Shown in pieces: positions 1-33,450 of a stretch of 33,450 nucleotides of DNA. Positions within the stretch are counted from its first letter, which is position 1, and each line of letters opens with the position of its first letter. The notes under the pieces are model-generated. The model was not told the origin of the DNA. It did not search any database and saw only the letters and a list, made by a program, of their open reading frames with translations. Source of the DNA: a virus; the IMG/VR virus record IMGVR_UViG_3300021963_000402, positions 1-33,450 of that record, one strand, 5' to 3'. A program made the translations under genes and the position numbers.

Positions 1-3000
1 CTCTGGATCTATCCGTTTTTAAAAGTTCTGGTGTCTATACCTTAGAATTTGATGCCTCAGAAAACATTGTAGTAAATCCTCAGACCGTTAGATTGGTCGT
101 TGGATTTTCAACTAAAGGGCCTTTCAATACCCCTGTTTATGTTCCTGACGTTCAAACAGCTCTTAAGGTTTTCGGAGATATAGACAGAGCTTTAGAGAAA
201 AAAGGATCATTTTTCCACCGCTCAATATTTACTTGCTTAAACAGTGGACCTGTTTTCGCATTAAACCTGTTAAAATTAAACAATTCAGTAACGGAGGATA
301 ATGAGCCTGATGTTGCTAACGGTGCAGATGTAGCTAGATATAGAGCTTTTTCTATCGACACTAATGAAATGAATGGTGGAAACTCCACTGAAGAATATGC
401 GAAGATCAATGCCAATCTAACTAATCAGGACAAACTGGTTTCTTCTTATTATAACAAAGAAAAGTTTTGGTTCCCAGATCCTTCTATGCTTCTTGCCACA
501 GTTCATACAACGGAGCAATCAAAATTATTTAGCATTGTTAACCTAAGTCAAAATCAGGTAAGCTTAATTATCAAGAAATCTCTTGATTCTAAATTACCTA
601 TTAAAGGATACGACGTAACAGCTCAAGAGTATTATGGAGCTAATAACGTTCCTAATTTTATGCATCCTCAGGATTATCTTTCAGATTATTTTGTTGATGT
701 GTTTGTAATTAGCGGAAACTGGACAAAATACACAGAACTTTCTTTAGATCCTATTTATTCATCTTACTTTACATCTAAAGGATTTATCAAGAGTCAAATA
801 GACAATTTCTTATCTCTTAAAGAGGTAAACATTGTTCTTTCAGCTTCTGGATGTTTAATTCCTGATTTTGTTGATCAAAACGGTGCTAACCAATATATTA
901 AAACGATCATCAATAACCAGGTAGGTCAAACAGGCATCCTTTGTGCAGTTAACGAGGAAGGATTAGACGATCTAGCATCTGGAGATTACTCTTACATCGA
1001 TTTAGTAGGACATCATCTAACATCAACTTTAGTAGATGGGACGGGAGGAGCTTCAGAACTTGATTTCTTAAGTTATAGCTCTCCTTTAACTGCTGATTTT
1101 ACCTACTCACAAAATAGCACAACAGTACAAGACGATAGCACTCCATTTTCTCAATTAATCGAGGTTGGAACAAGATTCGTAGATGCATATGGATCTCCTA
1201 GCATGGACGGTATATTATCTTCAGATTTTGCTACATATAGTTCTAGCAATCTAGATAATGGACTTCCTTATCTACAAACAAATTTCTCCGGAGTTGATGC
1301 AGCAAGCAGAAAAACTGATCTTAAAAATTTCTTAGCTGTTACAGTAACTTCACCAGGTACTAAATTTATTATTGGTAAAGTTACTTCTAATCTAACAGGA
1401 AATGTAGAAGCTAGAAAATTCTTCGATAACGATGATATTGTTAAATTAAAAATAGAGGAAGTTAAAGAGGTAACAGTTTCCCCAGGGAACGTTCAAATTA
1501 GAATTAAGTGGTCTCACCCTCTTTTCAAAGCTGCATCTCCTTTAGTTTCTCCTTACGACGGAACAAACATAGGAAATGGACATTACCAATTCTGTAAAGC
1601 GGATTTCTTTGATAGATTCGATCCGGTAGAAACTAGTCCAGGATCGCTTGGAAGTCCGGTTGTTATTTCACCAACAGTTGGAAATTACAACTATTTCGGC
1701 TATGAAGAATCTCAAATGTATTTGGATCATAAAAATGGATTAATCAGCGATGATGATGTGATCTATAAAACATATGACGGATCTACAAAACAGTATGTTA
1801 AATTTGAAAATTCTGTAGATAGAGACGGTTTTAAAACTGTAGCAATGAAAACATATGCTGATACAGATTTTACTACAGAAGAAATTGCAGTTGCTTTAGG
1901 AACAAGTTATAAAACAAGTGCAACGGGTTCAGGAGACACTGTAGATTCAGACCAGGTTAACGTGGTATCGATCGCAGGAAATTTAAATCAATATGTAGAT
2001 GTAACCTCAATCATTTCATCAAATCAGGTAGAAATGACAGTTGCTAACGTTGCAGCATCAGGATTGAAAGTTGGGGATCTTCTAGTTTCAACAGAAACAG
2101 ACTTATTCGATACTGATGTTAATAGACTTACAAGAATCATAGAATCTAAAAAGGTAGCAGTTCCAGGATCACCTGGTAGCTACACGATCTATGTAAAAAC
2201 TGATAGACCTATTAAAGTTTATGGAGGAACAAGAGTTAATAAATTCAAAGCAATTCACTCTTTCATAGATAATTACAAATTTACATATCTTCCAGGATTC
2301 CAGATTAAAGCTTCACATAAGCCTAATGGATCTGATGATAGAATAGATGAAATCCTAAACGTTCTTTCTGAAACTAACATTTCTAGAACTTTAGCTGACA
2401 GAAATATTATCACCTTCAGATATGTGGTGGACACATTTGACGGACAGATCAAGACAAATTCTAAATCTCAATTAGCATTACTTGCTAAGAATAGACAAAA
2501 ATGTCTTGCATTAATAAATGCTCCTTCTTTACAGAAGTTCAAGGAATCTATAGATCCAAGATTTACAGATGCACCTTCTGCAACAGAACCAGCACCTTTG
2601 ATCAATGCTAAATACATTGCAGACGGAGGTAACTTAGATTTAAATCCTTCTTTCAGATTTACATTACCTGACGAAGATAATGGAGCTAAATTCTGCGGGG
2701 TATTCGGACCTTTCTTAACAATTAGAGAAAATGGAAAGAATTTCAATATACCTCCAGCAGCACACGTAAGTAACAACTTTATTAGAAAATTTGTTACAGG
2801 CGAACCTTATTCAATCGTGGCTGGACAAAAAAGAGGGGTATTATCAGGTTCAAACCTAGTAGGTTTAGAGTATGATTTCTCTCAAGAAGATAGAGATTAC
2901 TTAGAGCCTTTCGGAATTAACCCGATTATTAGAAAGAGAAATATAGGATTGGTAATCTTCGGTAACCAAACAGGATATCAAAGAACTAACTCTGCATTTA

Positions 3001-3335
3001 ACAACTTGCACGTTAGAGACTTACTTATCACTCTTGAAGAAAGCGTTGAAGATATCTTAGCAAATTATGTTTTCGATTTCAACGAAGATTCAGTAAGACT
3101 TGAAATTAAAACAATTGTAGATAATTACTTATCTGGTGTTAAGAACGTTGGAGGTATTTACAACTTCTTAAGTATCATGGATTCTTCAAACAATACTCCT
3201 GCTATCATTGATCAAAATATCGGTATCATCGATATCATCATCGAGCCAGCAAGAGGTATCCATAAGTTCATCAACAGAGTAACAGTTGCTAGAACCGGCG
3301 GTATTGCTTCAGGAGGATTCATACAGTTTAGCTAA
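1..3335 (+). CDS. Contractile tail sheath protein, gp18-like (5' end outside window)
   Basis: This protein polymerises around the tail tube and contracts to drive the tube into the host. The reading frame is open to the left edge (first complete codon at base 3), so the start codon lies outside the window; a TTG at 93 is only internal. The first visible residues contain SGVYTLEFDASE, then a GPFNTPVYV-like stretch and a VFGD motif, the usual start of phage sheath proteins (SPGVYV-E-D, then kGP-n-Pv, then FG). The C-terminal part (DIIIEPARGIHKFINRVTV) is typical of the conserved sheath core. At about 1110 visible residues it is much longer than T4 gp18 (about 660), so the middle probably holds extra surface domains. 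Two tail tube genes follow directly, the classic 18-19 order. Family assignment is firm; the extra domains are unassigned. Confidence 0.9.
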   Translation, partial: LDLSVFKSSGVYTLEFDASENIVVNPQTVRLVVGFSTKGPFNTPVYVPDVQTALKVFGDIDRALEKKGSFFHRSIFTCLNSGPVFALNLLKLNNSVTEDNEPDVANGADVARYRAFSIDTNEMNGGNSTEEYAKINANLTNQDKLVSSYYNKEKFWFPDPSMLLATVHTTEQSKLFSIVNLSQNQVSLIIKKSLDSKLPIKGYDVTAQEYYGANNVPNFMHPQDYLSDYFVDVFVISGNWTKYTELSLDPIYSSYFTSKGFIKSQIDNFLSLKEVNIVLSASGCLIPDFVDQNGANQYIKTIINNQVGQTGILCAVNEEGLDDLASGDYSYIDLVGHHLTSTLVDGTGGASELDFLSYSSPLTADFTYSQNSTTVQDDSTPFSQLIEVGTRFVDAYGSPSMDGILSSDFATYSSSNLDNGLPYLQTNFSGVDAASRKTDLKNFLAVTVTSPGTKFIIGKVTSNLTGNVEARKFFDNDDIVKLKIEEVKEVTVSPGNVQIRIKWSHPLFKAASPLVSPYDGTNIGNGHYQFCKADFFDRFDPVETSPGSLGSPVVISPTVGNYNYFGYEESQMYLDHKNGLISDDDVIYKTYDGSTKQYVKFENSVDRDGFKTVAMKTYADTDFTTEEIAVALGTSYKTSATGSGDTVDSDQVNVVSIAGNLNQYVDVTSIISSNQVEMTVANVAASGLKVGDLLVSTETDLFDTDVNRLTRIIESKKVAVPGSPGSYTIYVKTDRPIKVYGGTRVNKFKAIHSFIDNYKFTYLPGFQIKASHKPNGSDDRIDEILNVLSETNISRTLADRNIITFRYVVDTFDGQIKTNSKSQLALLAKNRQKCLALINAPSLQKFKESIDPRFTDAPSATEPAPLINAKYIADGGNLDLNPSFRFTLPDEDNGAKFCGVFGPFLTIRENGKNFNIPPAAHVSNNFIRKFVTGEPYSIVAGQKRGVLSGSNLVGLEYDFSQEDRDYLEPFGINPIIRKRNIGLVIFGNQTGYQRTNSAFNNLHVRDLLITLEESVEDILANYVFDFNEDSVRLEIKTIVDNYLSGVKNVGGIYNFLSIMDSSNNTPAIIDQNIGIIDIIIEPARGIHKFINRVTVARTGGIASGGFIQFS

Positions 3336-3358
3336 TTTGATTAAAAACGAAAAAGCTA

Positions 3359-3370
3359 AATATATAAAAT
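3359..3370 (+). promoter_or_regulatory. Putative late promoter box (ATATATAAAAT) before tail tube 1
   Basis: A TATATAAAAT stretch ends about 6 bases before the ATG at 3376. It resembles the GATATATA boxes found before other virion genes here and the T4 late box TATAAATA. The background is very A/T-rich, so confidence is modest. Confidence 0.35.
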
Positions 3371-3375
3371 AAAAA

Positions 3376-3948
3376 ATGGCAGGATTACCACATTATACAT
3401 CAGCGAAAGCGGCGGTTAATAAATTCGAACCGGTTTACACTAACCAGTTTGAGGTTTTAATCACCACACCAACAGCTATTTCAGTTCCTCAGGGAAATCC
3501 GAATAACGGAAATATTCTCCTTGAGCATGTAAAAAGCATTGAAGGTCTCGGAGTAGATATAGCGGCAGGAGAAACAGCTCAAATGTATAAGAATGCTAAG
3601 AGATATTATGCAGGATCAAGACCACAAAGAACAGGCTTCGATTTGGGCATTAATTTCGAGGTAAACTTGGATGACAACAATTCCATGTATGTTTACAAAA
3701 CCATGAGACAATGGGCTGATCTAATCTATAACCCTTTAACTGGGGCACTAGGATTAAAGAAGGATTATACAGGAACGATAGTTATTAGTGTTTTCAATAA
3801 AGCAGGAGACGTTTTTAGAAGAATTACTTGTAGAGATTGCTTTATTATGGCACCGATAAATGCGATGGATCTTAGATACACAGGAACTGAAATTTACTCT
3901 TTAAGAGTTCAATGGGCAGTTGATTATTTTGACGATGTATTCCTATAA
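3376..3948 (+). CDS. Tail tube protein, gp19-like, copy 1
   Basis: This is the monomer of the inner tail tube through which DNA passes. The 190-residue length fits the T4 gp19 family (about 163-200). It starts MAGLPHYTSAKAAV and has the features of gp19-like proteins: an early NQFEV strand, a central NLDDNNSMYVYKTMRQWADL segment, the loop YNPLTGALGLK, and VISVFNKAGDVFRRI leading to CRDCF. The ATG is the first in-frame start after the sheath stop and is preceded by an A/T-rich leader without Shine-Dalgarno. It is followed 12 bases later by a close paralog, so a tandem duplication is evident. Sheath plus tube order supports the call. Confidence 0.88.
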   Translation: MAGLPHYTSAKAAVNKFEPVYTNQFEVLITTPTAISVPQGNPNNGNILLEHVKSIEGLGVDIAAGETAQMYKNAKRYYAGSRPQRTGFDLGINFEVNLDDNNSMYVYKTMRQWADLIYNPLTGALGLKKDYTGTIVISVFNKAGDVFRRITCRDCFIMAPINAMDLRYTGTEIYSLRVQWAVDYFDDVFL

Positions 3949-3960
3949 AAAATTAAAGAA

Positions 3961-4542
3961 ATGGCAGGATTACCACATTTTACAAGTTCTAAAGCAGCAG
4001 TAAGCTTATACGAACCAGTTTATTTAAACCAATTTGAGGTTATTATACAACCTCCAGTGGGAGTTTCTAACCCCATTGGAAATGCTGGTAGAACCCTTTT
4101 AGTGGAAAACATCACTCAGATAACAGGTTTAGAAGTAGATAAAACCCCTACACCAGTAACACAAACATATAAATTCGCAAACAGAAGATATGCAGGCGGA
4201 GCGGTTGATGATACGGGGGCTAAGCTAAGTATTACGTTCCAAACTAACTTAGATGATAATAACTCTAACTATGTTCACAAAACGCTTAGACAATGGGCAG
4301 ATTTAGTTTACAACCCTCTAACAGGTGCTATGGGTCTTAAATCTACTTATGCAGGAGGAACTTATATCTTAGTTAGCATCTTCAATAAACAAGGGGACGT
4401 TTTCAGAAGAATGAAATTCTTGAATTGCTTTCCTACTGATAACCTTACTCCACTTCCTTTAACATATGAAGGAGGAGGAAATACACCTTACACAATCACC
4501 GCTAGATTTAGAGCGGACTATTTCGAGGACGTATTTAATTAA
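3961..4542 (+). CDS. Tail tube protein, gp19-like, copy 2
   Basis: This is a second gp19-family protein of 193 residues. It shares with the preceding gene the start MAGLPHFTSSKAAV, NQFEV, the motif NLDDNNSNYVHKTLRQWADL, YNPLTGAMGLK and SIFNKQGDVFRRM. Differences concentrate in the segment between residues 30 and 70 and at the C-terminus. Both copies keep all conserved blocks and neither is truncated, so both are probably functional. They may form different parts of the tube or a tube plus a tube-like initiator or terminator protein; this is inference. A strong terminator lies 22 bases after its stop, so it ends the sheath-tube transcription unit. Confidence 0.87.
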   Translation: MAGLPHFTSSKAAVSLYEPVYLNQFEVIIQPPVGVSNPIGNAGRTLLVENITQITGLEVDKTPTPVTQTYKFANRRYAGGAVDDTGAKLSITFQTNLDDNNSNYVHKTLRQWADLVYNPLTGAMGLKSTYAGGTYILVSIFNKQGDVFRRMKFLNCFPTDNLTPLPLTYEGGGNTPYTITARFRADYFEDVFN

Positions 4543-4564
4543 TAATTCACCAAAAAGAATATAT

Positions 4565-4595
4565 AAAAGGCTTATCCTACCGATAAGCCTTTTTA
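4565..4595 (+). terminator. Rho-independent terminator after the tail tube genes
   Basis: A perfect 12-base-pair stem (AAAAGGCTTATC at 4565-4576 with GATAAGCCTTTT at 4582-4593) closes a 5-base loop CTACC, and the right arm runs into a T-rich tail. It sits just after the second tail tube gene and before a small gene. Confidence 0.9.
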
Positions 4596-4643
4596 TTTGA
4601 TTCATTTCTTTTAAAAGGAAACCAAACCCTAATATGGACGACG

Positions 4644-4877
4644 GTGACGAACAAACTGAAAAAACTAAAAAACAAAGAGGACAGACTGGTATTATACAAA
4701 GATACCTCGCTAATGTTAGCAATGTTCTTTCTCCCCTTTGGGTACGACGCCCTCTTCAAGTTAATCATGGATCTGAGTGGTTCATACTGGGTTGCAGATG
4801 CAGTCTTTTACTCCATTTCCGGCTGTTTTTGGTTGTCTTATATCTTACTTACGAGATACTTAAATAAATCTAAGTAG
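4644..4877 (+). CDS. Small two-helix membrane protein
   Basis: Function is not recognised. The 77-residue product begins with a lysine-rich segment (MTNKLKKLKNKEDR). It continues with two hydrophobic stretches, about residues 22-43 (SLMLAMFFLPFGYDALFKLI) and 50-70 (WVADAVFYSISGCFWLSYIL), and ends basic (RYLNKSK), as expected for a small inner-membrane hairpin protein. The only usable start in this frame is GTG at 4644; no ATG lies upstream. An ATG at 4634 opens another frame whose product lacks this membrane pattern, so I prefer the GTG frame. It lies alone between a terminator and the baseplate gene. A holin or membrane-modifying role is possible but nothing shows it. Confidence 0.55.
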   Translation: MTNKLKKLKNKEDRLVLYKDTSLMLAMFFLPFGYDALFKLIMDLSGSYWVADAVFYSISGCFWLSYILLTRYLNKSK

Positions 4878-4889
4878 TATTTTTGAATC

Positions 4890-4931
4890 TTATTTTATCT
4901 TCCCTACTAAAAGAGAGGATAGATAAAATAA
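4890..4931 (+). repeat. Inverted repeat in the leader of the gp26-like gene
   Basis: TTATTTTATCT (4890-4900) pairs perfectly with AGATAAAATAA (4921-4931), giving an 11-base-pair A/T-rich stem around a 20-base loop. It ends 9 bases before the ATG at 4941. No T-tract follows on the + strand, so it does not look like a + strand terminator; it may be a leader hairpin. The right arm also contains a GATAGATAAAATA stretch (from 4918) resembling the late promoter boxes. Confidence 0.45.
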
Positions 4932-4940
4932 AAAAGATTT

Positions 4941-5921
4941 ATGGATCAAAATTTAGATCAACAGGCATTAGACCAGCTCGCTAAAAGAGAAATGGAAAGC
5001 GGATTAGATTACGATGCACCGCCTATTCAGGAAGAAGCTCCAAAATCATTAGGAAAAGCATCCTTTGTTGAAGAAATGCTTGATATCTCTGGGATGAATT
5101 CCCCGTGGAAAAAATTACCTATCGCAAATCTTCCATCCGAAGGTTTTGGGTATCCTGAAGGCATGGAACTTTCCATCCGATCGGCAGAGGTAGGGGAAAT
5201 TAGACACTTTTCAACCATAGACGAAAACGATCCTATTGATATCGATGATAAAATAAATCACATCATTTCTAAATGCTCTAATATTAAATGGACGGGTGGA
5301 ACGCTAAGTCATTTTGATCTTTATCAGGAGGATCGATTTTATATCTTCATGTCAATCAGAGATCTAACATTTGTTAAGGGGGAGAATAGAATTTTTATCC
5401 CGGTTAAAAATAATTGTAACAAGGAAGGATGTCCAATTCCAAATGATATAGAGCTTACATCAGGGGTTCTTTCTTCATTTAAATTAGATCAAAAGATCAA
5501 AAAGTATTACGATAAAGACAATGGGTGTTTTAATTTAATTCCTAAAAACGGAGAACCTCCTATTCAGCTCTTTATTCCTACCATCGGAGTATCAACTAAA
5601 ATTAGAAAGATCCTAAAAGAAAAATCAGATAAGGGTAAAAAATATGACGAAACCTTTGCTAAGGTTTCTTCGTTCTTAATTCCTAATTGGAGAGAACTTG
5701 ACGAGAAAACCTATAATGAATATGAAAACATCTCTAAAGGATGGACTTATACACAATTCGTTTTAGCGGATTCAGCGTCAGATCAAATAACTTTTGCTAC
5801 CAAAAATTCATTGGAGGTTAAATGTAGCAAATGCGGTGCTGAGGTCACCGCCCCTATTCGATTTCGCGGAGGAATCCGATCCCTTTTCATTGTTTCAGAT
5901 ATCTTTGGACAACTACTTTGA
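4941..5921 (+). CDS. Baseplate hub/assembly protein, gp26-like
   Basis: This is likely a baseplate component of the T4 gp26 family. The N-terminal 55 residues are acidic and variable. They are followed by the family pattern: LPIANLPSEGFGYPEG, then a segment on hub signalling (IRSAEVGEIRHFSTID), a DKINHIISKCSNI helix, and LYQEDRFYIFMSIRDLTF. Two cysteine pairs can form a zinc site, one around residue 155 (NCNKEGC) and one near the C-terminus (KCSKCG). T4 gp26 is about 208 residues; this one has 326 because of N-terminal and middle extensions. The ATG follows an A-rich leader. The gene ends CTT TGA inside a second, ATG-less frame, which may be read by +1 frameshift or from a TTG. Position after tail genes agrees. 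Other gp26/gp51-type baseplate proteins are possible. Confidence 0.65.
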   Translation: MDQNLDQQALDQLAKREMESGLDYDAPPIQEEAPKSLGKASFVEEMLDISGMNSPWKKLPIANLPSEGFGYPEGMELSIRSAEVGEIRHFSTIDENDPIDIDDKINHIISKCSNIKWTGGTLSHFDLYQEDRFYIFMSIRDLTFVKGENRIFIPVKNNCNKEGCPIPNDIELTSGVLSSFKLDQKIKKYYDKDNGCFNLIPKNGEPPIQLFIPTIGVSTKIRKILKEKSDKGKKYDETFAKVSSFLIPNWRELDEKTYNEYENISKGWTYTQFVLADSASDQITFATKNSLEVKCSKCGAEVTAPIRFRGGIRSLFIVSDIFGQLL

Positions 5922-6099
5922 TATAAAGTATAAGTTTGCTAGAGACCATGGTATTTCATTTTCTGAGCTAGAAAAGCTACCTTATTTTGAATTTCAGATT
6001 ATTTTAAATAAGATTAATACTGAAATAGAGGAGAAGAATCAAAAGGCTCTCCAGGAGAAAGAAGGATTAGTTCCTATATTTAATTTAGGGAAGAGATAG
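5905..6099 (+). CDS. Small helical protein or +1 frameshift extension of the gp26-like gene
   Basis: This frame is open from 5791 to 6099 and contains no ATG at all. Its C-terminal part looks coding: DNYFDIKYKFARDHGIS, then SELEKLPYFEFQIILNKI and a charged EEKNQKALQEKEG helix. The end of the gp26-like gene reads CTT TGA (5916-5921); a +1 slip there continues into GAT ATA AAG of this frame and would add 59 residues, giving 385 in total. Alternatively translation starts at TTG 5905 (64 residues: MDNYFDIKYK...). Three other genes here appear to start at TTG, so this is a serious alternative and the one used for the coordinates. Function is unknown; the tight overlap suggests a partner of the baseplate protein. 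Confidence 0.6.
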   Translation: MDNYFDIKYKFARDHGISFSELEKLPYFEFQIILNKINTEIEEKNQKALQEKEGLVPIFNLGKR

Positions 6100-6107
6100 T
6101 TTTATCA

Positions 6108-6115
6108 ATATATAG
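6108..6115 (+). promoter_or_regulatory. Putative late promoter box (ATATATAG)
   Basis: ATATATAG followed by AGCAAATAA ends 18 bases before the TTG start at 6134. The spacing matches that of the GATATATA boxes before the genes at 10902, 17233, 19304 and 31014. Confidence 0.4.
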
Positions 6116-6133
6116 AGCAAATAAGCTCCAGAA

Positions 6134-7693
6134 TTGGCAGAAGAAAAAAATCCAGATTTAAGTACCGGCACTAAAAAAGTAGAATACTACAATCAAAGGG
6201 TCGAGGAACTAAGAAAAGATAGGACTGAGGTTGCCGAGATTCCTGCTCCTGCTTTCGATATAGCAAAAAGATATGCACAGCAGGGTGTGTTTCAGCCCTT
6301 TGGGATGATTAACTTTGTTGATGAACCAGGAAAAACAAAGGATCAAGGATTTATAGACAGAGCTGCTGAAAGGGTAATTTTCGGAGCTACCCATTTTGTT
6401 AAAGAGCTAAAAAACTATACGCCAGATCAATTATTAGAAAAGGGAATTGATACCTTTGGAAGTTTTGAAAGATCTGATTCTGTTAAAGCATTAAAAGATT
6501 CCACTAAGATGTCCTTTGTTACTGTGAAGCAAGGGCTGGAGGAATTAAATGATGCTATTCAATCGGGGGAAGAGGGTGCAGAAGATCCCTTCAAGAACAC
6601 ATCCCTTAAAAAGTTAAATCCAGATGATATAGGGGCATTACTTGATTCCACAATAATTAAATTTGTTAAGGAATTGGGTTTAAAAAGAGATGATGAAGCT
6701 CGAGATCAATTATATTTGGAAAATGCAGATCGTGCTTTATCTAAAATTACCGTACAGTCAACAGATGCAAATGTTGTCAAAGAGGCTGAATACCAGGAGA
6801 GACTAAAGAAGGCTCAGCAAGAAGATGATTTAGCAACTTCTTTAATGACCAGTAAGACTGGCGCAAAAATAGCTACAGATAAAACAAAAACCGAAGAAAA
6901 ACCTGCCGAGGTTAAATCGATTGAAACCCCAGTTGTGCCAGTCACCCCAGCTCCTGCTGCCGCTGCAGATACACAAAATCTAAAGCAAGAAACCCCTCTA
7001 GCTCCGGTGGTAAATCAGGAGCCTAAACCAGAACAAATAAGCGAAACAAATTTAGGGCTGGAAAAGGAGGTAGAGACCACTTCTCCGCCAGTACAAGCTA
7101 TCGCAGAAACAGGACCCACTGTAACAGAAACAGCACAAGCCCCTGTTACTGAAACAGGAAGCACTGATACCGGAGGATCTATGAATTTTGCAGACAATCC
7201 GATGTTATCTGAGTTTGGTAAAGCTCTGGGTTTTAGCGAGTCTGATATGCAAGAGGTTTTTGGGGGTTCTGGGGCTGATCAAATAACTAAGGGACTTAGA
7301 AGTGAGATAACAGGAAGAACCCCAGAATCAGCTACCAATGCAATAAAAGAAACGGCGCAGGAAACTGTTAAAACACAGGAACCAGCCCCAGCAACTAAGG
7401 TATCGGAGCCAGCTAAAATGGCTACTCCAGCACCAGCGGCTACTCCCCCTCCCCCGCCAGCTCCCCAGGAGAATCCTCCAGCTCCTGCACAGGAAAATAC
7501 AGCAGGAGAGACCACTCAAGCTCCCCCACCTCCCCCTGCCACAGAAGAAAAAAAGGACGAAACAAAAGCTGCTGAAGAGACTAAAAAAGAGGAGGATAAA
7601 ACCAATGCTGAATTACTTAAAGTAATGAAAGACATCCTCAGAACTTTACAGGGTCCATTGATCACAACGGACGGAGCTCACAAGTTTCATTAA
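6134..7693 (+). CDS. Unknown 519-residue protein with Pro/Ala-rich C-terminal half
   Basis: I do not recognise a family. The start is TTG at 6134: a stop codon (TAA 6122-6124) lies just upstream in frame, and the resulting MAEEKNPD fits a normal N-terminus. Residues 1-250 look folded and helical (for example YAQQGVFQPFGMINF and LNPDDIGALLDSTIIKFVKEL). Residues 255-350 are a disordered Pro/Ala/Thr/Glu linker. Residues 350-400 form a short ordered island (MNFADNPMLSEFGKALGF), and residues 415-490 are again low-complexity with several poly-proline runs. The last 30 residues form an amphipathic helix (NAELLKVMKDILRTLQGPL). It follows the baseplate gene and a late-type box, so a virion or assembly role is likely. 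No catalytic motif was seen. Confidence 0.75.
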   Translation: MAEEKNPDLSTGTKKVEYYNQRVEELRKDRTEVAEIPAPAFDIAKRYAQQGVFQPFGMINFVDEPGKTKDQGFIDRAAERVIFGATHFVKELKNYTPDQLLEKGIDTFGSFERSDSVKALKDSTKMSFVTVKQGLEELNDAIQSGEEGAEDPFKNTSLKKLNPDDIGALLDSTIIKFVKELGLKRDDEARDQLYLENADRALSKITVQSTDANVVKEAEYQERLKKAQQEDDLATSLMTSKTGAKIATDKTKTEEKPAEVKSIETPVVPVTPAPAAAADTQNLKQETPLAPVVNQEPKPEQISETNLGLEKEVETTSPPVQAIAETGPTVTETAQAPVTETGSTDTGGSMNFADNPMLSEFGKALGFSESDMQEVFGGSGADQITKGLRSEITGRTPESATNAIKETAQETVKTQEPAPATKVSEPAKMATPAPAATPPPPPAPQENPPAPAQENTAGETTQAPPPPPATEEKKDETKAAEETKKEEDKTNAELLKVMKDILRTLQGPLITTDGAHKFH

Positions 7694-7695
7694 TT

Positions 7696-7730
7696 ACATT
7701 TTTTCTTTCGAAACTTTCCTCGTATATTTG
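7696..7730 (+). promoter_or_regulatory. Bacteroidota-type promoter (TATATTTG), metabolic block
   Basis: TATATTTG at 7723-7730 matches the TAnnTTTG -7 element known from Bacteroidota. ACATTTTTT lies at 7696-7704 with an 18-base spacer. The same two blocks with the same 18-base spacing occur before the DNA ligase gene (26638-26672). The ATG of the first gene is 19 bases downstream. No classical TTG -33 box is at the expected place, so the T-run is proposed instead. Confidence 0.6.
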
Positions 7731-7749
7731 TGTAGTAATACATAAAGAT

Positions 7750-7992
7750 ATGTCGGAAAAAGAAAAATTATACAGTCTTAATGAGGAATTTAAGAAATCC
7801 ATAGTGGATTATCTTATGAATCCGTTTGATTCTAGCATAGAAGTTATCAGACTTTTAGAGGAGAAGGAAACATTTTCAGAAACTGAAATAAATCAGGTAG
7901 TTTCTCTTCTAGGTAAGTTTCCTGCTTATTCAGTGTATCCGTTAATAGATCAATTTAAAGGAAACTTAAAAGTAGAAGAAATTGGAGAATAA
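7750..7992 (+). CDS. Small acidic protein of unknown function
   Basis: Not recognised. The 80-residue product is rich in Glu, Leu and Ser and appears all-helical (MSEKEKLYSLNEEFKKSIVDYL; EVIRLLEEKETFSETEINQVVSLLGKF). It has no signal peptide or cysteines. It is the first gene after a TAnnTTTG promoter, so it is probably expressed early. Its last 11 bases overlap the TTG start of the dCMP deaminase gene, which suggests translational coupling. The ATG has an A-rich leader (CATAAAGAT). Confidence 0.65.
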   Translation: MSEKEKLYSLNEEFKKSIVDYLMNPFDSSIEVIRLLEEKETFSETEINQVVSLLGKFPAYSVYPLIDQFKGNLKVEEIGE

Positions 7993-8446
7993 TAAAATCT
8001 ACACAGAACACTCTTTAGATAATTGTCCAGACAAGAAGCAATTCAAATTAGATGTTGTATATTTAAGAATGTCTAAAGAATGGGCAACAAATTCTAAATG
8101 CAAAAGAAGTCAAGTAGGATGTTTGGTTGTCAAGAATAAAACAATTATTTCCGATGGCTACAATGGAACTCCTACCGGATTTCCTAATGAATGTGAAGAT
8201 TGTAACAACAACACTTTAGATTATGTTCTGCACGCAGAGGCAAATGCTATAACAAAATTAGCAAAGAATACTGTAAGTGCTTTCGAGAGTACGATGTATG
8301 TTACGTTATCTCCGTGTTACGATTGTGCTAAACTTATAATTCAATCCGGAATCAAAAGAATGGTATTTTCTGAATTTTACAGAGATACCTCATCTTTAGA
8401 TTTGCTCAACCAAGCAGGGATTGAAATTATTTATATTCACTTATAA
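7982..8446 (+). CDS. Deoxycytidylate (dCMP) deaminase
   Basis: Converts dCMP to dUMP, feeding dTMP synthesis during phage replication in the cytoplasm. The product shows the zinc-dependent cytidine/dCMP deaminase signature: HAE at residues 84-86 (zinc histidine and proton-shuttle glutamate) and PCYDC at 111-115 (two zinc cysteines). It also has the family segments CKRSQVGCLVV (40-50) and ISDGYNGTPTGFPNEC (56-71). Length (154) is normal for single-domain dCMP deaminases; T4 Cd is about 190. The start is TTG at 7982, giving MENNKIYTEH; the next ATG (codon 30) would remove the conserved first helix (FKLDVVYLRM). It overlaps the upstream gene by 11 bases and precedes a sigma factor gene by 18 bases. 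Confidence 0.9.
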   Translation: MENNKIYTEHSLDNCPDKKQFKLDVVYLRMSKEWATNSKCKRSQVGCLVVKNKTIISDGYNGTPTGFPNECEDCNNNTLDYVLHAEANAITKLAKNTVSAFESTMYVTLSPCYDCAKLIIQSGIKRMVFSEFYRDTSSLDLLNQAGIEIIYIHL

Positions 8447-8464
8447 CCCAAAACCTATTACGAA

Positions 8465-9088
8465 ATGGCAAAAAGCATCCAAGAACTAGCAGAAAAATTT
8501 TTACAGACCACTCAGGAAAAAGATTTTAAGTCTTTGTATGATAGGATTAAGCCTGGACTTTTGAACCACTGTAAATCAATTCTAATTGATGAAGAGGTTG
8601 CTCAGGATGCTGTTTCGAAAACATTTGAAAAGATCTGGGTAAAGGTTGCTCAGTATGATCCTGCAAGGGGAAATTTTTCAACATGGGCTTATAATATAGC
8701 AAGAAACGAATCTCTTTTAATAAAGAAGAACTCTAAAAAATTTACACCTCTTGTTTACGAATCCATCGAATTAGACGGGAAGGATCATGATGAATTTATT
8801 CCCCTTTCGGATATTACACCGGAAGATATATTCAGTGAACCTGATTGGGAATTGAAAAACTCGGAAGGTGGATTCGATGATCTTTACGAAGAAGTTGTGG
8901 AAAAAATGAAAAATCTTCCCTCTATCTATAAAGATATTTTAATCGATCGAGAACTTCACAAGATGAAGTATCAGGATATCGCTGATAAATATAGTATGAA
9001 AAAAAGAGCGGTTGCAACTAGAATCAGAAGAGCCCGCATTAAAATAAGGGAAATGTTTCCAGGAATTAAATTAAACTTCATCGATTAA
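8465..9088 (+). CDS. RNA polymerase sigma-70 family factor (ECF-like)
   Basis: Likely redirects host RNA polymerase to phage promoters. Region 2 spans about residues 20-95 and contains ILIDEEVAQDAVSKTFEKIW and YDPARGNFSTWAYNIARNE, the region 2.2-2.4 pattern of ECF sigmas. Region 4 spans about 145-197 and contains LPSIYKDILIDRELHKMKY followed by a helix-turn-helix (YQDIADKYSMKKRAVATRI). An acidic linker (98-140) separates them. Regions 1 and 3 are absent, as in ECF factors. It lies in the block behind the TAnnTTTG promoter, so it could be made early and act on middle or late promoters such as the GATATATA boxes. A second, gp55-like sigma is encoded at 21870. Cellular ECF origin with later capture is possible. 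Confidence 0.88.
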   Translation: MAKSIQELAEKFLQTTQEKDFKSLYDRIKPGLLNHCKSILIDEEVAQDAVSKTFEKIWVKVAQYDPARGNFSTWAYNIARNESLLIKKNSKKFTPLVYESIELDGKDHDEFIPLSDITPEDIFSEPDWELKNSEGGFDDLYEEVVEKMKNLPSIYKDILIDRELHKMKYQDIADKYSMKKRAVATRIRRARIKIREMFPGIKLNFID

Positions 9089-9089
9089 T

Positions 9090-9560
9090 ATGAAATACTT
9101 TTTATCTAGCATTTTCAAAATCTTTGGTGTCATCAAAGATATCAGAAACTATTTTTATTTAAGAAGAATAGTAAAGAGAGAAAGCATGAACTCTCCAATT
9201 TGGTCTAAGAATAATTTAAGAGTAGACTGGATAGGCAGAATTTATACGGTTGTTAACTTACCTCCAGAGGTAACCATGTCTCCAGATCTTCCAAGAGAGT
9301 TATGGCCAGCTTATCTAATCGAGCAAAGCAAGAGCATAAATGAATATCTTACGTCTCTAAATCTACATGAAATAATTATTCCGGAATATAAAGAAATTCC
9401 AGAAACTACTTCCTACTTATTAATCTATTATCCTTATCTAAGAAGCTTAAGCTGGTGGTGGGTTTTTTCCAGAACAATTTTTTGGACTTTAGTTTTTTAT
9501 ATAGAAAATAAAACACAGTGGTTCTCTACAGTCTATCACTGGATAATATCACACACATAA
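9090..9560 (+). CDS. Unknown protein with C-terminal membrane-like segment
   Basis: No family recognised. The 156-residue product has a basic, hydrophobic N-terminus (MKYFLSSIFKIFGVIKDIRN). A conserved-looking core follows (SPIWSKNNLRVDWIGRIYTV then NLPPEVTMSPDLPRELWPAY), with a Trp/aromatic-rich stretch at about 120-140 (LSWWWVFSRTIFWTLVFYIE) that could be a membrane anchor. Its ATG is 1 base after the sigma gene stop, so the two are co-translated. The next gene probably begins at TTG 9563, just 2 bases after this stop. The core may be a small virion or membrane-associated domain, but nothing in the sequence fixes a role. Confidence 0.7.
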   Translation: MKYFLSSIFKIFGVIKDIRNYFYLRRIVKRESMNSPIWSKNNLRVDWIGRIYTVVNLPPEVTMSPDLPRELWPAYLIEQSKSINEYLTSLNLHEIIIPEYKEIPETTSYLLIYYPYLRSLSWWWVFSRTIFWTLVFYIENKTQWFSTVYHWIISHT

Positions 9561-9562
9561 AT

Positions 9563-10309
9563 TTGGAAAATACAAATATAGAGAGAAAAAGCTATCCTTG
9601 GGGAAGAGCTTACGAGGTTATTAGAGAACATCAGACAAAATTAGTTTTACCTTCCGTTACAACTGTTTTAAAGCTCATTACGGAGCCTAAATTCAAACAC
9701 TTAAGAGAAAAGTTCGGCGAAGAAAAGTGGCAGCAGATATTAGATAAAGCATCTTTTAGAGGAACTGTTATGCACAGTATGCTGGAACACTTCCTTTTAG
9801 AATATGCAGATTCAAGATCAGTTGATAACAGTCTAGAGGTTGCTCAAAAAATCGCTAAAGAGGAGGAGGATAAGAATCCAGGAAAACTGGATCTGATAAA
9901 AAAGGGAAGGGATCTTTTCTGGAATTTTTATCATGAAGAATTTTGGAAGGACATCAAATGTGTTTTACATAATGAGCTTTTTCTTTGGACGGATTTTAGA
10001 GGTGGATGGGCAGGAGCAACGGATTTTATCTTTGAGGATTTTTCAGGAAATCATGTCATTATAGATTTTAAGTCCGCAAGTTCTCCTAAGGACGAAGATG
10101 ATATCCTTTCATACAAATGTCAAATATCTGCTTACATGTTTGCTTATGCTGAAAGATATGGGGTAATCCCAGATAGGGGTGAAATTTGGATCTCGAATGA
10201 AAAAGGTTCAGAGATTCAAAGATTCACGGTTACTAAGGAAGAATTCAAGACCTACCTCAGAAAATTTTTAGATCTATTAGGTCAATTCCGTGAAATCCAT
10301 GGCATATAA
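9563..10309 (+). CDS. PD-(D/E)XK nuclease, RecB/Cas4-type
   Basis: Likely a DNA exonuclease or recombination nuclease. Counting from TTG 9563 (248 residues), the family motifs appear in order: GTVMH (67-71, the Gly-Thr-x-x-His motif), GATD (151-154, metal-binding Asp), DFKSAS (168-173, the D-x-K active-site strand) and QISAY (187-191, the Q-x-x-x-Y motif typical of RecB-like nucleases). There is no CxxC cluster as in Cas4 proteins with iron-sulphur centres. I prefer TTG 9563, directly after the upstream stop, over an upstream GTG at 9518 that would overlap the previous gene by 43 bases; both keep all motifs. Placement with dCMP deaminase and a sigma factor fits DNA metabolism or host DNA degradation. 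Confidence 0.82.
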   Translation: MENTNIERKSYPWGRAYEVIREHQTKLVLPSVTTVLKLITEPKFKHLREKFGEEKWQQILDKASFRGTVMHSMLEHFLLEYADSRSVDNSLEVAQKIAKEEEDKNPGKLDLIKKGRDLFWNFYHEEFWKDIKCVLHNELFLWTDFRGGWAGATDFIFEDFSGNHVIIDFKSASSPKDEDDILSYKCQISAYMFAYAERYGVIPDRGEIWISNEKGSEIQRFTVTKEEFKTYLRKFLDLLGQFREIHGI

Positions 10310-10357
10310 ATGAAACTTAAACCCTTTTCGATCTAAAATTCAATATAAAATTAAAAT

Positions 10358-10807
10358 ATGGCAGAAAAATTAAATGAAGTAACAGTAGACGAAGCTAAAG
10401 TTGCTAATCTTCAGAAGAAAGTATCGGAAAAAGCTGCAGAGCTTTCCGGGAAATCATACGGGGTGTCAATGTCAGCTAAGGATTTAGGCGTTTACTCTGA
10501 TGTAATTCAAGGCATTGAGTGGAGAGGTAAAGAGGCATTAGGTATTTTAGAAATTACCAAAAAAATTGAGGAAATACAAAAAGAGGGGATTAAAAGCGAT
10601 GTAGTTTTTATGAATGCTTTGGAAATTGAGGCAACCCACTATTTTTTAAATAAATTCACAGGTAAGGGCGAAGAACTAGCTAAGGATTTTATTAAAATCT
10701 TTAAATCATTTGAGCAATCCTTGAATAACATTAGTCAAGACAATAAAGAATTGGACGATCTAAGAAAAGATTTAGCAGCTGCCCAACAAGGCATAGAAGC
10801 TGTCTAG
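10358..10807 (+). CDS. Unknown helical protein
   Basis: Not recognised. The 149-residue product is Lys/Glu/Ala-rich and almost wholly helical. There is a coiled-coil-like start (VDEAKVANLQKKVSEKAAEL), a middle segment with ordered character (SMSAKDLGVYSDVIQGIEWR), and a C-terminal coiled coil (QDNKELDDLRKDLAAAQQG). No cysteines, signal or membrane segment. A TATAAAATTAAAAT stretch precedes the ATG, and a strong terminator follows its stop by about 30 bases, so it ends its unit. It could be a virion or assembly factor; the sequence alone does not say. Confidence 0.7.
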   Translation: MAEKLNEVTVDEAKVANLQKKVSEKAAELSGKSYGVSMSAKDLGVYSDVIQGIEWRGKEALGILEITKKIEEIQKEGIKSDVVFMNALEIEATHYFLNKFTGKGEELAKDFIKIFKSFEQSLNNISQDNKELDDLRKDLAAAQQGIEAV

Positions 10808-10838
10808 GACGTTTTTGCCGGTTTTGTACATATATAAT

Positions 10839-10868
10839 GGCTCGCTTAATTAAGCGGGCCTTTTTTTG
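10839..10868 (+). terminator. Rho-independent terminator
   Basis: GGCTCGCTTAA (10839-10849) pairs with TTAAGCGGGCC (10850-10860) with one G-T wobble, followed by seven Ts (10861-10867). It separates the dCMP deaminase-sigma-nuclease block from the membrane protein gene at 10902. Confidence 0.9.
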
Positions 10869-10870
10869 TG

Positions 10871-10878
10871 GATATATA
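10871..10878 (+). promoter_or_regulatory. Putative late promoter box (GATATATA)
   Basis: GATATATACAAAATAAAG begins 3 bases after the T-tract of the terminator and the 8-base box ends 23 bases before the ATG at 10902. A promoter directly behind a terminator is a sensible arrangement and this is the best-placed copy of the motif. Confidence 0.5.
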
Positions 10879-10901
10879 CAAAATAAAGTAAAAATAGAAA
10901 A

Positions 10902-12314
10902 ATGAAAAACAACAAACTTTTCCCTTACTTGGTTGCATTGTCAGCCGTGAGTATTTCATTTTCTGCTGCTTTCTATTCTATTTTTGGAATAGGAAAGATG
11001 TTTGCTGGGGCTTCCACTAACGTAATGGTAATGGCGGCTAGTTTAGAATTTGCAAAATTAGTTATTGCCTCATTCTTATATAGATTCTGGGACGATGTTA
11101 ACAAGGTACTTAGAGTATATCTAACAATTGCCTGTTTTGTCCTAATCGTTATCACTTCAGCTGGTATTTATGGATTTTTGTCTTCCGCATATCAGGAAAC
11201 AGCAAATAAGGTAGAAAACGTTGATAAAAATACTGCTGTAATTGTTAAAAAGAAAGAAATGATTCAAAGACAATTGGATCAAGCAGAAAAACAATTAGAT
11301 CTAAAAAGTAATAGACAAAACACCCTGTCTGACATGAGAAACAGACAGCAATCAAATGCAGATAACCTAATTTCTCAGAACAAATCGGTTTCTTCCGTTA
11401 GATCTCAAATGAATCAGCTGAGTAAGGAAAGCTCAGTATTAGATCAGGACATCAAGGTTTTGCAAGATACAATTGCCTCAAAAACACAGCAAATCGGGGA
11501 TTTGGACACAGAGATCTTAAACCTTTCTACTAACAAGGATTTAGCTGCCGAGGTTGGTCCTTTAAAATATATTGCTAAGCTAACGGGTAAAACCCTAGAT
11601 CAGGTTGTAAACTGGTTTATAATAGCGCTAATGCTAGTTTTTGATCCTTTAGCAATTGCTCTTGTAATTGCTGCTAATTTTATTTTTAGTAAGGTTCAGG
11701 AAGAAAATCAAAAAGAGGAGAAGAAAGAAGATAAAGAAAAAGAAGATCCCCAAGAAGGTGAAAATGAGAATTTTTCCATTGTGTCAAAAATCAAAAATAT
11801 TTTCAAAAAACAAGAGCCTGAAGGATTAGACATTGTTTTTAAAATTCCAGATCCAATAGTAGAGAAAGAAGTAATTGAAGATGTTATTGAAGAGGAGACA
11901 AAACAGGATTCTCCTAAGGATTTCATTATTGGGGTTACACCAGTTCTTGATGTTAAAGAAGACGAAACCCTACCAGAGGAAGATATCACTTCTCCTATCG
12001 AAATTTTAGAAGAATCTGAGAAATCTATTGCTGATGAAGAAATTGTAAATGATAATCAGGAGGAAGAAATCAAAGACATAATTATAGAATCAGAAATTCA
12101 GAAAGAAGGTTCTGAAGATGATTTAGGAGATTTAGAAGAATACCCCGAAGAAGATTCGGAAGGGGATTCAGAAGAAGATAAAGATGAAGGAGAATTTGGT
12201 GGCTATAAACTAGGAAACGTTTATAAGAAAAAACCAAAAAGTCTTAAAGAAGCTGATCCCAAAAATGTTCCACCAGAACTATTGATTACTAAAGGGGATC
12301 CAACAAGATTATAA
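10902..12314 (+). CDS. Multi-pass membrane protein with central coiled coil and long acidic tail
   Basis: Not assigned to a known function. The 470-residue product has three N-terminal hydrophobic helices (about 8-30, 38-60 and 70-94; for example YLTIACFVLIVITSAGIYGF). A coiled coil of about 100 residues (105-210, rich in Gln, Ser and Lys) follows, then a fourth membrane segment (236-262, NWFIIALMLVFDPLAIALVI). The 200-residue C-terminal tail is Glu/Asp-rich (many EE, ED and DE pairs) and ends PPELLITKGDPTRL. With an even number of helices the tail and N-terminus would be on the same side, and the coiled coil on the other. It has its own terminator and promoter box upstream and is 8 bases from the adhesin block. 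Remodelling of the host envelope, exclusion or lysis control are all possible guesses. Confidence 0.75.
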   Translation: MKNNKLFPYLVALSAVSISFSAAFYSIFGIGKMFAGASTNVMVMAASLEFAKLVIASFLYRFWDDVNKVLRVYLTIACFVLIVITSAGIYGFLSSAYQETANKVENVDKNTAVIVKKKEMIQRQLDQAEKQLDLKSNRQNTLSDMRNRQQSNADNLISQNKSVSSVRSQMNQLSKESSVLDQDIKVLQDTIASKTQQIGDLDTEILNLSTNKDLAAEVGPLKYIAKLTGKTLDQVVNWFIIALMLVFDPLAIALVIAANFIFSKVQEENQKEEKKEDKEKEDPQEGENENFSIVSKIKNIFKKQEPEGLDIVFKIPDPIVEKEVIEDVIEEETKQDSPKDFIIGVTPVLDVKEDETLPEEDITSPIEILEESEKSIADEEIVNDNQEEEIKDIIIESEIQKEGSEDDLGDLEEYPEEDSEGDSEEDKDEGEFGGYKLGNVYKKKPKSLKEADPKNVPPELLITKGDPTRL

Positions 12315-12322
12315 AAGATAAG

Positions 12323-12916
12323 ATGCCAAATATACTTTCAACCGACTCTAGATATGTTAAATACATAGACTGTAATCCAGAAAAACAAAAGAAAATTGTT
12401 TTTGAAGGTTCCTTTATGAAAATAATAATGGGATCGCAAGTGTTATATTCGACTGACATGTCTGGGGTTTTTCATCCGGCGTCTATTAATGGCGGAAATT
12501 TTAAAAAACGCATATACATCCAAGGGGAAAGTTCATACAATCTTTATGGAGGTAATATCGCTCAGGATCAGGGAGAAGTTTCTTTAATCATAGTCAAGGT
12601 CAAATATGATAAATCACTTCTCGATTCTGAAAAATTAATTTATTGGGAATATAAAGGAAACCTATTTCCTTTAAAAAATATTTTGTTTTTGAGCGGAAAG
12701 ACATTAGATCATATTAAACATCATGGATGGGATTTAGAACCATATAATGTTGTGGGGGATACAGTTTCTCCGGGAATTACTTCACCAGTAGTAGATCCAC
12801 TATTTTCACCAGTTTTAAGTCCGCAACCAACATCTCCAGATTTATTACTGGGTGGAATTGTTTTCAGAAACACAACACTGAAAGAAGTGGAATTAGAAAT
12901 ATTAGTAATTAATTAA
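12323..12916 (+). CDS. Fibre-associated structural protein A (paralog of next gene)
   Basis: Unrecognised family. The 197-residue product is beta-rich. It shares an architecture with the following gene: a strand pair before a GEVSLIIVKVKYDKSLLDSE segment (compare GEIKFFMAKVEYSS downstream), then WEYKGNLFPLKNI (compare IYEGKTYPIGEI), a Pro-rich loop, and a closing GGIVFRNTTLKEVELEIL (compare GGIVLHNPHAYQVTVKVL). This indicates an ancient duplication. It has no collagen repeats. Its stop overlaps the next ATG (TAATG). Situated at the head of the adhesin block, it may connect fibres to the baseplate; that is inference. Confidence 0.7.
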   Translation: MPNILSTDSRYVKYIDCNPEKQKKIVFEGSFMKIIMGSQVLYSTDMSGVFHPASINGGNFKKRIYIQGESSYNLYGGNIAQDQGEVSLIIVKVKYDKSLLDSEKLIYWEYKGNLFPLKNILFLSGKTLDHIKHHGWDLEPYNVVGDTVSPGITSPVVDPLFSPVLSPQPTSPDLLLGGIVFRNTTLKEVELEILVIN

Positions 12917-13554
12917 TGGCAACAAAACCCTTGATATGTAAAGCAGACTTAGCAAATACCTTAATCGAAGGAGGACATTTCGATCGCTGCACTTTTGTTG
13001 TTACAAAGGATTCTTCTATTCTGAATTCATTCAATCTTTGCGATTTTTCACTGGACATAGACGATTTCTTTTCTCAGAGTTTAACCCTTAATGGTGGAAG
13101 TGCTTTTTTATTAGACGATGCAGGACTTACTAATTCCTTCGGAGAGATTAAATTTTTCATGGCAAAAGTTGAATATTCATCATCTTTTACCAAAGATAGC
13201 GACAAATATATTAATCTAATTTACGAAGGAAAAACATATCCAATCGGAGAAATAAATATCTGGACAGGACAGCCCGGAAATTCAGCAGGAATGGGAATAG
13301 CAGCCAAGCCAAAAGAAACTAATACCAGCCCATTATATGAACAGGGAGGAATCGTTCTTCACAATCCGCATGCTTATCAAGTAACAGTAAAAGTATTAAT
13401 CGCATCCGGCGGTGCATATGGTTCTGCAGGAACAGGAACTAGTGGAACATCCGGATATTCTAGCACTTCTGGTACTTCAGGAACATCAGGAAATACACCA
13501 TTGCCTGCAGATTACTTTGGAACAAGTGGAACTCTAATAACAATACCTACATAA
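12916..13554 (+). CDS. Fibre-associated structural protein B with short collagen-like tail
   Basis: A paralog of the preceding gene (shared GE-x6-KV-x-Y, YEGK-x-YPIGEI and GGIVxxN blocks). The 212-residue product adds a C-terminal run of Gly-Thr-Ser-Gly repeats (about residues 170-193) and ends ADYFGTSGTLITIPT. The short repeat could pair with or nucleate the long collagen-like fibre encoded 2 bases downstream. The start is fixed by the TAATG overlap. Domain function is unknown; virion fibre attachment is the best guess from context. Confidence 0.7.
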   Translation: MATKPLICKADLANTLIEGGHFDRCTFVVTKDSSILNSFNLCDFSLDIDDFFSQSLTLNGGSAFLLDDAGLTNSFGEIKFFMAKVEYSSSFTKDSDKYINLIYEGKTYPIGEINIWTGQPGNSAGMGIAAKPKETNTSPLYEQGGIVLHNPHAYQVTVKVLIASGGAYGSAGTGTSGTSGYSSTSGTSGTSGNTPLPADYFGTSGTLITIPT

Positions 13555-13556
13555 AG

Positions 13557-15686
13557 ATGCCTTATTCTAATATCACATTAACAACCGATCCTAATTTAGC
13601 ATTTGAACAATATGATTTTATTCAAATAGTTCATGATGAGAATAATTATATCATAGGAAGAGTAGTTAGCTATGATAAGACTACAGGAGGATTAGTTTTT
13701 ACCCCAATAAAATTCGAAGGATCTGGAAGTTTTAGCACATGGCAAATATCATTAACAGGAGATCCAGGGGAATCAGGTACAAGTGGAATCGGAATAAATG
13801 GAACTTCAGGAACATCAGGATCTAATGCAAACATTGGAGAGATTTTTGAATCTGGAGGACCACATCAAATAGTTTTATTTACAGAAGATAGCCCGCATAT
13901 ATTAAAAGGAGATTCTAATTTTACATTTGATGGACGCACATTATCAATAGATTCTCAAGAATATAGCACAGGAGAAAATCCTGTTTATAGAATAGTTTAT
14001 CATGATGACGGAACTTCAGGAACTGCAGGTATAGTTGTTAGAGGGCCAGTTCCCGGACAGCCATATGATGGAATTATAGAAAATAGGGTTCCACACGACT
14101 ATCAACACCAATTTGTTGTAGGAGATAGCAATATAGCTCATATCGATTCTCAAGGATTACACATACAACAGGCTTTGATATCAGACGACGGGACGTATTT
14201 TCAATATTTAGAACAGGACAATTCCACTGATAAATTTTTGGTTTGGAATCAAGGTACTAGCGGGGGGTTTACAGGTAAAGTTGGGTGGACAACCTCCGGA
14301 GCTTCTGGATCTTCTGGATCTTCTGGATCTTCGGGAACATCAGGTGAAACTGGTACTTCTGGATCTTCCGGAACCTCTGGTGAATCCGGTACTTCAGGAA
14401 CATCTGGTGAAACTGGAGCTTCTGGTACTTCTGGTACTTCTGGTGAAACTGGTGCTTCTGGTGCTTCTGGTACTTCTGGAACATCTGGTGAAACTGGAGC
14501 TTCTGGTACTTCTGGTACTTCTGGTACTTCTGGTGAAACTGGTGCTTCTGGTACTTCTGGTACTTCTGGTGAAACTGGTGCTTCTGGTACTTCTGGTACT
14601 TCAGGACCTGGGTTTGTGTGGCAGGGGGCATGGCAAGAAATACCAGCAACTTATGTTGGTGGGCAAGATATTGTTTCATATGGAGGCGGATCATACATTA
14701 AAATAGGGGACGGTAATTCTGGAAGTGCTCCACCGGATGATCCTGTAAGATGGGGAATTATTTCCAATCCCGGTATCACTGGAGCTACTGGACCTGCTGG
14801 AACTGCTGGGGAATCCGGTACTTCTGGCACCTCTGGTCAAACAGGTACTTCGGGTACTTCAGGTGAATCTGGGGATGTTTTCAATTGGTTAGGAGGATGG
14901 ACAGAAAGTGGGGGTTTAAGTACTACCCCTTATGGGTTAAATGATGTTGTTTATTATCAAGGCAGAAGTTATATTGCAATAGCAAATACGATAACCATAG
15001 GATCGGTAGCTCCTGATATAAGCGGGGATTGGGATACTATGGCATCTGATGGATCATCAGGAACATCTGGTCAAAGTGGAACGTCGGGAACATCAGGTCA
15101 AAATGGTTCTTCTGGTACTTCTGGTCAAAACGGAACGTCTGGAACATCGGGTCAAAGTGGAACTTCAGGAACATCGGGAAGTTCTGGATCTTCTGGATCT
15201 ACAGGTACATCAGGATCTTCCGGAACGTCTGGAACTAGTGGATCATCAGGTACCTCTGGTACTTCTGGTACATCCGGAACAACAGGAACATCAGGAAGTT
15301 CTGGATCAACTGGATCTTCTGGATCAACGGGTACTTCAGGAACATCTTTTGCTAGTCCATATAGTGGAAATTTGCAAATAACCGGACAGGCGTGGATAAC
15401 TTCTTATACATCATCATCATCAACAATAAATTGGAATAATGGTAACGTTCAATTTCACACATTAACAAGTAGTACAACTTTCACATTCAGTAACGGAAAT
15501 GCTGGATCTACTTATATTTTAGTAGTCAAACAAGCAGCAGCAGGCGGATACACAATAACTTGGCCAGCATCAGTTGCTTGGACATCATCTCCGACAATGA
15601 CATCCACAGCAAATAAGTATGATGTGTATACTTTCGTATTTGTTGATAGCAAATATTTTGGATCATACCTACAAAACTTTACTTAA
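13557..15686 (+). CDS. Collagen-like tail fibre/adhesin 1
   Basis: A 709-residue fibre protein. The N-terminal 240 residues hold beta-rich attachment domains and two short GTSG patches. Long Gly-x-y collagen-like stretches ([13 protein letters not shown] type) follow at 14298-14609, 14772-14874 and 15051-15348, which should form trimeric shafts. Between them lie two similar small domains ([11 protein letters not shown]...[12 protein letters not shown]...PVRWGII and [10 protein letters not shown]...[12 protein letters not shown]...GDWDTM). Their W-G-x-W, Y-x-x-GD/ND-x-V, SYI and W pattern resembles carbohydrate-binding modules of the CBM5/12 type. The C-terminal ~115 residues form a beta domain ([12 protein letters not shown]...SYLQNFT) homologous to the end of the fibre at 17233. 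Role: binding host surface glycans. Domain assignments are from pattern recognition. Confidence 0.85.
14298..14609 (+). repeat. Collagen-like repeat tract in fibre 1
   Basis: Tandem 9-base units encoding Gly-Thr-Ser, Gly-Ala-Ser and Gly-Glu-Thr. Many units share the DNA form GGTACTTCTGGTACTTCTGG, so slippage or recombination within the tract is likely to change its length. Confidence 0.85.
15051..15348 (+). repeat. Second long collagen-like tract in fibre 1
   Basis: Gly-Thr-Ser, Gly-Gln-Ser, Gly-Gln-Asn and Gly-Ser-Ser triplets, about 99 residues with a Gly every third position. It leads straight into the C-terminal beta domain. Confidence 0.85.
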
Positions 15687-15689
15687 TAC

Positions 15690-17168
15690 ATGATAACATT
15701 TCCAGTTTCACTTTTGAGTCAATCAGTGGTAGCTCCCTTTACTGGACAGACCTTCACTACAGTCGGTACAACATCGTGGACTGCTCCATCTGGTGTTACA
15801 TTGATAGAATATCTTGTAGTTGGTGGAGGTGGCGGGGGCGGTAACGGATATGATGCTGGTGGAGGTGCTGGTGGTGGAGGTGGTATGGTTCTAACTGGTA
15901 CCCTCTCTGTTACCCCTGGACAATCTTACACAGTAACTGTCGGGGACGGCGGAGCAGGTGGGATTGATAGCAGGACAAATAATAACGGAACATCGGGGGG
16001 AGATTCAGTGTTTGCTTCTATAACAGCTTTAGGTGGAGGATATGGGGGAGGTAGTAGAACTAATAATCCAGGCCCAGCTGGATCTGGAGCCGGACTCGGG
16101 GGAGCATCTCAAGTGAGTAACACTACAGCTCCAACCGGTGGTAATGGAGGCGGCGGGGGAAACGCTGGTGGTGGCGGGGGTGGCGCGGGAGGAGCGGGAA
16201 CTACCAGAACAAATGCATCTACACCAGGGGTAGGCGGAGCTGGGATATCTTCTTCACTATCCGGATCGTCGGTAACATACGGTGCTGGTGGAAATGGTGG
16301 TAGCGCTAATGTTAATAATAACGATGGATCGGCAGGAACTGCAAATATAGGTAACGGGGGAGGTGGAGGAAGTGCAACAAGCAGCAACTCTGGGGGTGGC
16401 GGAAACGGAGGATCTGGAATTGTTATTATCAAATCCACTAAAGGTACCTTAACAAATCCTGGAACATCTGCACAAGATATTTTAAATTCTGGACAAACAA
16501 TATCGGGCTGGTATTACATACAAACATCCACAATGGCATCGCCTAGACAAGTTTACTGTAACATGACGGATCAGGGTGGTGGTTGGATGCTCATAAGCTA
16601 TAATCCGACGGCAAGTACTACTGGATCTTTAGGTATGCTTTATCCAAATGCTTGGGTAAATGGAGAAGGAACCCTAAATAGGCTTTCAGCAAAAACCATG
16701 GACCTTTGGTTTCATAACGGGACAAGCCAATGTACTTCCGTAATGAAAATGGCGACAAATACTACTTCTCAAGTTCCTTTATTGGCAAATATGACAATAG
16801 CAAACAAGGTTGTATACACAAATCCTAACAATTTAAATCTCACTACAGATTTGACTAACTTTGCAGCATTTGTGAATAATACACCAATGGCTGGTACATG
16901 GACAGGAGTGAAGGGACATACCTTCATGTCCACATCGTTGAGTGTAAATGCACCAGGTGATTGGATGTATAACAACGGAACTAGCATGTATTGGACAGTT
17001 TGTGGACCCTCAACTGATCTAAACTCGACAGGAAGAAGCGGAAATGCACAGGGCACTGGGTCCTGGATGAACAGAACTAGCAGTGATTATTATGGACTTA
17101 AAGATGTGGCAGCTAATACAAACTCACAGAGTCTTGGGATCAATTCAGTAGCATTTTATATCAAATAA
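15690..17168 (+). CDS. Adhesin with polyglycine domain and fibrinogen-like C-terminus
   Basis: A 492-residue probable receptor-binding protein. Residues 20-60 form a beta segment (TFTTVGTTSWTAPSGVTLIEYLVVGG) that opens a glycine-rich region (60-245) with runs of 5-8 glycines. This is a pattern known from phage polyglycine-sandwich adhesins and glycine-rich fibre tips. From about residue 255 the sequence changes to a fibrinogen-like recognition pattern: SAQDILNSGQTISGWYYIQT, PRQVYCNMTDQGGGWMLISY, and later a W-G-rich segment ending DYYGLKDV. The YCNM-D-x-GGGW motif is the hallmark of fibrinogen-related/PAN-like extracellular binding domains. It sits 3 bases after fibre 1, so it may cap a fibre. 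Fibrinogen similarity is by eye and needs a structural match. Confidence 0.8.
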   Translation: MITFPVSLLSQSVVAPFTGQTFTTVGTTSWTAPSGVTLIEYLVVGGGGGGGNGYDAGGGAGGGGGMVLTGTLSVTPGQSYTVTVGDGGAGGIDSRTNNNGTSGGDSVFASITALGGGYGGGSRTNNPGPAGSGAGLGGASQVSNTTAPTGGNGGGGGNAGGGGGGAGGAGTTRTNASTPGVGGAGISSSLSGSSVTYGAGGNGGSANVNNNDGSAGTANIGNGGGGGSATSSNSGGGGNGGSGIVIIKSTKGTLTNPGTSAQDILNSGQTISGWYYIQTSTMASPRQVYCNMTDQGGGWMLISYNPTASTTGSLGMLYPNAWVNGEGTLNRLSAKTMDLWFHNGTSQCTSVMKMATNTTSQVPLLANMTIANKVVYTNPNNLNLTTDLTNFAAFVNNTPMAGTWTGVKGHTFMSTSLSVNAPGDWMYNNGTSMYWTVCGPSTDLNSTGRSGNAQGTGSWMNRTSSDYYGLKDVAANTNSQSLGINSVAFYIK

Positions 17169-17207
17169 ATAGATGTTATCGATGTTTAAATTCGTTCTAA
17201 ATTGGCT

Positions 17208-17215
17208 GATATATA
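17208..17215 (+). promoter_or_regulatory. Putative late promoter box (GATATATA)
   Basis: GATATATAAAATAAAAA ends with the box at 17215, 17 bases before the ATG at 17233. It is in the first gap of more than 50 bases within the adhesin block and matches the copies at 10871, 19273 and 30987. Confidence 0.5.
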
Positions 17216-17232
17216 AAATAAAAAATTAATAG

Positions 17233-18462
17233 ATGGCTAATACTATGACATGGAAAGGAACATGGGTTGGAAATGGATCCAATCTAAGTGTTTTTCCTTA
17301 TATTAAAGACGATGCTGTTAAGCATGAAGGAATAGTCTATATTAGTACATCCTCTAATATTCCTATTGGATCTCCTAGTCCTGATTTAGATATGTCGAAT
17401 TGGGACATTATTGTGATAGACGGGAACTCTGGTACTTCTGGAGAATCAGGATCTTCTGGTTCTTCGGGATCTTCTGGTGAATCTGGATCTTCAGGTACTT
17501 CTGGCGAATCTGGATCTTCAGGAACTTCTGGAGAATCAGGATCTTCTGGTGAATCTGGATCTTCAGGAACTTCTGGAGAATCAGGATCTTCTGGTGAATC
17601 TGGATCTTCAGGAACTTCTGGAGAATCAGGATCTTCTGGTGAATCTGGATCTTCAGGTACTTCTGGCGAATCTGGATCTTCAGGAACTTCTGGAGAATCA
17701 GGATCTTCTGGTGAATCTGGATCTTCAGGAACTTCTGGCGAATCTGGATCTTCAGGAACTTCTGGTACTTCAGGAACAAGTTCTCTAGGCACGCCAGGAA
17801 CCTCTGGTACTTCTGGTCAAGATGGTACTTCAGGAACAAGTTCTCTAGGTACGCCAGGAACCTCGGGTACTTCTGGTCAAGATGGTACTTCAGGAACAAG
17901 TTCTCTAGGTACGCCAGGAACCTCGGGTACTTCTGGTCAAGATGGTACTTCAGGGCAATCGGGTACTTCAGGCAGTTCAGGATCAACAGGGTCCTCTGGA
18001 TCAACAGGATCTTCTGGATCTACTGGTACGTCTGGATCCTCTGGACAATCTGGTACTTCAGGCAGTTCGGGATCAACAGGATCTTCTGGATCAACAGGTA
18101 CCTCTGGATCGTCGGGAAGTAGCTGGTCCACACCATACTCTGGGCAAGTTGCAATAACACCTTATAATGGGGGTAATACAACATCTAGCACAACTATCAA
18201 TTTTGCTAACGGTAATATTCAAACATTCACGTTAAATGCAGCAACAACGTTTACGTTTTCGAACGCTCTTTCAGGCGGAACGTATGTGATTATAGTTAGA
18301 CAGAATGGTACTACCGCATATACTGTAACATTTACAGGAGCTAAATGGCCAACTGGGGTATCCCCAATAATGACACAAACCCTTAGTAGGTATGACATCT
18401 ATACTTTTGTAACACCTGATGCAAGTACCTTCTATGGAACTTATACACAAGATTACGCTTAA
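17233..18462 (+). CDS. Collagen-like tail fibre/adhesin 2
   Basis: A 409-residue fibre. Residues 1-60 form a single small domain (MTWKGTWVGNGSN...KHEGIVYISTSSNIP...MSNWDIIVID) of the same W-G-x-W/VYI/W type as the two inserted domains of fibre 1. Residues 64-296 are an almost pure collagen-like tract with Gly at every third position (GESGSSG, GTSGQDG, GSTGSSG). The last ~110 residues (STPYSGQVAITP...TFYGTYTQDYA) are homologous to the C-terminus of fibre 1, including TTFTFSN and YDIYTFV. Fibres 1 and 2 are therefore built from the same modules. Its own GATATATA box lies upstream and a LamG-like protein follows 6 bases downstream. Confidence 0.85.
   Translation: MANTMTWKGTWVGNGSNLSVFPYIKDDAVKHEGIVYISTSSNIPIGSPSPDLDMSNWDIIVIDGNSGTSGESGSSGSSGSSGESGSSGTSGESGSSGTSGESGSSGESGSSGTSGESGSSGESGSSGTSGESGSSGESGSSGTSGESGSSGTSGESGSSGESGSSGTSGESGSSGTSGTSGTSSLGTPGTSGTSGQDGTSGTSSLGTPGTSGTSGQDGTSGTSSLGTPGTSGTSGQDGTSGQSGTSGSSGSTGSSGSTGSSGSTGTSGSSGQSGTSGSSGSTGSSGSTGTSGSSGSSWSTPYSGQVAITPYNGGNTTSSTTINFANGNIQTFTLNAATTFTFSNALSGGTYVIIVRQNGTTAYTVTFTGAKWPTGVSPIMTQTLSRYDIYTFVTPDASTFYGTYTQDYA
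17521..17754 (+). repeat. 45-base tandem repeat in fibre 2
   Basis: Identical 45-base units encoding GTSGESGSSGESGSS start at 17521, 17566 and 17611. A 27-base short form (17656-17682), another full unit (17683-17727) and a short form (17728-17754) follow. Near-perfect DNA identity points to recent expansion. Confidence 0.85.
17764..17943 (+). repeat. 60-base tandem repeat (three copies) in fibre 2
   Basis: Three 60-base units (17764-17823, 17824-17883, 17884-17943) encode [20 protein letters not shown]. The second and third copies are identical; the first differs at two silent positions. The inserted SSLGTP breaks the Gly-x-y register at a regular interval. Confidence 0.9.
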
Positions 18463-18468
18463 TAAATT

Positions 18469-19254
18469 ATGTGGGTACAACCTTATTCATATTTACAATT
18501 TTTTCCACCAAATTTCAATGATCCTTATTTGGAGATTTGGTTTGACGGATCAGATGCATCAACAATTACTAAAGCAGGATCCGGAACATTAGCAAACGGA
18601 GATGATGTTTCAGCATGGAATGATAAATCGATAGGAACTGATGTGAAGCCCGCTAACTCCACTGGAGGTAAAAGACCTAAATACAATACTAACATACAAA
18701 ACACTAAATCAGCTTTATATTTTGATGGGACAAACGACCTGTTCACAGTTAATCCTATAACCAATTTACAAAGCTTGTCCGGATGCTCTCTGATTCTTGT
18801 TAGCAAATTAATCACCACATCAGATCAGATTTTTATGCAATCCTGCTCGGCTTTATCTGCTCCCGGATCTAGGAACGACACTCTGGTAAGAGTATCCTCA
18901 AGTAACTGGCAAGTGGGTATGGGTGGCGGATTGGGAAATACAACAGGAGTAACGGTCAACACATCAGCACATATACACACGCTAGTTTTTAATGGCACAT
19001 TATCAGGAAACTCCGAAAGGTTAAAATACTATCAAGACGGGTTACAAAGGACATTAAATTTTACAGCTAACGTTGGTACAACTACAAGTTCTGATAACTC
19101 GATAATCGCTATGGGGGAAAATTCAGCAAACACTGAGGATTTAAATGGATATTTATTAGAGGTGCTAATCTATACCAAAGCTATTAGTGATGCTGAAAGA
19201 AGAAGAACCCACGATTACCTCTTTTCTAAGTGGGGAATACAAAGGGCTGTATAA
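18469..19254 (+). CDS. LamG/concanavalin A-like lectin domain adhesin
   Basis: A 261-residue protein probably recognising host surface sugars. After a short N-terminal anchor (MWVQPYSYLQFFPPNFNDPY) it shows the laminin-G/ConA-like pattern common in phage tail proteins: LEIWFDGSDASTI, GDDVSAWNDKSIGTD, RPKYNTN, ALYFDGTNDLF, a central beta core, YYQDGLQRTLNFTANVGTT and NGYLLEVLIYTKAISDAERR. The last is the classic closing strand and helix of LamG_3-type domains. Length equals one domain. It follows fibre 2 by 6 bases, so it may be the fibre's tip protein, as the polyglycine/fibrinogen protein may be for fibre 1. A late-type promoter box follows its stop. Confidence 0.82.
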   Translation: MWVQPYSYLQFFPPNFNDPYLEIWFDGSDASTITKAGSGTLANGDDVSAWNDKSIGTDVKPANSTGGKRPKYNTNIQNTKSALYFDGTNDLFTVNPITNLQSLSGCSLILVSKLITTSDQIFMQSCSALSAPGSRNDTLVRVSSSNWQVGMGGGLGNTTGVTVNTSAHIHTLVFNGTLSGNSERLKYYQDGLQRTLNFTANVGTTTSSDNSIIAMGENSANTEDLNGYLLEVLIYTKAISDAERRRTHDYLFSKWGIQRAV

Positions 19255-19272
19255 GAAACCTTTGAAAAGATA

Positions 19273-19280
19273 GATATATA
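19273..19280 (+). promoter_or_regulatory. Putative late promoter box (GATATATA)
   Basis: GATATATAGAATAAAATAAA; the box ends 23 bases before the ATG at 19304 and heads the long coupled cluster 19304-26632. Confidence 0.5.
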
Positions 19281-19303
19281 GAATAAAATAAAAGTCCACA
19301 AAA

Positions 19304-21628
19304 ATGGAGAACAATAACTTTGACACTAATCTGGCTCAGATTAAAATGGAAAAAGCAAAGGCCGCTGCTAATATGTTAAATGAAAGTTGGGGAGGAGCAA
19401 GTAAAGCTTCTGCTGCTGGATCTTACGTAGATGGCGTAGCTAAAGAAATCGAGCAAGCTTCTAAGGAAGATAGCAAGGTTGCTAAACCTTCTTTTTCTCT
19501 AGGTGTTTTAGAGACTGCAATGGCACTTAGAAATACAGCTTTTGCAGAACTTTCCGAAGGTAAGATCTTAACTGACAAATATATTAATGCAGTATCAGTA
19601 AAAGGGATTTCTGAAGCTTTTCTATTGGAATCTATGATCCAAGAATTAGATAGTCTTTCTTGGGAAGTTAATGCTAAATCAGCCTTAGCAAACCTGAAGA
19701 AAACATACGAATCTAAAAGAAGAGAAATTGCGGTTGTAAAAGCAATGGAAGAAATCAATAGATCAGGAGGTAGAGATCTTTTCTCTTCTGTGGTTGAATC
19801 TATGAAAAATTGGGTTAATTCAGAAAATAAAGTTTCTGAAGCTCTAATCAAAGATTTGAAGCAATGGGCTTTCAATCCAATCGTAAGAAATTTATTTGAA
19901 AATCTAGCTGCAATCGAAGCTAAATCCCCTAATAAGTTTGAGGTTAAAGTTAACTCCAATAATTGCACAGTAAATTCAATTATAGCTCCAACATTAGTGT
20001 CTGAGAATTATTCTGTTTTTGTAACATCTAATAGATTTTTTAAATCACACAACGGAAGAATCTCTATCTTAGAAAGAGCAGAGGCTTCAAAACTTCCTAG
20101 CAAATTTTTAAGCGCTGTTATCAATCTTACAGATTCTAACGTGAAGGTAAACGAAAGTGGAGCAGATCTTTATATCGGTAAAAATAAAATTTCAGTTGTT
20201 TTAGAAAATGAAACAGAAACTAAATCAGTTTATTTAAATGGAAGAAGAATATCTCAAGATCAATTAGGATTTGTTCTTTCAATGGAATTAAGAAACACTT
20301 TCAACGGATCTGCTGATCTTGTTAAGAAAGCAGTTGGTGTTGTAGAAGCTGTTGATTATTTAGCAGAAGTTGATTTCGGTAAAAAAATAGTTTCTAACCT
20401 TTATGAAGGAGTAGAAGCAAACGTCTTCAAAATGGGTAATAAAGTTTATGTGCATAAAGTAAACCCAGCTATGAAGAAAAATGATCTTTTCGAGGGTAAC
20501 GGAAATCAAGCAGTTAATATTGTAAAAGAATTTTTAGGATTCGATCTTTCAGAATCTATGGCAGATGTTTTAGGCAAAGAAGATAGAATTTTAGCAATCA
20601 TGAGAAATGATAAAGATGCTATTAAGAAAAATTTAGAAATTGTAGAAAGCGAACTTTCAAAAATAAATACTGCAATCAAACAAAATCCTTTAATCCAAGA
20701 ATCATCTGAAATTAAGGAAGCACAAGCAATGCTTCAGAACGAGTCTAATACTCTTAAATCTAAATGGAATCAAATCACCGTTGAAATTGAAAGATTTGAA
20801 AAAGGACATAAAAAAGTATCTGTTAATGAAAATCAAGGATACGCTATCAACACTGATATTAAAGTAAAAAGAAGTGGTGAAAAGGGTAAAGTTGTTGGTG
20901 TTAATGGAAATTCTAAAACTTACACTGTAATGTTTGAAAACGGAAAAACCGGAGAATTCTTCTTCAGTGACGTAATGGATACAGACGATGAAATTTCTGA
21001 TGTTAATTTAGAAGTATCAAACGAAATTGATGCAATCGGAGAAACAAATGAAAAACAAGACATGAACCTTGCACAAGCACCTTCTAAAGGAGCTAAAGGA
21101 TCTTCAAAAAATGTTGACGATTTAAGCAAGCACAACCTAGCAACTCTACCTAAGGGAAATCCTGGTGCAGCAGCAAAAGATATCGATGATCTAAGCAAGC
21201 ACAATCTAGGATCTTTAAAATTAGGTGGCGGAAAAAAAGCTAAAGAAACAGTAGGTGTTTCTGGAGATATGAATCTAGCTAAACTTCCATTTAAGGGATC
21301 AAGAAAAGAATGGACAGGTCTTTTAAAATCTCTAGTTAAAGGACAAAATTTAGCAACAGCACCTGGTGGAAAGGCTAAGGATGGTGCTACATTTATTCAG
21401 AATTTAGATAATCATCAATTAGCTGAATCCCAAACTAACCAACACGTAGAAAAAGCACCTAAGGGAAAATCAGAAAAGCCTAAGAAATTCGTAGAAAATC
21501 TAGACGACGCTGAATTAGCAGAAGCACCAGGCAACCACAATAAGAATGGTAAAAAAGATCACGAGCCTCTAAACAGAGCAGGTCTTGCTAAAGCACCTAA
21601 AGCAAAATCCAAGACAAAAAAAAAGTAA
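19304..21628 (+). CDS. Large unknown protein with repeated NLAxAPKG motifs
   Basis: I cannot assign a family. The 774-residue product starts DTNLAQIKMEKAKAAANML. Residues 60-200 are helical; 205-400 look alpha/beta; 430-510 form a coiled coil (IEIERFEKGHKK at its end). Residues ~515-560 resemble a small KOW/Tudor-like beta barrel (DIKVKRSGEKGKVVGV, TYTVMFENGKTGEFFFSDVM). From residue ~586 a Lys-rich disordered tail carries at least seven copies of a short motif, L-A-x-A/L-P-x-G-K, usually after D/N-L-S/D-x-H-N (for example DLSKHNLATLPKGNPG). The same NLAQ begins the protein. Such a tail could bind DNA or be cut by a prohead protease. It heads the cluster with gp55-like, gp4 and portals, so a head/internal protein is likely. 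The gene ends in an A9-G run. Confidence 0.8.
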   Translation: MENNNFDTNLAQIKMEKAKAAANMLNESWGGASKASAAGSYVDGVAKEIEQASKEDSKVAKPSFSLGVLETAMALRNTAFAELSEGKILTDKYINAVSVKGISEAFLLESMIQELDSLSWEVNAKSALANLKKTYESKRREIAVVKAMEEINRSGGRDLFSSVVESMKNWVNSENKVSEALIKDLKQWAFNPIVRNLFENLAAIEAKSPNKFEVKVNSNNCTVNSIIAPTLVSENYSVFVTSNRFFKSHNGRISILERAEASKLPSKFLSAVINLTDSNVKVNESGADLYIGKNKISVVLENETETKSVYLNGRRISQDQLGFVLSMELRNTFNGSADLVKKAVGVVEAVDYLAEVDFGKKIVSNLYEGVEANVFKMGNKVYVHKVNPAMKKNDLFEGNGNQAVNIVKEFLGFDLSESMADVLGKEDRILAIMRNDKDAIKKNLEIVESELSKINTAIKQNPLIQESSEIKEAQAMLQNESNTLKSKWNQITVEIERFEKGHKKVSVNENQGYAINTDIKVKRSGEKGKVVGVNGNSKTYTVMFENGKTGEFFFSDVMDTDDEISDVNLEVSNEIDAIGETNEKQDMNLAQAPSKGAKGSSKNVDDLSKHNLATLPKGNPGAAAKDIDDLSKHNLGSLKLGGGKKAKETVGVSGDMNLAKLPFKGSRKEWTGLLKSLVKGQNLATAPGGKAKDGATFIQNLDNHQLAESQTNQHVEKAPKGKSEKPKKFVENLDDAELAEAPGNHNKNGKKDHEPLNRAGLAKAPKAKSKTKKK
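21059..21616 (+). repeat. Degenerate repeat of NLAxAPKG motifs
   Basis: In the encoded tail, the cores NLAQAPSKG, NLATLPKGN, NLGSLKLGG, NLAKLPFKG, NLATAPGGK, QLAES, EKAPKGK, ELAEAPGN and GLAKAPKAK follow at 12-30 residue intervals. The DNA is not identical between copies, so this is an old, selected peptide repeat rather than a recent expansion. Confidence 0.7.
21616..21625 (+). promoter_or_regulatory. Slippery A9-G run (candidate -1 frameshift or transcriptional slippage site)
   Basis: Nine As and a G directly before the stop of the 774-codon gene (aca aaa aaa aag taa). A AAA AAG is the canonical -1 heptamer, and runs of nine As are also known to cause RNA polymerase slippage (Thermus dnaX). 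A -1 move joins the upstream gene to the open frame 21625-21870, which has no ATG, GTG or TTG. Confidence 0.6.
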
Positions 21629-21870
21629 AAACAATACTAGAAAACAATAACGAAGAGTTCGTTCCTGATGAAACAGGTAACGAACTCTTACTTTTTAGTG
21701 AGGATCTGCACAAAACAATAGGAAAACTAAAAGAATTAGAAACAAGTAGCGAATCCAACAGTAAAATAGGTTTAAAGGTTATACAAGATTCTATTGATAG
21801 ACTTGCACAACTAGAGGAAGACATTCAAAAACAAATTGAAGCCCTCCAAAATAACTTCACCGAAAACTAA
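21625..21870 (+). CDS. 81-codon extension, reached by -1 shift from the 774-residue gene
   Basis: This frame has no ATG, GTG or TTG. In the same frame a stop (TAA 21598-21600) lies just upstream. Yet it looks coding: after VKTILENNNEEFVPDETGNE it continues with LLLFSEDLHKTIGKLKELE, DSIDRLAQLEEDIQKQIEA and ends QNNFTEN, a helical coiled-coil-like peptide. Its stop TAA overlaps the ATG of the gp55-like gene (TAATG), the same coupling as the following genes. The simplest reading is a C-terminal extension of the upstream protein, giving 855 residues, made by slippage on A9-G. Alternatives are a one-base assembly error in the A-run (then one 855-residue gene), or an unusual start such as ATA. A strong hairpin lies inside it. 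Function is unknown. Confidence 0.65.
   Translation, partial: VKTILENNNEEFVPDETGNELLLFSEDLHKTIGKLKELETSSESNSKIGLKVIQDSIDRLAQLEEDIQKQIEALQNNFTEN
21653..21689 (+). other. Strong RNA hairpin 27 bases after the slippery site
   Basis: AAGAGTTCGTT (21653-21663) pairs perfectly with AACGAACTCTT (21679-21689). The inner CCTG (21664-21667) pairs with CAGG (21674-21677) around a 6-base loop, with one bulged T at 21678. It totals 15 base pairs. ACTTTTTAG follows, so it could act as an attenuator or terminator; as a frameshift stimulator the 27-base spacer is longer than the usual 5-9. Confidence 0.75.
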
Positions 21871-22226
21871 TGGAATATGTAAAAAACAAAGATTTAAAAA
21901 GAGCTCTGCTTGAATCTAAAGACAAAGGGAGATTAACCCCTGAAACAGTTAAAATGTTTACCCTTATTGTTAATGGTCTTTCTAAGACAAAATCCTATAG
22001 AGATATAGAGGACAAAGAAGATTGCATAGCTTTCGGTTTAGAAGATTTGATTAAGTACTGGGACAGATTCGATCCAGCTAAGTCTGATAACCCATTTGCT
22101 TTTATTTCTCAGATTGCCAAAAATGGAATGCAAAAGGGATGGAAAAAAATTCACTCCACTAGATCCATTAAAACAATACCATTTTCTAGGATAACCAAAG
22201 AAGATAATCAAAATTATAATGTCTAA
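21870..22226 (+). CDS. Late-transcription sigma-like factor, gp55-like
   Basis: Likely redirects RNA polymerase to late promoters, as T4 gp55 does. The 118-residue product contains a sigma region 2-type block: DKEDCIAFGLEDLIKYWDRF (48-67) and RFDPAKSDNPFAFISQI (66-82), then NGMQKGWKKIH. The FDP-x-KS-x-NPFAFxxQI sequence closely follows the pattern of gp55 family members. There is no region 4 helix-turn-helix, as in T4 gp55; length is shorter than gp55 (about 185). The C-terminal end (SRITKEDNQNYNV) is short, and I see no clear clamp-binding tail. It overlaps the upstream frame (TAATG) and the gp4 gene (8 bases). The likely target is the GATATATA box found before virion genes. Confidence 0.75.
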   Translation: MEYVKNKDLKRALLESKDKGRLTPETVKMFTLIVNGLSKTKSYRDIEDKEDCIAFGLEDLIKYWDRFDPAKSDNPFAFISQIAKNGMQKGWKKIHSTRSIKTIPFSRITKEDNQNYNV

Positions 22227-22713
22227 GGTTAACATTAAATCAGTAAGACCTAGTGGTAGATTTAAATCAGGAAAATTCGTACCAAGAAATCCTGAGAAAT
22301 ATATTGGCGATATTCATAATATAATTTACAGATCTTCTTGGGAAGGAAGATTTTGTCAATATTGTGATCAAAATCCCAATATACTAAAATGGTCATCTGA
22401 ACCAGTTGGTATTGAATATTGGAGTCCGATCGATAAAAAGACCCACACATACCATCCAGATTATTATATAAAGGTTAGAAAAACTGACGGCGGCGAAGAA
22501 GGCTGGTTAATAGAAATCAAACCTTCCAGCCAATATCAATTAGAAAAAAAGCCCGTTATAGAAGGAAATATGACGGAAAAGAAAATCAGAAGTTACAATC
22601 AGCAAATGGAAACATGGATTGTTAACAGAGCAAAGTTTGATGCAGCAACTAGATTTGCTAAACATAATGGATATAGATTCGGAGCAGTCGATGAAAATTT
22701 TATTTTTAGATAA
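22219..22713 (+). CDS. Head completion nuclease, gp4-like
   Basis: Completes DNA-filled heads; the family has a TnsA-like restriction-endonuclease fold that may trim DNA ends. The 164-residue product shows the family pattern in order: FVPRNPEKYIGDIHNIIYRSSWEGRF (residues 20-45), KWSSEPVGIEYWSPIDKKTH (57-76), YHPDYYI (78-84, catalytic Asp81) and WLIEIKPSSQ (96-105, E99 and K101), followed by NRAKFDAATRFAKHNGYRFG. T4 gp4 is about 150 residues. The ATG overlaps the gp55-like stop (8 bases), and the stop overlaps the next ATG (TAATG). Position just before portal genes fits head assembly. Confidence 0.9.
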   Translation: MSKVNIKSVRPSGRFKSGKFVPRNPEKYIGDIHNIIYRSSWEGRFCQYCDQNPNILKWSSEPVGIEYWSPIDKKTHTYHPDYYIKVRKTDGGEEGWLIEIKPSSQYQLEKKPVIEGNMTEKKIRSYNQQMETWIVNRAKFDAATRFAKHNGYRFGAVDENFIFR

Positions 22714-23285
22714 TGGACTTCAAAAAGGAGATTGCGGAGGCCATACAAAATGCAGGATCTCCGGCTAAACTAACAGAGGAGAGCTTTTTACACTATAGGA
22801 ACAACTATGCAGTTCTCAAGCAATCTGAGAGCCTTAAATATCTAATTCCTGGAAAGATCTATACCTTTTTTTATGACTCCCAATTAAAAAACGAAAGGGA
22901 CTATGTCAACCACCGTCCTGTTCTTTTTTTGGATTCTAGAGAAATAAGTCTGACAAAAAGCAATTTAGTTGGGATTGATATGATACTTTTAACTCCCAGG
23001 GATCGTAAGAATTTTCTAATTAGACTGCATTCCATCTATGGCAAAATGATGGATCAAAACGATAAAAGGGAAAAGGGTTCACAACTTCCTTTAAGATTTG
23101 ATAGAGATCTTTTAGAAACTTTAATGGGCGGTATCAAGTATAATCATGCATACAATGGATACAAGTTGGAAAAAATTAAGGGTTTAAAAGAAATTCCTCG
23201 CGAAGAGTGGAAGTATCTTGTTTATCTAGATACCAAATCTTTGGAGGGGGCTGTATTAAACGATATATACAATAAATACGGATAA
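22713..23285 (+). CDS. Unknown conserved-looking phage protein in the head cluster
   Basis: Not firmly recognised. The 190-residue product has a helical start (MDFKKEIAEAIQNAG). A beta-rich core follows: LIPGKIYTFFYDSQL, NHRPVLFLDSREIS and LVGIDMILLTPRDRKNFLIR. A helical end contains ETLMGGIKYNHAYNGYKLEK and IPREEWKYLVYLDTKSLEGA. The PG-x-IYTFxYD ... P-x-LFL-D ... G-x-x-x-x-LLTPRDR pattern is one I associate with uncharacterised T4-like virion genes, but I cannot name it. In T4 gene order gp53 follows gp4, but this protein does not resemble gp53. It is coupled on both sides by one-base overlaps (TAATG), so it is expressed with gp4 and the portals. Confidence 0.7.
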   Translation: MDFKKEIAEAIQNAGSPAKLTEESFLHYRNNYAVLKQSESLKYLIPGKIYTFFYDSQLKNERDYVNHRPVLFLDSREISLTKSNLVGIDMILLTPRDRKNFLIRLHSIYGKMMDQNDKREKGSQLPLRFDRDLLETLMGGIKYNHAYNGYKLEKIKGLKEIPREEWKYLVYLDTKSLEGAVLNDIYNKYG

Positions 23286-24907
23286 TGGCTGGATTTTTAG
23301 GAGATAATGGATTGAATCCTTTTTTTAGTAACATTTGGAACAACCTAAGAAAAATAGGAACGTTCGGAATGAGTTATGGGGATATGGTAGTTAAAAATTC
23401 CCAGGCCATTGGTGTAACAGAAGCTCAGTTCATAGATAGGGGAAACGTAGATGAAAGTCTCCTTTATACTATTAGAAAAGCGGATACTAATGCTAAACAG
23501 TATGTTGCTTATTTTGATAAGGACTATCCTAATAAAAAGGTATACCTTCGTCAATTTGCTTTAAATCCCGAGATTGAATTTATTTTAGATACTGTTTGTG
23601 ATGAAGCTATTGTTTATGACGATAAAAACTTTTTCGCATATTTTTCTAATGTTGACATCAAGGGCATAGGAGATAAACTGGAAGATAAGATTCAGGAAAG
23701 ATATAAGCAGATTTACAATTTATTCGGATTTAACGAAGGTATTTCAGCATGGCATTTTTTCAGACAATTTCTTGTTGATGGTATTTTAGCATTTGAAATC
23801 GTTTTTGATCAAAGAGGTAAAGAAATTATTGGATTTAAAGAATTAGATCCAGTATCTCTCCTACCCTCGGTTGAAAAACAATTAGATGGTTCTTTTGTTG
23901 AATGTTGGATTCAATATCCCGACAATCCAGCAATGACCAGAAAATTATATGATTCACAAATCATTTATATTTCTTATGCAAAGGGAAATACCATAACAAG
24001 ATTAAGTTATGTGGAAAGATTGGTTAGATCGTTCAATCTATTGAGAATCATGGAACACACCAGAATTATCTGGAACGTGATGAATTCTTCATATAGAATG
24101 ACAATGACTGTTCCTATTGGTACTAAATCCCCCCAGAAAGCAAAGCAATCTTTAGCAGAATTGATGAGTATTTATAAAGAGGATATTAGATTAGATTCTG
24201 ACAGCGGAGAATTATTTGTTAATGGTAGACCGAATATTCAATTCTTTAAGAATTATTTGATGCCATCTACCCCTAACGGTACTCCTGATATTACTCCCCT
24301 TACAGGAGCAGGCGATGCTACTCCTTTTAGCGATTTAAAGGCACTATCATATTTTGCGGATAAATTAAAGCTTGATTCTAAGATACCTTATTCTAGATTT
24401 GATAGAGAGGACAGAGGAACACAAGGAACTTATAGCGGTAATGCTGAAGGTCTAGATCAGGAAGAAATAAGATTCTTTAAATTCATAACCAGATTAAGAT
24501 CTATCTTTCAAGACATTATGCTTAAGCCACTATGGATTCAATTTAGCTTAGACTATCCCAAATATCAAAAGGATTTCATGGTTAAGAGTCAATTTGGATT
24601 GGATTATGTGAAGGATAATTCATTTGCTGAAATTAGATATATGGAAATTCTTAATGCTAGAAAGGAGCAGGTAAGTAAAATCTCTGGTCTTATGGATGGA
24701 GAAGGAAATCCTTACTTCTCGCTAAGATATGTTCTAGATAAGTACCTGGGAATGACTGATGATGACAAGATAGCAAATGAAAATGCTAAGAGGGAAGCGG
24801 AAAAGAAAAAAGAGGAGGAAGAAAAGAAAAAAGAGGAAGAGACAGCAGCAGGGGGAGAAACCACAGCAGAAGGCGGGGAAGAAAAACAAGACGAGTTTAA
24901 ACTTTAG
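23285..24907 (+). CDS. Portal vertex protein, gp20-like, copy 1
   Basis: Forms the dodecameric ring through which DNA enters and leaves the head. The 540-residue product is close to T4 gp20 (524). Family features include an N-terminal FLRDLA-like segment, EIEFILDTVCDEAIVYDD (96-114), AWHFFRQFLVDGILAFEIVF, FKELDPVSLLPSVEK, LYDSQIIYISYAKGN and EHTRIIWNVMNSSYRMTMTV. GTKSPQKAKQSLAELMSIYK, YKEDIRLDSDSGELFVNGRP and DKLKLDSKIPYSRF follow. The last 35 residues are a Glu/Lys-rich disordered tail. A second full-length paralog begins 3 bases downstream, so the phage carries two portal genes in tandem. Confidence 0.9.
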   Translation: MAGFLGDNGLNPFFSNIWNNLRKIGTFGMSYGDMVVKNSQAIGVTEAQFIDRGNVDESLLYTIRKADTNAKQYVAYFDKDYPNKKVYLRQFALNPEIEFILDTVCDEAIVYDDKNFFAYFSNVDIKGIGDKLEDKIQERYKQIYNLFGFNEGISAWHFFRQFLVDGILAFEIVFDQRGKEIIGFKELDPVSLLPSVEKQLDGSFVECWIQYPDNPAMTRKLYDSQIIYISYAKGNTITRLSYVERLVRSFNLLRIMEHTRIIWNVMNSSYRMTMTVPIGTKSPQKAKQSLAELMSIYKEDIRLDSDSGELFVNGRPNIQFFKNYLMPSTPNGTPDITPLTGAGDATPFSDLKALSYFADKLKLDSKIPYSRFDREDRGTQGTYSGNAEGLDQEEIRFFKFITRLRSIFQDIMLKPLWIQFSLDYPKYQKDFMVKSQFGLDYVKDNSFAEIRYMEILNARKEQVSKISGLMDGEGNPYFSLRYVLDKYLGMTDDDKIANENAKREAEKKKEEEEKKKEEETAAGGETTAEGGEEKQDEFKL

Positions 24908-24910
24908 AAA

Positions 24911-26632
24911 ATGGCAGGATTTATAGATAATTTTTCGCAGAATAACCCTAACATGGGGAGAATACTTAGAACCGTAAGCAAAATAGGGTCTTTCGGAATG
25001 GAGTATAAAGATCTTGTTGTGAAAAATTCTCAAGCTATTGGTGTTTCAGAAGCAATGATGAGACAAAGACTAGCATTGGGTGATGCCGATGAGGATTTCA
25101 TCTATAGTTTAGCAGCACAGGACACCTCTAATAGAAAATACATTGCATACTTCGACAAGGAATATGCATTCAAAAGAGAATTCTTAAGAAGATTTGCTAT
25201 TAATGCTGAGATTGAATGGATTTTAGATATACTTGCAGACGAAGCTATTGTTTATGATGATAGAAATTTCTGTTGTGGACTATCTCTAGTTAATATGGAA
25301 CTATCAGATGAAATGGTAGAATCTCTTAGAGATAATTTTAGAAAGATCTACGTTTCTCATGGATTCAATAACGGAATTTCTGCTTGGCAGTATTTTAGAC
25401 AGTTTCTTATTGATGGATTTTTATCATTTGAAATAGTTTACTCCGATGATGGTAAACAAATTGTGGGATTTAAAGAATTAGATCCTATCTCTTTAACACC
25501 ATCGATTGAAAGAAATCAAGCGGGTCAAACTGTCCAAATTTGGTATCAATATTTTGGTGACAACGTAAAGGAAAGAAAATTATACGATTCACAGGTTCTT
25601 TATATTTCTTATGCTAAGGGCAATACCACAAGTAGAACTAGTTATTGTGAAAGATTGATTAGATCCCACAATCTTTTAAAGATTATGGAGCATACCAGAA
25701 TTATCTGGAACGTAATGAATGCTTCTTTCAGAATTAAGATGACAGTTCCTGTTGGAACCAGATCCCCTCAAAAAGCGAAAGAAACCCTGGGCGAATTGAT
25801 GAGTATGTATAAAGAGGATATCAAACTGAATACAGAATCAGGAGAGCTAAGCATCAACGGAAGACCTAATTTACAATTCTATAAAAACTATCTTTTCCCA
25901 GTTCAAGGAGGGGAATCACCGAAGGTAGAAACCCTTAATTCAGCAGGTCCTAATTTAAATATTATAGATGCTGTGGTTTATTTCTTCAATAAACTTAAAG
26001 CAGATTCTAAGATTCCTTTCAATCGATTTGCTGCAAGATCTGGTGGAACAGTGGGTACTTATAAGATTGGGGCAGAATCCGCAGAAAGGGACGAAATCAG
26101 ATACAATAAGTTTATCAATAGAATAAGATCGATCTATCAGGAAATTCTTCTAAAGCCGTTATGGATTCAAATGACTTTGGATTACCCAGAGCTAACTAAT
26201 GACACTATCTTTAGATCTCAATTAGGACTTAAATTTAATTCAGATAACCAATTTGGAGAGTCTAAAGAAATAGAACAGCTAATTAAGAAAATAGATTTCA
26301 TCGCGGGTCTTTCTGAGATTAAAGAGAAAAAAGGCGAAGAGGAAGTCCCTTATTTCAATCAAGATTTCTTAATCGATAAATTCCTAGGATTAACCAACGA
26401 AGATAGAAGGGTTAATGACATTTATAAGAAAAAAGACGAGGAAGAAAACGCAGCAGCAGCTCCTGCAGATACAGGAGCAGGCGGGGGATCAACCGCTGGA
26501 GGATCAGAACCAGCAGCAGAAGCCCCAGCAGGTGAACCAGCAGCAGAAGTCCCAGCAGAGACAGCAGCGGAACCAGCAGCAGAACCAGCAGCAGAAGCCC
26601 CAGCAGCGGGGGGAGAGGCAGAAGTGGTTTAA
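24911..26632 (+). CDS. Portal vertex protein, gp20-like, copy 2
   Basis: A second complete portal-family protein of 573 residues. It keeps the same blocks as copy 1, such as EWILDILADEAIVYDDRNFC, AWQYFRQFLIDGFLSFEIVY, FKELDPISLTPSIER, HTRIIWNVMNASFRIKMTVP, GTRSPQKAKETLGELMSMYK and KLKADSKIPFNRF, with an estimated half of residues in common over the core. It differs in its N-terminus, the loop around residues 345-360 and a long Ala/Pro/Glu-rich C-terminal tail (about residues 510-573, PAAEAP-like repeats). Neither copy is broken. Whether one ring mixes both or each serves a different role (for example scaffold initiation) cannot be told from sequence. Confidence 0.88.
   Translation: MAGFIDNFSQNNPNMGRILRTVSKIGSFGMEYKDLVVKNSQAIGVSEAMMRQRLALGDADEDFIYSLAAQDTSNRKYIAYFDKEYAFKREFLRRFAINAEIEWILDILADEAIVYDDRNFCCGLSLVNMELSDEMVESLRDNFRKIYVSHGFNNGISAWQYFRQFLIDGFLSFEIVYSDDGKQIVGFKELDPISLTPSIERNQAGQTVQIWYQYFGDNVKERKLYDSQVLYISYAKGNTTSRTSYCERLIRSHNLLKIMEHTRIIWNVMNASFRIKMTVPVGTRSPQKAKETLGELMSMYKEDIKLNTESGELSINGRPNLQFYKNYLFPVQGGESPKVETLNSAGPNLNIIDAVVYFFNKLKADSKIPFNRFAARSGGTVGTYKIGAESAERDEIRYNKFINRIRSIYQEILLKPLWIQMTLDYPELTNDTIFRSQLGLKFNSDNQFGESKEIEQLIKKIDFIAGLSEIKEKKGEEEVPYFNQDFLIDKFLGLTNEDRRVNDIYKKKDEEENAAAAPADTGAGGGSTAGGSEPAAEAPAGEPAAEVPAETAAEPAAEPAAEAPAAGGEAEVV
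26505..26625 (+). repeat. GCAGAA/CCAGCA low-complexity tract in portal 2
   Basis: Short 6-12 base repeats such as GAACCAGCAGCAGAA encode an Ala-Glu-Pro tail of portal copy 2. Such tracts change length readily. Confidence 0.65.
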
Positions 26633-26637
26633 TTGAA

Positions 26638-26672
26638 ACATTTTTTATAACCGAGTTTTTCCTGTATATTTG
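26638..26672 (+). promoter_or_regulatory. Bacteroidota-type promoter (TATATTTG), replication block
   Basis: TATATTTG at 26665-26672 and ACATTTTTT at 26638-26646 with an 18-base spacer, matching the element at 7696-7730 in sequence and spacing. The ATG of the DNA ligase is 19 bases downstream, the same distance as in the first copy. Confidence 0.6.
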
Positions 26673-26691
26673 ATGTCTAAACTAAAATCAA

Positions 26692-28014
26692 ATGCAGCAG
26701 GAATTAGAAATTCTTTTGGAAATTGAAAGATCCACTGGGGAGGGATCACAGAAAAAAAAACAACAGCTTATCTCAGAAAATTTATCCCCTAGATTGGAGT
26801 ACATTCTCTCCATTTGTTTCGACCCGTTTGTCACAACCAAGCTACACAAATTAGAATATCAGGACAAAGATTGCAAAGAAAATTCTAAATTATATGAAGA
26901 ATTTTTCTCTCTTTGTGAGGAATTAAAAGCAGCACCTGCAATTAACGATCATTTAAGGGGCAAGGCTGAACGCTTGATTGAATCCACTGGTTATCACATA
27001 GAGCTTAAAAAAGTCTTAGCTAAGGTGCTTACAAAGCGAATGAACATAGGTATCGGTGCTAAACTTATCAATAAGGCAGTGGGGAAAGAGCTAATCCCCG
27101 ATCCAAGCCTTATGCTTGCAGAGGACGATCATAAAGTTATCGATAAATGGGAATCTATCGTTTGTGAAGAAAAATATGACGGTGTTAGAGTCATTTGTGC
27201 TATTGAAGGAAGAAAGGCTAAATTTTATACCAGGTCCTTCAATGAATTAGATGTTAGATTTCTTACTAAAATATCCGAGCAATTATTACATCTTAGTCGC
27301 GATCTGGGTGATATCTTTTTCGATGGTGAATTAACAGACAAAGACAGAAAAAGTGTTAGTGGTAAAGTAAATCAGATGCTAAAAGGATCTCCGAAGGAAT
27401 CTATCGGAGATGATCTTCTTTTTAATGTTTTTGATATTGATGGAATGGATTCAATTAAAACAGGAAAGGGGAAAGCACCGTATACTATAAGGAGAAAAAC
27501 ATTAGAAAGAGTTTTTGAAACTGGGGGAGAAAATCCCAATGTTATTTTAGCAAGAAAATGGGAAGCTAAAACACAAGACGAATTAATGCCTATTTATAAA
27601 GAAATCGTAGCTAATGGAGGCGAAGGCGTTATTATGAAAGATCCTTCCCACGTTTATGAATGTAAAAGATCTAAAAGCTGGATTAAATTCAAAGAGGTTG
27701 AGGATTGCGATTTGGTTGTTACTGGATGGTATCCAGGAGAGGGTAAAAGAGAAGGATTCATTGGCGGATTTATTTGTAAAGATTCTTCCGGAGAATATCA
27801 AGTTAAGGTTGGATCTGGATTTACAGAACAAGATTTAATTGAACTTTCTAAGAACCCTGATGATATAATAGGTAAAATTGTTGCCATTCAGTATAATGTT
27901 CCTATTGAGGATAAGAACGGCAACAAATCTCTTTTCCTACCTAGATTTATTGAGGTTAGAAATGATAAAACAGAACCAGAAAATTTAGTAACAAGATTTA
28001 ATAAAAATAAATGA
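26692..28014 (+). CDS. ATP-dependent DNA ligase, gp30-like
   Basis: Seals nicks in DNA during phage replication and recombination. The 440-residue product shows the nucleotidyltransferase motifs: motif I KYDGVR at 161-166 (Lys161 takes AMP), the following Arg181 region (YTRSFNELDV), motif III FFDGELTD, motif IV NGGEGVIMKDP, and motif V SWIKFKEVEDCDLVV. A C-terminal OB-fold segment (GSGFTEQDLIEL) comes next. The N-terminal helical domain (1-150, TTKLHKLEYQ, NIGIGAKLINKAVGKEL) resembles that of T4 gp30 (487 residues). It is the first gene after the TAnnTTTG promoter. Its stop overlaps the clamp loader ATG (ATGA). Confidence 0.92.
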   Translation: MQQELEILLEIERSTGEGSQKKKQQLISENLSPRLEYILSICFDPFVTTKLHKLEYQDKDCKENSKLYEEFFSLCEELKAAPAINDHLRGKAERLIESTGYHIELKKVLAKVLTKRMNIGIGAKLINKAVGKELIPDPSLMLAEDDHKVIDKWESIVCEEKYDGVRVICAIEGRKAKFYTRSFNELDVRFLTKISEQLLHLSRDLGDIFFDGELTDKDRKSVSGKVNQMLKGSPKESIGDDLLFNVFDIDGMDSIKTGKGKAPYTIRRKTLERVFETGGENPNVILARKWEAKTQDELMPIYKEIVANGGEGVIMKDPSHVYECKRSKSWIKFKEVEDCDLVVTGWYPGEGKREGFIGGFICKDSSGEYQVKVGSGFTEQDLIELSKNPDDIIGKIVAIQYNVPIEDKNGNKSLFLPRFIEVRNDKTEPENLVTRFNKNK

Positions 28015-28955
28015 TCAATTCACTTTTAACAGAAAAACTTAGACCTAAAAAACTGGATCATATGATTCTCCCAGAGAGAATCAAGGATGCTTTTAAAAAT
28101 GGGTTGCAGCAGAACGTTTTACTTACAGGATCGCCAGGATCTGGTAAAACCTCTCTTGCAAAAATACTTTCCGAGAATTCTCCTAGACTCTTTATAAATG
28201 TATCTGACGAGAGTTCAGTTGAAACCGTTAGGGAAAAAATAACAGGATTCTGCTCTACAATCTCAATCATGAACGAAGAGAATGCTACGAAGGTTGTGGT
28301 ACTGGACGAGTTTGACGGAGCTTCTGATCAATTCTATAAAGCACTTAGAGGGACGATAGAAAAATTTGCTAAAAATACCAGATTCGTAGCCACTTGTAAT
28401 TGGATTAACAAAGTACCGGATCCTATCAAAAGTAGATTCGAAGTTTTTATTTTTGATCCTGTTAATAAGGAAGAGGAATTAGAATTAAAAAAACAATGGG
28501 AGGACAGAATTGTACTGATTCTGAAAAAAATGGAAATCTCTATTGAAGATAAGGCTTTACAATCCTTTGTAAAAAAGTACTACCCGGATATGAGATCTGC
28601 TCTTAATTGCATACAAAGATGGCAGATTCAGGGAACTAGTGAGATAAGTGAGCAAAAAGTGTCAGAATCTTCTTGGGATTATGAAGAGCTTTATGATATG
28701 TTATTCCAAAAGCTGGATCCTGTTAAAAGCTACCAGATTATAGTAGGGCAATATTCTAATTCTGTCGGAGAAGTTATGGAATCCCTGGGTAGAGAATTCA
28801 TCGAATGGGTCAAGGAGAAGAAGCCAGAAAAAATTAATATTATTCCCGCTGTTCTTATTTTAGTTGCTCAACATCAATCCCAGAGAAATCAAGTGATTGA
28901 TCCCGTTGTTAGTCTATTATCTCTTTTTTATTCCATACAAAAGCTAACACAATAG
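28011..28955 (+). CDS. Sliding-clamp loader large subunit, gp44-like
   Basis: AAA+ ATPase that loads the ring clamp onto primed DNA. The 314-residue product (T4 gp44: 319) begins LLTEKLRPKKLDHMILPERI. It has a Walker A motif GSPGSGKT (40-47), Walker B VVVLDE (95-100), sensor 1 at TCN (128-130) and the arginine-finger SRF (141-143), followed by helical C-terminal domains (MRSALNCIQRWQIQG). The Walker B box reads DEFD rather than DExD/DEAD, as in T4 gp44-type proteins. Four-base overlap with the ligase gene shows co-translation. A small-subunit candidate lies downstream at 30570. Confidence 0.92.
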   Translation: MINSLLTEKLRPKKLDHMILPERIKDAFKNGLQQNVLLTGSPGSGKTSLAKILSENSPRLFINVSDESSVETVREKITGFCSTISIMNEENATKVVVLDEFDGASDQFYKALRGTIEKFAKNTRFVATCNWINKVPDPIKSRFEVFIFDPVNKEEELELKKQWEDRIVLILKKMEISIEDKALQSFVKKYYPDMRSALNCIQRWQIQGTSEISEQKVSESSWDYEELYDMLFQKLDPVKSYQIIVGQYSNSVGEVMESLGREFIEWVKEKKPEKINIIPAVLILVAQHQSQRNQVIDPVVSLLSLFYSIQKLTQ

Positions 28956-28958
28956 AAT

Positions 28959-29438
28959 ATGTCATATAAAGAAAGTAAAATAGTTATAGTAGGTAGAGGG
29001 GGATCTGGCAAAGATTTTCTCAGAAAGAAATTTGAAGACAGGGGATTTAAATATTGTGTCTCGTATACGAGCAGACCTAAGAGGGGGAGTGAAATTCACG
29101 GGAAAGATTATATGTTTACCAATTTGGAATACTTCTCTAATAATGTTTATAAGTTCTATGAAATTGACGAATTCAATGGATGGAAATATGGGACATTAAT
29201 AGACGATTTTGAAAAATCAAATCTTTTTATAATGACCCCGAGAGGAGTAAATAACATCAGACCAGTAGACAGAAAAAGGTGTTTTGTTATTTTCATAGAT
29301 CCAGACCGGGATGTGATAAGAAAAAGATTGTTAGAAAGAAAGGATGCTGATTCTGTTGATAGAAGAATTGAAGCAGACGACAAGGATTTTTCCGATTTTT
29401 CTAACTATGATATAAGAATAACAAATTCAGATTTTTAA
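28959..29438 (+). CDS. Guanylate kinase-like nucleotide kinase
   Basis: Phosphorylates a nucleoside monophosphate, probably GMP/dGMP, to support dNTP supply. The 159-residue product has a P-loop GRGGSGKD (12-19), the GMP-binding pattern SYTSRPKRGSEIHGKDY (35-51) in which TSR-x-x-R-x-x-E is the guanylate kinase signature, then EIDEFNGWKYGT (68-79, the E-x-x-x-x-G-x-x-YGT element). A C-terminal lid/helix (IRKRLLERKDADSVDRRIEAD) follows. The family is normally about 190-205 residues; this is slightly short at the N-terminal and C-terminal ends but has no broken motif. T4 gp1 dNMP kinase is a different family. Placed between clamp loader and FEN nuclease. Confidence 0.87.
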   Translation: MSYKESKIVIVGRGGSGKDFLRKKFEDRGFKYCVSYTSRPKRGSEIHGKDYMFTNLEYFSNNVYKFYEIDEFNGWKYGTLIDDFEKSNLFIMTPRGVNNIRPVDRKRCFVIFIDPDRDVIRKRLLERKDADSVDRRIEADDKDFSDFSNYDIRITNSDF

Positions 29439-29439
29439 T

Positions 29440-30570
29440 ATGGTTAGCGTTATTATAGACGGCAATTATTTATTTCATAAAACATTTGCCATTTTTTCTG
29501 ACTATGGTTCTAAACAACCAGGTGAAGTTTTATCACAGGCTTCCGAGCAAGGAATGTTCATGAGAAAGATTATTACAGATCTTTGTTATGCATTAAACCA
29601 ATTACCAACTAATGGTCATGTTATTTTTTGTAAGGATTCCAGATCTTGGAGAAAGGATTTAAAAATAGAAAGAGCAGATTACAAGAGCTCAAGAGTTAAA
29701 GACGAGAAAGTTGATTGGGGATCTTTTTTTGATCTAATGGACGAATTTGGAAAATTTTTAGAAACCAATGGATACATTTATTCAACTGCTCAAGGTGCAG
29801 AAGGTGATGATCTATTATGGTTTTGGAACGATAAATTGAAGAAGGAAGGTCATAATGTTGTTGTTTTTTCAGGAGATAAAGACAGTCATCAATTAGTCTC
29901 TTGCGGAGATACTTGGACTATTTGCTGGAATGCTAATTCTAAAAACAATAAAATATTCTGCTCTAATAATTGGAAAACGGATTATTTAGACAAAGAAAGA
30001 GAAACCTCTATTTTTAATTTAGATTTTGCAGCAGATTCGGAGAAAGAGAAAATGCTAAACCTATCTTCATCCGCTACGATGGAATTTACTGATCCAGAAA
30101 AGCTAACATTCGAAAAAATATTAACAGGAGATAAAGGTGATGATGTTCCTAGTGTTTTTGCTTATGAAAAAACACCAGGGAAGTTTTACAAATTAACCAA
30201 AGCAAAAGCAGAAGCAATCTACGAAAGTTATAAGCAGTCCGGATGGGGATCTTCTAGACTTGAAGATGTTTGGAAAGATGATGAATTTAAAGATTGGATC
30301 TCTGGATATGTTTTGAGATCCATTGGATACACTGACAATAAAGATAACAGAAAAGAAGTTGCTAATAACTATCACGAAAATGCGCAGCTAGTTTGGTTAT
30401 CGGATCAGGTAATTCCAGAAAACGTTTTAGCTAATATGGAATTTTCTTTCTCAACCACAAGAAAAGAGATTAAACCAGCATTAACTGATAAGAAAAATCT
30501 TATTGGAAGATCTAGATGGGATGCATACGAAGCACCTTCTGCATTTAACCCATTTAAAAGTTTTAAATAA
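29440..30570 (+). CDS. FEN-family 5' nuclease / T4 RNase H-like
   Basis: Removes RNA primers and 5' flaps during lagging-strand synthesis. The 376-residue product (T4 Rnh: 305) carries the metal-site residues of the FEN/5'-3' exonuclease family: D7 in VSVIIDGNY, D66 in IFCKDSRSWRKD, the EGDDLLW cluster (121-127), SGDKDSHQL (144-152), and GDKGDDVPS (230-238) in the helix-hairpin-helix region. The middle 160-220 insertion (about 50 residues, NSKNNKIFCS to TDPEKL) is longer than in T4 and unassigned. The start ATG is 1 base after the previous stop, and its stop overlaps the next ATG (TAATG). Confidence 0.9.
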   Translation: MVSVIIDGNYLFHKTFAIFSDYGSKQPGEVLSQASEQGMFMRKIITDLCYALNQLPTNGHVIFCKDSRSWRKDLKIERADYKSSRVKDEKVDWGSFFDLMDEFGKFLETNGYIYSTAQGAEGDDLLWFWNDKLKKEGHNVVVFSGDKDSHQLVSCGDTWTICWNANSKNNKIFCSNNWKTDYLDKERETSIFNLDFAADSEKEKMLNLSSSATMEFTDPEKLTFEKILTGDKGDDVPSVFAYEKTPGKFYKLTKAKAEAIYESYKQSGWGSSRLEDVWKDDEFKDWISGYVLRSIGYTDNKDNRKEVANNYHENAQLVWLSDQVIPENVLANMEFSFSTTRKEIKPALTDKKNLIGRSRWDAYEAPSAFNPFKSFK

Positions 30571-30971
30571 TGGAGCTATTCGATATTCTAAAAGCATTTT
30601 TTTCAGAAAAAAACTGGCAAGATGTAACTAAGCAGGACAAATCCCGAAATTTCTTTATGATTAATCGGATTATGTCTATTTCATTACCTCTGCAGGCAAA
30701 TGCCTTTAATAACACCAAGATTGATCCTGTTCCTGTGATTGATTTTTGGAAAAATACGATCAATACAAAATATAAAACAGCTCCGGGATGGTTCTATACT
30801 CGTACTAATAAAAAAGAAAAGAGTAAAGAATATACCCCCAAAGAGGAGGTTTCTGAATTTATTCGTGCTAGGTTTGAAATCTCCAACCGGGAGATCAGAG
30901 AGCTCCTTAAATACTATCCCAAAGAATTTAAAAATTTTTGCGAGTCGATAGAAGAGCAGATAGCTGGATAG
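30570..30971 (+). CDS. Possible clamp-loader small subunit, gp62-like
   Basis: A 133-residue product. It is tentatively a gp62-like subunit because the segment RNFFMINRIMSISLPLQANA (27-46), followed by the region to KYKTAPGWFYTRTNK, follows the FMVNRxxS-type pattern and spacing I know from gp62 proteins. The large subunit gp44 is three genes upstream, in the same transcript. T4 gp62 is 187 residues, so this one would be short, lacking part of the C-terminal region. The C-terminal helices (EVSEFIRARFEISNREIREL, LLKYYPKEFKNFCESIEEQI) are compatible. No catalytic motif. It could equally be an unrelated replication protein. It ends 42 bases before the S74 fibre gene. Confidence 0.45.
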   Translation: MELFDILKAFFSEKNWQDVTKQDKSRNFFMINRIMSISLPLQANAFNNTKIDPVPVIDFWKNTINTKYKTAPGWFYTRTNKKEKSKEYTPKEEVSEFIRARFEISNREIRELLKYYPKEFKNFCESIEEQIAG

Positions 30972-30983
30972 GTTCTTTTTCCT

Positions 30984-31008
30984 GTGGATATATAAGAAAA
31001 GTATCCAC
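30984..31008 (+). promoter_or_regulatory. Late promoter box within an inverted repeat before the S74 fibre
   Basis: GATATATA lies at 30987-30994. GTGGATA (30984-30990) and TATCCAC (31002-31008) form a 7-base-pair inverted repeat around TATAAGAAAAG. The box ends 19 bases before the ATG at 31014. Confidence 0.5.
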
Positions 31009-31013
31009 CAGAA

Positions 31014-33437
31014 ATGAAAGAACTAACAGATTTAAACATACAGCAATTAGGAACAAGCTATGATTCCCTAAAGATTAATCAAAATTTTCAGCAGATTCAA
31101 GACGCAATCGATCTGCTACAAACAACTTTTGGGATAACCATAGAACTACCAGGATTTGATGCTCAAAATGCTAAATTTACAGTTGATGTATTAAGAGCAA
31201 ATTCTATAAAACTTCCTGCTACTGGTGCAGTTAAAATCGGATTAGACGGTAATGATGGTGGTATTACTGGATCTTCCTTCAATGTTATTAATAATGCTTA
31301 CGTTGGTGGTGATTTAGACATTTATAACAAAAATGGAACTGGAGGTAGAGTAAGATTTAGAGTTGATAAAAACACCGAGATTACCAAACCCCCAATTCCT
31401 GGTCAAGTAAGATTTACTGGTAATGCTTTCCAGGGATATGTTTATCAAAACGAGGTTAATTCCTCATTTTCTTTTGAAATAAACTCAGGATCGACCGGAG
31501 GAACGATCGAAATTTTCATCAACGGGAATTCTCTCACAACCACAACCTGGCAGGGTGCAGCTTATTTAACAGGTCAAAAAATCGTTGCTGATATTATCGC
31601 TATATCAAATGGCACGGTAAAAGCATTCTCTGATGCCACCACAGTAACGATAGAATCAGTTACTGGATATGCATCATATTATAATAATGCACCCGTAGTT
31701 TTAACTACTAATAATATTAGTGTTACACCATCAACAGGAATAATGTCAGGAGGTATAGACGGAACACAAGGATGGGTGAACTTCACTGGTTATATTGGAG
31801 CAACAGGAGGAACTGGTTCCTCTGGACCAACAGGGGCAACAGGGGCAACCGGTCCATCAGGAGGAAGTTCAGGATCAGCAGGATCTTCTGGATCTTCAGG
31901 TTCTTCTGGATCTACTGGATCCTCTGGAAGCTCTGGTTTATCTGGGACATCAGGAAGCTCTGGTCAAAATGGAACTTCAGGAACTGCGGGGACCTCTGGT
32001 GAATCTGGATCTGTTGGGCCAAGAGGATCTACCGGACCAGCAGGGACTTCAGGAACTTCTGGACAAACTGGAACATCTGGTTCTTCAGGATCATCAGGAT
32101 CTGCAGGTAGATCAGGAACCTCAGGAACTTCGGGATCTACAGGATCTTCAGGATCCTCTGGCCAAACAGGTACTTCTGGTTCTTCCGGAACTAGTAGCAC
32201 ATCAGGAACATCTGGTTCTTCAGGATCCACCGGTTCTTCAGGATCCACAGGATCTTCAGGAAGCTCTGGAGAATCCGGATCCTCAGGACTAAGCGGTGAC
32301 AGATATGCTACAAATGCTTCAGTTTATGATGCAACTCACACCACTGCTAATGGATTGGATTTATCCGCCTTAGTAGTAGATACTTCGGTTGTTTATTTAA
32401 ATACAGCTTTACTTGATCTTTCCTATACAGTAGCACAAAGTGTAATTGTTGCAGTAGATTCTAATAACTATTTTGCTGGAATAGTCCAATCTGCTATCGC
32501 AAGTAGTGGATACTATGATATTTTGGTTAAGGACGTTGAGGGCACTACAAATTATGGATCTTCTCAGGTTTGGTCTATGAATCTTGACGGTGCAGTTGGA
32601 CCAGCTGGTCCTAACGGAACATCGGGATCTGGAGGAACCTCCGGATCTTCAGGTACTTCCGGTACATCGGGATCATCAGGAAGATCTGGATCTTCCGGTT
32701 CTTCCGGATCAACAGGAACTTCTGGCTCTTCTGGTACTTCTGGTTCTTCTGGTACAGCCGGAATGGACGGATCATCAGGATCTTCCGGTAGTACAGGATC
32801 ATCTGGTAGCACTGGATCTTCCGGTAGCACAGGATCTTCTGGATCTTCTGGAGAATCTGGAACATCTGGATCTTCTGGTAGCACTGGATCTTCCGGTAGT
32901 ACAGGATCATCTGGATCTTCTGGAGTATCTGGATCATCAGGAACATCAGGAGTTGGTGGTGCAAATGGTACATCAACTCAAGTTGCGTTTTTTACCGGAT
33001 CAACAACTCTTGGATCAGATTCCGGACTTTATTGGGACAACAGCAATAAAAGATTAGGTATTGGAGCAGGTACAAACCCAGCCTATCCATTAGAGGTAGA
33101 TGGTAACGTTACAGGTATTTCGATCTATGCTAGCCATGACGTTGCAGCATATTCTGATATTTCAGTTAAAGATGAAATTGAAGAAATACCAAATGCAATC
33201 GAGAAGATAAAACAAATTAGGGGAGTAACCTTTGTAAGAAAAGATTCGGAATCTAAAGAAAGAAGAGCAGGTGTTATTGCTCAGGAGGTAGAAAAAGTTA
33301 TTCCTGAAGTTATAAGTAAAAAAGAGGACGGAACATTGATGGTAGCTTACGGAAACCTTACATCTTTGTTAATCCAAGCGATTAAGGAGCAACAAATTGA
33401 AATAGATAATTTAAAAAAGATCATAGCGGAGAAATAA
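31014..33437 (+). CDS. Long collagen-like tail fibre with S74 self-cleaving chaperone
   Basis: An 807-residue fibre. The N-terminal 70 residues (MKELTDLNIQQLGTSYDSL; FQQIQDAIDLLQTT) look like a coiled-coil attachment domain. Beta domains run to about residue 255, then a collagen-like shaft (31793-32295; ATGPSGGSSGSAG). A small globular insert follows (DRYATNASVYDATH to VWSMNLDG), then a second collagen-like shaft (32590-32958). The last 95 residues are an intramolecular chaperone of the peptidase S74 type: SDISVKDEIEEI (S714, D715, K719 in the expected Ser-Asp/Lys arrangement), RAGVIAQEVEKVIPEVI, and a closing helix (LIQAIKEQQIEIDNLKKII). It should trimerise the fibre and then cut itself off. 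It is the only fibre here with this domain. Confidence 0.9.
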   Translation: MKELTDLNIQQLGTSYDSLKINQNFQQIQDAIDLLQTTFGITIELPGFDAQNAKFTVDVLRANSIKLPATGAVKIGLDGNDGGITGSSFNVINNAYVGGDLDIYNKNGTGGRVRFRVDKNTEITKPPIPGQVRFTGNAFQGYVYQNEVNSSFSFEINSGSTGGTIEIFINGNSLTTTTWQGAAYLTGQKIVADIIAISNGTVKAFSDATTVTIESVTGYASYYNNAPVVLTTNNISVTPSTGIMSGGIDGTQGWVNFTGYIGATGGTGSSGPTGATGATGPSGGSSGSAGSSGSSGSSGSTGSSGSSGLSGTSGSSGQNGTSGTAGTSGESGSVGPRGSTGPAGTSGTSGQTGTSGSSGSSGSAGRSGTSGTSGSTGSSGSSGQTGTSGSSGTSSTSGTSGSSGSTGSSGSTGSSGSSGESGSSGLSGDRYATNASVYDATHTTANGLDLSALVVDTSVVYLNTALLDLSYTVAQSVIVAVDSNNYFAGIVQSAIASSGYYDILVKDVEGTTNYGSSQVWSMNLDGAVGPAGPNGTSGSGGTSGSSGTSGTSGSSGRSGSSGSSGSTGTSGSSGTSGSSGTAGMDGSSGSSGSTGSSGSTGSSGSTGSSGSSGESGTSGSSGSTGSSGSTGSSGSSGVSGSSGTSGVGGANGTSTQVAFFTGSTTLGSDSGLYWDNSNKRLGIGAGTNPAYPLEVDGNVTGISIYASHDVAAYSDISVKDEIEEIPNAIEKIKQIRGVTFVRKDSESKERRAGVIAQEVEKVIPEVISKKEDGTLMVAYGNLTSLLIQAIKEQQIEIDNLKKIIAEK
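31793..32295 (+). repeat. Collagen-like shaft tract 1 of the S74 fibre
   Basis: Gly-x-y triplets ([26 protein letters not shown]) over about 165 residues. Many units are 9-base near-repeats of GGATCTTCTGG type. Confidence 0.8.
32590..32958 (+). repeat. Collagen-like shaft tract 2 of the S74 fibre
   Basis: Gly-x-y triplets of about 120 residues, including repeated [19 protein letters not shown] units; the DNA is related to the tracts in fibres 1 and 2. Confidence 0.8.
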
Positions 33438-33442
33438 CTATT

Positions 33443-33450
33443 ATGCCTAG
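33443..33450 (+). CDS. Possible start of the next gene (cut by window edge)
   Basis: An ATG at 33443 begins 5 bases after the S74 fibre stop in the same strand (ATG CCT ...). Several fibre genes here start MP. Only two and a half codons are visible, so this is a weak call. Confidence 0.3.

Follow-up and report, generated by a model that had tools for sequence, protein, structure and literature searches.

Several described systems extend a protein by slippage on a run of adenines. In Thermus thermophilus dnaX, transcriptional slippage on an A9 run near the end of the gene gives two C-terminal forms of the product (PMC1088944), and in the two-ORF dnaX genes of the Chlorobi and others, which carry runs of A7 to A10, the long form requires a slip (PMC3711429). 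IS elements with a conserved A9 run use the same slip sequence to fuse two ORFs, there encoding transposases (PMC1088944). A_AAA_AAG is likewise a site of ribosomal frameshifting and ORF fusion in IS elements and dnaX, where close stimulators are the normal arrangement (PMC4066793). Baranov et al. 2005 (PMC1088944) give a nine-A run whose length is conserved among homologues as the criterion for purposeful transcriptional slippage, which such a run very likely serves. In Shigella spa13 and mxiE, transcriptional slippage extends the C-terminus and affects how strongly the following gene is expressed, and at spa13/spa32 the end of the extension overlaps the next gene start (review PMC5009743). 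In the tail assembly chaperone of the tailed phage lambda, gpG/gpGT, a -1 frame change produces a minor, C-terminally extended form (PMC5009743).

The locus described here is similar to the dnaX genes in that a long A-run near the end of a gene would give two C-terminal forms, the longer of which, as in the two-ORF dnaX genes, would require a slip. In contrast to dnaX, the protein is unrelated, the run is followed at once by the 0-frame stop, slippage is predicted from sequence, and the extension holds a terminator-like hairpin and adjoins a late sigma gene. As at spa13/spa32, the extension ends within the start codon of the gene that follows (here gp55); the Shigella genes, however, belong to bacterial type III secretion, and the review passage on them describes no terminator-like hairpin in their extensions. 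Compared with lambda gpG/gpGT, the gene, its location and the motif are all different: this site lies beside gp55 and head genes and probably acts at the level of transcription. Among the open-access papers searched, we found no account of a tailed phage in which programmed transcriptional slippage is conserved; the only related mention is of a Campylobacter phage whose frameshifted methyltransferase might be restored in this way (PMC2853527).

Organization of the locus

The window (the whole stretch analysed, 33,450 nucleotides of IMG/VR record IMGVR_UViG_3300021963_000402) is a T4-like phage contig. Its main features at this locus are listed in Table 1.

Table 1. Positions of the features surrounding the slip site in the window
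Feature	Position	Strand	Description
0-frame gene	19304-21628	+	774 residues; C-terminal end KSKTKKK
A9 slip run	21616-21624	+	With G21625 forms an A_AAA_AAG that is in phase with the 0 frame and immediately followed by the stop
0-frame stop TAA	21626-21628	+	Immediately 3' of the slip site; TAA in 48 and TAG in 2 of 50 sequences
-1-frame extension	21625-21870	+	81 sense codons and a stop, no start codon; supported by dN/dS, alignment and model
RNA hairpin	21653-21689	+	11-bp stem; z = -4; inside the extension frame and followed by U-rich ACTTTTTAG
gp55-like late sigma factor gene	21870-22226	+	Match to phrog_234 (late sigma transcription factor), E 3.7e-16

The 0-frame gene ends in ACA AAA AAA AAG TAA (21614-21628). 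The -1 frame that continues past this end is closed upstream by a TAA at 21598, contains no ATG, GTG or TTG in either the window or four close relatives, and terminates in a TAA (21868-21870) that shares bases with the ATG of the gp55-like gene (TAATG). The initial annotation had pointed to the A9-G run, the ATG-less frame of 81 codons, the upstream stop and the TAATG overlap; all of its coordinates and counts hold, as does the length it gave for the fused product (774 + 81 = 855 residues).

Downstream of the slip site lie genes for the gp55-like late sigma factor, head closure, a DNA end protector and the portal. Two tandem, related portal-like genes are present (23285-24907 and 24911-26632), the first of which matches the PHROG portal family (E 3e-63). 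Three large genes elsewhere in the window (13557-15686, 17233-18462 and 31014-33437) contain long, collagen-like GTSGTSG/GSSGSSG repeats and probably encode fibres. Based on the relatedness of the portal to those of Lak phages and Sphingomonas phage PAU, the host is probably a member of the Bacteroidota; a search of bacterial genomes for relatives returned none.

The model of the 774-residue protein is ordered over its N-terminal two thirds (helices, beta structure and a long coiled-coil), with a KOW/Tudor-like domain at approximately residues 510-565, followed by a repetitive tail (residues 566-774) modelled with low confidence. No convincing family match was obtained in PHROGs, Pfam or PDB sequences, and a fold search of the model against the PDB returned generic coiled-coil and Tudor/KOW folds and nothing else. 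Fold matches in BFVD are uncharacterised myovirus proteins, including one from Tenacibaculum phage PTm1. The initial annotation took it for a probable virion protein that would be made in two forms at a set ratio; the sole pointer to function is the position beside the gp55, head-closure, DNA-end-protector and portal genes, which suggests a structural role. In two distant relatives (L044 and L045), the KOW-like segment is also present in the gene preceding gp55, which reads in a single frame through to a helical C-terminus. It is possible that this arrangement represents the ancestral in-frame form; as proof of an in-frame fusion it was set aside, the match between this tail and the extension being weak (hhalign E 0.002-0.05). 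In Chryseobacterium phage MA9V-1, the gene before the gp55-like gene has no detectable relation to the 774-residue gene.

Conservation and joint loss of the A-run and the second frame

Five near copies of the locus were recovered in a first protein scan, every one with both A9 and the frame. A larger set of 50 distinct -1-frame sequences from T4-like phage contigs, window included, was then built from gp55 anchoring, an extension profile and an upstream-protein profile. The run before the stop is nine A's long in 49 of these and ten in the remaining one; a length of eight occurs in none of the relatives. The single A10 homologue results from an AAG to AAA change, so the 0 and -1 frames are still not joined. 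In each of the 50 sequences the -1 frame continues uninterrupted for 79-86 codons, and in most members its stop codon shares bases with the gp55 ATG or lies right next to it. The comparison of homologues proposed in the initial annotation thus agrees with its reading of the run and frame, and the arrangement that would have spoken against it, an ordinary ATG-started second gene, has no conserved counterpart among the frame-bearing relatives. One nuance is that many relatives do carry an ATG, GTG or TTG in the -1 frame, at no conserved position.

The heptamer, in 0-frame phase, is A_AAA_AAG in 47 sequences, A_AAA_AAC in two and A_AAA_AAA in one, the run having survived two separate AAG to AAC changes and one AAG to AAA change. 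Conservation extends 5' of the heptamer: the codon preceding the three lysines (codon -4) is ACA, TCA, GCA or AGA, with A, T or G as its first base and A at the wobble position in 50/50, and one or two codons before it all four wobble bases are seen. At conserved lysine columns elsewhere in the same gene, AAA and AAG are mixed (19/21). A9 is the sole A/T run of at least nine in most loci checked, such runs being otherwise rare, and its conservation spans 0-frame dS values greater than 1 in several pairs. A second A9 run in the window (26752-26760) falls at approximately codons 21-23 of a DNA-ligase-like ORF (26692-28014), and a few relatives have other long A-runs upstream (A11 in L087:111; A9 in L064:214 and L070:90).

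Purifying selection acts on the -1 frame at the protein level, as judged from pairwise dN/dS values of approximately 0.09-0.37 (18 pairs, including pairs with an upstream-gene dS greater than 1). An alignment of 26 extension sequences contains 12 invariant and 10 near-invariant residues, with the core KELETSS..N.KIG..(V/T)I..S...L..L. The initial annotation had described a helical peptide, and AlphaFold likewise predicts a two-helix hairpin (pLDDT 77) with a disordered start and helices at residues 14-44 and 50-76. Searches of PHROGs, Pfam and PDB sequences with the extension produced no convincing family, a fold search with its model gave generic helical matches alone, and none of the isolate phage records searched contained it. 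A domain of 80 residues would escape standard annotation in all of these genomes.

The dependence of the frame on the run was assessed in 48 usable distinct loci that were gathered via the upstream protein alone and had a readable gene end, the extension being no selection criterion. Run and frame are both present in 44 of these loci and both absent in four (L107, L158, L128 and L169); neither occurs without the other. A further locus, L126, was left out of the count: its tblastn match overran the stop, and the same contig, as L065, has both A9 and the frame. The tree pairs L169 with a slip-site phage as its sister (support 100/99) and places L128 and L107 plus L158 elsewhere. If the site is ancestral, this topology would imply about three joint losses, with firm placement for the L169 loss only. 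A degraded trace of the extension is still present in L169 (8.7 bits, compared with a best score of 3.1 among 1,000 shuffles). Possible remnants in L128 (E 0.02) and L107/L158 are short matches only, for which no claim is made. Since run and frame are present or lost together, the frame is very probably reached via the A-run and not by independent initiation.

Separately, the stretch separating the upstream gene from gp55 in L107, L158 and L128 retains the motif TTGGAAACTT where the LETS codons would lie, in a frame that is no longer coding. This motif may act at the DNA level, for example as a gp55 promoter.

The hairpin within the extension

An addition to the initial annotation is the 11-bp hairpin inside the extension frame. 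A hairpin was found in all 35 members examined; the stem sequences differ between the two main groups, and within each group covariation, including compensatory changes, exceeds that of slid-partner controls. Stems in slip-site phages are 10-18 bp long with U-rich 3' tails. The conserved stem starts at a variable distance of 17-29 nt 3' of the slip site; in the window, a weaker A-U stem extension reaches to approximately 10 nt from it. The structures that stimulate ribosomal frameshifting usually begin 5-9 nt 3' of the heptamer, and a spacing of 17-29 nt would probably be too far for a classical stimulator.

Relatives without the frame have a hairpin and U-tract of classic terminator form, with no coding role. 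Because these elements are kept there, the simplest reading is that the hairpin is probably an intrinsic terminator that the extension frame has come to run across, and termination is predicted at this position. A consensus terminator scan, which has a loop limit of 8, did not list the window hairpin.

Level of slippage and its consequences

Recoding by slippage at the A9 run, whether by RNA polymerase or by the ribosome, is very strongly favoured by these comparisons. Three explanations in which no slippage takes place are far less likely. If the extension were a separate gene with a non-ATG start (ATA, ATT, ATC or CTG) after the upstream stop, ribosomes could arrive by translational coupling, and most relatives do have an isoleucine codon among the first 12 codons of the frame. 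This codon is, however, ATA in the window clade and ATT elsewhere, at differing positions, and L124, L133 and L156 lack ATT, ATC, ATA and CTG in this interval. The first ATG, GTG or TTG is absent or scattered from codon 2 to codon 60, and the conservation of A9 and its joint loss with the frame are left unexplained, making a separate gene very unlikely. The conserved feature could instead be the hairpin or terminator, with the frame as its by-product, given that hairpin and U-tract occur both with and without the frame. Protein conservation nevertheless continues for approximately 50 codons beyond the hairpin (LETSS...KIG...) with dN/dS below 0.4, and A9 conservation is again unexplained; we consider this more improbable still. 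Homopolymers are prone to sequencing and assembly errors, and an error in the run could have split one continuous gene; alternatively, the frame could be a decaying pseudogene tail. The same run, however, recurs in approximately 50 distinct sequences from many metagenomes, the A10 variant likewise fails to bring the genes into one frame, and dN/dS is well below 1, so that the likelihood of an artefact or pseudogene is close to nil.

The initial annotation had likened the arrangement to programmed frameshifting or dnaX-like transcriptional slippage. This comparison is well supported, run and frame being kept or lost together, and slippage by RNA polymerase is somewhat preferred. We favour transcription, as the probable level, because the run is kept at nine A's in all but one sequence, the invariant A reaches beyond the heptamer, and replacement of the last base by C or A is tolerated. 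A length-conserved A/T run of about 8-9 bases or more at an ORF junction is also what homopolymer-type transcriptional slippage calls for, and the run here agrees with the criterion of Baranov et al. 2005. The argument from run length is not decisive, since with the extra conserved A a further ribosomal heptamer, A_AAA_AAA, arises that overlaps the first. Programmed -1 ribosomal frameshifting alone, by tandem tRNA-Lys slippage on A_AAA_AAG with the ribosome slowed by the stop or the hairpin, is a less probable though still serious candidate. In its favour, A_AAA_AAG lies in the correct phase in 47 of the 50 sequences and ranks among the high-frequency motifs in E. coli, for A_AAA_AAC there is proof from one IS family (both PMC4066793), and a conserved hairpin lies downstream. 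Against ribosomal slippage alone stand the near-constant length of the run, the invariant wobble A of codon -4, the distance of the hairpin from the site, and the retention of the hairpin as a terminator in frame-less relatives, which makes a stimulator role unnecessary.

The comparisons show the conserved architecture, the selection on the frame, its dependence on the A-run and the hairpin; the occurrence, level and rate of slippage, and the role of the tail, are inferred. The majority of transcripts would keep nine A's and yield the 774-residue protein, translation ending at the immediate TAA. On some transcripts, RNA polymerase would slip on the A-run, adding one A or omitting two, and ribosomes on the slipped message would read through ...TKKK-VKTILEN... 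into the 81-codon frame, producing the 855-residue protein with its predicted C-terminal helical hairpin. Ribosomal -1 slippage on A_AAA_AAG may supplement or replace this step. Ribosomes in the second frame would finish exactly at the gp55 start codon, and slippage would thereby probably feed translation of the late sigma factor; by analogy with spa13 and mxiE (PMC5009743), it may alter gp55 expression. A more speculative, and on balance unlikely, extension of this mechanism is a slippage-gated switch, in which the slip rate on A9 sets both the ratio of the protein forms and late sigma output from the upstream operon. If such a switch exists, only ribosomes on slipped messages would translate into the terminator hairpin; close behind RNA polymerase, they could block termination, and those crossing the hairpin would be delivered to the gp55 start.

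The comparative case for programmed slippage at this locus is strong, and it concerns a gene of tailed DNA phages other than the tail chaperone; the joint losses of site and frame serve as natural controls. Since the extension overlaps both the terminator-like hairpin and the start of the late-sigma gene, a possible connection of slippage to late transcription is open to testing.
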